Positions 1-64,000 of a DNA stretch of 64,000 nucleotides are shown here, piece after piece. This DNA is from Flavobacteriales bacterium (lineage in GTDB: Bacteria > Bacteroidota > Bacteroidia > Flavobacteriales > Flavobacteriaceae), in assembly GCA_004213995.1 (NCBI GenBank), contig SGZJ01000001.1, positions 62,001-126,000 of the forward strand. The letters run 5' to 3'. Each line of letters starts with the position of its first letter. Within the stretch, counting starts at the first letter, position 1. The notes under the pieces are model-generated. The model had not been told where the DNA came from. It was given only the letters and a program-made list of their open reading frames with translations, and did not search any database. The position numbers and the translations under genes were made by a program.

Positions 1-1722
1 AATTTCGTTAATTTCTAACAAATTTAAAACTTTTTTAGTGTATTTCTCGTATTTATCGCTAATACTAAGAATTGCAACCTGTTCAGGTATTAACCAAATA
101 GGTAAATTACCTGCTGTATTCTCTAATAAAATTGCAATGAATCTTTCCAAGCTTCCAAATGGAGCTCTATGTATCATTACGGGCCTGTGTGGTAGGTTGT
201 CACTACCTTTGTAGTCTAGTTTAAACCTCTCAGGTAGATTGTAATCAACTTGAATAGTACCTAATTGCCATTCTCTGTCAAGTGCATCCTTAACCATAAA
301 GTCAAGTTTAGGTCCATAAAATGCAGCCTCTCCTTTTTCAATTTTATATTTTAAATTTTTATCTTTTACAGCTTTTAAAATTGCATTTTCAGATTTTTCC
401 CAAACTTCATCACTACCAATGTATTTTTCAGATTTTTCAGGGTCTCTTAATGAAACTTGAGCTGTAAAATTATTAAATCCTAGAGATCTAAAAACATAAA
501 GAACCAAATCAATAACATTTTTAAATTCTTCGTTTAGCTGATCTTCTGTACAAAATATGTGCGCATCGTCTTGTGTAAAACCTCTTACTCTAGTAAGACC
601 ATGTAATTCTCCACTTTGTTCATATCTGTAAACAGTACCAAATTCAGCATATCTAACAGGTAGATCTTTGTAACTAAATTTAAAGGAGTTATAAATTTCG
701 CAATGATGAGGACAATTCATAGGCTTCAATAGAAACTCTTCATTTTCTTTAGGAGTTCCAATTGGTTGGAAACTATCTTCACCATATTTTTCATAGTGAC
801 CTGAGGTTATATATAATTCTTTTTGACCAATGTGGGGAGTAATAACCATCTCATATCCAGCTTTCTTTTGAGCATCCTTTAAAAAGTTTTCTAACCTTGA
901 TCTTAGTTCAGTTCCTTTTGGTAGCCATAGGGGTAATCCTAATCCAACTTTTGGAGAAAATGTAAATAAGCCTAATTGTTTGCCAATTTTTCTATGATCT
1001 CTTTTTTTAGCTTCTTCTAAGTTTTCCAAGTACTCATTTAGTAGCTTTTGTTTTGGAAATGATATTCCATAGACTCTTGTTAATTGCTTGTTTTTTTCAT
1101 CTGCTCTCCAGTACGCACCAGCTACACTTAATAATTTAAAAGCCTTAACGATTCCAGTATTGGGAATATGTCCACCTTTACATAAATCTGTAAAATTTGA
1201 ATGATCACAAAATGTTATTTCACCATCAGTAAGATTTTTTATAAGTTCAACTTTATATTCGTTTTTCTCCGATAAATAAAATTTTAAAGCATCACTTTTA
1301 CTCACTGATCTCATATTAAAATCGTGTTTTCCTCTGGCTATCTCAAGCATTTTAGATTCTATATTTTTAAAATCTTTTTCAGAAATTGATTTGTCTCCAA
1401 AATCAACATCATAATAAAATCCTTTATCAATTGCTGGCCCTATAGTAAGTTTAGCGCCTTTATAAAGTTCTTGAATAGCTTGTGCTAGAATGTGAGAAGA
1501 AGAGTGCCAAAATGCTTTCTTTCCGTTTTTATTATCCCAAGTATAAAGTTCTAAGGATCCATCACAATCTAAACATGTAGTAGTTTCAATAATTATATCA
1601 TTGAATTTCGCAGAAATCACGTTTCTAGAAAAACCCTCGCTTATACTTTTGGCTACACCTAAAACAGAAATTCCTTTCGGAAAACTTTTTTTTGAACCAT
1701 CTTTAAGTGTGATATTAATCAT
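1..1722 (-). CDS. thrS: Threonyl-tRNA synthetase, 3' end cut off by window edge
   Basis: Charges tRNA-Thr with threonine in the cytoplasm. Reading leftwards from an ATG at 1722 the frame stays open to base 1, giving 574 residues of a family that is usually about 640 long, so roughly the last 70 residues (most of the anticodon-binding domain) lie outside. Visible in order are the TGS domain (about 1-60), the editing domain with its HxxxH zinc motif at residues 73-77, the class II core with the zinc cysteine in MNCPHH (Cys337), and motif 3 (APFGSLERF) near residue 520. It lies 54 bp downstream of the small membrane protein gene and may be read from the icd-murQ transcript; no TAnnTTTG box is seen in that gap. 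Nothing looks broken. Confidence 0.97.
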
Positions 1723-1776
1723 AAAAATTCTTTAAAAGAGTAAATATAATTTTATAATCTTATTTAATATAATTTA

Positions 1777-2049
1777 TTATCTAACATTTTTGTTAAAAAT
1801 ATAATCTCCTATCTTTTTTATACCTGTATATATTAATATAATAGCTAATACACAAACTAAAACTCCTAAAATGGAGTAAAGATTAACTAAACCTTTAGAT
1901 TTTACAAATCCAATTTGAATCAATATTGGTCCGCTAATAATTGTAATTAAAGAAACACATAAAAGTTGAATACCTGTGTAAAGTTTTTTTAGTCTTAACT
2001 CATTTCTTTTGGGTAAATTTTCTATTATTTTTTTGTGAGTTTTATTCAT
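1777..2049 (-). CDS. Small two-helix membrane protein (DUF6095-like)
   Basis: About 90 residues with a charged N-terminus and two hydrophobic segments (about residues 24-46 and 55-77 from this start), so an inner-membrane protein of unknown function. Length, topology and position beside murQ match the flavobacterial DUF6095 family, which is a recognition from memory and not proven here. A longer reading from an ATG at 2091 would overlap murQ by 50 bp; I chose the ATG at 2049, which overlaps the murQ stop by 8 bp and keeps the conserved-looking part. Probably co-transcribed and translationally coupled with murQ. Confidence 0.7.
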   Translation of the reverse strand: MNKTHKKIIENLPKRNELRLKKLYTGIQLLCVSLITIISGPILIQIGFVKSKGLVNLYSILGVLVCVLAIILIYTGIKKIGDYIFNKNVR

Positions 2050-2857
2050 TATATTTTTCAATTGCTTTTCTAACACTTCCATGTTTTCCAATCAGTTTTT
2101 TAGCATCTGAGTAAGATATGTTTAGTGAGCTAATCACCATATTGATCGCTCTTTCTATAAGTTTATTATTAGAAAGCTGCATATCAATCATTAAATTACC
2201 TTTCACCTTACCTAATTTAATCATTACCGATGTGCTTATCATGTTTAAAACCATTTTCTGAGCAGTACCAGCCTTCATTCTTGAACTTCCAGTTATATAC
2301 TCTGGGCCAACAATTATTTCTATGGCAAATTTGGATACCTTTGCTAATGGACTGTTTTTATTACAAGTAATGCAAGCTGTAGAAATATTATTTTTATTAC
2401 ATTCATTAATTGCGTTTATTACATATGGGGTAGTTCCAGATGCTGCAATTCCTATTACAAGATCTTTCTGATTAATTTTTTTTTCTTTCAGGTCAAGCCA
2501 ACCTTGATTTGTTGAATCTTCTGCAAATTCTTGAGAGTTTCTTATAGCTTTATCTCCTCCAGCAATTACACCAATAACAAGATTATTATCCACTCCAAAT
2601 GTAGGAGGGCACTCTGAAGCATCTAAAATCCCCATTCTACCACTGGTCCCTGAACCTATATAAAACAGCCTTCCATTGTTTTTAAGACATTTTATGGCTT
2701 CATGAATAACTATTGCTATTGAATCTAATTCTTTATTAATATTTTGAGCAACACTATTGTCCTCAAAATTAATTTCTTTTAATATTAAATCAATAGATTT
2801 ATTTTCAATAGAGTTATACTTTGAATTTTGTTCTGTTATTTTAATAAATTTATTCAA
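2042..2857 (-). CDS. murQ: N-acetylmuramic acid 6-phosphate etherase
   Basis: Cleaves the lactyl ether of MurNAc-6-phosphate to GlcNAc-6-phosphate and D-lactate in peptidoglycan recycling; cytoplasmic. The 271-residue protein is somewhat shorter than the usual ~300. It carries the SIS-domain hallmark IGSGTSGRMGILDASECPP (about residues 67-85), which includes a catalytic glutamate, and a second acidic motif (EFAEDS) where the family has its other active-site glutamate. The gene starts 7 bp after the icd stop and overlaps the small membrane protein gene, so it looks like the middle gene of an icd-murQ-small-protein unit. No anhydro-MurNAc kinase is visible in the window. Confidence 0.95.
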   Translation of the reverse strand: MNKFIKITEQNSKYNSIENKSIDLILKEINFEDNSVAQNINKELDSIAIVIHEAIKCLKNNGRLFYIGSGTSGRMGILDASECPPTFGVDNNLVIGVIAGGDKAIRNSQEFAEDSTNQGWLDLKEKKINQKDLVIGIAASGTTPYVINAINECNKNNISTACITCNKNSPLAKVSKFAIEIIVGPEYITGSSRMKAGTAQKMVLNMISTSVMIKLGKVKGNLMIDMQLSNNKLIERAINMVISSLNISYSDAKKLIGKHGSVRKAIEKYNE

Positions 2858-2864
2858 TAGTATC

Positions 2865-5093
<2,229 letters not shown>

Positions 5094-5137
5094 TTATTTC
5101 TGCTGATTTAACGTTATGGGTATTTTTTTTAATCAAA

Positions 5138-5145
5138 CAAATATA
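5138..5145 (-). promoter_or_regulatory. -7 promoter box for icd
   Basis: The minus strand reads TATATTTG, an exact match to the Bacteroidota -7 consensus TAnnTTTG, about 45 bp upstream of the icd start. There is no clear TTG at the -33 position, only an AT-rich stretch, so the call rests on the -7 box and its placement just after the terminator. Confidence 0.55.
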
Positions 5146-5189
5146 TGAATTGCCTTTCTAAAAATTCTAATAAATATCAATTTACTATT

Positions 5190-5240
5190 AAAAAACAAAA
5201 GCCATATTATTACAGATAAATCTGAACTAATATGGCTTTT
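5190..5240 (-). terminator. Rho-independent terminator after the candidate RNA
   Basis: GCCATATTA at 5201-5209 pairs perfectly with TAATATGGC at 5228-5236, with an inner CAGA/TCTG stem. On the minus strand the hairpin is followed by TTTTGTTTTTT. It ends any transcript coming from rplS or from the promoter at 5655-5684 before icd. On the plus strand the hairpin is followed only by TTTT. Confidence 0.85.
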
Positions 5241-5649
5241 TATGAATTCGAATTTCAGTGGTATTTCAACCAATTATTTTCAAGCTTGCACTTTTCAATA
5301 ATTTTGAGGTATTCGACTCAATTGAAACATAAAGTAGTGTACTTTAGATTGCTCTTTGGTACCTTTATATCTCAGTTTAATTACAAGGTTATTCCTATTT
5401 AAGTATTTTATTTAATGCTAGTGGCTATAAATAAGCTTATTTAGGTTTTAAGTTTGTGTCCAGGCTTTCGCTGTGAATTTTAACTTTCATTTTTTCGGAT
5501 TTTACATGCTAGACTTGCGTTAAGTTTAGTAAACTTCCTCAAGATCTAAGAGATAAATCTCTTTTTAGATCGTAACCAGGTAATTGTTTCAAAGAACGTC
5601 TTTACAGAATCAATCATTTCGTAAACGAAACTGCATTAAGCCATGATTC
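5196..5649 (-). ncRNA. Candidate structured non-coding RNA of about 450 nt, unassigned
   Basis: The 657-bp gap between rplS and icd has no plausible protein gene, yet it is bracketed by a perfect-spacing promoter (5655-5684) and a strong terminator (5190-5240), both on the minus strand. The transcript would be rich in hairpins: CAGAATCA/TGATTCTG near the 5' end enclosing TTTCG-TTTA-CGAAA; GATCTAA with inner AGAGAT/ATCTCT; AAGTTT-ACT-AAACTT; the palindrome TAAATAAGCTTATTTA; AAAGTA-CAC-TACTTT; and TGGT-TGAAAT-ACCA. I could not match it to RNase P RNA (no GAGGAAAGTCC core), tmRNA (no tag frame, T-arm or CCA end) or 6S RNA. It could also be a long regulatory leader of icd, although icd appears to have its own promoter after the terminator. 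Confidence 0.6.
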
Positions 5650-5654
5650 TGACT

Positions 5655-5684
5655 CTAAAGTATAATATGATTTTAAATAAACAA
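5655..5684 (-). promoter_or_regulatory. Promoter of the candidate RNA
   Basis: On the minus strand TTG (5684-5682), exactly 19 bp, then TACTTTAG (5662-5655). Apart from one base in the -7 box this matches the Bacteroidota sigma-A promoter. It lies 67 bp downstream of the rplS stop codon and points into the gene-free region. Predicted transcript start is about 5648-5650. Confidence 0.7.
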
Positions 5685-5750
5685 GAAAAATTACAATAAA
5701 GATCTTAACTATTTGTAAACCAGTCTTATTAACAAATGTTTATAAACTGT

Positions 5751-6104
5751 TTACTTTCTTCTTACTTCTTTTATTCTTGCTTTTTTACCTGTAAGATTTC
5801 TAAAGTAGAAAATTCTTGCTCTTCTGACCTTACCAGCCTTATTTACTTCAATTTTTTGCAATGCAGGTAAGTTAATTGGGAATATTCTTTCAACACCAAT
5901 AGATCCAGACATTTTTCTAATTGTAAATGTTTCAGAACTACCACTACCTCTTTTTTGGAGTACAACTCCTCTAAAGAACTGTGTTCTAGTTTTATTACCT
6001 TCTTTAATTTCGTAATAAACAGTTATTGTATCACCAGCTCCAAAGTCTGGGAAAGTATTTTTTGGAACAAACTCGTCTTGTACAAATTTTACTAATGAAC
6101 TCAT
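5751..6104 (-). CDS. rplS: 50S ribosomal protein L19
   Basis: Ribosomal protein at the 30S-50S interface. The 117-residue product has the family core: GDTITVYYEIKEGNKTRTQ near residues 24-42, FRGVVLQKRGSGSSETFTIRK and the basic C-terminus ending ARIKEVRRK. The length is normal. It has a perfect promoter 72-101 bp upstream (6176-6205). trmD lies upstream on the same strand, the common trmD-rplS order. Confidence 0.98.
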   Translation of the reverse strand: MSSLVKFVQDEFVPKNTFPDFGAGDTITVYYEIKEGNKTRTQFFRGVVLQKRGSGSSETFTIRKMSGSIGVERIFPINLPALQKIEVNKAGKVRRARIFYFRNLTGKKARIKEVRRK

Positions 6105-6175
6105 TTTATTTAATTTTAAAATTATTCTGAGACAACATGAACGATTATCGTTGAGAGGTTAGCTCGAATTGGCTG

Positions 6176-6205
6176 CAAAAATAAACATTAATTAATAACA
6201 TGCAA
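6176..6205 (-). promoter_or_regulatory. Promoter of rplS
   Basis: On the minus strand TTG (6205-6203), 19 bp, TATTTTTG (6183-6176), a complete match to TTG-N19-TAnnTTTG. It leaves a leader of roughly 65 nt before the rplS start codon at 6104, a likely place for ribosomal-protein feedback, though I see no recognised motif. Confidence 0.8.
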
Positions 6206-6233
6206 TATTTAAGGGTTATTTATCTTTATTTTT

Positions 6234-6908
6234 TTAATCATTAATATCTGGTCTTTTTTTTAATGTAACCTCAAAAGCTTTTTCTTCTCTCCATTTTTCA
6301 ATTTTAGGAAAATCTCCACTTAATAGTACATCAGGTACTTTCCATCCATTATAGTCTCTTGGCCTTGTATATATTGGTGGAGCTAATAGATTATCTTGAA
6401 ATGAATCTGTTAATGCAGATGTTTCATTACTTAACACTCCAGGTATTAATCTTATTATAGAATCGCACAAGACTGCAGCAGCTAATTCTCCGCCGGTTAA
6501 TACATAATCACCGATGGATATTTCTTTTGTAATTAAATGATCCCTAACACGCTGATCAACCCCTTTGTAGTGACCACAGAGAATTATAATATTTTTTAAT
6601 AAGGACAATTTGTTCGAAATTTTTTGATTTAAATTTTCACCATCCGGAGACAAGTATATGATTTGATCATAATGGCGTTCATTTTTTAATTTATTGATAC
6701 ATTTATCAATTGGTTCAATCATCATCACCATACCAGCTCCACCACCAAATTGGTTATCATCAATAGTTTTGTAATTATCTTTTGTGAAGTCTCTTAAATT
6801 ATGAATGTGTAAATCAACTAGCTTTAAATCTATACTTTTTTTAAGCATAGATGACTCAAAAGGGCTTTTAAGTAAATCTGGTAAGGCAGTTATTATATCA
6901 ATTCTCAT
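6234..6908 (-). CDS. trmD: tRNA (guanine-37-N1)-methyltransferase
   Basis: Methylates G37 of tRNAs to prevent frameshifting. 224 residues, with the SPOUT trefoil-knot signatures: [10 protein letters not shown] near residues 54-63, [25 protein letters not shown] near residues 110-124, and [13 protein letters not shown] near residues 131-143. The length is near the usual 225-250. It lies 34 bp after the HtrA-like gene and before rplS on the same strand. No TAnnTTTG box is seen in the short gap, so it may be read through from the protease gene. Confidence 0.97.
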
Positions 6909-6942
6909 AGTTCGAAGATATCACTAATAATTTAAAAGTTTT

Positions 6943-8355
6943 TTATCTAAAATTAAATCTTTCCATTTCCCCATTACTATTAATTATTTCTATTCTAAGG
7001 GGGTCATAATTATTCATGTCATTTAAAATATTTTGAACATCACTAATTGATTTAATATCAACTCCATTAATACTATTTATTATATTTCCTATCTCAATTC
7101 CGTAGTCTCTCCAATACTTTTCATATCGTTTGTTAAAGTCAGATATTTTTACACCACTGGATTTATTATATTTTTTTAGTTCTTCTTCAGACAAGTTCTT
7201 TAAAATCCCAATAACATTAAATGAAATTCTTTCATTTTTATTTAATCTTACTTTTATTTTTTTTCTTTTGTTATCACTCACTAAATGAACCATTACCAAA
7301 TCATTAGGTCTTTTTGTACTTAAATATCCTTTGAGATCAGAAAATTTTGAAATTTTTATTTCATCTATAAATTTAATAATATCTCCTTTTTTTATACCAG
7401 CTAAATCTGCTCCAGAATATTTTTCAACTGAATTTATATAAAAACCTTCAATTTCGTCGGTTGAAAATTCTTTAGCAATACTGTTATTTAGTGCTGTTCC
7501 AGTAACTCCTAGGAATCCATTTTGAACAATTCCAAACTCCATTAAATCTTCGATAACTTTCTTTGCAATATTACTGGGTACTGCAAATGAGTAACCAATA
7601 TAGGAACCAGTTTGTGACTGAATTGCAGTATTTATACCTATTAATTGCCCTTGAGTATTTACCAATGCACCACCTGAATTTCCTGGATTAACTGCAGCGT
7701 CGGTTTGAATAAATGATTGAGTTGTTCTTCCTGTTGGATCTAAGTTTCTGGCTTTTGCACTAATTATTCCTGCAGTTACTGTTGATGTCAAATTGAATGG
7801 ATTTCCAATAGCTAATACCCATTCCCCAATCTTGGTTGCATCACTATCACCAAATATTGCATAGGGTAATTCATTTTCAGTTTCTACTTTTAATAATGCA
7901 ATATCATTTTGCTCATCACTACCAATTAATTTAGCTTCAAATTCTTTATTGTCATTTGTCGTAATTAGAATTTTTTCAGCTTTATCAATGACATGTGCAT
8001 TAGTTATAATATACCCATCAGCAGAGACAATGACTCCAGAACCTGTGCCAATTTGCATTTCATCTTGCTTTCTACCAAACATTAAATCCTCTAGACTAAT
8101 TCTATCAGAACTAGAAAGAGAGTTTTTGACATGAACTACAGAGTTAATTGTATTTTCAGCTATTTCTACAAAATCTGGCCTTTCTTGTAATAAGCTTGGA
8201 GAGTTTAATACATTATTTATTGGTAACTGCTCAGTTAAGACAAGATTACTTATGTTTTTTTCTTTATAATCCTCTAAGATTATTTTTTCATATAGATAAA
8301 TAGCCATTATTCCTCCAATAATAGAAGATGATAAAATTAATAAATACTTTTTCAT
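6943..8355 (-). CDS. HtrA/DegP-family periplasmic serine protease
   Basis: Envelope quality-control protease and chaperone. A hydrophobic N-terminus (residues about 3-22) serves as signal or anchor. The trypsin-like domain shows the full triad: His121 in ITNAHVID, Asp151 in QNDIALLKV and Ser227 in NPGNSGGAL. Two PDZ domains follow (about 275-370 and 380-470), the second ending in a short hydrophobic strand. 470 residues is typical for DegP/DegQ. The promoter is uncertain: TCTATTTG at 8395-8402 on the minus strand resembles a -7 box. Which of the DegP/DegQ/DegS subtypes it is cannot be told. Confidence 0.95.
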   Translation of the reverse strand: MKKYLLILSSSIIGGIMAIYLYEKIILEDYKEKNISNLVLTEQLPINNVLNSPSLLQERPDFVEIAENTINSVVHVKNSLSSSDRISLEDLMFGRKQDEMQIGTGSGVIVSADGYIITNAHVIDKAEKILITTNDNKEFEAKLIGSDEQNDIALLKVETENELPYAIFGDSDATKIGEWVLAIGNPFNLTSTVTAGIISAKARNLDPTGRTTQSFIQTDAAVNPGNSGGALVNTQGQLIGINTAIQSQTGSYIGYSFAVPSNIAKKVIEDLMEFGIVQNGFLGVTGTALNNSIAKEFSTDEIEGFYINSVEKYSGADLAGIKKGDIIKFIDEIKISKFSDLKGYLSTKRPNDLVMVHLVSDNKRKKIKVRLNKNERISFNVIGILKNLSEEELKKYNKSSGVKISDFNKRYEKYWRDYGIEIGNIINSINGVDIKSISDVQNILNDMNNYDPLRIEIINSNGEMERFNFR

Positions 8356-8452
8356 ATTAATTGTTTAACAATAGATTAAAATTAAAATAAATTGCAAATA
8401 GATCTAAACCTTTTAACGTTCATTTAACAATTATAATTAATACTGTATTTTA

Positions 8453-8460
8453 TATATTTG
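8453..8460 (+). promoter_or_regulatory. -7 box giving a near-leaderless dapF mRNA
   Basis: TATATTTG, an exact TAnnTTTG, preceded after 19 bp by TTA at 8431-8433. It ends only 6 nt before the dapF ATG at 8467, so transcription should start at or just beside the start codon. The upstream in-frame TTG at 8458 is part of this box and is not a start codon. Confidence 0.65.
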
Positions 8461-8466
8461 TCATTA

Positions 8467-9237
8467 ATGATAGCTGAGTTTTACAAATATCACGGAACTG
8501 GTAACGATTTTGTTTTAATTGACAATAGGTCCCTAGGTTTTGATAAAAATAATATAAAATTTATTTCCAAAATATGTTCTAGACATACAGGAGTAGGAGC
8601 TGACGGTTTAATTCTTTTAGAGAATGATAATCAATATGATTTTAAAATGATTTATTTCAATTCTGACGGAAAACAAACTAGTATGTGTGGTAATGGTGGG
8701 AGATGTATTATTTCGTTTGCTAATAAGTTGAATATTATTGATAATAAAGCTACTTTTTCGGCAATTGATGGTATACACGAAGGAATAATTAATAAGGACA
8801 TTATTAAAATTAAAATGAATAAAGTCTCTATCATTCATGAAGCCCATAATGGGTGTATATTAGATACAGGTTCTCCACATTTTGTTAAGTTTTGCAAATC
8901 AATTAATAACATCAATGTTTTTGAATCCGGAAGAGAATTAAGAAATAATAAAGAAATAAGTGAAGACGGTATTAATATAAATTTCACTGAGATAATTGAT
9001 AATTTTTCAATTAAAGTTAGGACATATGAACGTGGAGTTGAGAACGAAACTCTATCTTGTGGCACTGGAGTTATAGCTTCAGCATTGTCAGCTTACAGTA
9101 AAGGTCTTGTAGATACAAATAGAATTAAGATAAATACCTTAGGTGGCGAATTATTTGTGTCGTTCAAGTTTAATAGTGTTTATGACAATATATGGCTAGA
9201 AGGTCCAGCAATTGAAGTATTTAAAGGATATATATGA
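8467..9237 (+). CDS. dapF: Diaminopimelate epimerase
   Basis: Converts LL- to meso-diaminopimelate for lysine and peptidoglycan synthesis. 256 residues from the ATG at 8467; an earlier TTG at 8458 falls inside the -7 box, so I reject it. The two catalytic cysteines are in SMCGNGGRC (Cys74) and LSCGTGV (Cys198), and the N-terminus has the family signature FYKYHGTGNDF. First gene of a plus-strand unit: the acetyltransferase start overlaps its stop by 4 bp (ATGA) and mltG follows. dapA of the same pathway lies at 22.5 kb. Confidence 0.97.
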   Translation: MIAEFYKYHGTGNDFVLIDNRSLGFDKNNIKFISKICSRHTGVGADGLILLENDNQYDFKMIYFNSDGKQTSMCGNGGRCIISFANKLNIIDNKATFSAIDGIHEGIINKDIIKIKMNKVSIIHEAHNGCILDTGSPHFVKFCKSINNINVFESGRELRNNKEISEDGININFTEIIDNFSIKVRTYERGVENETLSCGTGVIASALSAYSKGLVDTNRIKINTLGGELFVSFKFNSVYDNIWLEGPAIEVFKGYI

Positions 9238-9755
9238 ACTCGTTAAAAGGAAAAAACATATTCTTAAGAGCCTTAGAATTGGAGGATATTAACTATTTAT
9301 TTTCAATAGAGAATAACGAAAAGTATTGGAGCATTAGTGATTCTCAAATCCCTTTCTCAAAATATTTGTTAAACAGATATTTGAAAAATTCAGATATGGA
9401 TATTTATGAAGCAAAACAACTTCGATTAGTTATAGCTGATTTTCAAAATATTACAATTGGATTAATTGATTTATTTGATATAGATTTTAAAAATAATAGA
9501 GCTGGAGTTGCCATAATTATTAATGAAAAAATGAGAAGTAAAGGATTTGCCAAAGAAGCCTTAGAGTTGCTTATTAAGTATTCTAAAACTCACCTTTCGC
9601 TTCATCAGTTGTATTGCAATATATTAGAGGATAATACACATAGTGTCAATCTCTTTAAAAGTGTTGAATTTAAACAAGTTGGTTTAAAAAAAGATTGGAT
9701 AAAATTTGATGGAAAATATAAAAATGAACTGTTATTACAATTGATATGTACATAA
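9234..9755 (+). CDS. GNAT-family N-acetyltransferase (RimJ/RimL-like)
   Basis: 173 residues with a GNAT fold. The acetyl-CoA loop region reads NEKMRSKGFAKEALELLIKY near residues 96-115, followed by the late motif NTHSVNLFKSVEF. The opening (LKGKNIFLRALELEDI) resembles the Acetyltransf_3 (RimJ/RimL) branch, which acetylates protein N-termini or small molecules; the real substrate is unknown. It overlaps dapF by 4 bp and mltG by 10 bp, so the three are co-expressed and coupled. Confidence 0.85.
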   Translation: MNSLKGKNIFLRALELEDINYLFSIENNEKYWSISDSQIPFSKYLLNRYLKNSDMDIYEAKQLRLVIADFQNITIGLIDLFDIDFKNNRAGVAIIINEKMRSKGFAKEALELLIKYSKTHLSLHQLYCNILEDNTHSVNLFKSVEFKQVGLKKDWIKFDGKYKNELLLQLICT

Positions 9756-10789
9756 AAAAAATATTATTATTTATTTCTATTACCGGTCTTGTTATACTAT
9801 CAATTTTCTCATATTTTGTTTATGTTACCATGTTTGTTTCTAACACAAACTTTAATAATGAACTAGCTTATGTCTATGTTTACACAGATCAAACTTTTGA
9901 GGAATTAAAACAAGACCTATATCCAGTTTTAAAAAATGTAAATTCTTTTGAAAGATTGGCAAATAGAAAAGGTTATGATAAAGCATTAAAATCTGGAAAA
10001 TTTGCTATAAAAAAAGGTATGAATAATAATCAAATAATTAATACTTTTAGATCAAGCAAATTAACTGTTGATGTTATTTTTAATAATATAGATAATGAAT
10101 ATGAGCTAGCAGGTAAAATTTCTAAACAAATTGAGGCTGATAGTTTGTCATTATTAAATTCTTTTAAGGATCTAGATTTTTTTAAATCAAAAGGATTTAA
10201 TAAATATAATTACCTCTCCATTTTCCTACCCAATAGCTACAATTTTTACTGGGATACCGATGCAAACTCATTTAGATCAAGAATGTTAAAGGAATATAAT
10301 TTATTTTGGAATGATTCAAGGATGGGAAAATTAAAACAAATTGGTTTAAATCAAAGTCAGGTGATGATTTTAGCTTCAATCGTAACTCAAGAATCAAAAA
10401 TGAAAAGTGAGTTAAGAACGATTGCAGGAGTTTACATGAATAGATTAAATAATAATTGGCTTCTTCAAGCTGACCCAACCGTAAAGTATGCTGCTTATCA
10501 ATTACCAGAGTATGAAAATGAAATTATTAGAAGGATTTTATATAAGCATTTAAAAATTGATTCTAAATTTAATACTTATAAGTATAAAGGACTTCCACCT
10601 GGATTAATTTCAGTTCCAAATATAAGTTCTATAGACGCTGTTTTAAATTTTGAAAAGCATAAGTATTTTTATTTTTCTGCTGACCCTAATAATATAGGTT
10701 ACCATAATTTTTCAAGAACTTTATATGAACATAATAATAATGCAAAGAAATTCCACAAATACTTAGATTCAAAAGGAATAAAAAAATAA
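9746..10789 (+). CDS. mltG: Endolytic peptidoglycan transglycosylase MltG
   Basis: Inner-membrane YceG-family enzyme that cuts nascent glycan strands and sets their length. 347 residues: one transmembrane helix (about 5-29), a LysM-like segment, then the catalytic domain with SIVTQESKMKSELRTIAGVY, where Glu216 aligns with the E. coli catalytic glutamate, followed by NRL and QADPTVKYA. Last gene of the dapF unit; its stop lies 3 bp from the convergent methyltransferase gene, with no room for a separate terminator. Confidence 0.95.
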   Translation: MYIKKILLFISITGLVILSIFSYFVYVTMFVSNTNFNNELAYVYVYTDQTFEELKQDLYPVLKNVNSFERLANRKGYDKALKSGKFAIKKGMNNNQIINTFRSSKLTVDVIFNNIDNEYELAGKISKQIEADSLSLLNSFKDLDFFKSKGFNKYNYLSIFLPNSYNFYWDTDANSFRSRMLKEYNLFWNDSRMGKLKQIGLNQSQVMILASIVTQESKMKSELRTIAGVYMNRLNNNWLLQADPTVKYAAYQLPEYENEIIRRILYKHLKIDSKFNTYKYKGLPPGLISVPNISSIDAVLNFEKHKYFYFSADPNNIGYHNFSRTLYEHNNNAKKFHKYLDSKGIKK

Positions 10790-10792
10790 GAT

Positions 10793-11503
10793 CTAGTCTT
10801 TGTGAATTATAAAAATAGCAGGTTTTTTATCAATATTAATTTTATTTTTTTTCCATTCATTAACTGATAATGTTTTTATATACTCAGTACTTAAAGTTAT
10901 ATCACAAGCTATACAAAGATTAGTATCTCCACTTAAAGTTTTTGTTAGATCTTCTAACATCTTATTATTTCTGTATGGAGTTTCTATAAATATTTGTGAT
11001 TGATTTTGTTGATGAGAAGTTTTTTCTAGTTCTTTTATTTTATTTTTTTTGTCTGTTCTATCTATAGGCAGATAGCCATTAAAAGCAAAATTTTGTCCAT
11101 TTAAACCTGAGCTCATTATCGCTAGTAATATTGATGATGGACCTACAAGGGGTACAACTTTTATATTAGATTGATGAGCTATTTTTATTATATCAGATCC
11201 TGGGTCTGCTACACCAGGACAACCAGCATCTGAAATTAGACCAATGTTATTACCATTATGTATAGGGTCTAAAAAAGTGCTAAGTTCTTCATCTAAAGTG
11301 AATTTATTAATTAAATTGACTTTTAATGTGCTTTGGGCTTTTGAAGGTGAAATTTTCTTTATATATTTTCTACCTGCTTTTTCATTTTCAAAAAGGTAGT
11401 AATTAGTTGACTCAATTATTTTTTTAACTGAAATAGGGATAACCTCAAGAGGTTCATTTTCTCCAAGTGTATTCGGAATTAAATATAATATACCTTTGAT
11501 GAT
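10793..11503 (-). CDS. RsmI-type SAM-dependent methyltransferase with no AUG/GUG/UUG start
   Basis: Tetrapyrrole-methylase-fold enzyme of the RsmI (16S rRNA C1402 2'-O-methyltransferase) family. Reading codon by codon, the open frame runs from about 11539 and encodes, from 11503, the start region LYLIPNTLGENEPLEVIP, then ISDAGCPGVADPG and VVPLVGPSSILLAI, all typical motifs; 235-236 residues is the normal length for the short flavobacterial form. The first ATG in frame (11116) falls in mid-domain. Nothing between 11539 and the conserved start is ATG, GTG or TTG; ATC codons at 11503 and 11500 sit where homologues start, 8 nt after the dnaA stop. Either a rare start codon with coupling to dnaA, or a sequence error. 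Confidence 0.85.
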   Translation of the reverse strand: MIKGILYLIPNTLGENEPLEVIPISVKKIIESTNYYLFENEKAGRKYIKKISPSKAQSTLKVNLINKFTLDEELSTFLDPIHNGNNIGLISDAGCPGVADPGSDIIKIAHQSNIKVVPLVGPSSILLAIMSSGLNGQNFAFNGYLPIDRTDKKNKIKELEKTSHQQNQSQIFIETPYRNNKMLEDLTKTLSGDTNLCIACDITLSTEYIKTLSVNEWKKNKINIDKKPAIFIIHKD

Positions 11504-11511
11504 TGAGTTTT

Positions 11512-12939
11512 TTAGATAGAGAGTTTTTTCCCTAGATCTTCAACATATTTTCTGAATTGTTTGTCAGTAGAGGATAGATTGTCAACCGTTTTGCAAGCAT
11601 GCAAAACTGTAGCGTGATCTCTTTTTCCAATTTGTGAACCAATACTTGCCAAAGATGCTTTTGTGAATTTTTTTGCAAAAAACATAGCTAGTTGTCTCGC
11701 TTGCACTATGTGTCTTTTTCTTGTTTTTGATTGTAATGTGCTAACTTCCATTTGGAAATAGTCTGAAACAGTCTTTTGTATGTAATCTATTGATACTTCC
11801 CTTTTTGTATTTTTTACAAATTTCTCAACAATTTCTTTTGCAAGGGATAAAGTAATTTCTTTTCTATTAAAAGAAGCTTGGGCAATTAGAGATATAATTG
11901 CACCCTCTAATTCACGTACGTTTGTTTTGATGTTTTTAGCAACATATTCAATTACTTCTTCACTCATGTTTACACCATCACGGTATAATTTATTATTTAA
12001 AATTGACACCCTAGTTTCAAAGTCAGGGTTTTGCAGTTCTGCAGAGAGTCCCCATTTAAATCTAGATAATAATCTTAATTCAATATCCTGCATGTCAACT
12101 GGCGCTTTATCACTAGTTAAAATAACTTGCTTTCCATTTTGATGTAGATGGTTGAATATATGGAAAAATACATCCTGAGTTCCAGACTTACCTGATAAAA
12201 ACTGCACATCATCAACAATTAAAACATCAATAATTTGATAGAAATGAATAAAATCGTTTCTATTGTTTTTCTTAATAGCTTCAATATATTGTTGAGTAAA
12301 TTTTTCTGCGGTTATATATAAGACAGTCCTTTCTGGATATTTATCTTTTATGTCAATGCCTATTGAATGAGCTAAATGAGTTTTACCTAAACCAACACCT
12401 CCAAATATTAAAAGAGGATTAAATGAAGTTCCGCCCGGTTTGTTGGCAACAGCAATACCAGCATTTCTTGCAAGTCTATTTGAGTCACCTTCTAAAAAAT
12501 TATCAAAAGTATAGCTAGGGTTCAGTTGAGATTCAATTTTAACATTTTGAATTCCAGGAATAATAAATGGATTTTTTAGCTCGGGTATTTTTTTATTAAC
12601 ATAAGTAGTTGCATTTTGATAATTACTTGAGTTATTATTAGAACTTGGAATCTTTTCGGTAAATGGTTGTGTATTGCCGAAAGTATTTTCCATTTTAATA
12701 ATGTATACTAGTTTGGCATCATCTCCTAACTCTTTACTTAATGCTACTTTTAAAAGCTTCACATAATGTTCCTCTAACCATTCATAAAAGAATTTACTTG
12801 GAACTTGAATACTTAGTGAATTATCAGTTAACTTAACTGCCTCAATTGGTTCAAACCATGTTTTATATGCTTGAGGTTGAATATTGTCTTTTACAAACTT
12901 TAGGCAATTAGTCCAAACAGATATAGCTGTGATATTCAT
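11512..12939 (-). CDS. dnaA: Chromosomal replication initiator DnaA
   Basis: Binds DnaA boxes, opens oriC and loads the helicase. 475 residues from the ATG at 12939 (an in-frame TTG one codon earlier is less likely). Domain I is about residues 1-85, a low-complexity asparagine-rich linker follows, then the AAA+ domain with Walker A GGVGLGKTH and Walker B VLIVDDVQFL, and domain IV with the DnaA signature RDHATVLHACKTV. The gene is followed closely by the RsmI-type methyltransferase. I found no cluster of DnaA boxes in the 198 bp upstream. Confidence 0.98.
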   Translation of the reverse strand: MNITAISVWTNCLKFVKDNIQPQAYKTWFEPIEAVKLTDNSLSIQVPSKFFYEWLEEHYVKLLKVALSKELGDDAKLVYIIKMENTFGNTQPFTEKIPSSNNNSSNYQNATTYVNKKIPELKNPFIIPGIQNVKIESQLNPSYTFDNFLEGDSNRLARNAGIAVANKPGGTSFNPLLIFGGVGLGKTHLAHSIGIDIKDKYPERTVLYITAEKFTQQYIEAIKKNNRNDFIHFYQIIDVLIVDDVQFLSGKSGTQDVFFHIFNHLHQNGKQVILTSDKAPVDMQDIELRLLSRFKWGLSAELQNPDFETRVSILNNKLYRDGVNMSEEVIEYVAKNIKTNVRELEGAIISLIAQASFNRKEITLSLAKEIVEKFVKNTKREVSIDYIQKTVSDYFQMEVSTLQSKTRKRHIVQARQLAMFFAKKFTKASLASIGSQIGKRDHATVLHACKTVDNLSSTDKQFRKYVEDLGKKLSI

Positions 12940-13140
12940 CAACTGGTAATATTAATTGTAATTTAGTTAGCTTTTAATTTGATATCAGACTTTAGTTAAA
13001 CTATATAAGACTGAATGGCAAATATGTGAACAAAAAATGAAAAAAAAAAATTAAAAACGGTTGATTATTAACTTTTTTTTTTGCATGTTTCGTAATGGCT
13101 AAATTTAATAATTAATTTTTAAAAAATCTATATTTTTTTA
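12940..13140. promoter_or_regulatory. Divergent dnaA / thioesterase intergenic region
   Basis: About 200 bp, extremely AT-rich with runs of A and T at 13037-13060 and 13071-13083. The minus strand has CATATTTG (13026-13019), one base off the -7 consensus, which could serve dnaA. A single TGTTCACAT-like site (around 13024-13032, minus strand) weakly resembles a DnaA box. TATATTTT at 13129-13136 may serve the thioesterase gene. This is not enough to call an origin. Confidence 0.35.
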
Positions 13141-13533
13141 ATGAAAAAAACAACTACTAAAATTCGAGTAAGATATGCCGAAACTGATCAAATGGGATTT
13201 GTCCATCATGGGAACTATGCACAATTTTTTGAAATAGGTCGACTTGATTGGATTACCAAAATTGGAATTTCCTACAAAAATATGGAATCAAAAGGAATTC
13301 TTTTACCAGTTGTGTTTTTAGAAACTAATTATCTAAAACCTGCATATTATGATGACGAATTAATAATTGAAACATTCTTGTTAGAGAAACCAACTTCTAA
13401 AATTAAATTTGGCTATAACATTTATAACAAGAACAAAGATATAATTACAAAAGGAATTACTCATTTAGCGTTTATGAACAAGCAATCTGGAAAGCCACAG
13501 AGATGCCCAAAATATCTTTTGGATAAAATTTAA
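13141..13533 (+). CDS. Hotdog-fold acyl-CoA thioesterase (YbgC/FadM type)
   Basis: 130 residues of the 4-hydroxybenzoyl-CoA thioesterase family. The hallmark RYAETDQMGFVHHGNYAQFF near residues 10-29 contains the catalytic aspartate of this branch, and ISYKNMESKGILLPV follows. It probably hydrolyses short or medium acyl-CoAs or acyl-carrier-protein thioesters; the substrate cannot be inferred. The ATG at 13141 stands 4 nt after a TATATTTT box, so the mRNA may be leaderless. It converges on ribD with 1 bp between stop codons. Confidence 0.9.
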   Translation: MKKTTTKIRVRYAETDQMGFVHHGNYAQFFEIGRLDWITKIGISYKNMESKGILLPVVFLETNYLKPAYYDDELIIETFLLEKPTSKIKFGYNIYNKNKDIITKGITHLAFMNKQSGKPQRCPKYLLDKI

Positions 13534-13534
13534 A

Positions 13535-14539
13535 TTAATTGTTACAATATGTAATTAATCTATCATTCACTATTTTCTTTTCACTGAACTTTATTGATTG
13601 AATTATAGGTGCATTAGTTCCGCTAACTAATTTTTTTTGTGATTTAAAAACTTTTATCTCGTCCCATAAATTTTCTTTTAAAAATGTATTAAGTGTCTGT
13701 GCCCCACCTTCAACTATAACACTATAAATGTCTTTGGATTTTAAATACTCTAATGTTTGTTCTGCAATATTTTTATTATAATCAATTGTTTTTTCATCAA
13801 TTATTAAAACCTCTGAACCTGTTTTAAAAACATTTAACTTTTTATTTAAATTATTTTTTCTATTTAAAACTACAATCTTTGGAGATTTTCCTGGCCAATC
13901 CCTGGTATTTAGCCTTGGGTTATCATCTATAATAGTTTTACTACCTACTAAAATACAATCAAATTCAGACCTTAACTTATGGGATAACTGTCTAGAATGT
14001 TCATTAGAAATCCATAGTGGTTTAGCAATATTTTTTCTCTCTGGTGCAATATATCCATCAGATGTTTCAGCCCATTTTAATATTATAAATGGTCTTTTCT
14101 TAGTGATGTTAGTTAAAAATATTTTATGATGATTTTCACATGCTTCTGCTAAGATGTTAAATTCAACATGAACTCCATTTTCTTTTAATTTTTTAATACC
14201 CTTTCCACTAACCTTAGGATTTGGATCTTTAATGCCTATAATTACTCTTGGGATTTTATGTTTCAAAATTAAATCTGAGCAAGGTGGTGTCTTTCCAAAA
14301 TGTGAGCAAGGCTCCAAAGTAACATATAAACTACATTCAGTTAAAAGATCTTTATTCCTAACTGAACTAATTGCATTAACTTCGGCATGACTACCACCAT
14401 ATGCACTAGTGTAACCCTCTCCAATAATACTGTTTTTATGAACAATACAGCAGCCAACAGCTGGATTTGGATATGCCAAAGGAATGGCATTTTTAGCTAT
14501 TTGTATACATCTATTAATATATTTTTCGTGTATATTCAC
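13535..14539 (-). CDS. ribD: Bifunctional riboflavin deaminase/reductase RibD
   Basis: Catalyses the second and third steps of riboflavin synthesis: deamination, then NADPH-dependent reduction of the pyrimidine intermediate. 334 residues: deaminase domain (about 1-145) with zinc ligands in SHAEVNA and EPCSHFGKTPPC, then the reductase domain with KWAETSDGYIA, SDNPRLNTR-like IDDNPRLNTR and IVEGGAQTLNTF. The start is GTG at 14539, and the -7 box TATTTTTG (14551-14544) ends just 4 nt before it, so the mRNA looks leaderless. No FMN riboswitch fits in the gap. Other rib genes are not in the window. Confidence 0.96.
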   Translation of the reverse strand: MNIHEKYINRCIQIAKNAIPLAYPNPAVGCCIVHKNSIIGEGYTSAYGGSHAEVNAISSVRNKDLLTECSLYVTLEPCSHFGKTPPCSDLILKHKIPRVIIGIKDPNPKVSGKGIKKLKENGVHVEFNILAEACENHHKIFLTNITKKRPFIILKWAETSDGYIAPERKNIAKPLWISNEHSRQLSHKLRSEFDCILVGSKTIIDDNPRLNTRDWPGKSPKIVVLNRKNNLNKKLNVFKTGSEVLIIDEKTIDYNKNIAEQTLEYLKSKDIYSVIVEGGAQTLNTFLKENLWDEIKVFKSQKKLVSGTNAPIIQSIKFSEKKIVNDRLITYCNN

Positions 14540-14543
14540 CTAA

Positions 14544-14551
14544 CAAAAATA
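14544..14551 (-). promoter_or_regulatory. -7 box giving a leaderless ribD mRNA
   Basis: The minus strand reads TATTTTTG (exact TAnnTTTG), followed by TTAG and then the GTG start of ribD. No TTG is visible at the expected -33 distance. The gap to the divergent acetyltransferase gene is only 22 bp, so the two promoters must overlap. Confidence 0.6.
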
Positions 14552-14561
14552 GTATTAAAAT

Positions 14562-15053
14562 TTGAAAGATTTTACTTACATTATTAGAGAAATAAAACCT
14601 GAGGATAATTTGCATATATGTAAAGTGATAAGAGATGTTTTTGTTGAGTTAAAATTACCACTAGTTGGAACAGCTTATCAGGACGATGAAACTGAAAGTA
14701 TGTATAAAAGTTATCAAAACAAAAATGAAAGATATTTTGTGATAGATTTCAATGGACAGGTCCTTGGTGGGGGAGGTGTAAAAGCTTTAAATCAGGGAAA
14801 TGAAGACACTTGCGAACTTCAAAAGATGTATTTTTCTAAAAATATTAGAGGATTAGGTTTGGGAAAAAAAATGTTGGAAAAATGCTTAGATTTTGCAAAA
14901 ACTTCTAATTACAAATTTTGTTACTTAGAAACTATAAATGAACTTACTTCAGCTATAAAACTTTACGATAAGTTTGGATTTAATAGAATTGATGGACCCA
15001 TTGGCAATACTAGTCATTATTCTTGTGATGTACATATGATTAAGAATTTATAA
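14562..15053 (+). CDS. GNAT-family N-acetyltransferase
   Basis: 163 residues. The acetyl-CoA-binding region reads RGLGLGKKMLEKCLDFAK near residues 106-123 (R/QxxGxG/A motif), followed by YLETINELTSAIKLYDKFGF, the usual last strand-helix of GNAT enzymes. The start is a TTG at 14562; the next in-frame ATG would remove the first beta strand, so the TTG is preferred. Its stop overlaps the prmC start by 1 bp (TAATG), so the two are a unit. The substrate is unknown. Confidence 0.85.
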   Translation: MKDFTYIIREIKPEDNLHICKVIRDVFVELKLPLVGTAYQDDETESMYKSYQNKNERYFVIDFNGQVLGGGGVKALNQGNEDTCELQKMYFSKNIRGLGLGKKMLEKCLDFAKTSNYKFCYLETINELTSAIKLYDKFGFNRIDGPIGNTSHYSCDVHMIKNL

Positions 15054-15895
15054 TGAAATTAAAAGATTTAAAAAAAGACTTTATATCTAAATTAGCTATT
15101 ACCTATCCAAATGAAGAAATTCTGTCTATTTTTAAAATACTCTGTAAAGATTATTTGAATGTATCTCCCACAAAACTATTATTAGCAGGCGAGGAGCTGA
15201 TTAATAAAAAGCAGGCTGATATGTTCTCAAAAGCAATTATAAGGCTATTAAATGAAGAGCCTATACAGTATATATTAAAGACAACATCTTTTTATGGACT
15301 TGAATTTATTTGTACCCCTTCGGCGTTAATTCCAAGATCTGAAACAGAAGAGTTAGTAGATTGGATTATTAAATCTGAAAGAAATAAAATTTCAATTTTA
15401 GATATAGGAACTGGAACTGGTTGTATTTCTGTGTCATTAGCAAATCACAATAGTTTTGAGGTGGATGCACTTGATGTTAGTAGTTCTGCATTAGATTTAG
15501 CTAAACAAAATGCTAAAATAAATAAAGTAGATGTTAATTTTATTGAAGCAGATATTTTTGAATACAAATCGAATAAAAAATATGATTTAATAGTTTCTAA
15601 CCCACCTTATGTAAGAAATTTAGAAAAAAAGAAAATGCAAAATAATGTTCTTAATTTTGAGCCTGAATTAGCTTTATTTGTTGAAGATGATGATCCTTTG
15701 GTTTTTTACAGGGCAATTTTGAAGTTCGCTCATAACACTTTAGTTGAAAAAGGAAAAATTTATTTTGAAATCAATGAATGTTTATATACAGAAATGAAAG
15801 CTCTTTTAATCTCAAATGGATATGTCGATATATGGTTAAAAAAAGATTTTTTTGGAAAATATAGGTTTATTAGCGGAATTAAGGCTGACTCATAA
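15053..15895 (+). CDS. prmC: Release factor glutamine methyltransferase PrmC
   Basis: Methylates the glutamine of the GGQ motif in RF1 and RF2, needed for efficient termination. 280 residues: helical N-terminal domain, then a Rossmann methyltransferase domain with the SAM motif DIGTGTGC (residues 117-124) and the diagnostic NPPY (183-186). The length is normal. It is translated directly after the acetyltransferase gene. Confidence 0.96.
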   Translation: MKLKDLKKDFISKLAITYPNEEILSIFKILCKDYLNVSPTKLLLAGEELINKKQADMFSKAIIRLLNEEPIQYILKTTSFYGLEFICTPSALIPRSETEELVDWIIKSERNKISILDIGTGTGCISVSLANHNSFEVDALDVSSSALDLAKQNAKINKVDVNFIEADIFEYKSNKKYDLIVSNPPYVRNLEKKKMQNNVLNFEPELALFVEDDDPLVFYRAILKFAHNTLVEKGKIYFEINECLYTEMKALLISNGYVDIWLKKDFFGKYRFISGIKADS

Positions 15896-15910
15896 TTTTT
15901 TTAAACACTA

Positions 15911-16585
15911 TTAACTTTTTATTAATTTAATACAGCTTGATATTTCATTAAAATCAGATAACTTTTTGTTGTTTTTTGAACTTTTAGAAAAAGATCCGTG
16001 TATTTCGTTTATATTAAGCTTATTTATTTCTAAAATATTAGTTGAGTTAATCCCACTACCTGGCATAATTTTAATAGTATTATTACTAATATTTATTAAT
16101 TTTTTAATTAGTTCTATTCCATCAATTGCAGTCTTTTTTTGACCTGAAGTAAGTATCCTGTCTGCCCTAAGTTTTATTAATTGATGTAATACATTAATTG
16201 GATTTAAAACTTCATCAAAAGCTCTATGAAAGGTGAATTCTAATGGTCTTGAGAGTTTTATTAACTCTTTTGTTTTATTAATGTCTAATTTTTTATCTTT
16301 TGTTAATATGCCAGAAACAATTCCTTTACATCCAATTTTTTTAAAGAGAATAATATCTTTTTTTATTTGTTCAAATTCTTCATGTGAATAATTGAAATCA
16401 CCCTTTCTAGGTCTAATTAAAATAAATACAGGAATATTTAATTCACTTATCACTTTTTTAGCTAAATCAAAATTAGGGGTTAAACCGCCAACAGATAAAT
16501 TTTCACAAAGTTCAATTCTGTGCGCGCCTCCTTTTTCAGCATTTATTGCAGACTCATATGAATTTGCGCAAACCTCTAATATCAT
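15911..16585 (-). CDS. cutC: CutC-family protein
   Basis: 224-residue TIM-barrel protein. Family signatures are LEVCANSYESAINAEKGGA at the N-terminus, RIELCENLSVGGLTP near residues 23-37, IRPRKGDF and TFHRAFDE near residues 138-145. CutC was described as a copper-homeostasis protein, but its true function is uncertain. Its start overlaps the hexosaminidase stop by 4 bp (ATGA), so it is the second gene of that unit, which might point to a role in amino-sugar or glycan metabolism rather than copper; that is inference. Confidence 0.93.
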   Translation of the reverse strand: MILEVCANSYESAINAEKGGAHRIELCENLSVGGLTPNFDLAKKVISELNIPVFILIRPRKGDFNYSHEEFEQIKKDIILFKKIGCKGIVSGILTKDKKLDINKTKELIKLSRPLEFTFHRAFDEVLNPINVLHQLIKLRADRILTSGQKKTAIDGIELIKKLINISNNTIKIMPGSGINSTNILEINKLNINEIHGSFSKSSKNNKKLSDFNEISSCIKLIKS

Positions 16586-18174
16586 TTTGTTTCTTCTTTT
16601 TCTAGATGATTGGAATAATTAACATCTAGTTTATCTAATCTTTTAAAGTATTTTTTAGCCCTTGATTTAAACTCTATAAAATTAGTCCTATTACTACTCC
16701 AAAGAACCTCAGAAAGAGCTAATATTCTTGGAAACACCATATATTCTACATGATCACTGGTATTCATATATTCTGTCCAAACATTAGCCTGAGCACCAAT
16801 AATATATTTTTTATCGTTTTCATCTAATTCTTTAGGAATTGGATTGTAATTATACACTTCTTCGATAGGGGTGAAGCCTCCAATTGCTATGGGCTCACCT
16901 TCCTTTTTACTTTGATAATGGTCGAAATATAAATTTGCATTAGGACTCATAATAACTTCATGACCCATTTGTGCAGCCTTGATTCCACCACTTTCTCCTC
17001 TCCATGACATAACTGTAGCATTGGGAGCTAATCCACCATCTAATATTTCATCCCAACCAATTATTTTTTTTCCATTTGAATTAATATATTTCTCCATTCT
17101 AGTTATAAAATAACTTTGTAGTTCATGCTCATCTTTTAATTTTTCACTCTTTATCAAGTTTTGACAATCATTACATTTTTTCCATCTATTTTTTGGGGCT
17201 TCATCTCCACCAATATGAATATATTTTCCAGGAAACAGATCCATTACTTCATCTATAACATCTTCTAAAAACGTAAACGTACTCTCTCTTGTACAATAGA
17301 TATCCTTAAATACACCCCATGTTGACGCTACTCCAATTTGTTTTTGCTCACAACTTAAAAATGGATATGAGGCTATAGCGGCTTGAGCATGACCAGGCAT
17401 TTCTATTTCAGGAATTATTAATACTTCTCTTGATTTGGCAAAAGCGACAATGTCTTTGACTTCTTTTTGTGAATAATAACCACCGTATTTTTTTTTATCA
17501 TACCTAATGGGTTTATCTGTGTAATGCCCAACAAGTGTTGAATCCCTATATGAGCCAATGGTATTTAATTTTGGGTATTTTTTTATTTCAATTCTCCATC
17601 CCTGATCTTCAGTTAAGTGCCAATGAAATGTATTAAATTTTAGCATAGCTAAAGCATCTATATATTTCTTAATAAAATCCACAGAAAACATATGTCTACT
17701 TACATCTAAGTGCATTCCTCTATATTTAAATTTTGGCGAATCTTTAATTATTTGACATGGAACTTTAAACTCCTTTACGATAGATTTATCATTTTCTAAT
17801 TGAAATGGTAATAGTTGACGAAGAGTTTGAACGGCATAGAAAGCTCCTTTATTAGTTTTACTATAAATATTTATATTTTTTTCTAATATTTCTAAAATAT
17901 AACCTTCTTCATTATTGATATCTTTATTTAGAAAATTAATTTGATTTGAATATTTGTCAAGTTTTGATTCAATCTTTAGAAAATCTTTTAAAAAGTCTCC
18001 TGAAATTTTAAAATTATCGGAGTAATTTATTTTTGTTTTGTTGGATAAAATAAATTCACCAATTGTGAAAATTCGAGAATCTGGATTAGGAATTATTTCA
18101 CTAGAAAATCCAACAAAACATGATAAATTAAAAATTAAAAAAAGACTAAAAACAATTATTTTCTTGTGTGTCAT
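16582..18174 (-). CDS. Beta-N-acetylhexosaminidase, GH20 family
   Basis: Removes terminal GlcNAc or GalNAc from chitin oligomers, peptidoglycan fragments or glycoconjugates. A signal peptide (about residues 1-24) sends it across the inner membrane; the Cys19 context (NLSC) is a weak lipobox, so lipidation is unclear. A GH20b-type N-terminal domain leads to the barrel, with KYRGMHLDVSRH, FHWHLTEDQGWRIEI and the catalytic Asp324-Glu325 pair in IGGDEAPKNRW. 530 residues, shorter than two-domain family members with extra C-terminal modules. Co-transcribed with cutC; no exact -7 box in the 59-bp gap to ligA. Confidence 0.95.
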   Translation of the reverse strand: MTHKKIIVFSLFLIFNLSCFVGFSSEIIPNPDSRIFTIGEFILSNKTKINYSDNFKISGDFLKDFLKIESKLDKYSNQINFLNKDINNEEGYILEILEKNINIYSKTNKGAFYAVQTLRQLLPFQLENDKSIVKEFKVPCQIIKDSPKFKYRGMHLDVSRHMFSVDFIKKYIDALAMLKFNTFHWHLTEDQGWRIEIKKYPKLNTIGSYRDSTLVGHYTDKPIRYDKKKYGGYYSQKEVKDIVAFAKSREVLIIPEIEMPGHAQAAIASYPFLSCEQKQIGVASTWGVFKDIYCTRESTFTFLEDVIDEVMDLFPGKYIHIGGDEAPKNRWKKCNDCQNLIKSEKLKDEHELQSYFITRMEKYINSNGKKIIGWDEILDGGLAPNATVMSWRGESGGIKAAQMGHEVIMSPNANLYFDHYQSKKEGEPIAIGGFTPIEEVYNYNPIPKELDENDKKYIIGAQANVWTEYMNTSDHVEYMVFPRILALSEVLWSSNRTNFIEFKSRAKKYFKRLDKLDVNYSNHLEKEETK

Positions 18175-18179
18175 TTTAG

Positions 18180-21135
<2,956 letters not shown>

Positions 21136-21136
<1 letters not shown>

Positions 21137-21894
21137 TATTTTATTCTGATAAATCTGTTGTCAATCTTAGGCTTTAAAGTATCTATTTTAATAAAATAGT
21201 CAATTAATAAGTCTCTTATTTTATAATTTAAAAAAGTATTTTCTGAACTTTTATTAAAGAAGTCCATTTTATCTCCTCCGTTAAGTAAAAAATCACTTGT
21301 AGCTACATAGTAGTATTTATTGATATCAATACTTTTATTATTGATTCTTGCTCTAATCAGCTCATAATTTTTATCCAGCTCTAAATTAAGCCCTGAAATT
21401 GGATGTGCACTTTTAACTATTCTCAAATAATCAATCAATGTATAAATATCTTTTCCAGTTAATTTAGTAACAACAACTTCATTTTCAAAAGGCATTAAAT
21501 TATATGCGGTTTTTTCATTTATATTTCCTTTAGAAATTATTGATCTAATTCCGCCATAGTTTAAAAGAACAAAATCTATATTTTTATTTTTTTTTAATTT
21601 AAAAACAGGGTTACTTAATTCGAATACTGCATCAGCCATCATATTTCCTATTGCTGTATTTAATTCCCCTTCTTTTTTATCTAAAGTATAAGCTGAGTAG
21701 GCAAAAGTTGTAAACAGATCTTTTTCAATATTTTTTTTATAAGGTTCTATAAATTTAAAAATAGTTGAGTCAACATTAATTTCAGAATTTACTTCAATTC
21801 TACTAGTCTCAGCTTTATATAGTTGCCAATTATCTCCACAACTTATAATTAGTAGTAAAACAGAAAATTTAAATAGCTTAATAATTGATTTCAT
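21136..21894 (-). CDS. 5'-nucleotidase C-terminal domain lipoprotein
   Basis: 252 residues with a lipoprotein signal (lipobox IISC, Cys19). The rest matches the 5'-nucleotidase C-terminal (substrate-binding) domain: GNMMADA near residue 82, NYGGIRSII, NLMPFENEVVVTKLTGKDIY and a late DFLLNGGDKMDFF motif that provides the base-stacking aromatics in the family. It has no metallophosphatase motifs. Translated just ahead of the catalytic half; the two lipoproteins presumably pair in the periplasm or on a membrane surface. Confidence 0.9.
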
Positions 21895-21929
21895 TAGAGT
21901 TTTTATAGTTAAATCAAATTCATCTTTAT

Positions 21930-21937
21930 TACATTTG
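21930..21937 (+). promoter_or_regulatory. -7 box for the DUF6913-like/dapA unit
   Basis: TACATTTG, an exact TAnnTTTG, with TTA 18 bp upstream. It ends 18 nt before the ATG at 21956. An in-frame TTG at 21935 is inside this box, which argues against that longer reading of the gene. Confidence 0.55.
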
Positions 21938-21955
21938 TATTATAGTTTTAAATAT

Positions 21956-22474
21956 ATGTTTTTTAAATTATTCAAGAAAAAATCAAACGATAAATATTTA
22001 AATAATATTCTTAATAATCGCAAATCTTCGGTTAATAACAATAAAATAAAATCTGTTGGTATCATTATTAATTTAGAAGAATTTAATGATTATGACTCTT
22101 TAAGAAATGTCTTTACTTATCTAGGTGTAAATGAAAATAAAATAAAATTTGTTGCTTATGTAACTGAAAAAGATGAAACGTTGACAAGCTGGGATTCGTA
22201 TTTCACACCTTTAGATTTTGGTTGGAATGGAAATATATCTAATTATGATATTAATGAGTTTATTGAAACTGAATTTGATGCCTTAATCAGTTATTATGAT
22301 GAGAATATTCACGAGTTAAACCTAATTACTGCTAAATCTAAAGCAAATTTTAAAATCGGAATTTCTAATAAAGACCAAAGATTGCATGACTTTATTATCA
22401 ATATCAAAAGTAGTTTTATAGATATATTTAAAGTTGAACTTGAAAAATATTTAAAAGGGCTTAAAAAGATATGA
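21956..22474 (+). CDS. Conserved hypothetical protein (DUF6913-like) upstream of dapA
   Basis: 172 residues from the ATG at 21956. No signal peptide or membrane segment; a basic N-terminus, then a mixed alpha/beta region with SVGIIINLEEFNDYDSL, a central strand KFVAYVTEKDE and FDALISYYDENIHELNLI. The gene order (this protein, 4-bp overlap, dapA) matches the flavobacterial DUF6913 family as I remember it. The function is unknown; coupling to dapA suggests a link with lysine/peptidoglycan precursor synthesis or simply shared expression. Confidence 0.75.
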   Translation: MFFKLFKKKSNDKYLNNILNNRKSSVNNNKIKSVGIIINLEEFNDYDSLRNVFTYLGVNENKIKFVAYVTEKDETLTSWDSYFTPLDFGWNGNISNYDINEFIETEFDALISYYDENIHELNLITAKSKANFKIGISNKDQRLHDFIINIKSSFIDIFKVELEKYLKGLKKI

Positions 22475-23358
22475 TTAACAATAAATTTATTGGCACAGGT
22501 GTTGCTTTAATTACTCCTTTTAACTCAGATTTTTCTGTTGATTATAGTTCTTTAGAAAAATTAGTTGAATACAATATTTTAAATGGAATTGATTATTTAG
22601 TTATAAATGGTACTACTGCTGAAAGTCCAACCATTAATTCTTTTGAAAGAGATAAGATAATTAATACAGTTGTTAATGTAAATAACAATAGGGTACCATT
22701 AGTTTTAGGAATGGGAGGTAATGATACTTTAACATTGGTAAAAGAAATTAATTCATTAAATCTACAAGATATTTCTGCTATTTTATCTGTATCTCCATAC
22801 TATAATAAACCAACACAAGATGGAATTTATGAGCATTACACTTATTTGGCGAAAAATATCTCTAAGCCAATAATTATGTATAATGTTCCCGGTAGAACAT
22901 CAAGAAATATGGTTCCAAATACTATTTTAAGATTAGCTAACGAATTTGAATCAATTATAGGAGTAAAAGAAGCGGGGGGAGATATCAATCAATATTTAGA
23001 GCTAATTAAAAATAAACCAGATAATTTTCTGATTATTTCTGGTGATGATGATCTAGCTCTTTCCTCAGTCATTTCTGGAGGTCACGGTGTTATTTCTGTC
23101 ATAGCTCAGGCTTTTCCTAAAATGTTTTCTAAAATGATAAATGACGCATTAAATAATAAACACTCAATTGCGAAATCTACAAATGATGATTTGTTTAAAA
23201 TTATTTCTTTGATTTTTAAAGAAAATAATCCTGCTGGTATAAAATATGTATTAAATAAACTGAATTTGTGTAACGATGTATTAAGACTTCCATTATTGTC
23301 TGTTTCTAGAGATCTAAGAAATCAAATTAATAAGGAACTTAACAATTTTAATTTATAA
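22471..23358 (+). CDS. dapA: 4-hydroxy-tetrahydrodipicolinate synthase
   Basis: First committed step of the diaminopimelate/lysine pathway, condensing pyruvate with aspartate semialdehyde. 295 residues. Visible are GTTAESPTI near residues 47-55 (pyruvate carboxylate-binding region), YNVPGRTS (catalytic tyrosine) and IGVKEAGGD with the Schiff-base lysine near residue 166. The length is normal. Its ATG overlaps the upstream gene by 4 bp. dapF of the same pathway is 13 kb away on the same strand. Confidence 0.97.
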   Translation: MINNKFIGTGVALITPFNSDFSVDYSSLEKLVEYNILNGIDYLVINGTTAESPTINSFERDKIINTVVNVNNNRVPLVLGMGGNDTLTLVKEINSLNLQDISAILSVSPYYNKPTQDGIYEHYTYLAKNISKPIIMYNVPGRTSRNMVPNTILRLANEFESIIGVKEAGGDINQYLELIKNKPDNFLIISGDDDLALSSVISGGHGVISVIAQAFPKMFSKMINDALNNKHSIAKSTNDDLFKIISLIFKENNPAGIKYVLNKLNLCNDVLRLPLLSVSRDLRNQINKELNNFNL

Positions 23359-23410
23359 TTTCGTTATTAAGTCAACAATAAGTATTTTTTTTAAATACAT
23401 TAAATTTGTT

Positions 23411-23418
23411 TAATTTTG
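23411..23418 (+). promoter_or_regulatory. -7 box for the bamD unit
   Basis: TAATTTTG, an exact TAnnTTTG, in the 76-bp gap after dapA; the ATG of bamD follows 16 nt later. The -33 region is AT-rich without a clear TTG. Likely drives bamD-rpoZ-coaBC-porD and perhaps recN. Confidence 0.55.
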
Positions 23419-23434
23419 CAAATTGATTATAATT

Positions 23435-24220
23435 ATGAAGAGAACCTTACTTACATTATTAGTAATATTATTATTTTTTTCCTGTGGTGAATACCAAAAA
23501 GCTATCAATGGTGATGATATTGCAACAAAATTCGCATTAGGAACTTCATTGTTTGATGATGGAAAATTCACTAAAGCCAATCGTTTATTTGAACAAATTG
23601 TTCCTAAATACAGAGGTAAGCCTCAAGCTCAAAAGTTAATGTATATGCATGCTATGTGTTTTTATGAAACAAAGGATTTCTATACTTCTAACTATAGAAT
23701 GGAAAAGTTTGTAAATACTTACCCAAATAGCGAGAAAAATGAAGAGATAGCATTTTTAGCTGCTAAAAGCTATTACTTTATGTCTCCAATTTTTTCAAAA
23801 GATCAAACAGATACAAAAGTAGCTATTGATAAATTACAATTATTTATAAATACATTTCCTGAATCTGAGTACATTACAGAGGTCAATGAGTTAATATTTG
23901 AATTAGATTATAAGCTAGAATTTAAATCTTACAGTAAGGCTCTACAATACAACACTTTGAACGATCATGAATCTGCAATCAAATCATTTGATAATTTTAT
24001 AGTTGAATTCCCAGGCTCATCATTAAGAGAAAAAGTATTATACTTTAAATTTGATTCAGCATATAAATTAGCTATAAATAGTGTTAAATATAAGATGCAG
24101 GAAAGAATTATGGATGCAATGGGATATTATAATTCATTTATTAAGTATTATAATGATTCTGAATACACTGAGGATTTAAAGACAAAATTTAACGAATTAA
24201 AGCAGTTACAAACAACTTAG
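23435..24220 (+). CDS. bamD: Outer-membrane assembly lipoprotein BamD
   Basis: Lipoprotein partner of BamA in outer-membrane protein insertion. 261 residues from the ATG at 23435; an upstream in-frame TTG gives a poorer signal peptide. The lipobox is FFSCGEY (Cys17). The rest is tetratricopeptide-like: AKFA-type repeats such as FALGTSLFDDGKFTKANRLF, MHAMCFYETKDFYTSNYRM and NTLNDHESAIKSFDNFI. First gene of a tight plus-strand run with rpoZ (10 bp), coaBC (4 bp) and the PorD-like gene (8-bp overlap). Confidence 0.94.
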   Translation: MKRTLLTLLVILLFFSCGEYQKAINGDDIATKFALGTSLFDDGKFTKANRLFEQIVPKYRGKPQAQKLMYMHAMCFYETKDFYTSNYRMEKFVNTYPNSEKNEEIAFLAAKSYYFMSPIFSKDQTDTKVAIDKLQLFINTFPESEYITEVNELIFELDYKLEFKSYSKALQYNTLNDHESAIKSFDNFIVEFPGSSLREKVLYFKFDSAYKLAINSVKYKMQERIMDAMGYYNSFIKYYNDSEYTEDLKTKFNELKQLQTT

Positions 24221-24230
24221 AAATAATACA

Positions 24231-24563
24231 ATGGATTTAAAAAAAGTAAAAGCACCAGTAAATACAGAGACTTATGATAGAAATATTATTGATAAGTCAA
24301 CAGATAACATATATGAGGCTATCTCAATTATCTCAAAAAGATCAGAACAAATTAATTCTGATATTAGAACTGAATTAATTGATAAACTAGAAGAGTTCGC
24401 TACCTATAATGACAGTTTAGAAGAAATATTTGAAAATAAAGAACAAATAGAGGTTTCTAAATTTTATGAAAGATTGCCAAAGCCACATGCTTTAGCTATT
24501 CAAGAGTGGCTTGAAGATAAAATTTATCATAGAAATAGTTCTGAGGAATCTTTAGAAAAATAA
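24231..24563 (+). CDS. rpoZ: RNA polymerase omega subunit, flavobacterial form
   Basis: 110 residues, matching the flavobacterial omega: starts MDLKKVKAPVNTETYDRN, then the core NIYEAISIISKRSEQINSD near residues 26-44 that aligns with the omega fold binding the beta' subunit, and a conserved tail with EEFATYNDSLEEIFENKEQI that is absent from enterobacterial omega. It helps assemble and stabilise RNA polymerase. Between bamD and coaBC; the neighbourhood recalls the rpoZ-coaBC linkage in other bacteria. Confidence 0.93.
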   Translation: MDLKKVKAPVNTETYDRNIIDKSTDNIYEAISIISKRSEQINSDIRTELIDKLEEFATYNDSLEEIFENKEQIEVSKFYERLPKPHALAIQEWLEDKIYHRNSSEESLEK

Positions 24564-24567
24564 TCTA

Positions 24568-25776
24568 ATGTCAGTTTTAAGCGGAAAGAAAGTTTTACTA
24601 GGTGTTACCGCCGGTATAGCCGCTTACAAGACTGCTAATTTAGTTAGACTTTTTATTAAGTGTGGTTGTCAAGTTAAAGTTGTTATGACCCCAGCTGCTA
24701 AAGAGTTTGTAACCCCATTAACATTATCTACATTATCAAAGAATCCAGTTTTATCTTCTTTTACAACTGATGAAGACGATGAATTATGGAATAATCACGT
24801 TGAATTAGGAATCTGGGCCGACTTATTGATAATTTGTCCCGCTACTGCTAATTCAATGTCTAAAATGTCTAATGGTAATTGTGACAATCTATTAATCGCC
24901 ACTTACTTATCTGCAAAATGTAAAGTTTTTTTTGCTCCTGCAATGGATTTAGATATGTATAAACATCATTCAACTCAGTTGTCTATTTCTAAGTTAATTT
25001 CTTATGGTAATTTTTTAATACCTCCAGCTTTTGGTGAATTAGCTAGTGGTTTAGTTGGTGAAGGTAGAATGGCAGAGCCTGAGGAAATTATTAGTTTTAT
25101 TGAAACTAATTTTTCTGAACCACTACCTCTAAATGGCAAAACTTTTCTAATCACAGCTGGACCAACTTTTGAATCCATTGATCCTGTTCGGTTTATCGGA
25201 AACCACTCTAGTGGTAAAATGGGTTTTGCATTAGCAGAAACTGCTTCTAAATTAGGTGCTAAAGTCATTCTTATCAGTGGACCTACGAATCAAAAACTTT
25301 CTGACTTATCTATTGACCTTACACTTATAACTTCCTCTGATGAAATGTATGAAAAAGTTATAGCTAAATTTAGTAACTCTGATGTGATTATCATGTCAGC
25401 AGCTGTAGCAGATTTTAAACCTATAATAACTTTTAATAATAAAATTAAAAAATCTAATCAAACTCTTTCTATAGAAGTTGAAAAGACAAAAGATATTCTA
25501 TCATACTTAGGTGAGCATAAAAAAAATCAACTTTTGATTGGATTTGCACTAGAAACTGAAAATGAAATTGAAAATGCTAAACTTAAACTAAAAAATAAAA
25601 ATTTAGATTTAATCGTTTTAAACTCCTTAAATGATGAAGGTGCTGGTTTTGGAGTCGAAACCAACAAAATTACCATCATTTCTAAAGATAATAAAAGTAT
25701 TAATTTCCCGTTAAAAGATAAGAAATCTGTTTCCTTTGATATCATTAATAAAATAATTGAATTAATTAATGAATAA
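24568..25776 (+). CDS. coaBC: Phosphopantothenoylcysteine decarboxylase/synthetase CoaBC
   Basis: Two successive steps of coenzyme A synthesis. 402 residues: an N-terminal HFCD flavoprotein domain (about 1-180) with [23 protein letters not shown] and PAMDLDMY, then the CTP-dependent synthetase domain with [18 protein letters not shown] and [12 protein letters not shown] near residues 210-222. The length is normal. coaE, the last enzyme of the pathway, is at 31.2 kb. It overlaps the PorD-like gene by 8 bp. Confidence 0.97.
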
Positions 25777-26656
25777 AATAGTTTTATACATTTTTATAAT
25801 ATTTTCTTTTACTTCATTTGGACAGGAGTTAAACTGCAATGTTGTTGTTAATGCAACCCAAACTGGCGATGAAAATCTTCAAATATTCAAGACTTTAGAA
25901 AATCAGATATCTGACTTTATAAACAATACAAACTGGACTAAAAACTCTTACACTTCTAAGCAAAGAATTAATTGCTCAATGGTCATAAATATTAGTAATT
26001 ACGATAATAACATTTTTCAGGGCACAATACAAATTCAATCCTCTAGACCTATATTTAATTCATCTTATGAATCTACAGTTTATAATTACATAGATAAAGA
26101 TTTTTCATTTGAATACCAGGAATTTCAAAATTTCATCTTTAATCCTAATCAATTTGAATCAAATTTAATTTCTGTTCTTTCTTTTCATGTGTATATAATT
26201 TTAGGAATTGATTCGGATACTTTTGAGTTAAATTCAGGTAAGCGACATTACCAACAAGCTAGAAGTATTTTAGATTATTCTAGTAGTACTAATTATCTTG
26301 GGTGGAATGCTAAGGATGGTCGTCAAAACAGATATTACTTAATTGACAATATTTTATCTCCAACCTTTAAAGAGTTTAGTAATGTTTTATATAATTACCA
26401 TTTAAATGGATTAGATAAAATGTATGATGATACAAAAAAATCAAAATTAAACATTAGCAAATCTATTATTTCACTAGAGAGAATCAATAGTAGAAGACCT
26501 AATTCTTATATTATGAAAGTTTTTTTTGATACTAAAGCTGATGAAATTCAAGATATTTTTAGTGATGGACCTAGTGTTGAAATAACTAATTTATCTTCTA
26601 CATTATCAAAATTAGCTCCAATGCATTCTAGTAAATGGAGAAAAATAAAATTTTAA
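25769..26656 (+). CDS. porD: PorD-like protein of the type IX secretion system (DUF4835)
   Basis: 295 residues with a short signal peptide ending at about residue 18 (SFTSFGQ). The mature part starts LNCNVVVNATQTGDENLQIF and carries the family pattern INCSMVINI, the IQSSRPIFNSSY stretch and FHVYIILGIDSDTFE, all typical of DUF4835, named PorD in the Bacteroidota type IX secretion/gliding system. Exact role there is not settled. Position between coaBC and recN is the usual flavobacterial order as I recall it. The presence implies a type IX secretion system elsewhere in the genome. Confidence 0.88.
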   Translation: MNKIVLYIFIIFSFTSFGQELNCNVVVNATQTGDENLQIFKTLENQISDFINNTNWTKNSYTSKQRINCSMVINISNYDNNIFQGTIQIQSSRPIFNSSYESTVYNYIDKDFSFEYQEFQNFIFNPNQFESNLISVLSFHVYIILGIDSDTFELNSGKRHYQQARSILDYSSSTNYLGWNAKDGRQNRYYLIDNILSPTFKEFSNVLYNYHLNGLDKMYDDTKKSKLNISKSIISLERINSRRPNSYIMKVFFDTKADEIQDIFSDGPSVEITNLSSTLSKLAPMHSSKWRKIKF

Positions 26657-26682
26657 TTAACTTTATTTAATAATTATTTCGT

Positions 26683-28335
26683 GTGTTAAAAAACCTATCT
26701 ATAAAAAATTACGCATTAATTGAAGATTTAAATGTAGATTTTAATAATGGTCTAACAATTATTACTGGAGAAACCGGTGCTGGTAAATCAATTTTAATAA
26801 ATGCATTGTCTCTTGTGTTAGGTAAAAGATCTGATAGCTCATTTATAAATAATTTGAATAAAAAATGTATTGTTGAAGCTACATTTGATTTAGCAAATTA
26901 TAATTTAAAAAAAATATTTTCAGAAAACAATCTTGATTATGATACAGACACAATTATAAGAAGAGAAATTTTACCGTCAGGAAAATCCAGGGCTTTTGTA
27001 AATGACTCGCCAGTTGTTTTAAATCAACTAGCTTCAATTAGTAAATATATAATTGATATTCATTCTCAACATCAAAATTTAGATTTAGTTAATGTTGATT
27101 TTCAATTTGATGTCATTGATTCAGTAGCTGATAATTTTAAAATCCTTCAAGAATATAAATTTAAATTTTCTGAATATAAATCTCTTTTGGCAGAATTAAA
27201 TTCACTTAAACAAACTAAATCTGAACTCTCAAAAGCTTACGATTATAACAACCATTTACTTGAGGAAATTAATGAGCTAAACATTTCTGATGTTAACTTA
27301 AATGATTTAGAAAATTCTTATAAAGATTTATCAAATTTCGAGGAAATAAAAATCGATTTAAATCACAGTGTTTCACTTCTTAATAATAATGAGTATAGTA
27401 TAATATCCTTGGTCAATAAACTAAAGCTTAATTTAAAGAACTTATCTGCCAAATCAAATACTTTCTTAAGTCTATATAATCGAATTAACTCTATTTATAT
27501 TGACTTAGATGATGTTTCTGCAGATTTAGACAACTTTAATAATAACCTTACCAATAACCCTGGAAAATTATCTGAAGTCAGTGATTTATTATCAAAAGTC
27601 AATAATGTTTTAAGAAAACACTCTGTTGATAATATTGATGATTTAATGGAAGTCCAATTGGATTTGATTAAAAAGGTTTCTATGTCAAATAATATCGATA
27701 GCGAAATATCTTCAGTGAGTTTAAAGGTTTCTGAGTTAAAAGTTGTATTGTTAGATTTAGCAAAAAAACTTTCTGTAAATAGGTTACATTCTATCCCTAA
27801 ATTAGTTATTAGTCTTAAAGAAATACTAAATGACTTAGGCATGAAAAGTGCTGAGTTTTTAATTGAAATTAATTCTCAAGACAAGTTTTTGAGCAATGGT
27901 TTTGATAATCTTGAATTTAAATTTAGTGCAAATAAAGGTTCGGATTTCAAACTTCTAAAACAATCTGCATCAGGTGGAGAAATATCTAGAATTATGCTAG
28001 CTATTAAATCTATTATTGCCAACTATAGAAAACTACCAACATTAATGTTTGATGAAATAGACACAGGTGTTTCAGGCGAAATTTCTAATAAAATTGGAGA
28101 TATTATGAGAGAAATGAGTTCTAGTATGCAAATATTTACAATAACTCATTTGCCTCAAATTGCAGCAAAAGGAGAGTCTCATTTTAAAGTTTATAAAACA
28201 GAAAAGGATAATTCTACTACAACAAATTTAATTAGATTAAACAATCAAGATAGAATTGTTGAAATTGCAAAAATGCTCGAGGGTGATAATATTTCTATAT
28301 CTGCCGTTGCACACGCCAAACAATTACTCAATTAA
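26683..28335 (+). CDS. recN: DNA repair protein RecN
   Basis: SMC-like ATPase acting early in double-strand break repair. 550 residues: Walker A in ITGETGAGKSILINAL near residues 28-43, the family motif DIHSQHQNLDL near residues 126-136, a long coiled-coil region (about 150-390), then the signature SASGGEISRIMLAIK and Walker B TLMFDEIDTGVSG. The start is GTG at 26683, agreeing with the conserved first residues. 26 bp after porD with no clear promoter, so probably the last gene of that unit. Confidence 0.96.
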   Translation: MLKNLSIKNYALIEDLNVDFNNGLTIITGETGAGKSILINALSLVLGKRSDSSFINNLNKKCIVEATFDLANYNLKKIFSENNLDYDTDTIIRREILPSGKSRAFVNDSPVVLNQLASISKYIIDIHSQHQNLDLVNVDFQFDVIDSVADNFKILQEYKFKFSEYKSLLAELNSLKQTKSELSKAYDYNNHLLEEINELNISDVNLNDLENSYKDLSNFEEIKIDLNHSVSLLNNNEYSIISLVNKLKLNLKNLSAKSNTFLSLYNRINSIYIDLDDVSADLDNFNNNLTNNPGKLSEVSDLLSKVNNVLRKHSVDNIDDLMEVQLDLIKKVSMSNNIDSEISSVSLKVSELKVVLLDLAKKLSVNRLHSIPKLVISLKEILNDLGMKSAEFLIEINSQDKFLSNGFDNLEFKFSANKGSDFKLLKQSASGGEISRIMLAIKSIIANYRKLPTLMFDEIDTGVSGEISNKIGDIMREMSSSMQIFTITHLPQIAAKGESHFKVYKTEKDNSTTTNLIRLNNQDRIVEIAKMLEGDNISISAVAHAKQLLN

Positions 28336-28338
28336 TCT

Positions 28339-28346
28339 TATATTTG
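28339..28346 (+). promoter_or_regulatory. -7 box for fabI
   Basis: TATATTTG, an exact TAnnTTTG, lying 3 bp past the recN stop codon and 14 bp before the fabI ATG. No TTG at -33, where recN coding sequence lies. Confidence 0.55.
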
Positions 28347-28360
28347 TAAAAAATTATAAT

Positions 28361-29173
28361 ATGTCACACAATCTTTTAAAAGGAAAAAAAGGTATAATTT
28401 TTGGAGCTTTAGATCATAATTCTATAGCTTGGAAAACCGCTGAAAGAGTTCATGAAGAAGGAGGTACTTTTGTTTTATCAAACGCACCAGTAGCTATGAG
28501 AATGGGAGAGATTGATAAATTAGCTAAAAAAACTGGTTCAAAAGTTATAGCAGCTGATGCTACATCAATTGAAGATTTAGAGCATTTGATTTCAGAATCT
28601 ATAAAAATATTAGGAGGTAAACTTGATTTTGTTTTGCATTCCATAGGTATGTCAATAAATGTAAGAAAAGGAAGACATTATACTGATCAAAAATATGATT
28701 GGACTCAAAAGGGAACTGATGTGTCTGCAATGTCATTTCATAAGGTTATGCAAACTCTTTACAAAGCAGATGCTATGAATGAATGGGGTAGTATCGTTGC
28801 ATTAACCTATATGGCTGCTCAGAGAGTTTTTCCAGATTACAATGATATGGCTGACAATAAAGCTTTTTTAGAAAGTATAGCTCGTAGTTTTGGATATTTC
28901 TTTGGAAAAGATAAAAAAGTTAGAGTCAACACTATTTCACAATCTCCAACCCCTACTACAGCTGGAAGTGGAGTTAAAGGATTTGATGGTTTTATTACTT
29001 ACGCAGAGAGAATGTCACCATTAGGAAATGCAACTGCTTTAGATTGTGCAAACTATACCGTTACACTTTTTAGTGATCTAACCAAAAGAGTTACATTACA
29101 AAATTTATATAATGATGGTGGTTTTAGCAACATGGGAGTTAGTGATTCTGTAATGGATTCAATAACAGAATAA
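28361..29173 (+). CDS. fabI: Enoyl-[acyl-carrier-protein] reductase FabI
   Basis: NADH-dependent last step of each fatty-acid elongation cycle. 270 residues from the ATG at 28361; the frame is open further upstream into recN but the family start (MSHNLLKGKKGIIFGA) is here. The nucleotide-binding region includes GALDHNSIAWKTA, and the active-site block is LTYMAAQRVFPDYNDMADNK, with tyrosine and lysine spaced as in Bacteroidota FabI; INTISQ-like NTISQSPTPTTAGSG follows. It has its own promoter box at 28339. Confidence 0.96.
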   Translation: MSHNLLKGKKGIIFGALDHNSIAWKTAERVHEEGGTFVLSNAPVAMRMGEIDKLAKKTGSKVIAADATSIEDLEHLISESIKILGGKLDFVLHSIGMSINVRKGRHYTDQKYDWTQKGTDVSAMSFHKVMQTLYKADAMNEWGSIVALTYMAAQRVFPDYNDMADNKAFLESIARSFGYFFGKDKKVRVNTISQSPTPTTAGSGVKGFDGFITYAERMSPLGNATALDCANYTVTLFSDLTKRVTLQNLYNDGGFSNMGVSDSVMDSITE

Positions 29174-29199
29174 TATAGTTTATTTCTTTATCCTTTTCC

Positions 29200-29207
29200 T
29201 ACATTTG
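29200..29207 (+). promoter_or_regulatory. -7 box giving a leaderless glycosyltransferase mRNA
   Basis: TACATTTG, an exact TAnnTTTG, ends 4 nt before the ATG at 29212. Transcription should begin at about the start codon. No TTG at the expected -33 distance. Confidence 0.55.
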
Positions 29208-29211
29208 TTGT

Positions 29212-30234
29212 ATGGCAATTATCAATGTTTCTTTTATAATACCCGTTTATAATCGTCCTGATGAAATTAACGAGTTACTAGAAAGCTTAAATAATTTAGA
29301 CGGAAATTATGATTTTGAGATCGTTATAATCGAAGATGGATCTGATAAATGTTCGGACAAGATAATTTCCAATTATAGTGATTATTTGAATATTTCTTAC
29401 TTCAAAAAAAATAATACTGGTCCAGGAGATTCAAGAAATTTTGGAATGAAAAAAGCAAAGGGTAACTATTTTATAATATTAGATTCAGACTGTATATTGC
29501 CAAAAAACTACTTATCTAATTTTTTTACAAATATTAATCATAAATATGTTGATTGCTTTGGTGGAGTAGATGATTCACACCATTCGTTCACAAGTTTTCA
29601 AAAGGCTGTCAATTTCACAATGACATCTATCTTAACAACAGGTGGTATTCGTGGAAATAGATCAAAATATAAAAATTTTCAAGCCAGAAGTTTTAATATG
29701 GGTATTTCAAAAAAAACTTTTGAATTAACTGATGGGTTTGGTAATATTCACCCTGGTGAAGATCCTGATTTATCTTTAAGAATTTCTAAACTAGGTTTAA
29801 GTTCCGCACTTTATAATAATGTCATAGTTTTTCATAAAAGAAGAGTTAATATTATTGCATTTTTTAATCAAGTTTTTAAATTTGGTATGGTTCGACCTAT
29901 CATTAATAAGTGGCATCCAGCATCAAATAAGATCATTTTTTGGCTTCCAAGTTTTTTCACCATCTATTTAATTTTAAGTATTATTCTATATTTCTTTAAG
30001 TTATATTTTCCGTTGTATACAGTATTGCTGTATTTATTATTAATTTTTTTCAATTCACTAATTAATAATAAAAGCATTCTTGTTGGGTTTTATTCAATTT
30101 TAACTTCTCTAATTCAGTTTGTAGGATATGGTTTAGGGTTTATTAAATCAAATATTATTTTGCTATATTCAAATAAAGATATAGAAGATAAATTCCCTTC
30201 TTATTTTTTTAAAATAATGAAAAATGAAAATTGA
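29212..30234 (+). CDS. Membrane-linked family 2 glycosyltransferase
   Basis: 340 residues. GT-A domain opens with VSFIIPVYNRPDEINELLES, has the nucleotide-sugar motif IIEDGS, GPGDSRNFGMKKA and the DxD-type FIILDSDCILP, then FGNIHPGEDPDLSLRI with the catalytic-region acidic residues. The C-terminus has two or three hydrophobic helices (about residues 240-315), so the enzyme sits on the inner membrane. Substrate unknown; possibly cell-envelope glycan or protein glycosylation. It overlaps the YbbR-like gene by 11 bp, and coaE follows. Confidence 0.88.
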   Translation: MAIINVSFIIPVYNRPDEINELLESLNNLDGNYDFEIVIIEDGSDKCSDKIISNYSDYLNISYFKKNNTGPGDSRNFGMKKAKGNYFIILDSDCILPKNYLSNFFTNINHKYVDCFGGVDDSHHSFTSFQKAVNFTMTSILTTGGIRGNRSKYKNFQARSFNMGISKKTFELTDGFGNIHPGEDPDLSLRISKLGLSSALYNNVIVFHKRRVNIIAFFNQVFKFGMVRPIINKWHPASNKIIFWLPSFFTIYLILSIILYFFKLYFPLYTVLLYLLLIFFNSLINNKSILVGFYSILTSLIQFVGYGLGFIKSNIILLYSNKDIEDKFPSYFFKIMKNEN

Positions 30235-31168
30235 TAAATCAAATATATTTAACTATAAAACATTCAATAATTTTTTTATTTTTTTATTGATTTCGATTCT
30301 GTTTTCCACCGTGGTTAAGTTAACTAAAGTTTACACTAAAAATATTAGTTATAAAATTAATTTAACTGATATTCCTGATGATAAAATCATAATTAATCAA
30401 TCTGTTGATAGTTTAAAATTAACTGTTTCCTCTTTTGGCTTTGATTTTATTAAATACTATTTATCTAATCAAACTATTAATATATCTACTGATGATATTT
30501 TTGATAATTCACAATCTTATGTTATTACTCAGTCAAAAAACTATACACAAATTGATAATTTTATTGATCCTAGTTTTGAATTGATTTCAATTAATTTTGA
30601 CAGTTTGTTTTTTAATTATGATAAGTTAGGGACGAAAAATGTTCCTGTTGTTTTGAAATCCTCTATAAGTTTTTCACAAGGATTTGAGTATTTTAAAAGT
30701 TTTAAACTGTTGCCAGATTCCATTTCTGTGATAGGCTCTGAAATAGCTTTAAATTCAATAAATATTATTAATACTAAGGAATTAATTATTGATAATCTAA
30801 AATCTAGTGTTAATCAAGATTTAGAGCTTGATATTTCAAATACGACTAATTTAAAATATTCAAATGAATCAGTAAAAGTGTTTATTGATGTTGAAAAGTC
30901 TACTGAATCTGTTCTAGATCTCCCTGTTTCAATAATAAATATTCCAACAGAAATAAATATTAATTATTATCCAAAAACAATTAAGGCTTCATTCACTGTT
31001 AGTCTAGATAATTACCAAAAATATTCATCCAAAGACTTTAAAATTATTTGTGATTTTAATAAAATTAGTAAAGATGGAAAATTAACTGCTGAAGTTATAA
31101 ATCAACCAAAACTAATTAAAAACCTTCGTTTGAATAATAATGAGATTCAATATGTTTTTTTAAAATGA
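30224..31168 (+). CDS. YbbR/CdaR-like membrane-anchored protein
   Basis: 314 residues: one N-terminal transmembrane helix (about 17-34), then an extracytoplasmic region of repeated beta-rich units in the YbbR style (for example LPDSISVIGSEIALNSINII, a classic YbbR repeat motif). In Firmicutes YbbR (CdaR) regulates the diadenylate cyclase CdaA; whether this protein does so is unknown, and no cdaA is in the window. Its stop codon overlaps the coaE ATG by 4 bp, the usual flavobacterial pairing as I recall. Confidence 0.8.
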   Translation: MKIDKSNIFNYKTFNNFFIFLLISILFSTVVKLTKVYTKNISYKINLTDIPDDKIIINQSVDSLKLTVSSFGFDFIKYYLSNQTINISTDDIFDNSQSYVITQSKNYTQIDNFIDPSFELISINFDSLFFNYDKLGTKNVPVVLKSSISFSQGFEYFKSFKLLPDSISVIGSEIALNSINIINTKELIIDNLKSSVNQDLELDISNTTNLKYSNESVKVFIDVEKSTESVLDLPVSIINIPTEININYYPKTIKASFTVSLDNYQKYSSKDFKIICDFNKISKDGKLTAEVINQPKLIKNLRLNNNEIQYVFLK

Positions 31169-31743
31169 AAAAAGTAGCGATAACAGGTGGAATAGGTAGT
31201 GGAAAATCTTATGTATCTAATAAGTTTGCAAAATTAGGAGTGCCAATTTATAATTCTGATGACAGAGCGAATATCATTATGAGCACTAACATTAATGTTA
31301 AAACTTCAATGATTAATAACTTTGGTAATGATTGTTATATTGGAGATGAATTAAACAAAAAACTTGTTTCAAAAATTGTTTTTAATAATAAATCTAAATT
31401 AAGATTGATTAATTCAATTGTACACCCTTTTGTTAATTTAGATTATAATGCCTGGTTACAGAATCAAAAATCTAATTATACTATTTATGAATCTGCAATT
31501 ATTTATGAAAACGATAGTATAGACAAATTTGATAAAATAATTGGTGTAATTTCTGATACTGAATTAAAAATATCTAGATTATTAGAAAGAGGTATGAAAA
31601 GAGAATCAATTACTAATATTATGAAAAATCAGACTGGTGATTTAGATATAATTAGAATTTCTGATTTTTTAATTTATAATAATCTAAATAATAATTTAAA
31701 CAACGATATTTTAAAAATTCACTCGCAGATGTTAGATAATTAA
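31165..31743 (+). CDS. coaE: Dephospho-CoA kinase
   Basis: Last step of CoA synthesis, phosphorylating the 3'-hydroxyl of dephospho-CoA. 192 residues with the P-loop VAITGGIGSGKSYVS near residues 4-18, the substrate-binding region VPIYNSDDRA and the lid segment ERGMKRESI. Slightly shorter than the typical ~200. Last gene of the glycosyltransferase-YbbR-coaE unit, followed by a 58-bp gap rich in repeats before the two-component operon. Confidence 0.94.
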   Translation: MKKVAITGGIGSGKSYVSNKFAKLGVPIYNSDDRANIIMSTNINVKTSMINNFGNDCYIGDELNKKLVSKIVFNNKSKLRLINSIVHPFVNLDYNAWLQNQKSNYTIYESAIIYENDSIDKFDKIIGVISDTELKISRLLERGMKRESITNIMKNQTGDLDIIRISDFLIYNNLNNNLNNDILKIHSQMLDN

Positions 31744-31746
31744 TTT

Positions 31747-31797
31747 GTTAACTTATGGTTAAATGTATATACCCTAACATTAATAATGTTAATTTAG
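31747..31797 (+). promoter_or_regulatory. Repeat array and -7 box in front of the two-component operon
   Basis: GTTAA occurs as direct repeats at 31747 and 31758, exactly 11 bp apart, and again at 31788. In the same stretch are an inverted repeat TTAAC-TTATG-GTTAA (31748-31762) and a perfect 17-bp palindrome TAACATTAATAATGTTA (31775-31791). The palindrome abuts TAATTTAG (31790-31797), a one-mismatch -7 box ending 4 nt before the kinase ATG. An 11-bp direct-repeat period is what OmpR/PhoB-type regulators bind, so autoregulation is plausible but not shown. Confidence 0.5.
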
Positions 31798-31801
31798 ATA
31801 T

Positions 31802-33427
31802 ATGAACAAGAAATTTTTCATATTAATATTGATCTCTATGACTTTATCCCTCTCTGGGATTATTGCTGTTCAGACTTATTTTATTAAGAGCAATCTTGAT
31901 AAAAATAGAGAAGAGTTTGCTTTAAGTATAAGCAAAGTCTTGACATCAGTTTCAGACGATATTGAAAAAAGAGAATACTCTGAATACGTATATAAGTTTA
32001 ATGAATTAATTAACTCAGGAGTTAATATAGATACTACAGCAATTAATAACCTATATTTTATTAGTGAAAACAACGGATCTAACGAAACTATTATTTATAG
32101 AAACGGTATCATAGAAGAAAGTTTGAAGTTGCCTTCGTTTTTAGATATCAATATTGATAGTATTAATATTACTAGAATATCTAATGAAAGAGAAAAAAAC
32201 TTTTTTAGTCTTTCAGACCCAGAGGATATTAGACAATATACTCCCGAACAACTACTTTTAAGAATTGGAGAAATTTCAAGAAGTAAAGAAATTCTATTTG
32301 AAACTGCTTACAAAGATTTAGCTAAAAGAAACCCAATTCACAGAAGAGTTTCATCTGATGAGATTGAGTCTCTTTTGAACAATGCTTTACTTGATAATAA
32401 AATAAATTTAAATTACGAATTTGGAATTTTTGATAACGAACTTTTAACAAGAGTACAGTCATCAAATTTTGATTTTTATGCTAATGAAGGTCAGGATAAA
32501 ATTTTTACAACTACTTTATTTAAGGACAATGAAAATAATAGTGATTTTAAATTGAGTATCTATTTTCCAAATTTAAGAAATCAATTGTTATCTTCCAGTT
32601 CATTAGTCTCCTTTGATTTTGAAGTAGTTATTTTATCTGTAATATTTACTCTAATTATTGTAATTGTTTATGTAAGCACAATTTCACAGTTATTAAAACA
32701 GAAAAAAATAGCTCAAATTAAATCTGACTTTATAAATAATATGACACATGAATTTAAAACTCCTATTGCTACAATTAATTTAGTTTTAGATTCAATTAAG
32801 AACCCTAAAATTATTGGAAATAAAGATAAAGTTATTGGTTATTTGAATATGATTAAAGATGAAAATAATAGAATGAATGATCAAGTGGAAAATGTTTTAA
32901 GAATATCAAGGTTAGACAAAAATGAATTAGATATTGAAAAAACTAATTTAGATTTACATAACCTAATAAATAATGCAGTAGGACATTTGGATTTGATAAT
33001 GAAAAATAAAAATGGAAAGATAGAATTAGATTTAAACTCAAAATATTCATTTATTAAAGCTAATCAAACGCATTTTACTAATGCCATAATTAATATTATT
33101 GATAATGCAATTAAATATTCTGATAACAACCCGATAATAAAAATATCAACTAGAAATATTGATAAAATATTAAATGAAAAAGATATTATTTTGTCAATTT
33201 CTGATAATGGTCGAGGAATGTCCAAAGATGTTCAAAGAAAAATATTTTATAAATTTTACAGAGAACAGTCTGGTAATTTGCATAATGTTAAAGGTCACGG
33301 TTTGGGCTTAGCTTATGTAAAAAAGATAGTAAATTATCATAAAGGTGAAATATCCGTAAATAGTATAGTAGGGAAGGGAAGTACCTTTGAAATAAAAATA
33401 CCAGTTAACAACAATAATACAACATAA
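31802..33427 (+). CDS. Two-component sensor histidine kinase
   Basis: 541-residue inner-membrane kinase: TM1 at about 5-25, a periplasmic domain of about 245 residues without a recognised fold, TM2 at about 272-294, then HisKA with the phospho-accepting His316 in NMTHEFKTPIATI and an ATPase domain with N-box NIIDNAIKYS, G1 DNGRGMS and G2 VKGHGLGLAYV. No clear HAMP domain between TM2 and the H-box. One base separates it from the response regulator. Signal unknown; the layout resembles Bacteroidota RprX/RprY-like pairs. Confidence 0.94.
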   Translation: MNKKFFILILISMTLSLSGIIAVQTYFIKSNLDKNREEFALSISKVLTSVSDDIEKREYSEYVYKFNELINSGVNIDTTAINNLYFISENNGSNETIIYRNGIIEESLKLPSFLDINIDSINITRISNEREKNFFSLSDPEDIRQYTPEQLLLRIGEISRSKEILFETAYKDLAKRNPIHRRVSSDEIESLLNNALLDNKINLNYEFGIFDNELLTRVQSSNFDFYANEGQDKIFTTTLFKDNENNSDFKLSIYFPNLRNQLLSSSSLVSFDFEVVILSVIFTLIIVIVYVSTISQLLKQKKIAQIKSDFINNMTHEFKTPIATINLVLDSIKNPKIIGNKDKVIGYLNMIKDENNRMNDQVENVLRISRLDKNELDIEKTNLDLHNLINNAVGHLDLIMKNKNGKIELDLNSKYSFIKANQTHFTNAIINIIDNAIKYSDNNPIIKISTRNIDKILNEKDIILSISDNGRGMSKDVQRKIFYKFYREQSGNLHNVKGHGLGLAYVKKIVNYHKGEISVNSIVGKGSTFEIKIPVNNNNTT

Positions 33428-33428
33428 T

Positions 33429-34130
33429 ATGAATGATACAAATAATAGAATTTTATTAGTTGAAGATGACCAAAATTTTGGAATTATCTTAAGAGATTAT
33501 TTAATTATAAATAATTATGACGTAACTCATGCTAAAAATGGAATGGAAGGATTTGAAAAGTTTAAAAAGAATGATTTTGATCTTTGTATTCTTGACGTTA
33601 TGATGCCATATAAAGATGGTTTTACTTTAGCAAAGGAAATTAAAGAAAAGAACCCTGACATTCCAATTATATTTTTAACAGCGAAATCTTTAAAAGAAGA
33701 TGTATTAAAGGGGTATAAAGTTGGTGCTGATGATTATTTAAAAAAACCTTTTGATAGTGAGGTTTTGTTAATGAAAATCAACGCTATTATTAATAGAAAT
33801 ACTAGAACTTCAATTGTTGAATCATCTGAATTTGAATTTAATTTTGGTAGTTTTCATCTCAATTCAAAATTAAGACATTTATCCTATTTAGATAATACTC
33901 CTGTTAAGCTATCTCCCAAAGAGAATTTATTATTAAAAATGTTGATTTTATATAAAAATGATCTTATGCCAAGAGAATTAGCTTTAACCAAAATTTGGAG
34001 AGATGATAACTATTTCACTTCTAGAAGTATGGATGTCTATATAGCTAAATTAAGAAAATATCTGAAAAATGATGAGTCCGTTGAGATTATCAATATTCAT
34101 GGTGAAGGGTTTAGATTAGTCAGTAATTAA
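33429..34130 (+). CDS. OmpR-family response regulator
   Basis: 233 residues: receiver domain with acidic pocket VEDD, phospho-acceptor Asp56 in LCILDVMMP, Thr84 and Lys106 (DDYLKKPF), then a winged-helix DNA-binding domain (about 135-230) with the recognition helix region SRSMDVYIAKLRKYLK. Partner of the kinase just upstream. Its last 15 bp overlap the convergent miaA. The repeats at 31747-31797 are a likely binding site for its own control. Confidence 0.95.
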   Translation: MNDTNNRILLVEDDQNFGIILRDYLIINNYDVTHAKNGMEGFEKFKKNDFDLCILDVMMPYKDGFTLAKEIKEKNPDIPIIFLTAKSLKEDVLKGYKVGADDYLKKPFDSEVLLMKINAIINRNTRTSIVESSEFEFNFGSFHLNSKLRHLSYLDNTPVKLSPKENLLLKMLILYKNDLMPRELALTKIWRDDNYFTSRSMDVYIAKLRKYLKNDESVEIINIHGEGFRLVSN

Positions 34131-35030
34131 GTTATCTATACATTTAACTACATCTTCAATTTTATAGTTTGTTTTAAACCAAGTTATATCTTTATTGGAG
34201 TTAAACCATGTCATTTGTCTTTTTGCAAATCTTCTTGTATTTTTTTTAATATCATTAATTGCTTGATCTAAATTTGATTTTCCATCTAAAAAATTAAAAA
34301 TTTCTTTGTAACCTATTGTATTTAAACTGTTAAGATTTTTATAACTAATTAAATCAATAGCTTCTTTAATTAATCCTTCATTTATCATATTGTCAACTCT
34401 TGTATTTATCCTTTCATATATCATCTCTCGTTCATCTCTTAGTCCAATTTGTATTTTTTTGAAATTACGTACAGTATATTCTTTTTTCAAGTAAGAAGAA
34501 TATGGCTTACCACTAGAAATAGTGACTTCCAATGCTCTTATAATTCTTCTATGATTATTTAAATCAATATTTTTATAAGAAATTAAATCCTTTTCTTTTA
34601 ACTCATTTTGCATATGTTTAAGACCTCTTATTTTAAATTCATTATTTAAAAAGTCTCTAACTTTTTCATCGCTTTTGGGGATTTGATCTAATCCGTAATT
34701 AATAACATCTAAATATAATCCAGATCCACCTACAAGAACTGCTAAATCTGTTTTTTTATGAATTTTTGAAATGCTATTAAGAGCATCTTTTTCAAAATCA
34801 CCTATAGAATAACTATCCTTAACGCTTTTATTATTTATTAGGTGATGTTTAACCCTATTTAAGTCTACATTTGAAGGTTTAGCTGACCCAATATTCAATT
34901 CTTTGTAAAACTGTCTAGAATCAGCTGATATTATCTCTGTGCCATATTTTTCTGCTAATTCTATGGCTAATTTTGTTTTACCAATTGCCGTGGGCCCAAG
35001 AATTGATATAAGATATTTATTCATCATCAA
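34116..35030 (-). CDS. miaA: tRNA dimethylallyltransferase
   Basis: Adds the isopentenyl group to A37 of tRNAs that read codons starting with U. 304 residues: P-loop LGPTAIGKTKLA near residues 10-21, TEIISADSRQFYKEL near residues 31-45, the substrate motif GGSGLYLD near residues 101-108 and RFAKRQMTWF near the C-terminus. The length is normal. The ATG overlaps the stop of the exonuclease/GIY-YIG gene by 4 bp, making it the last gene of the minus-strand run from hbd. Confidence 0.97.
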   Translation of the reverse strand: MMMNKYLISILGPTAIGKTKLAIELAEKYGTEIISADSRQFYKELNIGSAKPSNVDLNRVKHHLINNKSVKDSYSIGDFEKDALNSISKIHKKTDLAVLVGGSGLYLDVINYGLDQIPKSDEKVRDFLNNEFKIRGLKHMQNELKEKDLISYKNIDLNNHRRIIRALEVTISSGKPYSSYLKKEYTVRNFKKIQIGLRDEREMIYERINTRVDNMINEGLIKEAIDLISYKNLNSLNTIGYKEIFNFLDGKSNLDQAINDIKKNTRRFAKRQMTWFNSNKDITWFKTNYKIEDVVKCIDNLITD

Positions 35031-36388
35031 TAATTTAAAATCTTAATTCCTTTGGCTTTTCTTAAAAAACTTTGAATTATTTGTTGATTGTCTTTATTGT
35101 GCTCCATTGAAATTATAATTTTCTTTAAAACCTTTATGTTATTTATTTGAAAGTTTAAATTAAAATATCCCAAACCAATAAACAAGCCGTTTTCAACTAA
35201 AACAAAACTACTTTCATCGATATTTCGTCCTTTATCTATTATAGCAAAATTTTTATTTTCAAAATTTAGATATTTAATAGCTTTATGAATTCTTTCGTTA
35301 TACTGATCAGGTTTTTCAATATTTATGCATGCACCATAGCATTCATTTATGGAATATCTAAAGCAATTATTGTTGGACTTATATACTCCACAGAGTTTTT
35401 GACACAAATCATTTTTATTAATTATTTTGTTTAAGAATGAAAGGGCGTTATTCATATTCTTAAATGTTGTCAAAGGATCTTTACCTGAAATAATTTTAGA
35501 AATACTTAGATTTATATAATTATTTTTATCAATACTTTTAAAAAGTCCGTAAGGATATATAGTCTTGCGTAACTTTCTGTTAAAAATAGGTTTATGTAAT
35601 TTAACTTGATTGCTCTCTTTAAGTAAAGCAATTAATTCACTTCCAGTTTCATCATAGCTAACTGAAGACGTATTAATTTGTAGTTTTTGTGATTTACGGT
35701 CTTTTCCTGTAAAATGTTGGTTAACTCTTTTTTTAATATTTTTGCTTTTGCCTATATATATTATTTCGGAATTTTTATCGTGCATATAATATATCCCTGT
35801 TGAAAATGGTAAATCATCTAAAATTTCGGTTAAGTTTTTTGGTAAATTAGATTTACTAGTATTCTTAATATTATTTATAATAATATTTTTATCTAAATCT
35901 TTATCTAGTAGTAGCTTAAATAATTTGACTGTAGCTAATGCATCGCCGCTTGCTCTGTGTCTTTGTGTAAGAGGAATTCCTAATTGCTTTGTTAATTTAC
36001 CCAAGCTATATGAATTCATATCTAAAATTAATTTTTTAGACAAGTCTAAAGTACACAAGGTATTTCTTCTAAAATTATAACCAAGTCTATTATATTCCGT
36101 CTTTAAAATTCTATAGTCAAAAGACGTATTGTGGGCTACAAATATTGTGTCTTCAGTTATTTCTAATATTCTTTTAGCTACCTCATGAAACTTGGGAGCA
36201 TTGCGTAGCATTTTATTATTTATTCCAGTTAGATTAACTACAAAAGGTTGGATGTTTTTTTCAGGATTTATTAATGAAATAAATTTATCAATTATTTCAG
36301 TCCCATCAAATTTATATATAGCAATTTCTGTAATTCCTTCTTCATTGAATTTACCACCGGTTGTCTCTATATCTACAATACTGTATAT
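35027..36388 (-). CDS. DnaQ-like exonuclease fused to a UvrC-type GIY-YIG domain, non-AUG start
   Basis: About 453 residues. The N-terminal DEDDh 3'-5' exonuclease starts IYSIVDIETTGGKFNEEG (DxE motif) and continues with VAHNTSFDYRIL and QRHRASGDALAT. A central GIY-YIG nuclease domain follows (TGIYYMHDKNSEIIYIGKSKNIKKR), then a C-terminal region resembling UvrC/Cho proteins with cysteines (CQKLCGV...CFRYSINECYGAC). The first ATG (36211) would remove the DxE motif. Extending upstream gives all conserved residues but no ATG, GTG or TTG before the yggS stop at 36400-36398; ATA at 36388 aligns with the usual methionine, and ATT at 36391 is the alternative. Probably repair or proofreading. Confidence 0.85.
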   Translation of the reverse strand: MYSIVDIETTGGKFNEEGITEIAIYKFDGTEIIDKFISLINPEKNIQPFVVNLTGINNKMLRNAPKFHEVAKRILEITEDTIFVAHNTSFDYRILKTEYNRLGYNFRRNTLCTLDLSKKLILDMNSYSLGKLTKQLGIPLTQRHRASGDALATVKLFKLLLDKDLDKNIIINNIKNTSKSNLPKNLTEILDDLPFSTGIYYMHDKNSEIIYIGKSKNIKKRVNQHFTGKDRKSQKLQINTSSVSYDETGSELIALLKESNQVKLHKPIFNRKLRKTIYPYGLFKSIDKNNYINLSISKIISGKDPLTTFKNMNNALSFLNKIINKNDLCQKLCGVYKSNNNCFRYSINECYGACINIEKPDQYNERIHKAIKYLNFENKNFAIIDKGRNIDESSFVLVENGLFIGLGYFNLNFQINNIKVLKKIIISMEHNKDNQQIIQSFLRKAKGIKILNY

Positions 36389-36397
36389 AATAACTTT

Positions 36398-37045
36398 TTA
36401 TTTTCTTGCTCCAAATATTTTGCTTCCAACTCTAATCATATTACTGCCATTTTTGATTGCTAAAAGATAATCGTTACTCATGCCCATTGATAATATCTTT
36501 ATGTTTGTATTTTGATGCTTATTAAAGAAACTATTTAATGTACTAAATTCTTCTATTAGTTTTAATTCATTATTCGTGTTACTTGCCATCCCCATAAAAC
36601 CTGTTATTCTAATATTTTTAAAATCTATTAGTAAGTCTGTTGTTAACCATTCATTAGCTTGTTTGTAGTCAAGACCAAACTTACTTTCTTCGAAAGAAAT
36701 TTTCACTTGAATTAAACAATCAATTATTCTATCATTTTTTTTGCCTTGCTTATTTATCTCTTTAAGCAATTTGATATTATCAACTCCGTGTATTAAATTT
36801 ATAAATGGAGCTATATATTTTACTTTATTACGTTGTAAATGACCAATCATATGCCACTTAATATCTTTAGGTAAATTATTTTGTTTTGAAACCAGTTCCT
36901 GAACTTTATTTTCACCAAAAACTCTTTGGCCACTATCATATGCCTCTTTAATTTTTAATTCACTTTTAGTTTTTGAAACGGCAACAAGGGTAATGTTTTT
37001 TCCAATTTGTTCATTAATGAAACTTATTTGTTTTTTTATACTCAT
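36398..37045 (-). CDS. YggS-family PLP homeostasis protein
   Basis: 215-residue TIM-barrel protein of the alanine-racemase N-terminal fold, binding pyridoxal phosphate through Lys25 in LVAVSKTKS; other family motifs are GENKVQELVSK, WHMIGHLQRNKV, FMGMASN and LSMGMSNDY. It buffers cellular PLP rather than acting as an enzyme, from work on other bacteria. It starts 5 bp after hbd and its stop lies 9 nt before the proposed start of the exonuclease fusion. Confidence 0.95.
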   Translation of the reverse strand: MSIKKQISFINEQIGKNITLVAVSKTKSELKIKEAYDSGQRVFGENKVQELVSKQNNLPKDIKWHMIGHLQRNKVKYIAPFINLIHGVDNIKLLKEINKQGKKNDRIIDCLIQVKISFEESKFGLDYKQANEWLTTDLLIDFKNIRITGFMGMASNTNNELKLIEEFSTLNSFFNKHQNTNIKILSMGMSNDYLLAIKNGSNMIRVGSKIFGARK

Positions 37046-37050
37046 AATTA

Positions 37051-37941
37051 TTATTGAAATTGTTTAGAAACGACTTCAGCTTTTTTGCTATTCGAATAAT
37101 CATAAAAACCCTCTTTTGATTTGATTCCTAATTTACCTGCTAATACCATATTTTTAAGTAGAGGTGAAGCTACATATTTTGGACTCTTAAAGCCTTCATA
37201 CATTACATCTAATATAGATAGACAAATATCTAAACCTATAAAATCAGCTAATTGAAGTGGACCCATGGGATGCCCCATTCCTAATTTCATTATTGCATCA
37301 ATGTTTTTTACTGAACTGACTCCATGATTTAGAGTTTCAATAGCTTCATTAATCATTGGTAGTAAAATTCTATTGGCAATAAAGCCTGGATAGTCATTTA
37401 CCTCAACTGGTATTTTATGGATTATTTTTGTGATATGATTAATAAACTCTAATGTTTCTAAATCAGTTTCATACCCTTTAATGACTTCAACGAGTTTCAT
37501 TAAGGGAACTGGATTCATAAAATGCATACCTATAACTTTATTCGGTCTTTTTGTAGATGAAGCAATTTGAGTTATAGAAATTGAAGAGGTATTTGAGGCC
37601 AAAATTGTGCTTTGATCGTAATGCTTGTCTAAATCTTTAAATATTTGAAGTTTTAATTCTAAATTTTCAGTAGCTGCTTCAATAACTAACATCGCGTTTT
37701 TAGAAGTGTTAACTATTTTAGTTTTTTTGGTGATATTTTTGAGAGTATTTTTCTTTTTTAAATCAGATATTTTCTCTTTAATTACCATTCTATCTAAATT
37801 ATTAGATATTGTTTGAATAGCTTTATCTAATGACTTGATGTTAACATCTACTAGTTCAACTTTAAAGTTGTTTTGTGCAAATGTATGAGCAATACCATTA
37901 CCCATGGTTCCTGCTCCAATGACGACAATATTTTTCTGCAT
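37051..37941 (-). CDS. 3-hydroxybutyryl-CoA dehydrogenase family enzyme
   Basis: NAD(P)-dependent oxidation or reduction of 3-hydroxyacyl-CoA. 296 residues: Rossmann motif VIGAGTMGNGIAH near residues 6-18, SNTSSISITQIA, HFMNPVPLMKLVE with the catalytic histidine near residue 141, and YPGFIANRILLPMINEA near residues 184-200. The length is typical of Hbd/PaaH. It has a promoter (37965-37994) and heads the hbd-yggS-exonuclease-miaA run. Fatty-acid breakdown or butanoyl metabolism is likely; the exact substrate is not clear. Confidence 0.95.
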   Translation of the reverse strand: MQKNIVVIGAGTMGNGIAHTFAQNNFKVELVDVNIKSLDKAIQTISNNLDRMVIKEKISDLKKKNTLKNITKKTKIVNTSKNAMLVIEAATENLELKLQIFKDLDKHYDQSTILASNTSSISITQIASSTKRPNKVIGMHFMNPVPLMKLVEVIKGYETDLETLEFINHITKIIHKIPVEVNDYPGFIANRILLPMINEAIETLNHGVSSVKNIDAIMKLGMGHPMGPLQLADFIGLDICLSILDVMYEGFKSPKYVASPLLKNMVLAGKLGIKSKEGFYDYSNSKKAEVVSKQFQ

Positions 37942-37964
37942 TTGTATATATTAAAAATCTAATA

Positions 37965-37994
37965 CAAATGTAATATTTTTATAAGCATAAATAA
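37965..37994 (-). promoter_or_regulatory. Promoter of the hbd-yggS-exonuclease-miaA run
   Basis: On the minus strand TTA (37994-37992), 19 bp, TACATTTG (37972-37965): an exact -7 box with a -33 element one base off TTG. It leaves a leader of about 18 nt before the hbd ATG. Confidence 0.65.
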
Positions 37995-38032
37995 CTTAGA
38001 ATTTTAATACAAATATCTTTACTTTTATAAAC

Positions 38033-38674
38033 TTGAAAGACACATTCAAACATAAAGGATTAAGAAATAAATTAGCTTCAGAAGTAAAAAGTAAAGGGAT
38101 ATTAGATTTACGAGTTTTAAATGCTATTGAATCAATTCCAAGACATTTATTTATGGACTCTAGTTTTATTGACCATGCTTATCAAGACAAAGCTTTTCCC
38201 ATTGGAGCTGGACAAACAATATCCCAACCATACACAGTTGCTTTTCAATCCGAATTGTTAAATGTAAAAAAAGGAGATAAAATATTAGAGATTGGAACCG
38301 GTAGTGGTTATCAAACAGCTGTATTATGTGAATTGGGAGCTATAGTTTATTCTATCGAAAGACAAAAGGAATTATTCAAAAAAACAAGTTTATTTTTACC
38401 AAAAATTGGTTGCAATCCAAAAAAATTAATTTTTGGTGATGGTTATAAAGGTTATGTAAGTGATGCACCTTATGACTCCATTTTAGTTACTGCAGGAGCA
38501 CCATTTATTCCTAAGAGTTTGCTTAACCAACTAAAGATTAGCGGAAAACTTGTAATTCCAGTTGGAGAAAAAACTCAGATAATGACTTTGATAACAAGAA
38601 TTTCAGAAAAAAAATTTAAAAAAATTGAATTTGGTGAGTTTAAATTTGTGCCTTTATTGAAAGAGAAAAATTAA
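38033..38674 (+). CDS. pcm: Protein-L-isoaspartate O-methyltransferase
   Basis: Repairs isoaspartyl damage in proteins using SAM. 213 residues: SIPRHLFMDSS, the conserved QTISQPYTVAFQSELL near residues 62-77, the SAM motif ILEIGTGSGYQTAVL and the late VTAGAPFIPKSLL. The start is TTG at 38033, supported by the family start MKDT.KHKGLR. A possible -7 box TATCTTTA lies at 38014-38021. It overlaps convergent smpB by 4 bp. Confidence 0.95.
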   Translation: MKDTFKHKGLRNKLASEVKSKGILDLRVLNAIESIPRHLFMDSSFIDHAYQDKAFPIGAGQTISQPYTVAFQSELLNVKKGDKILEIGTGSGYQTAVLCELGAIVYSIERQKELFKKTSLFLPKIGCNPKKLIFGDGYKGYVSDAPYDSILVTAGAPFIPKSLLNQLKISGKLVIPVGEKTQIMTLITRISEKKFKKIEFGEFKFVPLLKEKN

Positions 38675-39132
38675 TTTTTATTTTCTTTTTTAATTCGATC
38701 AAGGTTTCTTTTGTTATCTCTATCGATTAAAGTTTGTCTTTTATCATAAAGTTTCTTTCCTTTAGCTAAAGCTATTTCAATCTTAGCTAATCCTTTGTCA
38801 CTCAAGTACACCCTTAGAGGTATTATTGTAAGACCAGAATTTTTGACACTTTTGTTGAGCTTTAAAAGCTCTTTTTTATTTAATAATAACTTCCTGGTTG
38901 ACTTAGGAATTTGATTAAAAGCAGAGGAGAATGAATAGTTCTCAATTGTCATGTTGACAATAAATAGTTCGATAGAATCATTAAATTCACAAAAACTCTC
39001 AGCAATTGATGCTTTACCTAGCCGTATTGATTTAATTTCTGACCCAGTTAGTACAATTCCAGCATTATACTTATCTAAAATCTCATATTCAAATTTTGCT
39101 TTTTTATTTGTAATATTTATTTTATTCTTCAT
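38671..39132 (-). CDS. smpB: SsrA-binding protein SmpB
   Basis: Partner of tmRNA in rescuing stalled ribosomes. 153 residues: NKKAKFEYEI at the start, YNAGIVLTGSEIKSIRLGKASI near residues 23-44, and a basic C-terminal tail DKRQTLIDRDNKRNLDRIKK. Full length. The divergent promoter region with glyA holds CAAATATA (plus) at 39179-39186, i.e. TATATTTG for smpB. No tmRNA gene was recognised in the window. Confidence 0.97.
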   Translation of the reverse strand: MKNKINITNKKAKFEYEILDKYNAGIVLTGSEIKSIRLGKASIAESFCEFNDSIELFIVNMTIENYSFSSAFNQIPKSTRKLLLNKKELLKLNKSVKNSGLTIIPLRVYLSDKGLAKIEIALAKGKKLYDKRQTLIDRDNKRNLDRIKKENKN

Positions 39133-39178
39133 TTTATAAAACTGGTTATTGTTAATTAGTTTTTAATAACTAAGATAC

Positions 39179-39226
39179 CAAATATAGGATTTTTGCATTA
39201 TTAAACTTATCATTTGTTTATTTTTG
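39179..39226. promoter_or_regulatory. Divergent promoters of smpB and glyA
   Basis: Minus-strand TATATTTG (39186-39179) points at smpB with a leader of about 40 nt. Plus-strand TATTTTTG (39219-39226), with TTA 18 bp upstream (39198-39200), points at glyA with a leader of about 20 nt. Both -7 boxes are exact TAnnTTTG matches; no operator is recognised between them. Confidence 0.6.
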
Positions 39227-39252
39227 GATTATAATAAATAATAATTGATTCC

Positions 39253-40527
39253 ATGTCAAAAGATAAAATAATTTTTGATTTAATTAATGAAGAAAAGACT
39301 AGACAGACTGAAGGTATTGAGCTTATTGCATCTGAAAACTTTACTAGTGATAGTGTAATGAAAGCTACAGGTTCGGTATTGACCAATAAATATGCAGAGG
39401 GTTACCCTGGAAAGAGGTATTATGGTGGCTGTGAAGTTGTAGATAAAATAGAGTTATTGGCTATAGAAAGAGCTAAAGAACTTTTTGGAGCATGTTGGGC
39501 TAATGTTCAACCCCACTCAGGTAGTCAAGCTAATTCTGCAGTATTTTTTGCTTGTTTGAATGCTGGTGATAAAATTTTAGGTTTTGATCTTTCACATGGA
39601 GGACATTTAACACACGGTTCCTCTGTTAATTTTTCTGGAAAACTATATAATCCAGTTTTTTATGGAGTTGATAAGGATACAGGTGTTTTAAATTATGACA
39701 AAATACAAGATATAGCTACTAAAGAAAAACCTAAACTAATTATTGCTGGTGCTTCTGCTTATTCAAGGGATATTGATTATGAGAGATTTAGATTAATTGC
39801 TGATAGTGTCGATGCGATATTACTAGGAGATATCTCTCATCCATCTGGTTTAATTGCAAAGGGTATTTTAAATGATCCTATTCCACACTGTCACATTGTA
39901 ACAACTACAACTCATAAAACTTTGAGGGGACCTAGAGGAGGATTAATTCTAATGGGTGAAGATTTTGAAAATCCTTTTGGAGTTAAATTTAAAAGTGGAA
40001 AATTAAAAAAAATGTCCTCCTTACTTGATTTAGCTATATTTCCTGGGAATCAAGGTGGTCCGTTAGAACATGTAATAGCTGCTAAAGCTATAGCTTTTAA
40101 AGAGGCCCTTCAAGATGATTTTATGCATTATATTTTAAAAGTCAAAAAAAATGCTAATGTAATGGCTGATGAGTTTATTAAAAGAGGATATAATATTATT
40201 TCAAACGGAACAGATAATCACATGATGTTAATTGACCTTAGAAATAAAAATATTGATGGTAAGACAGCTGAATATGCTTTAGGTTTAGCAGATATTACTG
40301 TTAATAAAAATATGGTTCCTTTTGATGATAAATCTCCATTTATAACTTCAGGTATTAGAGTGGGTACTGCAGCTATTACTACAAGAGGACTTGTTGAAAA
40401 TGATATGTTGAGAATTGTGAATTTTATAGATCAGGCAATAATGAATTTTGATAATGAAACTAAATTAAAGGATATTTGTAATGAAGTAAATTCTATGATG
40501 AGTAAATTTCCTCTATTTTCTGTTTAA
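39253..40527 (+). CDS. glyA: Serine hydroxymethyltransferase
   Basis: PLP enzyme interconverting serine and glycine and charging tetrahydrofolate with one-carbon units. 424 residues: [28 protein letters not shown] near residues 47-64, [11 protein letters not shown], and the PLP lysine Lys222 in [15 protein letters not shown]. The length is normal. It has its own promoter and converges on the beta-helix lipoprotein gene with only 1 bp between. Confidence 0.98.
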
Positions 40528-40528
40528 A

Positions 40529-42121
40529 TTAATCCTCTATTATGACGTGTTGGTAGGCGCCTAAATCAGGCGAATTCTCTCTGTTTATATTAAGTAAATC
40601 TAATGGGTAAATAGCTGCTAATTGTTGATCTCCAAGATTAATGACATCAGAGTTCTGTAAAATAAATAATTCATTATTATATTCATTTTTAAAATCTGCA
40701 TTTAAGTTCAGATAAATATTTTCATATTTTTCTAAATTTAAAAAGTCATAATTGTTTTGTCCTGTAAATATCTCATTGTAGTCATTAAACTTCATCATAC
40801 AATTTTTGAATTTAAAATTCAGATTTGAATCATCAAATTGTTCTATTAAAAATTCAATGTTTTCATTACCACTAATAATACTGTTTGTAATATTAAAATT
40901 TAAGTTTGAGTTATTTAGTACATTTCCATTACTATCAATCCAATAATTATTTATTAATAAACTTGGAAATTGTCTAAAACTATTATTCCAAAAATTTGTT
41001 ATGGTGCAATGATTTAATTCATATTGTCCTCCGTAAGTGGCTGCAAATGAAGATTGTCCACTTTTATTAATAACTAAATTACTAGCTGTAATAGATGATG
41101 ATTTTGCTAATATTCCAAAATTACTTGAATTATATATTTTAGAATTATTTATTGTTAGCTGATTGGTATTTGTATTTAATTGATCTTCTGCATAAATACC
41201 TATAGTTGCATTCTTTATTGTTGAGTAATTTATAATATTATTGGTGCTTCCACTAAGTAGCCAAATAGTACCCCATTGACCAGGTGTGTTTGCAAAGCTA
41301 TTTTCAAGTCTATCTCCTTCAAAAATAACTTCATTTTCTAATACTTCCTGATCTTGACTAAATTCACCATTAATTTGTATAGATCCTTCACTGGTTACCA
41401 GTATCCCAGAATTTGAGTGAAAATGAACTCTAGCACCCTTATCTATTGTTAAAATACTGTTGTTTGGCACACCTGCATATCCATAAATAACATATGGTTT
41501 TTCATTTGTGAAGTTTAATTCGTTTTCCGATAAAAATCGTCCTTGAATATTTGTTTCGTCTGAAATTCCATCATTGTTTATATCAAAATTTAATGTTTCA
41601 ATTATTGTTTCTCCAGTACTACTGTCAGTGTATTTATTTGGATAAATAAATACTGCATCTTTAACTAATGTTATCAAATCTACTGTTTGTAGATTATAAC
41701 CTGTATCAAACTTTATTTTATCGGTGTATAAAAATTGATTAGATTCACTTGGTAAATTATTTATATCTATTGTAGTTTCTATAAAAATAAATAAACTGTC
41801 ATTGGCAAGTAATTCAATATTTTCAAAGTAATTACTAACGTTTCCCTGATTTTCATACATACCATCAACATTTAACCTATAATAAGAGTCTTGTCCATTT
41901 TCTAGATTTATGTAGGGGATTAAAATATTTTCATTTGAAGTATTATAAACTTTTAAATTGTAAGTACTAGATCCAATATTTGAGAAAACAGTATCTAAAT
42001 AGACAGTATCCTTTGAGAATTGTAATTGAGTTTCTGTAATGTTAAAATTAAAATCATCTCTACAAGAGCTCCAGAAAATTATAATAATAATATTTAACAA
42101 TAATGAAAATATCTTTTTCAT
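40529..42121 (-). CDS. Predicted beta-helix surface lipoprotein
   Basis: 530 residues; signal peptide with lipobox WSSC (Cys20). The N-terminal third has an immunoglobulin-like FSKDTVYLDTVFSNIGSSTYNLKVYN stretch (shown here in parts: DTVYLDTVF, SNIGSSTYNLKVYN) of the choice-of-anchor type. The rest is rich in Asn, Ser and Ile with stacked repeats such as INYSTIKNATIGIYA, INNSKIYNSSNFGILA and ITASNLVINKSG, typical of right-handed parallel beta-helices. Probably exported and surface-exposed; function unknown. It starts 2 bp after the glutaminyl cyclotransferase stop, so both are made together. Confidence 0.75.
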   Translation of the reverse strand: MKKIFSLLLNIIIIIFWSSCRDDFNFNITETQLQFSKDTVYLDTVFSNIGSSTYNLKVYNTSNENILIPYINLENGQDSYYRLNVDGMYENQGNVSNYFENIELLANDSLFIFIETTIDINNLPSESNQFLYTDKIKFDTGYNLQTVDLITLVKDAVFIYPNKYTDSSTGETIIETLNFDINNDGISDETNIQGRFLSENELNFTNEKPYVIYGYAGVPNNSILTIDKGARVHFHSNSGILVTSEGSIQINGEFSQDQEVLENEVIFEGDRLENSFANTPGQWGTIWLLSGSTNNIINYSTIKNATIGIYAEDQLNTNTNQLTINNSKIYNSSNFGILAKSSSITASNLVINKSGQSSFAATYGGQYELNHCTITNFWNNSFRQFPSLLINNYWIDSNGNVLNNSNLNFNITNSIISGNENIEFLIEQFDDSNLNFKFKNCMMKFNDYNEIFTGQNNYDFLNLEKYENIYLNLNADFKNEYNNELFILQNSDVINLGDQQLAAIYPLDLLNINRENSPDLGAYQHVIIED

Positions 42122-42123
42122 CT

Positions 42124-43155
42124 TTATTTTTTAAAAATTTCAATTTCAAATATCTTATTCCACATTTTTCCAGTGACAAATAAGGTTTTAGTTACATTGT
42201 TATATGCAATACCGTTTAAAACATCTAAATTATCATGTTTTTGTACTTTTTCTATTAAACTTGAAAGGTCAATCACCCCTTCTACAGCACCATTATTTGG
42301 GTTGATAATTGCTACTCCATTAAAGCCGTAACGATTAGCATAAATTTTTCCGTTAACCCATTCTAGTTCGTTTAGTCCATTAACTTTCCCTTTATTTGTG
42401 TAAACTTGAAAATTATCAATTTCATCATATGTTTTAGAATCTAATATCCAAATATTTTCAGTTCCATCACTTTTAAATATTTTATTTCTATCATTGCACA
42501 ATCCCCAACCTTCCTTGCTTTTATTATATTTAAAATCACCAATTAAATCTAATGTTTGTAGATTATAAATAAGCCCAGTATTTTCTCTCCAAGTAAGTTG
42601 AATTATTTTATTATCTATGATAGTTATTCCTTCAGCAAAATAGTTGTTTGATACACTAACCTCTTCATATGAGTCGCCAGTTTTAAAGTTGACTTTTTTT
42701 AATTTTGACTTACCATATTTTCCTGTACTTTCATATAAATATCCATTATTAAATTCTAAACCTTGTGTGTAAGCATTAATTTTATGTGGGTATGTATTGA
42801 TTATCTTATAGTTATAAATTTCCGGAGTTTTGTCATTTAGAAGAATAAAATCAATATTTTTAGATTTAATATTACTTTTATGATAAGAAATCACTTTGAG
42901 GTTATTTTTACCTAATCTAAAGTTCTTAAAGTTAATCTCGATACTTTTTTTATCTCTATTTTTATTATTGTAAATTAAACCACCTCTGTTAAATATCTTG
43001 ATAGAATCTGATGCTTCGTTGATTGAGAAAACAAAGGTTTCGTCAATTTTCATCTTATTTTTTAAATTGGTGGTGATATCTAAATTAGAATTTTCAACAT
43101 TACCACAATTAATTAAAAATAATAGTAGAAAATTTTGAAATATTTTTAAAGTCAT
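42124..43155 (-). CDS. Glutaminyl-peptide cyclotransferase, lipoprotein
   Basis: Plant/bacterial-type QC that converts N-terminal glutamine of exported proteins to pyroglutamate. About 343 residues from the ATG at 43155 (another ATG lies two codons earlier). The lipoprotein signal ends LLFLINCGN. After an Ig-like segment, the beta-propeller has the family motifs YTQGLEFNNGYLYESTGKYG, FAEGITIIDNKIIQLTW, EGWGLCND, SDGTENIWILD and LNELEWVNGKIYANRY. Full length. Expressed with the beta-helix lipoprotein, which might be a substrate, though that is speculation. Confidence 0.92.
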   Translation of the reverse strand: MTLKIFQNFLLLFLINCGNVENSNLDITTNLKNKMKIDETFVFSINEASDSIKIFNRGGLIYNNKNRDKKSIEINFKNFRLGKNNLKVISYHKSNIKSKNIDFILLNDKTPEIYNYKIINTYPHKINAYTQGLEFNNGYLYESTGKYGKSKLKKVNFKTGDSYEEVSVSNNYFAEGITIIDNKIIQLTWRENTGLIYNLQTLDLIGDFKYNKSKEGWGLCNDRNKIFKSDGTENIWILDSKTYDEIDNFQVYTNKGKVNGLNELEWVNGKIYANRYGFNGVAIINPNNGAVEGVIDLSSLIEKVQKHDNLDVLNGIAYNNVTKTLFVTGKMWNKIFEIEIFKK

Positions 43156-43205
43156 AATCATTAGAATATTGGCAATTTATTTATTTAAATTAACTTAAAA
43201 AAATC

Positions 43206-43235
43206 TTAACCTATTATAAATCATTTGTATATTTA
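43206..43235 (+). promoter_or_regulatory. Promoter of the SRP RNA gene
   Basis: TTA (43206-43208), 19 bp, TATATTTA (43228-43235): near-consensus boxes with exact spacing, placing the transcript start at about 43240, where the RNA helix begins. Confidence 0.65.
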
Positions 43236-43239
43236 CATT

Positions 43240-43333
43240 GGCAAGTCCTACACAACTAGCTCCTGTTTAATCCTCCAGAGTGGGAACACAGCAAAGGTAT
43301 ACGGTTGTAGCAGTGTGATGTAGGTAGCTTGCC
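43240..43333 (+). ncRNA. ffs: Signal recognition particle RNA, small bacterial (4.5S) type
   Basis: About 94 nt folding into one long hairpin: GGCAAG (43240-43245) pairs with CTTGCC (43328-43333) and CCTACA with TGTAGG. The apical region has the conserved SRP core with the asymmetric-loop/GNRA segment GTGGGAACACAGCAAAGG and the CTCCTGTTTAATCC strand opposite, matching the 4.5S consensus. A run of T at 43334-43342 terminates it. It binds Ffh to target membrane proteins. Confidence 0.92.
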
Positions 43334-43342
43334 TTTTTTTTT
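43328..43342 (+). terminator. Terminator of the SRP RNA gene
   Basis: The closing strand CTTGCC of the SRP RNA helix is followed directly by nine T residues, so the RNA's own terminal helix serves as a Rho-independent terminator. Confidence 0.75.
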
Positions 43343-43368
43343 ATATATTCCCATTATAATTTTACCAG

Positions 43369-44166
43369 ATGTCAAAAGTCATATTAATCACAGGTGCTTC
43401 CTCTGGAATAGGAAAAGCAATTGGAGATTTGTTATGTAACAAAAACTTTAAAGTTTATGGTACAAGTAGAGATCCTTCCAAATATATTGATTCAAATTTT
43501 CAATTATTAAGTTTAAATGTAAACAACTCGGTTAGTATTGATAAATGCATTGATGAAATAATTAAAATTGAAGGTAATTTAGATGTTTTAATTAATAATG
43601 CTGGGGTAGGCATCACAGGTCCATTGGAAGAAATCCCTGAAATAGAAATTGAGAATAATTTTAAAACTAATTTTTTTGGCCCATTAAATATTATAAAAAA
43701 AGTTCTTCCAATTATGCGATCTAAAAAAAGTGGATTGATCATAAATATTACATCACTCGCAGCATATGTTGGTACACCCTACAGGTCTGTTTATAGTGCA
43801 AGTAAAGCTGCTTTAGATTTAGTTTCTGAAACTTTAAATATGGAAACTAAACCATTTAACATAAAAGTAGTCACAGTAGCTCCAGGTGAATTTTCTACTA
43901 ACATAGCATCAAGAAGATACCACGCATCATCTGAAAAATCCTCCCCCTATTATTTTAATTACTCTAAAGCTTTAAGATTAATGAATAATCACGTCGATGC
44001 AGGGGCAGACCCTAAGCTAATTGGAAAATTAATTTTTAAAATTATAAATTCTAAAAATCCAAAAAAGAAATACATAGCAGGTTCATTTATAGAGAAAATA
44101 GCTCCTTACTTAAAACTTCTTCTTCCGCAAAAAGTTTTTGAAAATTTAATAATGAGAAGTTATTAA
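43369..44166 (+). CDS. Short-chain dehydrogenase/reductase
   Basis: 265 residues of the classical SDR family: nucleotide motif TGASSGIGKAIG near residues 7-18, NNAGVG near residues 77-82, catalytic serine in INITSLAAY and the YxxxK motif in YRSVYSASKAALD (Tyr and Lys near residues 142-146), then VAPGEFST. NADP(H) or NAD(H) use cannot be decided. Substrate unknown. It stands alone between the SRP RNA gene and the transaldolase-like gene. Confidence 0.92.
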   Translation: MSKVILITGASSGIGKAIGDLLCNKNFKVYGTSRDPSKYIDSNFQLLSLNVNNSVSIDKCIDEIIKIEGNLDVLINNAGVGITGPLEEIPEIEIENNFKTNFFGPLNIIKKVLPIMRSKKSGLIINITSLAAYVGTPYRSVYSASKAALDLVSETLNMETKPFNIKVVTVAPGEFSTNIASRRYHASSEKSSPYYFNYSKALRLMNNHVDAGADPKLIGKLIFKIINSKNPKKKYIAGSFIEKIAPYLKLLLPQKVFENLIMRSY

Positions 44167-44228
44167 GACGATTTTTCAATATGTTAATATATTTATTTCA
44201 ATTATATTTTTAAAAACTTAATTTATTG

Positions 44229-44236
44229 TAGTTTTG
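44229..44236 (+). promoter_or_regulatory. -7 box for the transaldolase-like gene
   Basis: TAGTTTTG, an exact TAnnTTTG, 20 bp before the ATG at 44257 in an otherwise featureless 90-bp AT-rich gap. No clear TTG at -33. Confidence 0.5.
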
Positions 44237-44256
44237 AACAAACTAAAAATCAGTAG

Positions 44257-44910
44257 ATGAAATTTTTTATAGACACAGCTAATTTAGATCAAATCAAAGA
44301 AGCTCAAAACTTAGGTGTTTTAGATGGAGTAACTACCAACCCGTCATTAATGGCTAAAGAAGGTATTACTGGTAGAGATAACATTTTACAACACTATAAA
44401 GATATATGTGAAATTGTTGATGGTGATGTTTCGGCAGAAGTTATTGCTACAGATTTTGATAATATGGTTACTGAAGGTACAGAGCTGGCCAATTTACATA
44501 GCCAGATTGTAGTCAAGTTACCTATGATAAAAGATGGTGTTAAAGCGGCAAAATATTTCAGTGATAAAGGAATTAAAACCAACGTTACTTTAGTGTTTTC
44601 AGCTGGACAAGCATTATTAGCTGCAAAAGCCGGGGCTACTTATGTTTCTCCATTTATTGGAAGATTAGATGATATATCTACCGATGGTTTAAATTTAATC
44701 GCTGAAATAAGATTAATTTACGACAATTATGGATTTACTACAGAAATTCTAGCAGCTTCAGTAAGACATACAATGCACGTTATTGATTGTGCGAAAATTG
44801 GTGCTGATGTTATGACAGGTCCTTTAAGTTCAATTGCTGGATTGTTAAAACATCCTTTAACAGATATTGGATTAGAGAAATTTCTGAGTGATTACAAAAA
44901 GGGAAACTAA
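44257..44910 (+). CDS. Transaldolase-like protein (TalC / fructose-6-phosphate aldolase type)
   Basis: 217-residue TIM-barrel enzyme of the short transaldolase subfamily: [20 protein letters not shown] at the start, [13 protein letters not shown] near residues 24-36, the Schiff-base lysine Lys87 in [26 protein letters not shown] and [11 protein letters not shown]. Sequence alone does not reliably separate fructose-6-phosphate aldolase from transaldolase; in Bacteroidota such genes are usually annotated as transaldolase of the pentose phosphate pathway. Overlaps the next, convergent gene by 4 bp. Confidence 0.94.
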
Positions 44911-46343
44911 TTAATAATTTCTTCTAAGTTATCGCTAAATAGATTAATATTTGATTCAATTATATTCATTTTTGAATCTACTATTATAGTTTTCCTAATA
45001 TATTGAATTCCAAGAAGTTTTTTGGCGATATCTGGGTTGCGTAATTTAAATTCATTTGTAGCTAAATTAATTTTGCAACCAGTACACGTATTTGAACTTA
45101 CGTTGGTTTTTAATTTTTTTAACCACTTATCATTAGTGATTTTGTCAATATTCACGGAAATAAAATCAATTTCAGGGTATTTGCTTTTAAGATCTTTTAC
45201 TTTTTCATGACTATATTTATATGAATTTTTAGAGTTTTTACTCCAAAAATAGATTATAGTTTTATTCTTAATAAGCTTATTGATATTAATTGACTTTTTA
45301 TTTGTACTGATAAGCTCAATAATTGGTAATTTATTTCCTTTTTTAAGATTTTTTAAGCTATTGTAAAGATTAATAACTCTTTTTTGTTGATAGTTTTTAG
45401 AGCTTTCATTATTAGTTTTATTAATCTCTAAATAATAATTATAAATTGTATTAGCTTCTTCTTGTTTTTTACAAAAAGATAAAAATTTCCTAGTTATAAA
45501 TGAAGTTAATCTGGATTTTATTTCTCTGTTTTGAACAAGATTATCAATTAACCCTAATTTTATTAGATTATAATCAACATTGTCCTTAGTAAATGACTTT
45601 TTATTGAACGATTTTATAAACTCTTCATATGCTAAATTGTCAAAGTGAGGAAATAAAAAATTATAATAATGATAGAATTCTTCAAAATAAATATTGTTAT
45701 AATTTATGTTTTTTCTAAACTCATAAAAATTTTCAGGGTAAATTGTCTCATTTCTATTGAGTTCAATAAAACGGTAAGCCTCTATTTTAGCGTTAAAAAT
45801 ATGATTAATTGTATTTGTAGCAATCTCCTCAAATAATTGGGAAGTTAAGTTAGTACCTGAAATAAATTTATTAAGTGAGTTAATTTCATCTCTTTTTAAT
45901 GAATCAATTGTTTTTTTGAATTCTTTTGGGTTAGCTTTAAACAAATTAGAGCTATTCCTTTTTGAGTTTTCGTATTTAGTAAACAAGCTAATTAAGTAAT
46001 TGTTTTTCTTTGATCCAATACCACTAAAAGACAAAGATTCATCAAAATCCAAGGTGTTAACTCTGATGGTGATACTATCATTAGGTTCTAATAATATTAA
46101 TTGATATTCATTTCCGTGTGAAAAGCCATAAAACCCAGATTTAGTCGATTCAATTTTAGACAAAAACCTGTTTTCCGAATCTAATCTAATTGTATCAACT
46201 ATGCTATTTGACTTAAAAATAGTTAGTTTGTTGTCTTTGGGATTTATAATTTCACCACCAATAAAACTATGGTTTGATTCTTTAATATCTTTACATCCAT
46301 AAAGAAGTACAAAGGCTAAAAAAAAGGTAAAAATATTTTTCAC
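44907..46343 (-). CDS. Thioredoxin-fold lipoprotein lacking the CxxC motif
   Basis: About 478 residues from a GTG at 46343, which gives a clean lipoprotein signal ([17 protein letters not shown]); an upstream TTG at 46364 lies inside a -7 box and is rejected. The N-terminal part resembles the DUF4369 region of Bacteroidota TlpA/AhpC-type proteins ([20 protein letters not shown]). The C-terminal thioredoxin-like domain (about 335-478) has [16 protein letters not shown], where the redox CxxC would be, so serines and asparagines replace the cysteines. A separate CTGC pair lies further on (residues about 425-428). Likely non-redox or altered; function unknown. Confidence 0.8.
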
Positions 46344-46361
46344 TGTATTTATATAATTAAT

Positions 46362-46369
46362 CAAAAATA
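46362..46369 (-). promoter_or_regulatory. -7 box for the thioredoxin-fold lipoprotein gene
   Basis: The minus strand reads TATTTTTG (exact TAnnTTTG), 18 nt before the GTG start at 46343. The last three bases are the TTG that would otherwise be taken as the start codon. Confidence 0.55.
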
Positions 46370-46457
46370 TATATACAAGATCTTTATTTGTGTTAATTAC
46401 CTGTTAAATTACATCTATTTAATTCATCAAGATTAAGTTTTTAGTGTTTAGATTTTA

Positions 46458-46465
46458 TATTTTTG
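46458..46465 (+). promoter_or_regulatory. -7 box for the ABC-F gene
   Basis: TATTTTTG, an exact TAnnTTTG, 22 bp before the ATG at 46488. The -33 region has AAGTTTTTAG but no TTG at standard spacing. Confidence 0.5.
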
Positions 46466-46487
46466 CAAAAAAATAAATTATTTAGAT

Positions 46488-48107
46488 ATGTTATCTGTTT
46501 CGAATCTTTCAGTTCAGTTTGGTAAAAGAATTTTGTTTGATGATGTAAATACATCTTTTAACAATGGCAATTGTTATGGGATAATTGGAGCAAATGGTTC
46601 TGGAAAATCAACTTTTTTAAAAATTTTAGCTGGAAAGCAAGATCCAACATCTGGATATGTGCACTTAGAATCTGGTAAAAGAATGTCTGTTTTAGAACAA
46701 AATCATAATATTTACGATGATAAAAATGTTTTAGACACTGTAATTATTGGTAATAAGCCTTTGTATGATGTTAAAATTGAGATGGATAATTTATATGCTG
46801 ATTATAATGATGAAAATGCAGATAAAATTGGAGTATTGCAACAGCAGTTTGAAGAAATGGATGGATGGAATGCAGAAAGCTCTGCTGCAGCTTTATTGTC
46901 AAATTTAGGTATTTCGGAAAATCTTCATTATACTTTAATGAAGGATGTGGACGCTAAGCTTAAAGTAAGAATATTACTTGCTCAATCTTTATTTGGTAAC
47001 CCAGATGTTTTAATAATGGATGAACCAACAAATGATTTAGATTATGAAACTATTCTATGGTTAGAGAATTTTCTAGCAAATTTTGACAACTGTATTATTG
47101 TAGTTTCTCACGATAGACATTTTTTAGATTCTGTATGTACACATATTTCAGACATAGATTTTAATAAAATATCTCATTATTCTGGAAATTATACTTTTTG
47201 GTATGAATCATCTCAGTTAGCATTGCGTCAGCGAACTCAACAAAATAAAAAAGCAGAGGAAAAAAAGAAAGAACTACAAGAATTTATCGCAAGGTTTAGT
47301 GCTAATGTAGCTAAAAGTAAGCAGGCTACTAGTAGAAAAAAAATGATTGACAAATTAAATATTGAAGAAATTAAACCATCAAGTAGAAGGTATCCAGCAA
47401 TAATATTTGAAAGGGATAGAGTAGCTGGTGATCAGATATTAAATATTGAGAACCTTTCTTATTCTCTAGATGAGAATAAACTTTTTGATAAAATTGATAT
47501 AAATATTGCCAAAGGTGATAAGGTTGTTATTTTTTCTAAAGATTCCAGAGCTACTACTGCTTTTTATGAAATAATTAATTCAAGTGAAAATAAATACACT
47601 GGAAAATTTAACTGGGGTATTACAACATCCCAATCATATTTACCAATTGATAATCATGATTTTTTTAACAAGGATTTGAGTTTAGTCGAATGGTTGAGAG
47701 AATGGGCTACAACTGAAGAAGAAAGAGAAGAAGTTTATCTTAGGGGTTTCTTAGGTAAAATGGTTTTTAGTGGAGAAGAGGCTCTGAAAAAATGCGACGT
47801 ATTATCTGGAGGTGAAAAAGTTAGATGTATGTTATCTAGAATGATGATGTTTAGAGCTAATGTTTTAATGTTAGACGAACCAACTAATCATCTTGATTTA
47901 GAAAGTATAACCGCTTTTAATAATTCTCTGAGTAAATTTAAAGGAACAGTTTTGTTTACAACACATGATCATCAATTTGCTCAATCAATTGCTAATAGAG
48001 TAGTAGAGCTAACACCAAATGGTGTTATTGACAGATTTATGAAGTTTGATGAGTATATGCAGGATGATAAAATTAAAGAATTAAGAAACAAAATGTATGA
48101 TAATTAA
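46488..48107 (+). CDS. ABC-F family ATPase
   Basis: 539 residues with two ABC domains and no membrane segments. First Walker A is IIGANGSGKSTFLKIL near residues 33-48, with Walker B VLIMDEPTNDLD; the second domain has signature LSGGEKVRCMLSRM and Walker B VLMLDEPTNHLDLES, while its Walker A is degenerate (VVIFSKDSRATTAFY). The interdomain linker KSKQATSRKKMIDKL is typical. ABC-F proteins act on the ribosome; the YbiT-like layout with a weak second P-loop suggests translation regulation, not transport. Convergent with pheT, overlapping by 4 bp. Confidence 0.94.
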   Translation: MLSVSNLSVQFGKRILFDDVNTSFNNGNCYGIIGANGSGKSTFLKILAGKQDPTSGYVHLESGKRMSVLEQNHNIYDDKNVLDTVIIGNKPLYDVKIEMDNLYADYNDENADKIGVLQQQFEEMDGWNAESSAAALLSNLGISENLHYTLMKDVDAKLKVRILLAQSLFGNPDVLIMDEPTNDLDYETILWLENFLANFDNCIIVVSHDRHFLDSVCTHISDIDFNKISHYSGNYTFWYESSQLALRQRTQQNKKAEEKKKELQEFIARFSANVAKSKQATSRKKMIDKLNIEEIKPSSRRYPAIIFERDRVAGDQILNIENLSYSLDENKLFDKIDINIAKGDKVVIFSKDSRATTAFYEIINSSENKYTGKFNWGITTSQSYLPIDNHDFFNKDLSLVEWLREWATTEEEREEVYLRGFLGKMVFSGEEALKKCDVLSGGEKVRCMLSRMMMFRANVLMLDEPTNHLDLESITAFNNSLSKFKGTVLFTTHDHQFAQSIANRVVELTPNGVIDRFMKFDEYMQDDKIKELRNKMYDN

Positions 48108-50530
48108 TTTCTTAGTTCAGCACCAAAATTTGAACTTAAGTTTTTAATTATCTTGTTCATTAAATTATCAATTTCTTTGTCTGATAATGTTTTTTCGTTA
48201 CTAGAAATATTTAGACTAACTCCATAGCTTTTTTTGTCTGCAGGTAATTTACTACCCTCATACACGTCAAATAAGCTAACATCTTTTATTAATTTTTTAT
48301 CAATTTTTATACAGCTGTTGTAAATTGATTCAAAATCTACATTTTTATCTAATAGTAAAGACAAATCTCTACTGACTTCAGGAAATTTAGGTATTTCATT
48401 TACATGAACAGGTTTGTTATTAGTCATCGAAATAATTGAGTCCCATTTGAATTCAACATAAAACACTTCTTGATCTATATTAAAACTATCTAAGATTATT
48501 TGTTTAAGTGATCCGTAGGTAACTATTTCTTTTTTACCTAAAAATAATGATTCACCTTCTGCCAAATTAGAAAGTGTAGTTGGTTTTGATAAAGTGTTTT
48601 TTATACCTATTCTTTCAAGTATTGATTTAACTACACCCTTTGTGTAGTAGAAGTCAGATTTAAGATTATCCGAATTCCAGTTTTTCTTAGATAAATCACC
48701 AGTGATGAAAAGTGATAGTTTTTTAGCTTCAGACCTATCTTGACTGATTAATTTATAGGTTTTACCAAATTCAAATAATTTTAAATCTGATTGTTTTCGA
48801 TTTATATTATGAGAAATAGCTTCAAGTCCAGAAAACATCATGTTTTGTCTTAATACAGAAAGATCTAAACTAAGTGAATTTAATACCTTAATATCATTTT
48901 CAATCATATCATCTTCACTTAAATTACTGTATGCGGGAGAGGTTAATGAGTTTGTCATTATTTCATAAAAACCATGAGAAATTAATACATCACTTATTGA
49001 ATTTTGAACATTATGTTCTGAAAAAAGTTTAATATCACTGATAGAAGAGTTGAGTTTGTGGTTTGATTTTATGTTATTGTAACCATAAACTCTTAATATC
49101 TCCTCAATAACGTCAGCCTCTCTTTGGACATCATTTCTATAAAAAGGAATGCTGAGTCCTAATCTTGTTTCTGTTATACTATTTATTTTTATATCTAATG
49201 ATGTTAAAATCTCCTTTATTGTTTCGTGATCAATTTTTTGACCTATAAGTTTGTCAACTTGGTCATAATTTAATAACACCTCAAAATCATTAAACTTTTT
49301 TGGGTACAAATCTTCGATTTCACTTGAAATAACTCCACCACATATTTCTTTAATTAAAATTGCAGCTCTTTTCAAGGCGTATTTTGTAATATTAGGATCA
49401 ACTCCTCTTTCAAATCTGTATGATGCATCTGTATTAAGTCCATGATATTTAGCAGATTTTCTAATTGAAATTGGATCGAAGTAAGCGCTCTCTAAAAATA
49501 TGGATTTGGTTGAAGTGTTAACTCCTGAATTTAAACCACCAAATATTCCAGCCATACATAATGGTTTATCCCCACTGCATATCATCAAATCTGAATCAGT
49601 TAATTCTCTTTCGATTCCGTCTAAAGATGTAAATTTTGTACCTTTTTTTAATGTTGTAACCTCGATTTTATTATTGACGATGCTGTCGTAATCAAAAGCA
49701 TGTAAAGGTTGACCTAAGTCGTGTAAAACGTAATTTGTTATATCAACAATATTATTTATAGGTGTGAGGTTAATAGATTTTAATCTATTTTTTAACCATT
49801 CAGGAGATTCTTTGACAGTAATGTTATTAATTACTATTCCACAGTATCTAGGTGCTTTAATTGAGTTTTTAACATCCAGTTTTAAACTTATTGCTCTATT
49901 ATCAATATTAAAATCACTAACTGATGGAGTTATTAGTTCTAATTTAATCCCCTTTTGAGCTAATCCAACTCTTAAATCTCTGGCAACTCCATGGTGACTC
50001 ATAGCGTCAGCTCTGTTTGGAGTTAAGCCTATATCAAAAACTTCATCGTTCTCAATCTCATATATTTTATTGACTAAAGTTCCTGGTTTATGCTCTTTTT
50101 CAAATACAATAATTCCATCATGAGAATTTCCTAAGCCAAGTTCATCCTCTGCGCATATCATACCCTGACTATTTTCTCCTCTTATTTTGCTTTTCTTAAT
50201 CAATATTTCTTCATCATTGAAATAAAGTTTTGCACCGACCATTGCCACAGCAACAGTTTGACCAGATTTAACATTTGGAGCACCACAAACTATTTGAAGA
50301 TTCTCATTTTCACCTACATCAACAGAAGTTATTTTAAGTCTATCTGCATTAGGATGTTTTTCGCAAGAAATAACCTTGCCAATTACTACATTTTTTAAAC
50401 CCCCTTTTATGGATTCAAATTTAGAAATACCCTCAACTTCAAGTCCAAGTTCAGTTAGAAGTTTTGCAGTTTCTTCAGAATTGTCTTTAATGTTAATAAA
50501 TTGCTTTATCCAGTTGTAAGATATTTTCAT
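48104..50530 (-). CDS. pheT: Phenylalanyl-tRNA synthetase beta subunit
   Basis: 808 residues, full length. Order: N-terminal tRNA-binding OB fold (VVIGKVISCEKHPNADRLKI near residues 48-67), the B1/B5 region with SQGMICAEDELGLG, B3/B4 editing domain (APRYCGIVINNI, TNYVLHDLGQPLHAFD, GGLNSGV), B6/B7 core (FEFGKTYK) and the C-terminal ferredoxin-fold anticodon-binding domain (FPEVSRDLSLLLDK). Pairs with PheS, which is not in the window. A -7 box TATATTTG is at 50556-50549. Confidence 0.98.
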   Translation of the reverse strand: MKISYNWIKQFINIKDNSEETAKLLTELGLEVEGISKFESIKGGLKNVVIGKVISCEKHPNADRLKITSVDVGENENLQIVCGAPNVKSGQTVAVAMVGAKLYFNDEEILIKKSKIRGENSQGMICAEDELGLGNSHDGIIVFEKEHKPGTLVNKIYEIENDEVFDIGLTPNRADAMSHHGVARDLRVGLAQKGIKLELITPSVSDFNIDNRAISLKLDVKNSIKAPRYCGIVINNITVKESPEWLKNRLKSINLTPINNIVDITNYVLHDLGQPLHAFDYDSIVNNKIEVTTLKKGTKFTSLDGIERELTDSDLMICSGDKPLCMAGIFGGLNSGVNTSTKSIFLESAYFDPISIRKSAKYHGLNTDASYRFERGVDPNITKYALKRAAILIKEICGGVISSEIEDLYPKKFNDFEVLLNYDQVDKLIGQKIDHETIKEILTSLDIKINSITETRLGLSIPFYRNDVQREADVIEEILRVYGYNNIKSNHKLNSSISDIKLFSEHNVQNSISDVLISHGFYEIMTNSLTSPAYSNLSEDDMIENDIKVLNSLSLDLSVLRQNMMFSGLEAISHNINRKQSDLKLFEFGKTYKLISQDRSEAKKLSLFITGDLSKKNWNSDNLKSDFYYTKGVVKSILERIGIKNTLSKPTTLSNLAEGESLFLGKKEIVTYGSLKQIILDSFNIDQEVFYVEFKWDSIISMTNNKPVHVNEIPKFPEVSRDLSLLLDKNVDFESIYNSCIKIDKKLIKDVSLFDVYEGSKLPADKKSYGVSLNISSNEKTLSDKEIDNLMNKIIKNLSSNFGAELRN

Positions 50531-50548
50531 TATGTATATTTAAGAATA

Positions 50549-50556
50549 CAAATATA
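50549..50556 (-). promoter_or_regulatory. -7 box for pheT
   Basis: The minus strand reads TATATTTG (exact TAnnTTTG), 18 nt before the pheT ATG at 50530. No attenuator-like leader or phenylalanine-rich leader peptide fits in the 80-bp gap shared with the divergent TlpA-like gene. Confidence 0.5.
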
Positions 50557-50610
50557 ATAATACTAAGTTTGTAATGAAATTGATTAAGTTTTTTTAATTA
50601 TAAGTTTTTT

Positions 50611-51849
50611 ATGTTATTTAAAATAAAAATATTGATGCGTTTATTTCTTTTTATGATTGGTTTGGTTCTTGTAATTTCTTGTAATTCAGGGGTTAGTGAT
50701 AGGTTGCTAAAAGGGGATTATGTAGGTAAGCTAGAGGTTGAAAATAATAAATATTTGCCATTTAATTTTTCAGTAACCAATGACAGTACATTAGTAGTTC
50801 AAAATTCATCTGAGATTGTTGGCTTTTCAATAGATTATTTAAAGGACTCAATTTTTATTAGATCAAAAGTATTTGAGGGGTTCATTAAAGGAGTCTTGGA
50901 GGACAATAAAATTAATGGTGTTTTTGTTATTGAGAGTTTAGACAGATCTGTCCCCTTTACTTCATACAATAGTAGTAAACGTTTTAATATTGACTTTGAA
51001 AAAAATGAAAAATTAACACTAAACAGATGGAGGTTTACTTTTAACCCCAATATGGATAATGCATCCATCTCTTTAGGTATATTTAATCCTATAGGACAAA
51101 ATGAAATTAGTGCAACTTTTAGAACATCTACTGGGGATTATGGATTTATGCATGGAGGTTACAAAGATAGTAAGATAGTTTTATCAACATTTAACGGCTC
51201 AAGAGCTTACCTTTTAGAAGCTGAGTTGAATAACAACAATGACAGTATAAAGGGGATTATGTACTCAGGAAACCACTCTAAAACAATAATAGAGGGTGTT
51301 TTAGATAATGTTTTTGAGTTATCAAATGAGTACAGTTTAACTTCATTGCAGAGTAAAAATCAAAAGTTTGAATTTTCATTTGAAAACACTGCCGGTAAAT
51401 TAATCTCAATTGATGATGATATTTTTGATGGTAAGTCTATGGTTATACAATTAATGGGTAGCTGGTGCTCTAATTGCCTTGATGAATCTAAATTCTATGT
51501 TGATTATATGAATAAAAATAAACTTATTGACATTGAGTTTGTAGCTTTAGCTTTTGAGTATGCAAAAACTAAAGATGGTGCATTAAATAGTATATTAAAA
51601 TTAAAAAATCAGATAGGAATTGATTATCCTATTTTATTAGCTCAATATGGGAGTTCAGATAAGGGAAAAGCGTTAGAAAAATTTCCAATGCTTAATAATA
51701 TAATTTCATATCCTACCACAATTTTTTTAGATAAAAATAAAGATGTTATTAAAATCCATACTGGATTTAATGGCCCTGCGACCGGAGAAAAATATATTGA
51801 ATTTATTAATGAGTTTGATAATACTATAAGATTTATGCAAGGAAATTGA
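50611..51849 (+). CDS. TlpA-like thioredoxin-domain lipoprotein
   Basis: 412 residues; lipoprotein signal with lipobox VISC (Cys24). An ATG eight codons later (50635) gives an equally good signal, so the exact start is open. The middle (about 25-265) is beta-rich without a recognised name; the C-terminal thioredoxin domain has MGSWCSNCLDESKF, keeping the CxxC redox pair, and a cis-proline motif SYPTTIFLDKN. Likely an envelope thiol-disulfide reductase. Convergent with recG, 12 bp between stops. Confidence 0.88.
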   Translation: MLFKIKILMRLFLFMIGLVLVISCNSGVSDRLLKGDYVGKLEVENNKYLPFNFSVTNDSTLVVQNSSEIVGFSIDYLKDSIFIRSKVFEGFIKGVLEDNKINGVFVIESLDRSVPFTSYNSSKRFNIDFEKNEKLTLNRWRFTFNPNMDNASISLGIFNPIGQNEISATFRTSTGDYGFMHGGYKDSKIVLSTFNGSRAYLLEAELNNNNDSIKGIMYSGNHSKTIIEGVLDNVFELSNEYSLTSLQSKNQKFEFSFENTAGKLISIDDDIFDGKSMVIQLMGSWCSNCLDESKFYVDYMNKNKLIDIEFVALAFEYAKTKDGALNSILKLKNQIGIDYPILLAQYGSSDKGKALEKFPMLNNIISYPTTIFLDKNKDVIKIHTGFNGPATGEKYIEFINEFDNTIRFMQGN

Positions 51850-51861
51850 AGTTTTAATTAT

Positions 51862-53967
51862 TTATCCTATGTAACTCCAAAGGTCTTTATTTTTAACTAA
51901 GTGGTTATATGTGTTTAAAAGTTTGTTGTTTTTTTCTTTGGATAGGTTTTTGTCTTCCTCTAAAATTTGTCTAGCAAATTTTCTAGCATAAATTAATATT
52001 TTTTGATCTGAGATTAAATCTGCTATTTTTAAATCAATTACTCCGCTTTGCTGAGTTCCCATTATGTCACCTGGGCCTCTAATTTCTAGATCTTTTTCTG
52101 CTATTATAAATCCATTGTTGGTTTGTGTCATTGTTTTGAGTCTTAGTTTGCTTTCATTGCTTAATTTGTTTCCAGACATTAATATGCAGTAGCTTTTGTG
52201 AATTCCTCTGCCAACACGACCTCTTAACTGGTGTAGTTGAGAAAGTCCAAATCTCTCTGAGCTTTCAATAATCATTACAGATGCGTTTGGAATATTTACA
52301 CCAACTTCAATTACTGTTGTAGCTATAAGTATTTGAGTTTCTTTGTTTTCAAATCTTTTCATTTCAAACTCTTTATCTTGAGCTTTCATTCTTCCGTGTA
52401 CAATAGATATTTGGTATTTAGGCTGTGTAAATTCTCTGGAAAGACTTTCATAACCGTCCATAAGATCTTTGAAATCCATATTTTTACTTTCTTCGATTAG
52501 AGGGTATACAATGTATATTTGCCGACCTTCATTTATTTGTTCTTTAATAAATTTTAAAACACTCAATCTGTTGCTGTCAAATCTATGAACGGTTGTTATC
52601 TCTCTTCTTCCAGGTGGTAGCTCATCAATTAATGATATATCAAGATCTCCATAAGCGCTCATGGCCAGTGTTCTAGGAATTGGGGTTGCGGTCATAATTA
52701 GTATATGCGGAGGAATGGCGCTTTTTGCCCATAATTTACTTCTTTGAGCAACACCAAACTTATGTTGTTCGTCTATTATTGCTAGGCCTAAATTCTTAAA
52801 CTTTACTTTGTCTTGAATCAAAGAGTGTGTACCTACGATAATGTCTATTTCACCACTGTTTAGCGACTTATAGATTTCTTTTTTGACTGAAGCTTTAGTT
52901 GATCCTGTAAGTATTACTATATTGATATTTAGTAACTTAGACATTTCAATAAAACCTTCATAATGCTGTACTGACAAAATTTCAGTCGGTGCCATTAAAC
53001 ATGCTTGATAGCCATTATCTAATGCAATTAAAATAGACATAAAAGCAATTATAGTTTTACCAGAACCTACATCACCTTGAAGCAGTCTATTCATTTGTGC
53101 ATTACTACCTAAATCATTTCGAATTTCTTTTAAAACTTTCTTTTGGGCATTAGTTAATTCAAAGGACAGTACTTCATTATAAAATTTATTAAAGTGTTTT
53201 CCAACAACACTAAAGTTGTAACCTTTAATTTTATCTTTTCTATTAATATTTTTTTTTAATAACTGTAACTGTAGGTAAAGTAATTCTTCAAATTTTAATC
53301 TTCTAATTGAATCTTCCAATAATTCGTTATTTTTTGGAAAATGAATGTTATAAATCGATGTGTTTTTGTCAAGTAATTTTAATTCTTTAATTAAATAATC
53401 TGGAATAGTCTCTTTAAAATTTAATTTTAAATCATAAAGTAAGGATTTCATTAGGTTAGAAATCACTTTATTACTAACTCCTTTTTTTATCAAATTTTCA
53501 GTGGAGGGATAAATGGGTTGAATTTTAACCCTTTTGCTTAGACTATCAGCTTTAAACAGTTCAATTTCTGGGTGCGGTATGGATATTTTACGAGCAAAAA
53601 AATTTAATTTCCCAAATACTATGTATTTGGTGTTTATTAGCAAACTTTTTTTTAACCACTTTAAAGATTTAAACCAAATAAGTTCAATTTCATCTTCTCC
53701 ATCAGTAAATTGTGCAATTAATCTTTTTTTTCTTCCGATACCTATTTCATTAATTTCTGAAATTTCACCTATTATTTGAACATCACAACTAAACTTAGGA
53801 AGGTCTTTAATTTTATAATATTTAGACTTATCTATGTATCTGTTAGGGAATAGATTTACTAAATCCTTGTAATTAAAGATTTTTAATTCTTTTTTTATTA
53901 AGTCAGACCTGTTAACACCTAGCCCTTTTAAATAATCAATTGGAGTATTTAGTAAGTTATAATTCAT
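51862..53967 (-). CDS. recG: ATP-dependent DNA helicase RecG
   Basis: Remodels stalled replication forks and Holliday junctions. 701 residues: N-terminal wedge/OB domain (about 1-230), then helicase motif I QGDVGSGKTIIAF, motif Ia MAPTEILSVQHYEGF, DEQHKFGVAQR, motif III TATPIPRTLAM, and the C-terminal GRVGRGIHKSYC with the TRG hairpin region after it. The length is normal. No exact -7 box was found in the 128-bp gap to uvrD. Confidence 0.97.
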   Translation of the reverse strand: MNYNLLNTPIDYLKGLGVNRSDLIKKELKIFNYKDLVNLFPNRYIDKSKYYKIKDLPKFSCDVQIIGEISEINEIGIGRKKRLIAQFTDGEDEIELIWFKSLKWLKKSLLINTKYIVFGKLNFFARKISIPHPEIELFKADSLSKRVKIQPIYPSTENLIKKGVSNKVISNLMKSLLYDLKLNFKETIPDYLIKELKLLDKNTSIYNIHFPKNNELLEDSIRRLKFEELLYLQLQLLKKNINRKDKIKGYNFSVVGKHFNKFYNEVLSFELTNAQKKVLKEIRNDLGSNAQMNRLLQGDVGSGKTIIAFMSILIALDNGYQACLMAPTEILSVQHYEGFIEMSKLLNINIVILTGSTKASVKKEIYKSLNSGEIDIIVGTHSLIQDKVKFKNLGLAIIDEQHKFGVAQRSKLWAKSAIPPHILIMTATPIPRTLAMSAYGDLDISLIDELPPGRREITTVHRFDSNRLSVLKFIKEQINEGRQIYIVYPLIEESKNMDFKDLMDGYESLSREFTQPKYQISIVHGRMKAQDKEFEMKRFENKETQILIATTVIEVGVNIPNASVMIIESSERFGLSQLHQLRGRVGRGIHKSYCILMSGNKLSNESKLRLKTMTQTNNGFIIAEKDLEIRGPGDIMGTQQSGVIDLKIADLISDQKILIYARKFARQILEEDKNLSKEKNNKLLNTYNHLVKNKDLWSYIG

Positions 53968-54095
53968 TGAAATAAAAATAATATTTTTTTACTTAACTCA
54001 TTATTTTTAATTCATATTAAATTGTTTATAATTAATAAGCATAAATTATTATAATATCCAATACATTATCTAATTTCACTTTTAAAATTTAATAA

Positions 54096-56375
54096 TTGAA
54101 CAATTTACTACAGAATTTAAATTCATCTCAATTAGAGCCTACATTACAGACAGATGGACCTATGATTGTTATAGCTGGAGCTGGATCAGGTAAGACTAGA
54201 GTTTTAACTTATAAGATTGCTTATTTGATGAGCAAAGGAGTAGACGCCTTTAATATTTTAGCTCTAACCTTTACTAATAAAGCAGCCAAGGAAATGAAAC
54301 AAAGAATATCCTCTATGCTTGATGATAATGAGTCTAAAAATTTGTGGATTGGAACTTTTCACTCTGTCTTTGCTAAGATTTTAAGAATTGAGGCAGATAA
54401 ATTGGGTTATCCTACAAATTTCACTATTTATGATACTCAAGATTCTCAAAAGCTCGTCTCTTCAATTATTTCTGAATTAAATCTTGATAAAGAAATTTAT
54501 AAATATAAGCAGATCTACTCTAGAATATCCAGCTATAAAAACAGTTTGATTACAGTTAAAGCTTACAATTCTAACAATGAACTAATTGAGGCAGATAGAC
54601 AAGCTCGTAGACCTAGACTTATTGATATATATTCGGAGTATGTAAATAGATGTTTCAAATCTGGCGCTATGGACTTTGATGATTTACTATTAAAAACTAA
54701 CGAATTATTATCTAGATTTCCTGAGGTATTATCAAAGTATCAAAACATGTTTAGGTATGTTTTGGTAGATGAGTATCAGGATACAAATCATTCTCAATAT
54801 TTAATTGTAAAAGCTCTAGCTGATAAGTTTCAAAACATTTGTGTTGTTGGAGATGATGCACAAAGTATTTATGGTTTTAGAGGTGCTAACATCAATAATA
54901 TTTTAAATTTTCAAAAAGATTATGATGATGTTAAATTATTTAAATTGGAGCAAAATTATAGATCTACTAAAAATATAGTTAAAGCAGCGAATAGCTTAAT
55001 TGAAAAAAATCAAAAAAGACTAGAAAAGGTTGTTTGGACTGATAATGATGAAGGAAGTAAGATTAAAGTCAACAGATTATTAACAGATGGTGAAGAAGGT
55101 AGGTTTGTAGCAAGTTCTATATTTGAAAATAAAAACTCTCAACAGTTACAAAATAAAGACTTTGCTATTTTATATAGAACAAATGCTCAATCTAGGGCTT
55201 TTGAAGATTCATTAAGAAAAAGAAATATCCCATACAGAGTGTATGGAGGGCTTTCATTTTACCAGAGAAAAGAAATAAAAGATGTTTTAGCTTATTTGCG
55301 TTTGATGGTAAACGAAAATGATGAAGAAGCTTTTAAAAGAGTTATTAATTTTCCCACTAGAGGTATAGGTCAAACAACAATTAATAAATTGATCGTTCAG
55401 GCAAATACTTTGAATGTATCTTTATATAGTTTATGTAAAAATATTGATAGGGCGGAGGTAAATATTAGTTCAGGTATCAAATTGAAAGTTTTAAATTTTA
55501 TAAATCTTATAGAATCATTTAAAATTTCAGCAAAAACTAAAAATGCTTTTGATATTACTAATGAGGTTGTAAACGATACAGGAATTATTAAAACCTATAG
55601 TGCTTTAACATCTATTGAAGATCAAGCAAAAATTCAAAATATTGAAGAGATGCTTAATGGTATCAAAGATTTTGTGGAAATTCAAAAAGAAATTCCTGAG
55701 TCAACTGGTTCAATTGGCGAATTCTTGGAAGATATTGCTTTAGCTACTGATTTAGATAAAGATGACCAAGACACAAATAAAGTAGCTCTAATGACTATTC
55801 ACTTGGCCAAAGGGCTAGAATTTCCTATTGTATATATTGTTGGTTTAGAAGAAAATCTTTTCCCAAGTGCAATGAATTTAAACTCAAGAAATGATTTAGA
55901 AGAAGAAAGAAGGTTATTTTATGTAGCATTAACTAGAGCTGAAAAAAAAGCCTATTTATCATATGCTCTTTCTAGATATAGATGGGGTAAATTAACTGAT
56001 TCTGAACCTAGTAGATTTATCGATGAAATTAATGAAGAGTATCTAGACATATTGACACCAATTAATGAAAACAAATTTAGACCTTTAGTTAGCTCAAAGC
56101 CAAACAACGAACCTAGCTTTAATAAGCTTAGATTTAAGAAGGTTACAGCTAAACCTAAGGGTAATTTCAAGAAACTTAAAGAAAACACAAATAAAAGCAA
56201 TCTATTTGACAGTAATTTAGTTGTAGGCAATTTAGTAGAGCATATTAGATTTGGAAAAGGTGAAGTTGTAAATATTGAGGGAAGGGGAGCTGATATAAAG
56301 GCAGAAATTAAATTTGAAAATGGAGGACTAAAGAAATTATTATTAAGATTCGCAAAACTTAAAATCATAGGATAA
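54096..56375 (+). CDS. UvrD/PcrA-type superfamily 1 DNA helicase
   Basis: 759 residues: Q motif and P-loop in VIAGAGSGKTRVLTYKIAYL near residues 25-44, LTFTNKAAKEMK, GTFHSVFAKILR, Walker B YVLVDEYQDTN, VVGDDAQSIYGFRGA, LEQNYRST, MTIHLAKGLEFPIVYIVG and the late VALTRAEKKAYLSYA. A C-terminal Tudor-like PcrA tail ends the protein (VEHIRFGKGEVVNIEG). The start is TTG at 54096, consistent with the family start. Functions in excision repair and removal of RecA or stalled polymerase. A bidirectional terminator follows. Confidence 0.96.
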   Translation: MNNLLQNLNSSQLEPTLQTDGPMIVIAGAGSGKTRVLTYKIAYLMSKGVDAFNILALTFTNKAAKEMKQRISSMLDDNESKNLWIGTFHSVFAKILRIEADKLGYPTNFTIYDTQDSQKLVSSIISELNLDKEIYKYKQIYSRISSYKNSLITVKAYNSNNELIEADRQARRPRLIDIYSEYVNRCFKSGAMDFDDLLLKTNELLSRFPEVLSKYQNMFRYVLVDEYQDTNHSQYLIVKALADKFQNICVVGDDAQSIYGFRGANINNILNFQKDYDDVKLFKLEQNYRSTKNIVKAANSLIEKNQKRLEKVVWTDNDEGSKIKVNRLLTDGEEGRFVASSIFENKNSQQLQNKDFAILYRTNAQSRAFEDSLRKRNIPYRVYGGLSFYQRKEIKDVLAYLRLMVNENDEEAFKRVINFPTRGIGQTTINKLIVQANTLNVSLYSLCKNIDRAEVNISSGIKLKVLNFINLIESFKISAKTKNAFDITNEVVNDTGIIKTYSALTSIEDQAKIQNIEEMLNGIKDFVEIQKEIPESTGSIGEFLEDIALATDLDKDDQDTNKVALMTIHLAKGLEFPIVYIVGLEENLFPSAMNLNSRNDLEEERRLFYVALTRAEKKAYLSYALSRYRWGKLTDSEPSRFIDEINEEYLDILTPINENKFRPLVSSKPNNEPSFNKLRFKKVTAKPKGNFKKLKENTNKSNLFDSNLVVGNLVEHIRFGKGEVVNIEGRGADIKAEIKFENGGLKKLLLRFAKLKIIG

Positions 56376-56376
56376 A

Positions 56377-56412
56377 AAAAGAGGTTTAACAATCGTTAAG
56401 CCTCTTTTTTTT
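56377..56412. terminator. Bidirectional terminator between the helicase and OmpA genes
   Basis: AAGAGGTTTAAC (56382-56393) pairs with GTTAAGCCTCTT with one G-T pair around an AATC loop, followed by TTTTTTTT on the plus strand and preceded by an A run that gives a T run on the minus strand. It can end both converging transcripts. Confidence 0.85.
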
Positions 56413-56429
56413 ATTGATTTTAAATAAAA

Positions 56430-57281
56430 TTACTCAGTCATATTTTTCATTTCTTTTTCAATCATGTCATAAAACTGATCAATTTTTGGCATAATTACAA
56501 TTCTAGTTCTTCTGTTTATAGAACGATTTGCTGCAGTTTCGTTATCAACAAGAGGGACATGGTAACTTCTACCAGCTGCAATTAATTTTTGAGGATTTAC
56601 ATCTAGCGTCTCTAAAACACGTACAATTGATGTAGATCTTTTAACACTCAAATCCCAATTGTCTAATAAAACTCCCTTTTGGAAAGATTGGCTATCAGTG
56701 TGACCCTCAACCATACATTCGAAATCTGGTTTTGCATTAACAACGGTAGCAACTTTTGCAAGAATTTCTTTAGCTCTTTCTGTCACTACATAGCTACCAC
56801 TTTTAAATAGAAGTTTATCAGAAAGAGATATAAATACAACTCCTTTTTCAACATTAACCTCAATATCCGGATCATTAATACCAATTTCTTTCTTCAAACT
56901 TGTAACAATAGCTAAGGTTACACTGTCTTTTTTATTTACTGCATCTTGAAGTCTTGAAATTTTTAAATCTTTTTCTTTCATGCTCTCAAGAGACCTTTCT
57001 AAATTATCAGCACCTTTTGAAGTCAATATTGTTAAATCTTTAGTGCTGACCATTAAATCACGTGTTGTTCTTCTTAAGTCTTCTACTTGATCTTTATAAG
57101 CAGTTGATAATGCAACGGCTGAAGCTTTTTCTTCAATACAAGCATTTAATTTTACGGTCGCTGTGTTCAATAGGTCCTGAGTTTTTCTATGTTTATTTTC
57201 TAGTGATGTGTATTCTTTTTTGGTAACACAAGAACTTAAAATTAAAACAGTTAGTAAACTTAATAAAATTGGTTTTTTCAT
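56430..57281 (-). CDS. OmpA-family outer-membrane lipoprotein
   Basis: 283 residues: lipoprotein signal with lipobox LSSC (Cys18), a coiled-coil-rich segment (about 22-130), then the OmpA C-terminal peptidoglycan-binding domain (about 150-265) with VEGHTDSQSF, NWDLSVKRSTSIVRVL and NRSINRRTRIVI, which includes the Asp and Arg that hold diaminopimelate. It links the outer membrane to the wall. It is preceded upstream by the glycosyltransferase gene. A near-consensus TACTTTTA box lies at about 57311-57318 on the minus strand. Confidence 0.94.
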   Translation of the reverse strand: MKKPILLSLLTVLILSSCVTKKEYTSLENKHRKTQDLLNTATVKLNACIEEKASAVALSTAYKDQVEDLRRTTRDLMVSTKDLTILTSKGADNLERSLESMKEKDLKISRLQDAVNKKDSVTLAIVTSLKKEIGINDPDIEVNVEKGVVFISLSDKLLFKSGSYVVTERAKEILAKVATVVNAKPDFECMVEGHTDSQSFQKGVLLDNWDLSVKRSTSIVRVLETLDVNPQKLIAAGRSYHVPLVDNETAANRSINRRTRIVIMPKIDQFYDMIEKEMKNMTE

Positions 57282-57335
57282 CTGATATTTTTAAAAAAAT
57301 TAAACTAATAATGTAAAAGTAAAAAAAAGCTAAAG

Positions 57336-58325
57336 TTAATTACTAAAAAACTTAACAAATTTTAACTTAAAATACTTTGTGATTAAAAAAGTAGATTCGA
57401 AATCATTTAAGTTTGAATTTGTTTGATGTCTTTGTTTAATCAATCTAGGTATTTGCACATAAAACGCAAAGTGCGCTTTGATTATTGCTAAAAGATGTAG
57501 AAATTTAAATGTTAACAGAAAGTAAATTCCAATTAATCCATCAACTATCATTTTAAAGAAAAGCTTTACAAAAAGGTTTTTTTCTGTATTCTTTGTAATT
57601 GTGAAAAGGCTATTTCTGAAATTATAAAATGTTTTTTTTGGATTATTATATTCTAAAGTAGCTCCACCAACATGAAATACTTTGGATTTATACACATACT
57701 TAATTTTAAATCCACTTTTTAATATCCTCCAACATAAATCAATCTCTTCCATATGGTTGAAATATGACTCATCAAAACCATTTAAATTAATGAAAACTTC
57801 TTTTCTTATAAATAAACAAGCTCCAGAAGCCCAAAATATGTCTTTATTGTAATCATATTGCTTGTTGTCTTTTTCTATTATATTATAAATACGCCCATCA
57901 CAATAAGGATAACCTAAGCAATCTATAAACCCTCCTGCAGCACCAGCATAATCAAAATAATCCTTGTTTTTATGATTTAATATTTTGGGTTGAATGGCAG
58001 CAGTAGTAGAATTATTCTTAAATTCATTCATTATGGGATTAATCCAATTTTGGGTAACCTCAACATCATTATTTAATAAGCATAAAATATCAGCATTAAT
58101 CTTCTTTAAACCTTCATTGTATCCCTTAGCATAACCATAGTTTTTAGGGTTTTCAATGATTTTAATAGTAGGAAAATTTGATTTAATATAATTTATTGAA
58201 TCATCACTAGAATTATTATCTATTACATAGATTTCATTTTCATTATTGTATGTTAACAGAGGCTTCAAAAACTTTTTTAATAGTTCTATCCCATTCCAAT
58301 TTAATATAACAATAGCTAATTTCAT
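57336..58325 (-). CDS. Family 2 glycosyltransferase (rhamnosyltransferase-like)
   Basis: 329 residues: AIVILNWNGIELLKKFLKPL at the start, IDNNSSDDSI near residues 36-45, NYGYAKGYNEGLKK, the DxD-type LCLLNNDVEV near residues 82-91, the long insertion GAAGGFIDCLGYP, and HMEEIDLCWRI near residues 189-199 with the catalytic base region. A hydrophobic stretch (about 260-285) may attach it to the membrane. Probably builds a surface polysaccharide; the sugar is unknown. It overlaps the HSDR_N-like gene by 4 bp. Confidence 0.9.
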   Translation of the reverse strand: MKLAIVILNWNGIELLKKFLKPLLTYNNENEIYVIDNNSSDDSINYIKSNFPTIKIIENPKNYGYAKGYNEGLKKINADILCLLNNDVEVTQNWINPIMNEFKNNSTTAAIQPKILNHKNKDYFDYAGAAGGFIDCLGYPYCDGRIYNIIEKDNKQYDYNKDIFWASGACLFIRKEVFINLNGFDESYFNHMEEIDLCWRILKSGFKIKYVYKSKVFHVGGATLEYNNPKKTFYNFRNSLFTITKNTEKNLFVKLFFKMIVDGLIGIYFLLTFKFLHLLAIIKAHFAFYVQIPRLIKQRHQTNSNLNDFESTFLITKYFKLKFVKFFSN

Positions 58326-58762
58326 TTAGTTTTAATATCCTTTAAAAAAGTGTAACATTTATTTTCATAATTAATTTCACAATAATAATGTTCTAAACCA
58401 TTTGTAACCATTAGTTGTTCAGATTTTAAATTCATGTTATAAACGGCAATTTGATCAAAAGTCTTTTGATTTATTTTAATTTCAGGTGATTTACATTCTA
58501 CCAATAACTTGATTCCCCCATCTGGTTTATAAACAACGATGTCATATCTTTTACTAAGCTTATTTATTTTTATTGTCTTTTCAATATTAATTAAAACACT
58601 AGGAAAATTCTTTTCATTTATAAGAAATTTAACACAATTTTGTCTAACCCATTCTTCTTTAGTTAGCTTAATATATTTTTTTCTAATTTCATCAAAAATA
58701 TAGTCACCATTTCCATTATTTTTGATTTTAAATGTATAATTTGGAAACTCTAATTGTAACAT
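58322..58762 (-). CDS. Orphan HSDR_N-like (PD-(D/E)xK) protein
   Basis: 146 residues from the ATG at 58762; a longer reading to 58828 would run into the divergent holA gene. It matches the N-terminal domain of type I restriction subunit R: YIKLTKEEWVRQNCVKFL, then a PD-(D/E)xK-like core with Asp74 (RYDIVVYKPDG) and Glu89/Lys91 (LVECKSPEI). There is no helicase part and no hsdM or hsdS nearby, so it is not a restriction system. Bacteroidota carry this small gene beside holA as I recall; its role is unknown, possibly DNA processing. Confidence 0.82.
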   Translation of the reverse strand: MLQLEFPNYTFKIKNNGNGDYIFDEIRKKYIKLTKEEWVRQNCVKFLINEKNFPSVLINIEKTIKINKLSKRYDIVVYKPDGGIKLLVECKSPEIKINQKTFDQIAVYNMNLKSEQLMVTNGLEHYYCEINYENKCYTFLKDIKTK

Positions 58763-58784
58763 AGTACAAATTTCGTATTTTTTT

Positions 58785-59807
58785 ATGAATTTAATTAAAC
58801 AAATAGAAAATGATATAAAAAATAACACTTATTCACCTGTTTATTTATTTATGGGTGAAGAAGAATATTATATTGATTATTTGACAAAATTAATTATAAA
58901 TAATTCTCTCCAAGATCATGAGAAAGATTTTAATTTAAATATACTTTACGGAAAAGATACACTAATTAGTGATATAATTTCAATATCAAAGCAATACCCT
59001 GTAATGTCAGAAAGAAAACTGGTTATTGTAAAAGAGGCTCAAGATCTATCCAAAAAAGATACTGAAGGAAACTCTTTAGATGATTTAATTAATTACGTAA
59101 ACAATCCGTTAACCTCAACTATACTAGTTTTAAATTTTAAACACAAGTCTTTAGATAAAAGAAAAGCCATTTACAAAGCAATTCTAAAGAATGGTTTAAT
59201 TTTTGAAAGTAAAAGATTATATGAAAATCAAGCTCAAGATTGGATCTTATCTTATTTAAAATCTTTCGGTTTTAATATTGATAAAAAATCATCTTTTTTA
59301 ATTACGGAGTTATTAGGGACAGAAATTAATAAAATTGTAAATGAATTAGACAAGCTAATAGTTTTAAAAGGAAAAAATAAGACAATTACTCAGGATGATA
59401 TTGAAAAATATATCGGTATCTCCAAAGAGTTTAATGTATTTGAATTAAGAAAAGCAATTGGAGAAAGGGATTTATTTAAATGTATGAAAATTATTGATTA
59501 CTTCTCAAAAAATCCTAAGTCAAACCCTTTAGTTGTGGTTATTTCTTTAGTTTTTGATTTTTTTATTAAGCTATTTATATATCATAGTCTTTCTGATAAA
59601 TCAGATAGGTCTATAGCATCTGCATTAAAAGTAAATCCATATTTTGTCAAAGATTATTCTTTAGCTGCAAGAAATTACTCTATGAAAAGTATTTCATCTA
59701 AAATATCTATTTTAAGAGAATTTGATTTAAAATCTAAAGGACTTGGAGCTAATAACATATCTAATTCAGATATCCTTAAAGAATTAATTTTTAAGCTGTT
59801 ACATTAA
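58785..59807 (+). CDS. holA: DNA polymerase III delta subunit
   Basis: Clamp-loader subunit that opens the sliding clamp. 340 residues: N-terminal domain with PVYLFMGEEEYYIDYLTKLI, IISISKQYPVMSERKLVIVKEA near residues 65-86, the collar region with YIGISKEFNVFELRKAIGER and a helical C-terminus. The length is normal. It starts 22 bp from the divergent HSDR_N-like gene and its stop overlaps the E1 gene by 9 bp. Confidence 0.93.
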   Translation: MNLIKQIENDIKNNTYSPVYLFMGEEEYYIDYLTKLIINNSLQDHEKDFNLNILYGKDTLISDIISISKQYPVMSERKLVIVKEAQDLSKKDTEGNSLDDLINYVNNPLTSTILVLNFKHKSLDKRKAIYKAILKNGLIFESKRLYENQAQDWILSYLKSFGFNIDKKSSFLITELLGTEINKIVNELDKLIVLKGKNKTITQDDIEKYIGISKEFNVFELRKAIGERDLFKCMKIIDYFSKNPKSNPLVVVISLVFDFFIKLFIYHSLSDKSDRSIASALKVNPYFVKDYSLAARNYSMKSISSKISILREFDLKSKGLGANNISNSDILKELIFKLLH

Positions 59808-62207
59808 TTTTGGATATTGATGAGGATCTGCTTCATTCATCATCTCATAAATTTTTTCAAAAATATCTTCCTTTGAAGGTTTTGAAAAATAATCCCCGTC
59901 TGTTCCGTAAGCAGGTCTGTGATCTTTTGCACATAATATTTTTGGTTCACTGTCTAAAAAATTATATATATTTTGTTCAGAGATCAATTGACTTAAAATA
60001 AAACCTGTCCCACCCCCAGGAACATCTTCATCAATTATAAGTAATCTATTTGTTTTCGAAATACTTTTAGAAATCCCTTTTTCGATATCAAAAGGTATTA
60101 AAGTTTGTACATCAATCAGCTCTATAGAGATATTGAATTCAGATAATTCATGGATTATCTCTTGAATTAAGTTTAAAGTAGATCCGTAGGATACAACGGT
60201 AATATCATTTCCAGGATTTATTATCTCAACTTCACCTATAGGAGTCCTTATTTCAGAGAGATTTGATGGCTCTTTTTCCTTAACTCTGTATGCATTTAAA
60301 CATTCAATCAATAAGCAAGGCTGATCACTATCTAACATTGTATTATAGAACCCTGCTGCTTTAGTCATATTTCTAGGAACTAATACGTAGATACCTCTTA
60401 AAAAATTAACAATTCCCCCTAGAGGTGAACCTGAGTGCCAAATCCCTTCTAATCTATGTCCTCGAGTTCTTATAATCATTGGAGCTTTCTGCTTTCCTTT
60501 AGTTCTATAGTGAAGTGTAGCCAAGTCATCACTCATGATTTGAATTGCATATAATAAGTAATCTAGGTATTGAATTTCAGCAATAGGTCTTAAACCTCTT
60601 AATGAAAGTCCAATACCTTGCCCAATTATCGTAGCCTCGCGAATACCAGTGTCCGATACTCTAACTTCTCCGTATTTATCTTGCAAGCCTTCCAAACCTT
60701 GATTTACATCACCAATTTTACCAGTGTCTTCTCCAAATATGATCACATTTTTATTTGTTTCTAATATATTATCAAAATTATTTCTTAAAATAATTCTTGC
60801 ATCAACCTCCTTGCAATCAGGATTGTATTTTGGTTTTACTTCCTTTATATTAAGAGGACTATATTTTGATTCACTATAAAGGTGCGAACTGTAGTCAGAG
60901 TAATTAATGTTATCATTTGAATTTACCCAGTTAATTAATTCTTTTTTTGTATTTAATTCAACTTTATTTAAGTTATGTATGACTTTTCTTGCTGTAGATA
61001 TTACATCTTTTTTATTAGGCTCAATAGTGCTTATTAATGAATCGATTAATGTTTTTACTTTAACAGAAATAAATTCACCATCTATTCTTTGTATTATATT
61101 TAATAATTCATCTCTGTTTTTTTTGTTTATCGACATAATAGCTTTCCAAGCTTTTGCTTTGTCTTCTTTAACTTGTTTTTTTATTGTTTTTTCAATCTCT
61201 AGTAACTCATCATTTGAACTAATATTATTTGAAATTATCCACTCTCTCATTTTTGAATTGCAATCGAATTGCTTTTCCCAATTTAAACGGTCAGTATCTT
61301 TATATCTTTCATGAGATCCAGAGGTAGAATGACCCAAAGGTTGAGTTAGGTCAGTAACATGAATCAATATGGGTATATGATTTTCTCTACAAGTTTTTTC
61401 AGCTTTTTCGTAAACTTTAATTAAGTTAACATAGTCCCAACCTTTAACTTCCATTATCTCATATCCATCTTTTGTGTTTGTTTTCTGAAATCCTTTTAAA
61501 ATTTCAGAAATATTTTCCTTGGTTGTGTGGTGTTTAGCATGAACAGATATCCCGTATTCATCATCCCAAATACTTGTAATCATAGGAACTTGTAATACTC
61601 CTGCAGCATTAATAGTTTCAAAAAACAAACCTTCACTTGTACTAGCGTTACCAATAGTTCCCCATGCAATTTCGTTACCATTTTTAGAAAACTTTTTGGA
61701 ATCAAACTCTTTGTGATGTCTATATATTTTTGAAGCCTGAGCTAAACCTAATAATCTGGGCATTTGACTTGCTGTTGGAGATATATCAGAACTTGAATTT
61801 TTTTGTGTAGTTAAGTCTTTCCATTCATACTGATCATCTAAACTGTGAGTAGTGAAATGTCCACCCATTTGTCTTCCTGCACTCATTGGATCATAATTTA
61901 AGTCAGTATGTGCATATAATCCAGCAAAAAACTCTAAAGATGTTAACTCTCCAATGGCCATCATAAAAGTCTGATCTCTATAATATCCAGATCTAAAGTC
62001 ACCATTTTTAAAAGACTTAGCCATTGCAAGTTGAGGAACCTCTTTTCCATCTCCAAAAATTCCAAATTTAGCTTTTCCAGTTAAAACCTCTCTTCTCCCA
62101 AGAATGCTACACTCTCTACTTGTTACAGCAATTTTATAATCATTGATGACTTCATCAACAAAATCTTTGTAGGACAATACTGGATTAGCTTCTTTGGAAA
62201 TTTTCAT
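59799..62207 (-). CDS. Fused alpha-beta 2-oxoacid dehydrogenase E1 (branched-chain type)
   Basis: 802 residues joining two E1 subunits that are separate in many bacteria. The alpha half (about 1-370) has GYYRDQTFMMAIGE, SAGRQMGGHFTTHS and a thiamine-diphosphate region EIAWGTIGNASTSEGLFFE; the beta half (about 465-802) has IIFGEDTGKIGDVNQG, VSDTGIREATIIGQGIGLSL, PMIIRTRGHRLEGIWHSGSP and ECLNAYRVKE. It decarboxylates a 2-oxoacid and passes the acyl group to an E2 lipoyl enzyme not seen here. Sequence alone does not settle whether branched-chain oxoacids or pyruvate are the substrate. Promoter at 62234-62264. Confidence 0.92.
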   Translation of the reverse strand: MKISKEANPVLSYKDFVDEVINDYKIAVTSRECSILGRREVLTGKAKFGIFGDGKEVPQLAMAKSFKNGDFRSGYYRDQTFMMAIGELTSLEFFAGLYAHTDLNYDPMSAGRQMGGHFTTHSLDDQYEWKDLTTQKNSSSDISPTASQMPRLLGLAQASKIYRHHKEFDSKKFSKNGNEIAWGTIGNASTSEGLFFETINAAGVLQVPMITSIWDDEYGISVHAKHHTTKENISEILKGFQKTNTKDGYEIMEVKGWDYVNLIKVYEKAEKTCRENHIPILIHVTDLTQPLGHSTSGSHERYKDTDRLNWEKQFDCNSKMREWIISNNISSNDELLEIEKTIKKQVKEDKAKAWKAIMSINKKNRDELLNIIQRIDGEFISVKVKTLIDSLISTIEPNKKDVISTARKVIHNLNKVELNTKKELINWVNSNDNINYSDYSSHLYSESKYSPLNIKEVKPKYNPDCKEVDARIILRNNFDNILETNKNVIIFGEDTGKIGDVNQGLEGLQDKYGEVRVSDTGIREATIIGQGIGLSLRGLRPIAEIQYLDYLLYAIQIMSDDLATLHYRTKGKQKAPMIIRTRGHRLEGIWHSGSPLGGIVNFLRGIYVLVPRNMTKAAGFYNTMLDSDQPCLLIECLNAYRVKEKEPSNLSEIRTPIGEVEIINPGNDITVVSYGSTLNLIQEIIHELSEFNISIELIDVQTLIPFDIEKGISKSISKTNRLLIIDEDVPGGGTGFILSQLISEQNIYNFLDSEPKILCAKDHRPAYGTDGDYFSKPSKEDIFEKIYEMMNEADPHQYPKLM

Positions 62208-62233
62208 CGTTAATTAAGGTGATTAAGATTTTG

Positions 62234-62264
62234 CAAATGTAGTTAATCTATAGCTTTTACGCAA
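62234..62264 (-). promoter_or_regulatory. Promoter of the fused E1 gene
   Basis: On the minus strand TTG (62264-62262), 20 bp, TACATTTG (62241-62234): exact boxes with one extra base of spacing. The leader before the ATG at 62207 is about 20 nt. The promoter lies between the gluzincin-like gene stop (62280) and E1, so E1 is transcribed separately. Confidence 0.7.
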
Positions 62265-62279
62265 TCTCAGTAATAAGCC

Positions 62280-64000
62280 TTAGTACCATTTCCTTCTAAA
62301 TAATCCTAAGAGTACATCAGGTTCAAAAGTGAATAAAAATCTAATTTTCTCATTATAATTTGGTCTTTCAATTTCAAGACCATTACTAGATTTAATTGGA
62401 AAGTAAATTTCAAAATAATCAGCTATAATATTAAACCTAAAGCCAGAGTCATAAACCATTCTATAGGAGTTGTTTATTTTGGTGTTTAAAACTCCTAAAT
62501 CGACATATAATAATAAGTTTTTCCAAAGTGTTGAGCTTATATTAATAGTTGATATAAAGTTATTACTACTAGGGTTGGTTAATTTTGATTTAAAACCACC
62601 TTCAGCCATAATTATTTGTTGACTAAAAAAACCATTATTTTCAGATCTTCCATAATAATTATAGTCATATAAATAATCAGTTGGACGGTCTAATGAGAAA
62701 TCAAAGTAATCATCGCTACTATTTTTATTAGATATAAAATACCCAGTGAACAAACGAATGTTTAATTCCCTATTACTTTTAAATAATTTTCTAAACTCAT
62801 AGCTGAATGATATTTTAGAAAAACTTTTGGAAATTTGATAGTCTAAAAACCATTTTTTGTGATTTATCACGCCTGATTTTAGACTTACATATTTTAAATT
62901 AAATATTTGATATTCTGGGGTGATATCTGTATTCCCGTTATTTGATATTTTTAAAAACCGAAGATTTAATGAATTTAATTTATTTTCTCTGAGATTTGAA
63001 CTTTCTCTAAAGTTAAAATTGATAAATGGGGTATATATTTTTGCTAATGAATTTTGATCATACGAACTAATGTTTCCATACAAACCATAGTTTATCATAA
63101 AGAGATCTTTATTTCGAATATTTTTTGTTCTGTATACTATTGCTGATCCCGACAGTTCTTTTGAATTTATACTGTATAAAGGTTTAAATTTATAATTAAA
63201 TTCCCTTTTAAAAATAGATCTATTATGAATTTGGGCTCCTATATTTACTCCATCATATATATTTTCATAACTAATAATAGGAGTGATATAGATATGATTA
63301 AAATCAGGATCTTCAATATCCTTACCTAGTTTTAATTTAAATGGCTTGGATTTTGATTTATTTGGCTCTTCATTCTTTTTAGCAAAATAATTTAAATGAT
63401 CTATAGTTTTAAGCTTTAAAATGGAATCTATATAAGATTTGTTGTAATTAAATTTTCTCTTTAATTCATTTTTAAAAAAAGAAACTGAGTTTTGATTTTT
63501 TGATTTTAGAGTATTTTTAATAATTTCAGAAAAGTCAGATTTTTTATTTTTAGAGACAATGTCGTAAAATATTAAGCCTGATTTGTGTTTATTGGCTATT
63601 TTTTCATTGAATTTCAATAATGAATCTTTAGGAGTATCTAAACTTTGAGTGTTATTAATCCTGTCCATATGGGTGACACTAAGAAAGTATTTTTCATTGT
63701 ATTTTAACTTTGAAGCGTATAAGCTTTTCAGCCCTGGAAATTTAGACAAATTACCAGCTAGTGTAATATTTGGATATTTTTTTTGTACATATTCAATTAA
63801 CATATATGTTTGAATTCCATCCTTTATCCAGTAATCTTCTCTTGGATTTATTATTAATAAATTATCTAATAGTTTACTAAGTAAAATTTTAAGAAGTTGC
63901 AATTCATAAATAAATTCATTTGGATATACTTCTAAAATTTCATTTAAAATATTTAAATCATATATTTTATTTTCTTTAAAATCTGTTTTACTGAGAAGTA
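62280..64000 (-). CDS. M1/gluzincin-like outer-membrane protein, 5' end cut off
   Basis: The frame is open from 62280 to the window edge (573 residues shown), so the N-terminus is missing; a TTG at 63902 is not a real start. The visible part begins with NPREDYWIKDGIQTYMLIEYV, like the segment after the zinc motif in M1-type peptidases (WLxEG), but with Asp for the usual Glu and with no HExxH at the matching distance upstream. A substrate-like domain follows (PKDSLLKFNEKIANKHKSG), then a long C-terminal part (about 225-573) of alternating beta strands ending in an aromatic residue (FRRKWY), like an outer-membrane barrel. Flavobacteria have such gluzincin-family proteins; peptidase activity is doubtful. 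Confidence 0.75.
   Translation of the reverse strand, partial: LLSKTDFKENKIYDLNILNEILEVYPNEFIYELQLLKILLSKLLDNLLIINPREDYWIKDGIQTYMLIEYVQKKYPNITLAGNLSKFPGLKSLYASKLKYNEKYFLSVTHMDRINNTQSLDTPKDSLLKFNEKIANKHKSGLIFYDIVSKNKKSDFSEIIKNTLKSKNQNSVSFFKNELKRKFNYNKSYIDSILKLKTIDHLNYFAKKNEEPNKSKSKPFKLKLGKDIEDPDFNHIYITPIISYENIYDGVNIGAQIHNRSIFKREFNYKFKPLYSINSKELSGSAIVYRTKNIRNKDLFMINYGLYGNISSYDQNSLAKIYTPFINFNFRESSNLRENKLNSLNLRFLKISNNGNTDITPEYQIFNLKYVSLKSGVINHKKWFLDYQISKSFSKISFSYEFRKLFKSNRELNIRLFTGYFISNKNSSDDYFDFSLDRPTDYLYDYNYYGRSENNGFFSQQIIMAEGGFKSKLTNPSSNNFISTINISSTLWKNLLLYVDLGVLNTKINNSYRMVYDSGFRFNIIADYFEIYFPIKSSNGLEIERPNYNEKIRFLFTFEPDVLLGLFRRKWY

Follow-up and report, generated by a model that had tools for sequence, protein, structure and literature searches.

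What occupies the interval between the housekeeping genes rplS and icd in the window, the whole 64,000-nucleotide stretch analyzed here from the genome of a small, marine-type member of the Flavobacteriales? This gap (5094-5750, 657 bp) contains no open reading frame of 80 codons or more and is, as the first-pass annotation had claimed, the sole gene-free stretch above 300 bp in the window. A second candidate stretch, 11117-11511, was rejected because it belongs to an open methylase frame, of which it forms the 5′ half and which lacks an ATG, GTG, or TTG start. That frame (TP_methylase, RsmI-like; 10793-11511, minus strand, ~238 aa) may start with a rare codon or contain an error in the sequence, and dnaA is found at 11512-12942 on the same strand, 6 kb from the RNA gene described below. 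The first-pass annotation had also read a promoter with TTG-N19-box spacing, a strong terminator before icd, and a separate -7 box for icd, and all three hold. The promoter is of the Bacteroidetes type, with a minus-strand TTG at 5684-5682 separated by 19 bp from TACTTTAG at 5662-5655; the terminator is a 13-bp stem, AAAAGCCATATTA/TAATATGGCTTTT (5240-5197), followed by a U tract; and icd has TATATTTG at 5145-5138. The features of the locus are the following.

5751-6104, minus strand: rplS (Pfam PF01245), the neighbor upstream of the ncRNA.
5698-5734, minus strand: compound upstream element, TGTTAATAAG-N4-GTTTACAA-N3-GTTAAGATCTTTA, from a fixed-spacing consensus of 72 loci.
5682-5684, minus strand: -33 element TTG, read from the sequence; family consensus tTtg.
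5655-5662, minus strand: -7 element TACTTTAG, read from the sequence; 87 gaps share TAnaTTag as consensus at this position.
5191-5652, minus strand: ncRNA gene, ~460 nt, with limits from promoter, terminator, and alignment.
5606-5650, minus strand: P1, with outer stem 5650-5644/5612-5606 and inner hairpin 5631-5616, from the alifold structure.
5591-5603, minus strand: P2, hairpin UAAAG-ACGUU-CUUUG, the most conserved 5′ motif, boxA-like; family-wide AAAGnnACGTTCTTT.
5379-5585, minus strand: P3 domain, with closing helix 5585-5573/5391-5379 and a multibranched center with CGAAAG-type loops.
5323-5374, minus strand: P4 hairpin domain, GAGAUAUAAAG.../...CUUUAUGUUUC, 19 pairs with five double-sided changes.
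5243-5320, minus strand: P5 domain, UUUCAAUUGA..., the closing 3′ domain, from the genus fold, the crown structure, and the R1 model match at 5389-5240.
5190-5240, minus strand: terminator hairpin AAAAGCCAUAUUA...UAAUAUGGCUUUU and U tract, read from the sequence.
5138-5145, minus strand: icd -7 box TATATTTG, read from the sequence, kept in the family and downstream of the ncRNA terminator.
2865-5093, minus strand: icd, monomeric isocitrate dehydrogenase (Pfam PF03971), the neighbor downstream of the ncRNA.

From these limits we infer a 5′ end of the ncRNA at 5650 ± 2. Between rplS and the -33 box, 72 loci share the consensus TGTTAATAAC-N4-GTTYATAA-N3-GTTRATWTYTAA, which consists of three GTTNATAA-like direct repeats spaced 13 and 11 bp. 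A 31-bp version of this element occurs in one or two copies per genome, usually one, in ten genomes, one copy being at the ncRNA locus in nine of the ten; in the genome G067, the sole match has two mismatches and lies away from the ncRNA (C1:3447085, L305). The element accompanies the ncRNA and is missing where the rplS-icd gap is short. The repeats are a likely operator or activator site, and their number, orientation, and spacing would suggest a dedicated DNA-binding regulator.

The same strand and the fixed position between rplS and icd are what one would expect of a cis element, whether icd has a giant 5′ leader here or rplS a 3′ extension. This reading is very improbable. The RNA has its own promoter and terminator, and the icd promoter is downstream of that terminator; the upstream element and the -33 and -7 boxes are conserved alongside the RNA; and the order rplS-icd is kept in genomes that lack it.

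No Rfam family accounts for the gap. A cmscan of the window gap against Rfam at gathering thresholds matched no family, and a relaxed search gave a best E of 0.28, covering the terminator hairpin only. The relaxed matches (RefA9, IMES-1, SCARNA7, and others) were at chance level or consisted of the terminator hairpin alone, and were rejected; a relaxed search of one crown RNA (the commonest form, see following) also gave chance-level matches only. Among 27 loci of relatives, Rfam at gathering thresholds placed nothing in the rplS-icd gap; apart from one 5S rRNA, the matches were to Flavo-1 and the L19 leader, both located upstream of rplS. Flavo-1 is just upstream of rplS in four loci (L056, 1265-1346; L050, 1288-1360; L211, 5546-5635; L266, 1156-1302) and was not detected in the window. 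OLE, ROOL, GOLLD, and other large Rfam RNAs, which we take to be contained in the Rfam library, reached chance level only in these cmscan runs (window and 27 loci at gathering thresholds, gap and one crown RNA relaxed). The first-pass annotation had judged by eye that RNase P RNA, tmRNA, SRP RNA, and 6S RNA do not fit and had proposed the comparison with Rfam; it was right, as all four are found elsewhere in the same genome. RNase P RNA (RF00010, 200.7 bits), tmRNA (RF00023, 141.4 bits), and 6S-Flavo (RF01685, 105.6 bits) do not match the gap and have their genes on other contigs, and the Bacteroidales small SRP RNA (RF04183) matches the window at 43232-43338, outside the gap. Because no Rfam 15 family matches, the rplS-icd RNA would escape annotation pipelines based on Rfam.

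The ncRNA is carried by four other genomes of the genus, with 74-89% identity. Weak BLAST matches in other genera correspond to the terminator, at the same position after rplS; those in G042 and G029 are in unrelated contexts and were discarded. Post-rplS sequence was gathered from one genome per genus in 91 Flavobacteriaceae genera, and the ncRNA, scored by the upstream element or the P2 motif, is present in at least 68 of them. A short rplS-icd gap (99-319 bp) without the ncRNA is found in 7 genera, and 16 are ambiguous. Since rplS and icd remain adjacent in the seven genera without it, the ncRNA is an added unit. The largest sampled genus (g120), which we take to be possibly Flavobacterium, has gaps of 240-290 bp without the ncRNA in the three genomes checked. 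Conservation within the genus (74-89%) and throughout the family is well beyond chance.

A pattern scan for the two-part 5′ motif of the crown form in 84,980 genomes gave 112 contigs. The motif has rplS upstream and icd downstream in 78 loci and one of the two in the other 34; rplS is upstream in 103 of the 112, and icd is downstream in the remaining 9. Titles were seen for 80 of these contigs. Among the 80, the genus-named records (Gelidibacter, Algibacter, Psychroserpens, Formosa, Lacinutrix, Xanthomarina, and others) all belong, as we assume, to the Flavobacteriaceae, and Flavobacterium is absent from the titles. Some metagenome-assembled genomes among the 80 are titled only Flavobacteriales, Bacteroidia, Bacteroidetes, or, once, Chlorobiota. 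The contig titled Chlorobiota (L192), in which the crown RNA is flanked as usual by rplS and icd, is probably a mislabelled flavobacterial contig. The 5′ motif had no match in the viral contigs scanned. An order-wide search with the crown 3′-module model under strict filters gave matches confined to Flavobacteriaceae; as far as tested with these filters and this form of the model, the RNA is restricted to that family. The first-pass suggestion of a lineage-specific structured RNA stands as regards the lack of an Rfam match, the conservation, and the covariation, and it holds more widely than the first-pass annotation could foresee, as the lineage includes most Flavobacteriaceae genera and not just this organism.

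The minus strand of the gap folds at -103.1 kcal/mol, compared with -74.5 ± 5.7 for shuffled sequences (z = -5.0). The plus strand also has z = -3.9, and therefore folding energy alone cannot fix the strand, which is fixed by the promoter, the terminator, and covariation. A single whole-RNA alignment of 36 genera brought different structural forms together and therefore yielded a poor consensus, a problem that disappeared once the clades were treated separately. The RNA has forms of ~360, ~460, and ~510 nt, according to clade. For the ~510-nt crown form, 25 genera were aligned with MAFFT and folded with RIBOSUM-scored RNAalifold, giving 138 pairs in 24 helices, with 91.2% of cells paired. Both-sided changes are found in 83 pairs, against 51.8 ± 3.8 in shuffled alignments and 40-46 in slid registers, and the covariation score is 0.369, against 0.212 and 0.08-0.10, respectively, the structure being derived from the alignment on which pairs were counted, which favors the unslid register. 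The size of the excess is far above what the shared alignment alone would lead one to expect. The model of the 3′ module matches 75 of the 80 listed motif loci, with both-sided changes in 39 of 47 pairs and 93.8% of cells paired, in loci picked by the 5′ motif and not by the 3′ module, some of which may come from genomes that also went into the model. The short form (~360 nt) has 109 pairs, 42 of them with both-sided changes, and the mid form (~460 nt) has 114, with 59. Their alignment energies of -101.9 (shuffled columns, -36.4 ± 4.9) and -158.5 (-39.7 ± 4.7) are ~13 and ~25 standard deviations below those of shuffled columns. The gaps of relatives, whose comparison the first-pass annotation had advised, thus contain the same RNA, with covarying stems in three forms as judged by pair counts against shuffles. 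At the level of sequence, these changes demonstrate selection on RNA pairing, and that we are dealing with a real, independent structured RNA is close to certain.

Selection on RNA pairing also bears on whether the gap might be conserved as DNA, as part of a replication origin. The proximity of dnaA, 6 kb off in the window and 5-31 kb off in many complete genomes, and the resemblance of TGTTAATAA to a DnaA box could be read in this way, and GC skew is uninformative here on origin position. Yet compensatory changes speak against origin DNA, no cluster of canonical DnaA boxes was found at the locus, and in three genomes (G088, G095, and G239) the RNA stays by rplS at a distance of hundreds of kb from dnaA. 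We regard an origin as extremely improbable.

All forms share an anatomy made of the 5′ hairpin P1, the hairpin P2, the long-range helix P3 around a multibranched center, the P4 and P5 domains, and the terminator. In six sequences of the genus, double-sided changes back P1, P3, P4, and several inner hairpins. The outer stem of P1 has one such change, no broken cell, and is visible across genera; P3 has 11 pairs in the genus, with three double-sided changes. The family equivalent of P3, AUUGUUUUUU/GAAAACAAU, is 98.4% paired in 25 genera, and that of P4 is GAAACAUUUU/AAAUGUUUC. P2 carries a near-invariant ACGUUCUUU. The terminator has 10 of its 13 pairs invariant across 25 genera, and its core, GCCAU/AUGGC, recurs in all three clade forms (crown, mid, short) and in the window RNA. 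Two further pairings were dropped: a helix of 5590-5586 with the terminator U tract in the genus fold, likely an artifact of the U run, and a kissing interaction between hairpins 6 and 18 (UGUA/UACA), whose loops are both nearly invariant, so that 100 sequences offer no test of covariation.

The window RNA is a diverged branch of this family. The best match of the crown 3′ model in the gap (5389-5240) spans the whole model and has the right strand and the corresponding position; it scores 17.6 bits, equivalent to an E of 0.0012 within the gap and of 0.5 over 278 kb. Five loci of the genus (L003, L012, L002, L004, and L005) match the model at the same place with 14.5-21.6 bits, and a whole-genome search with a pre-filter missed the window RNA. 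The window has all five marks of the family: the place between rplS and icd, the upstream repeats, the P2 motif, the long-range helix, and the GCCAU/AUGGC terminator. By sequence comparison, homology of the window and crown RNAs is well supported by synteny, the upstream element, P2, the closing helix, and the terminator, together with the weak model match.

The conserved P2 raises the possibility of a Nus-factor RNA, in which ACGUUCUUUA would be a boxA loading NusB-S10 on RNA polymerase, either protecting a long untranslated RNA against termination by Rho or making the RNA a decoy that sequesters NusB-S10. The window GUUCUUUGAAA agrees at 10 of 11 positions with the boxA consensus GYTCTTTAANA, which is gammaproteobacterial (PMC5725501); in relatives, GTTCATTRACATATTG, close to GTTCTTTATATAATTG, is found in the leaders and spacers of rRNA; and the element is near the 5′ end of the RNA, as expected of boxA. 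We nevertheless find this reading, though a serious rival, unlikely: boxA would account for at most 15 of ~460 nt, the local rRNA elements have A where the rplS-icd RNA has U at one fixed core position, and CUUU pairs with an upstream AAAG while the next AUUGUUUU is in P3, so that the likeness to boxA may stem from structure. In the rRNA loci of L132 and L135-L138, a flavobacterial boxA-like AAGTTCATTRACATATTG precedes 16S and recurs in the 16S-23S spacer.

The invariance of the terminator (10 of 13 pairs in 25 genera) is above the needs of termination and could instead point to a base-pairing sRNA, which would pair mRNAs through exposed conserved loops or through one arm of the terminator, AAAGCCAU, which is complementary to AUGGCUUU start regions. 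There is a precedent in Rfp18 of Flavobacterium psychrophilum, a structured sRNA reported to tune protease mRNAs (PMC9723704). But the conserved terminator arms pair mutually, and the size and the number of covarying helices far exceed the needs of seed pairing, and pairing with mRNAs is a rather doubtful role.

The best explanation, and a reasonably probable one, is that the gene stands alone and encodes a large structured RNA, which would act in trans through its fold. A regulator binding the upstream repeats would control transcription of the rplS-icd RNA, the fold would keep it stable, and the RNA would then act in trans by its three-dimensional shape, either as a ribonucleoprotein or as an RNA-only dimer or oligomer, its role being that of neither an icd leader nor an rplS tail. 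That it acts through its fold specifically as a ribonucleoprotein or RNA complex has somewhat less than an even chance. The 24 helices and the closed multibranched core would place it, on the predicted structure, nearer to scaffold or catalytic RNAs than to short antisense regulators; the interior varies in size by clade (~360 to 520 nt), which loosens the idea of a single scaffold. More tentatively, one may envisage an unnamed RNA class, ancestral in much of the Flavobacteriaceae (a ribozyme, the core of a ribonucleoprotein, or a homo-oligomer), with a function new to bacterial RNA and under the control of a dedicated regulator that acts through a near-unique operator. With the rplS-icd RNA, the large structured ncRNAs gain a new, Flavobacteriaceae-wide family; none of the papers searched deals with the locus. 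Because it is conserved with compensating changes across most genera of the Flavobacteriaceae, a major family in the sea and on hosts, it would almost certainly have an important job. Carriers include the cultured genera Formosa, Algibacter, and Psychroserpens, and the alignment and structure ease the design of transcription, deletion, and probing experiments.

Among known RNAs, Flavo-1 (RF01705) and the L19-Flavobacteria leader (RF03130) share the neighborhood in relatives but are upstream of rplS, with no overlap. 6S-Flavo is also free-standing and structured, in the same genomes, and has its separate 105.6-bit copy on another contig. The Rfp RNAs of F. psychrophilum (PMC9723704) are structured sRNAs from a genus of the same bacterial family, found by transcriptomics and without Rfam names; they include structured and conserved ones, of which Rfp18 is conserved within the genus Flavobacterium, and the main text of that paper gives no locus for Rfp18. 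Bacteria have few large ncRNAs whose folds are elaborate and conserved, and study of these has turned up surprising properties. Like OLE, ROOL, and GOLLD (PMC12286853), the rplS-icd RNA is large, many-helixed, and free-standing, its sequence modestly conserved and its pairs covarying extensively. In large ornate RNAs of this type, kissing loops join monomers (PMC12286853). In the rplS-icd RNA, the P2 loop has a self-complementary ACGU in 50 of 53 sequences (AACGUU in 39) and is broken in 3; such a palindrome might allow dimers, an argument weakened by the three exceptions and by common descent. Unlike OLE, ROOL, and GOLLD, the rplS-icd RNA is found only in Flavobacteriaceae, at a fixed chromosomal place, and its 5′ motif is unmatched in viral contigs. 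By analogy, we infer that these three RNAs are the ones that the rplS-icd RNA may most resemble in the way it works.

What the first reader, a model, noticed from the sequence alone, without database searches (positions are those of the whole stretch)
10793..11539. RsmI-type methyltransferase without any AUG, GUG or UUG start
Codon-by-codon reading shows the conserved N-terminus (LYLIPNTLGENEPLEVIP) but no standard start between the last upstream stop (near 11540) and that motif. ATC codons at 11503 and 11500 sit at the expected place, 8 nt after the dnaA stop codon. The first ATG, 11116, is in mid-domain. This points to initiation at AUC/AUA coupled to dnaA termination, or to a sequencing error.
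Basis: partly seen in the sequence, partly recalled or inferred. Interest (0 to 1): 0.55.

Follow-up and report, generated by a model that had tools for sequence, protein, structure and literature searches.

The report
Methyltransferase gene starting with AUC/AUU/AUA
In a group of small-genome flavobacteria, a conserved methyltransferase gene just behind dnaA has no normal start codon and appears to begin at AUC, AUU or AUA instead, a rare kind of start best known from the gene for initiation factor IF3.

Summary
The ORF (11539..10793, minus strand) has no ATG/GTG/TTG before 11116. All 5 species held of the window's genus, and all 18 species in which the gene was found in a second flavobacterial genus, lack a standard start too. 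At window codon 11500-11498, where 26 of 104 other loci have their nearest standard start, the 23 genomes carry ATC (12), ATT (9) or ATA (2). The ORF from that codon is 235 codons in all 23. In the window's genus the N-terminal half is under purifying selection (dN/dS 0.03-0.08). No internal standard start is shared. The gap to the dnaA stop is fixed (10-12 nt) while the frame relative to dnaA is not (0, +1, +2), which argues against fusion or programmed frameshift.

Best reading: initiator tRNA starts at AUH in an A-rich leader, perhaps helped by ribosomes terminating on dnaA, and probably IF3-sensitive. In the same genome infC and an exonuclease gene also lack standard starts and appear to begin at AUA. 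'RsmI-type' is partly right: this is a paralog below the RsmI cut-off; a true RsmI is elsewhere in the genome. Initiation at AUH, coupling and IF3 control are inferred, not measured.

The parts
10793..11500 (-). CDS of the TP_methylase-family SAM-dependent methyltransferase (RsmI paralog), 235 codons plus stop, read from the AUC at 11500
   Evidence: 235 codons in 23 of 23 genomes of two genera; PF00590 30.2 bits against a cut-off of 27.8; PDB 1wyz_A residues 4-234 aligned to residues 4-234, E 1.1e-64
11498..11500 (-). Proposed start codon AUC; AUC, AUU or AUA in all 23 genomes of two genera
11501..11503 (-). Upstream tandem ATC; not conserved (ACT in one congener, other codons in the second genus), so a less likely start
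11501..11511 (-). Spacer between the dnaA stop and the proposed start (11 nt here, 10-12 nt in 23 of 23 genomes), with A at -3 (21 of 23 genomes)
11512..12939 (-). dnaA, ending in TAA at 11514-11512
   Evidence: TIGR00362 510 bits against a cut-off of 343.9
11114..11116 (-). First in-frame standard start codon (ATG), codon 129 counted from 11500; not the start, since the first standard codon falls at different places in the congeners
35027..36388 (-). Second gene of the window without a standard start: RNase_T exonuclease with GIY-YIG domain, proposed AUA start at 36388-36386

Best explanation
The gene is intact and is translated from a near-cognate AUH codon (AUC at 11500-11498 here; AUU or AUA in relatives) by the normal initiator tRNA, pairing at the first two codon positions with a mismatch at the third. 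The start sits in an A-rich leader with A at -3, 11 nt after the dnaA stop, so the two genes must share an mRNA and ribosomes ending on dnaA may help. Such starts are discriminated against by IF3, so the expected effect is low, IF3-sensitive synthesis of the methyltransferase. Shown: no standard start, conservation of AUH and of spacing, purifying selection, absence of a conserved frame with dnaA. Inferred: that initiation happens there, that fMet is the first residue, that dnaA translation helps, and that IF3 controls it.
For: 23 of 23 genomes (5 of the window's genus, 18 of a second) have ATC 12, ATT 9, ATA 2 at this codon and no standard codon upstream; ORF of 235 codons in 23 of 23; spacer 10-12 nt in 23 of 23, in frame 0 (5), +1 (5) and +2 (13) relative to dnaA. 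Fixed spacing with a free frame is what a start needs and a fusion does not. The first internal standard codon lies 19 to 128 codons in, at no place shared by all. dN/dS of codons 1-128 is 0.028-0.084 in 10 of 10 species pairs of the genus. 26 of 104 other loci have their nearest standard start exactly at this codon; the B. thetaiotaomicron homolog 1wyz aligns in the same register. Independent genes of the same genome look alike: infC lacks a standard start in 5 of 5 congeners and has ATA at the expected place, the exonuclease in 4 of 4 congeners that have it. In 29 other flavobacterial loci the exonuclease codon is ATT 13, ATC 1, TTG 12, ATG 3, an alternation expected of a start codon. A at -3 in 14 of 14 MTase, exonuclease and infC starts of the genus, and no ATG in any frame within 40 nt; A-3 favours initiation in Flavobacterium johnsoniae (PMC6847099, abstract). 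IF3 tolerates only Watson-Crick pairs at the first two codon positions and weaker pairs at the third less well (PMC10158994, passages).
Against: No protein, ribosome-profiling or reporter data. The AUH codons are synonymous for isoleucine, so conservation of the codon alone could be read as conservation of Ile inside a longer protein; what argues against that is the lack of any start or constant frame upstream. Six of the 104 loci outside the genus, and seven of the 28 other small genomes with a standard start, also have a short dnaA gap but keep ATG/GTG/TTG, so the tight junction does not by itself produce AUH. All 23 genomes are probably draft genomes of uncultured cells (the named matches are MAGs).
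Confidence: 0.83

Rival explanations
1. Sequencing or assembly error removed an ATG or shifted the frame.
For: A-run near the junction; draft genome.
Against: The same absence in 5 of 5 genomes of the genus and 18 of 18 with the gene in a second genus, with different AUH codons and spacers.
Confidence: 0.01
2. Programmed frameshift or stop read-through makes a DnaA-methyltransferase fusion.
For: A-rich junction; in 5 of 23 genomes the dnaA stop is in the methyltransferase frame.
Against: All three frames occur among the 23 genomes and within each genus; the dnaA stop is kept; relatives with a separate ATG-started gene are the rule.
Confidence: 0.03
3. Translation starts at an internal ATG/GTG/TTG, giving a truncated protein.
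For: ATG at 11116 in the window.
Against: The first standard codon ranges from codon 19 to 128 among the 23 genomes, and the stretch upstream of 11116 is under purifying selection in the genus.
Confidence: 0.03
4. The gene is a decaying pseudogene.
For: Small genomes; start lost.
Against: dN/dS 0.028-0.084 over codons 1-128 in 10 of 10 pairs; no stop or length change in 23 of 23.
Confidence: 0.01
5. AUH initiation is real but carries no regulatory meaning: a weak start tolerated because little protein is needed.
For: Small genomes; the codon drifts between AUC, AUU and AUA (at least 5 changes); if each third-base change hit ATG one time in three, five changes without ATG have a chance of about 0.13, so avoidance of ATG is not shown.
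Against: No return to a standard codon in 23 genomes of two genera; similar starts in infC and the exonuclease.
Confidence: 0.4

Closest known systems
infC (IF3): AUU start in E. coli, AUC in Streptomyces (PMC5472188, passages)
   Same: No standard start, AUH codon conserved across species; the infC of this very genus appears to use AUA (5 of 5).
   Different: infC is a translation factor that represses itself; here the product is a methyltransferase of unknown substrate and no IF3 dependence has been measured.
E. coli pcnB (AUU) and lepA of Borrelia burgdorferi and Bacillus licheniformis (inferred AUU), as cited in PMC1780047 (passages)
   Same: A non-infC gene with an AUU start, inferred from homology for lepA as here.
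   Different: Different genes and phyla; here the codon varies among AUC, AUU and AUA over 23 species.
Streptomyces sigR (GUC start repressed by IF3; PMC5472188, passages)
   Same: Non-canonical start in a gene followed across many species; misread by gene callers that accept only ATG/GTG/TTG.
   Different: First-position change (GUC), tested at the bench; it has a Shine-Dalgarno-type leader, which Bacteroidota largely lack (PMC6847099, abstract).
PDB 1wyz, putative SAM-dependent methyltransferase of B. thetaiotaomicron
   Same: Same protein over nearly its full length (residues 4-234, E 1.1e-64).
   Different: Structural-genomics entry; function and native start not examined here.

Membership tests
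RsmI, 16S rRNA (cytidine-1402-2'-O)-methyltransferase (TIGR00096 equivalog) | Score over the curated cut-off of 167.9 bits | tested here: not met
   101.1 bits; another ORF of the genome, L002:1411-2082, scores 263.5
RsmI, 16S rRNA (cytidine-1402-2'-O)-methyltransferase (TIGR00096 equivalog) | 2'-O-methylation of C1402 | not testable with these tools
   No assay
TP_methylase superfamily (PF00590) | Score over the Pfam gathering cut-off of 27.8 bits | tested here: met
   30.2 bits
Natural AUH-started genes (infC, pcnB type) | No ATG/GTG/TTG that can open the conserved reading frame | tested here: met
   23 of 23 genomes
Natural AUH-started genes (infC, pcnB type) | Conserved AUU/AUC/AUA at the expected start | tested here: met
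   ATC 12, ATT 9, ATA 2
Natural AUH-started genes (infC, pcnB type) | Initiation shown at that codon | not testable with these tools
   Needs N-terminal peptides, profiling or reporters
Natural AUH-started genes (infC, pcnB type) | Repression by IF3 | not testable with these tools
   Needs IF3 levels changed in a living cell or a purified system
Termination-reinitiation gene pair | Overlap or very short gap to the upstream stop | tested here: inconclusive
   Gap 10-12 nt in 23 of 23; PMC10666635 treats -8 to +10 nt as predictive and +11 to +20 as variable (passages)

The most novel reading that the evidence does not exclude
Flavobacteria keep a small IF3 regulon marked by AUH start codons (infC at AUA, the RNase_T/GIY-YIG exonuclease at AUU/AUA/AUC, this methyltransferase at AUC/AUU/AUA), and because RsmI-like enzymes can modify the decoding centre that checks start codons, the methyltransferase closes a feedback loop on start-codon stringency.
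Probability: 0.12. Interest if true: 0.85.

Novelty: new member of a known kind. Interest (0 to 1): 0.58.

Why it matters
Only a handful of bacterial genes are known to start at AUU, AUC or AUA, and gene callers that accept only ATG/GTG/TTG shorten or miss such genes. A codon that stays AUH over 23 species while drifting between AUC, AUU and AUA, in a phylum that largely does without Shine-Dalgarno sequences, makes it directly testable whether weak starts are kept for regulation by IF3 or merely tolerated. The exonuclease, whose start alternates between ATT and TTG across the family, gives a culturable test case.

Tried and rejected
Sequencing error, fusion or frameshift, internal start and pseudogene were tested and rejected. 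A structured leader was looked for: 5 of 5 junctions of the genus fold no better than dinucleotide shuffles (z -0.59 to 1.16), so no hairpin is claimed. An altered initiator tRNA was looked for only in part: ARAGORN found no tRNA in the window and one tRNA-Met(cat) in the fetched stretches, which I could not call initiator from its sequence, so this stays untested. Whether the AUH start arose once or twice is open: on the quick tree each genus is one clade and the two lie apart, but the AU test does not reject a single clade (p 0.0597), and long branches are in play. Avoidance of ATG is not statistically shown (5 changes). AUC is over-represented at the start (12 of 23) against 104 of 708 isoleucine codons inside the ORFs, but the species are not independent, so I draw nothing from it. 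Loss of the intervening phosphatase gene does not by itself explain loss of ATG: 6 loci with gaps of 26-89 nt keep a standard start. In the exonuclease, the phylum-wide sample gave a standard start in 22 of the 22 loci that my motif could read, of 29 tried, and in the second genus 10 of 15 loci have a TTG or GTG upstream: both count against AUH being general for that gene. A structure prediction was considered and not run.

Papers: passages only of PMC5472188, PMC1780047, PMC6847099, PMC5053481, PMC7694415, PMC10158994, PMC10666635; search listings otherwise. Binns and Masters 2002 and Kimura and Suzuki 2010 were seen only as cited there. None of the listings shows, by title or start of abstract, a report of this gene's start or of AUH starts in Bacteroidota; the library is open-access only and the listings were capped.

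Full report
The observation. On the minus strand the frame is open from 11539 to 10793 and its first ATG/GTG/TTG is the ATG at 11116. The frame encodes a methyltransferase that is conserved from LYLIPNTLGENEPLEVIP on. dnaA (TIGR00362, 510 bits) ends in TAA at 11514-11512. In 416,829 bases of this genome, 352 dominant stop-to-stop ORFs of at least 100 codons have a median first-start offset of 4 codons; this one, at 141, is the most extreme.

Not an error. The genome search gave 5 species of the genus, all with the gene. None has a standard start before the LYLIP motif; the codon is ATC in three and ATT in two. Of 113 loci examined (window, 85; some genomes occur twice), the 9 without a standard codon are these 5 species; the other 104 have one, the nearest to the motif being ATG in 99, GTG in 3 and TTG in 2, and lying exactly at the codon in question in 26.

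A second genus. 28 have a standard start; 2 do not, both of one genus. Of 21 genomes of that genus, 18 have the gene (2 more show only the RsmI-like match, 1 none; the genomes are 56-86% complete), and all 18 lack a standard start. Together 23 of 23 genomes have ATC (12), ATT (9) or ATA (2), an ORF of 235 codons, and 10-12 nt between the dnaA stop and this codon, in frame 0 (5), +1 (5) or +2 (13) relative to dnaA. A at -3 occurs in 21 of 23. The first standard codon inside the ORF lies 19 to 128 codons in. On trees from the rest of the gene the codon changed at least 5 times, each time within AUH. One origin or two is not settled (AU p 0.0597).

Functional gene. dN/dS over codons 1-128 is 0.028-0.084 in the ten species pairs of the window's genus; synonymous sites are near saturation in the wider pairs. 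The protein matches PDB 1wyz over residues 4-234 in the same register and passes the Pfam TP_methylase cut-off (30.2 against 27.8). It does not pass the RsmI equivalog cut-off (101.1 against 167.9), whereas another ORF of the genome does (263.5), with an ordinary ATG. It is thus an RsmI paralog, and its substrate is unknown.

Neighbourhood. In 74 of 100 loci with dnaA in the flank, 400-700 nt separate dnaA from the methyltransferase; in the one locus inspected the gene in between is a low-molecular-weight phosphatase (PF01451, 123.4 bits). In the window's genus and in the second genus the two genes are 10-12 nt apart. Six other loci with gaps of 26-89 nt, and seven small genomes with a short gap, keep a standard start.

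Other genes of the same kind. infC lacks a standard start in 34 of 34 loci (5 of the genus, 29 other genera of the family); 33 have ATA followed by GCN at the expected place and one (L151) has ATC. In a comparison of 65 genes (window and C1:1-60000) with stretches of the four congeners, only the methyltransferase and the RNase_T/GIY-YIG exonuclease had a conserved protein stretch without a usable standard start in both genomes. The exonuclease has ATA in 4 of 4 congeners that have it; in the 29 best-matching other loci of the family (of 59 other genomes searched) the codon is ATT 13, TTG 12, ATG 3, ATC 1. In the second genus 5 of 15 loci lack a standard start, with ATT or ATA, and 10 have an upstream TTG or GTG; in the phylum sample 22 of 22 readable loci have a standard start.

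Mechanism. Baez et al. report that adenine at -3 favours initiation in Flavobacterium johnsoniae and that Bacteroidetes lack Shine-Dalgarno sequences (PMC6847099, abstract). The 14 AUH starts of the genus examined (5 methyltransferase, 4 exonuclease, 5 infC) all have A at -3 and no ATG in any frame within 40 nt. IF3 demands Watson-Crick pairs at the first two codon positions and disfavours weak pairs at the third (PMC10158994, passages), which fits AUH as weak but usable starts; infC autoregulation and IF3 repression of sigR are the precedents (PMC5472188, passages). Reinitiation after dnaA is possible, but gaps of +11 to +20 nt gave variable coupling in published tests (PMC10666635, passages). 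RsmI and RsmH modify C1402 near the P site, and their loss affects initiation (PMC5053481, PMC7694415, passages); whether this paralog acts there is not known.

Verdict. An ordinary methyltransferase with a rare, conserved kind of start: a new member of a known kind. The start assignment rests on comparative evidence alone.

Noticed in passing
window 35027-36388 (-); L174-L177, L196-L224, L312-L326: RNase_T/GIY-YIG exonuclease without a standard start in the genus (ATA, 4 of 4); in 29 other family loci the codon alternates ATT 13, TTG 12, ATG 3, ATC 1.
   Followed up: partly
L123 (G000:C1:61224-61721, minus strand, just outside the window); L120-L122, L124, L125-L153: infC lacks ATG/GTG/TTG in 34 of 34 flavobacterial loci; ATA-GCN at the expected place in 33.
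   Followed up: partly
L002:1411-2082 (-): True RsmI ORF (TIGR00096, 263.5 bits) with an ATG start, separate from the paralog behind dnaA.
   Followed up: yes
L031:2046-2510 (+) and the dnaA-methyltransferase gap in 74 of 100 loci: A low-molecular-weight phosphatase gene lies between dnaA and the methyltransferase in L031, and a gap of similar size is common in the family; it is absent from this place in the window's genus.
   Followed up: partly
window 21743-22474 (+): DUF6913 ORF whose first standard codon is at codon 64; the Pfam match begins at residue 78, and the conserved stretch before it overlaps a gene on the other strand, so it is probably an ordinary start.
   Followed up: partly
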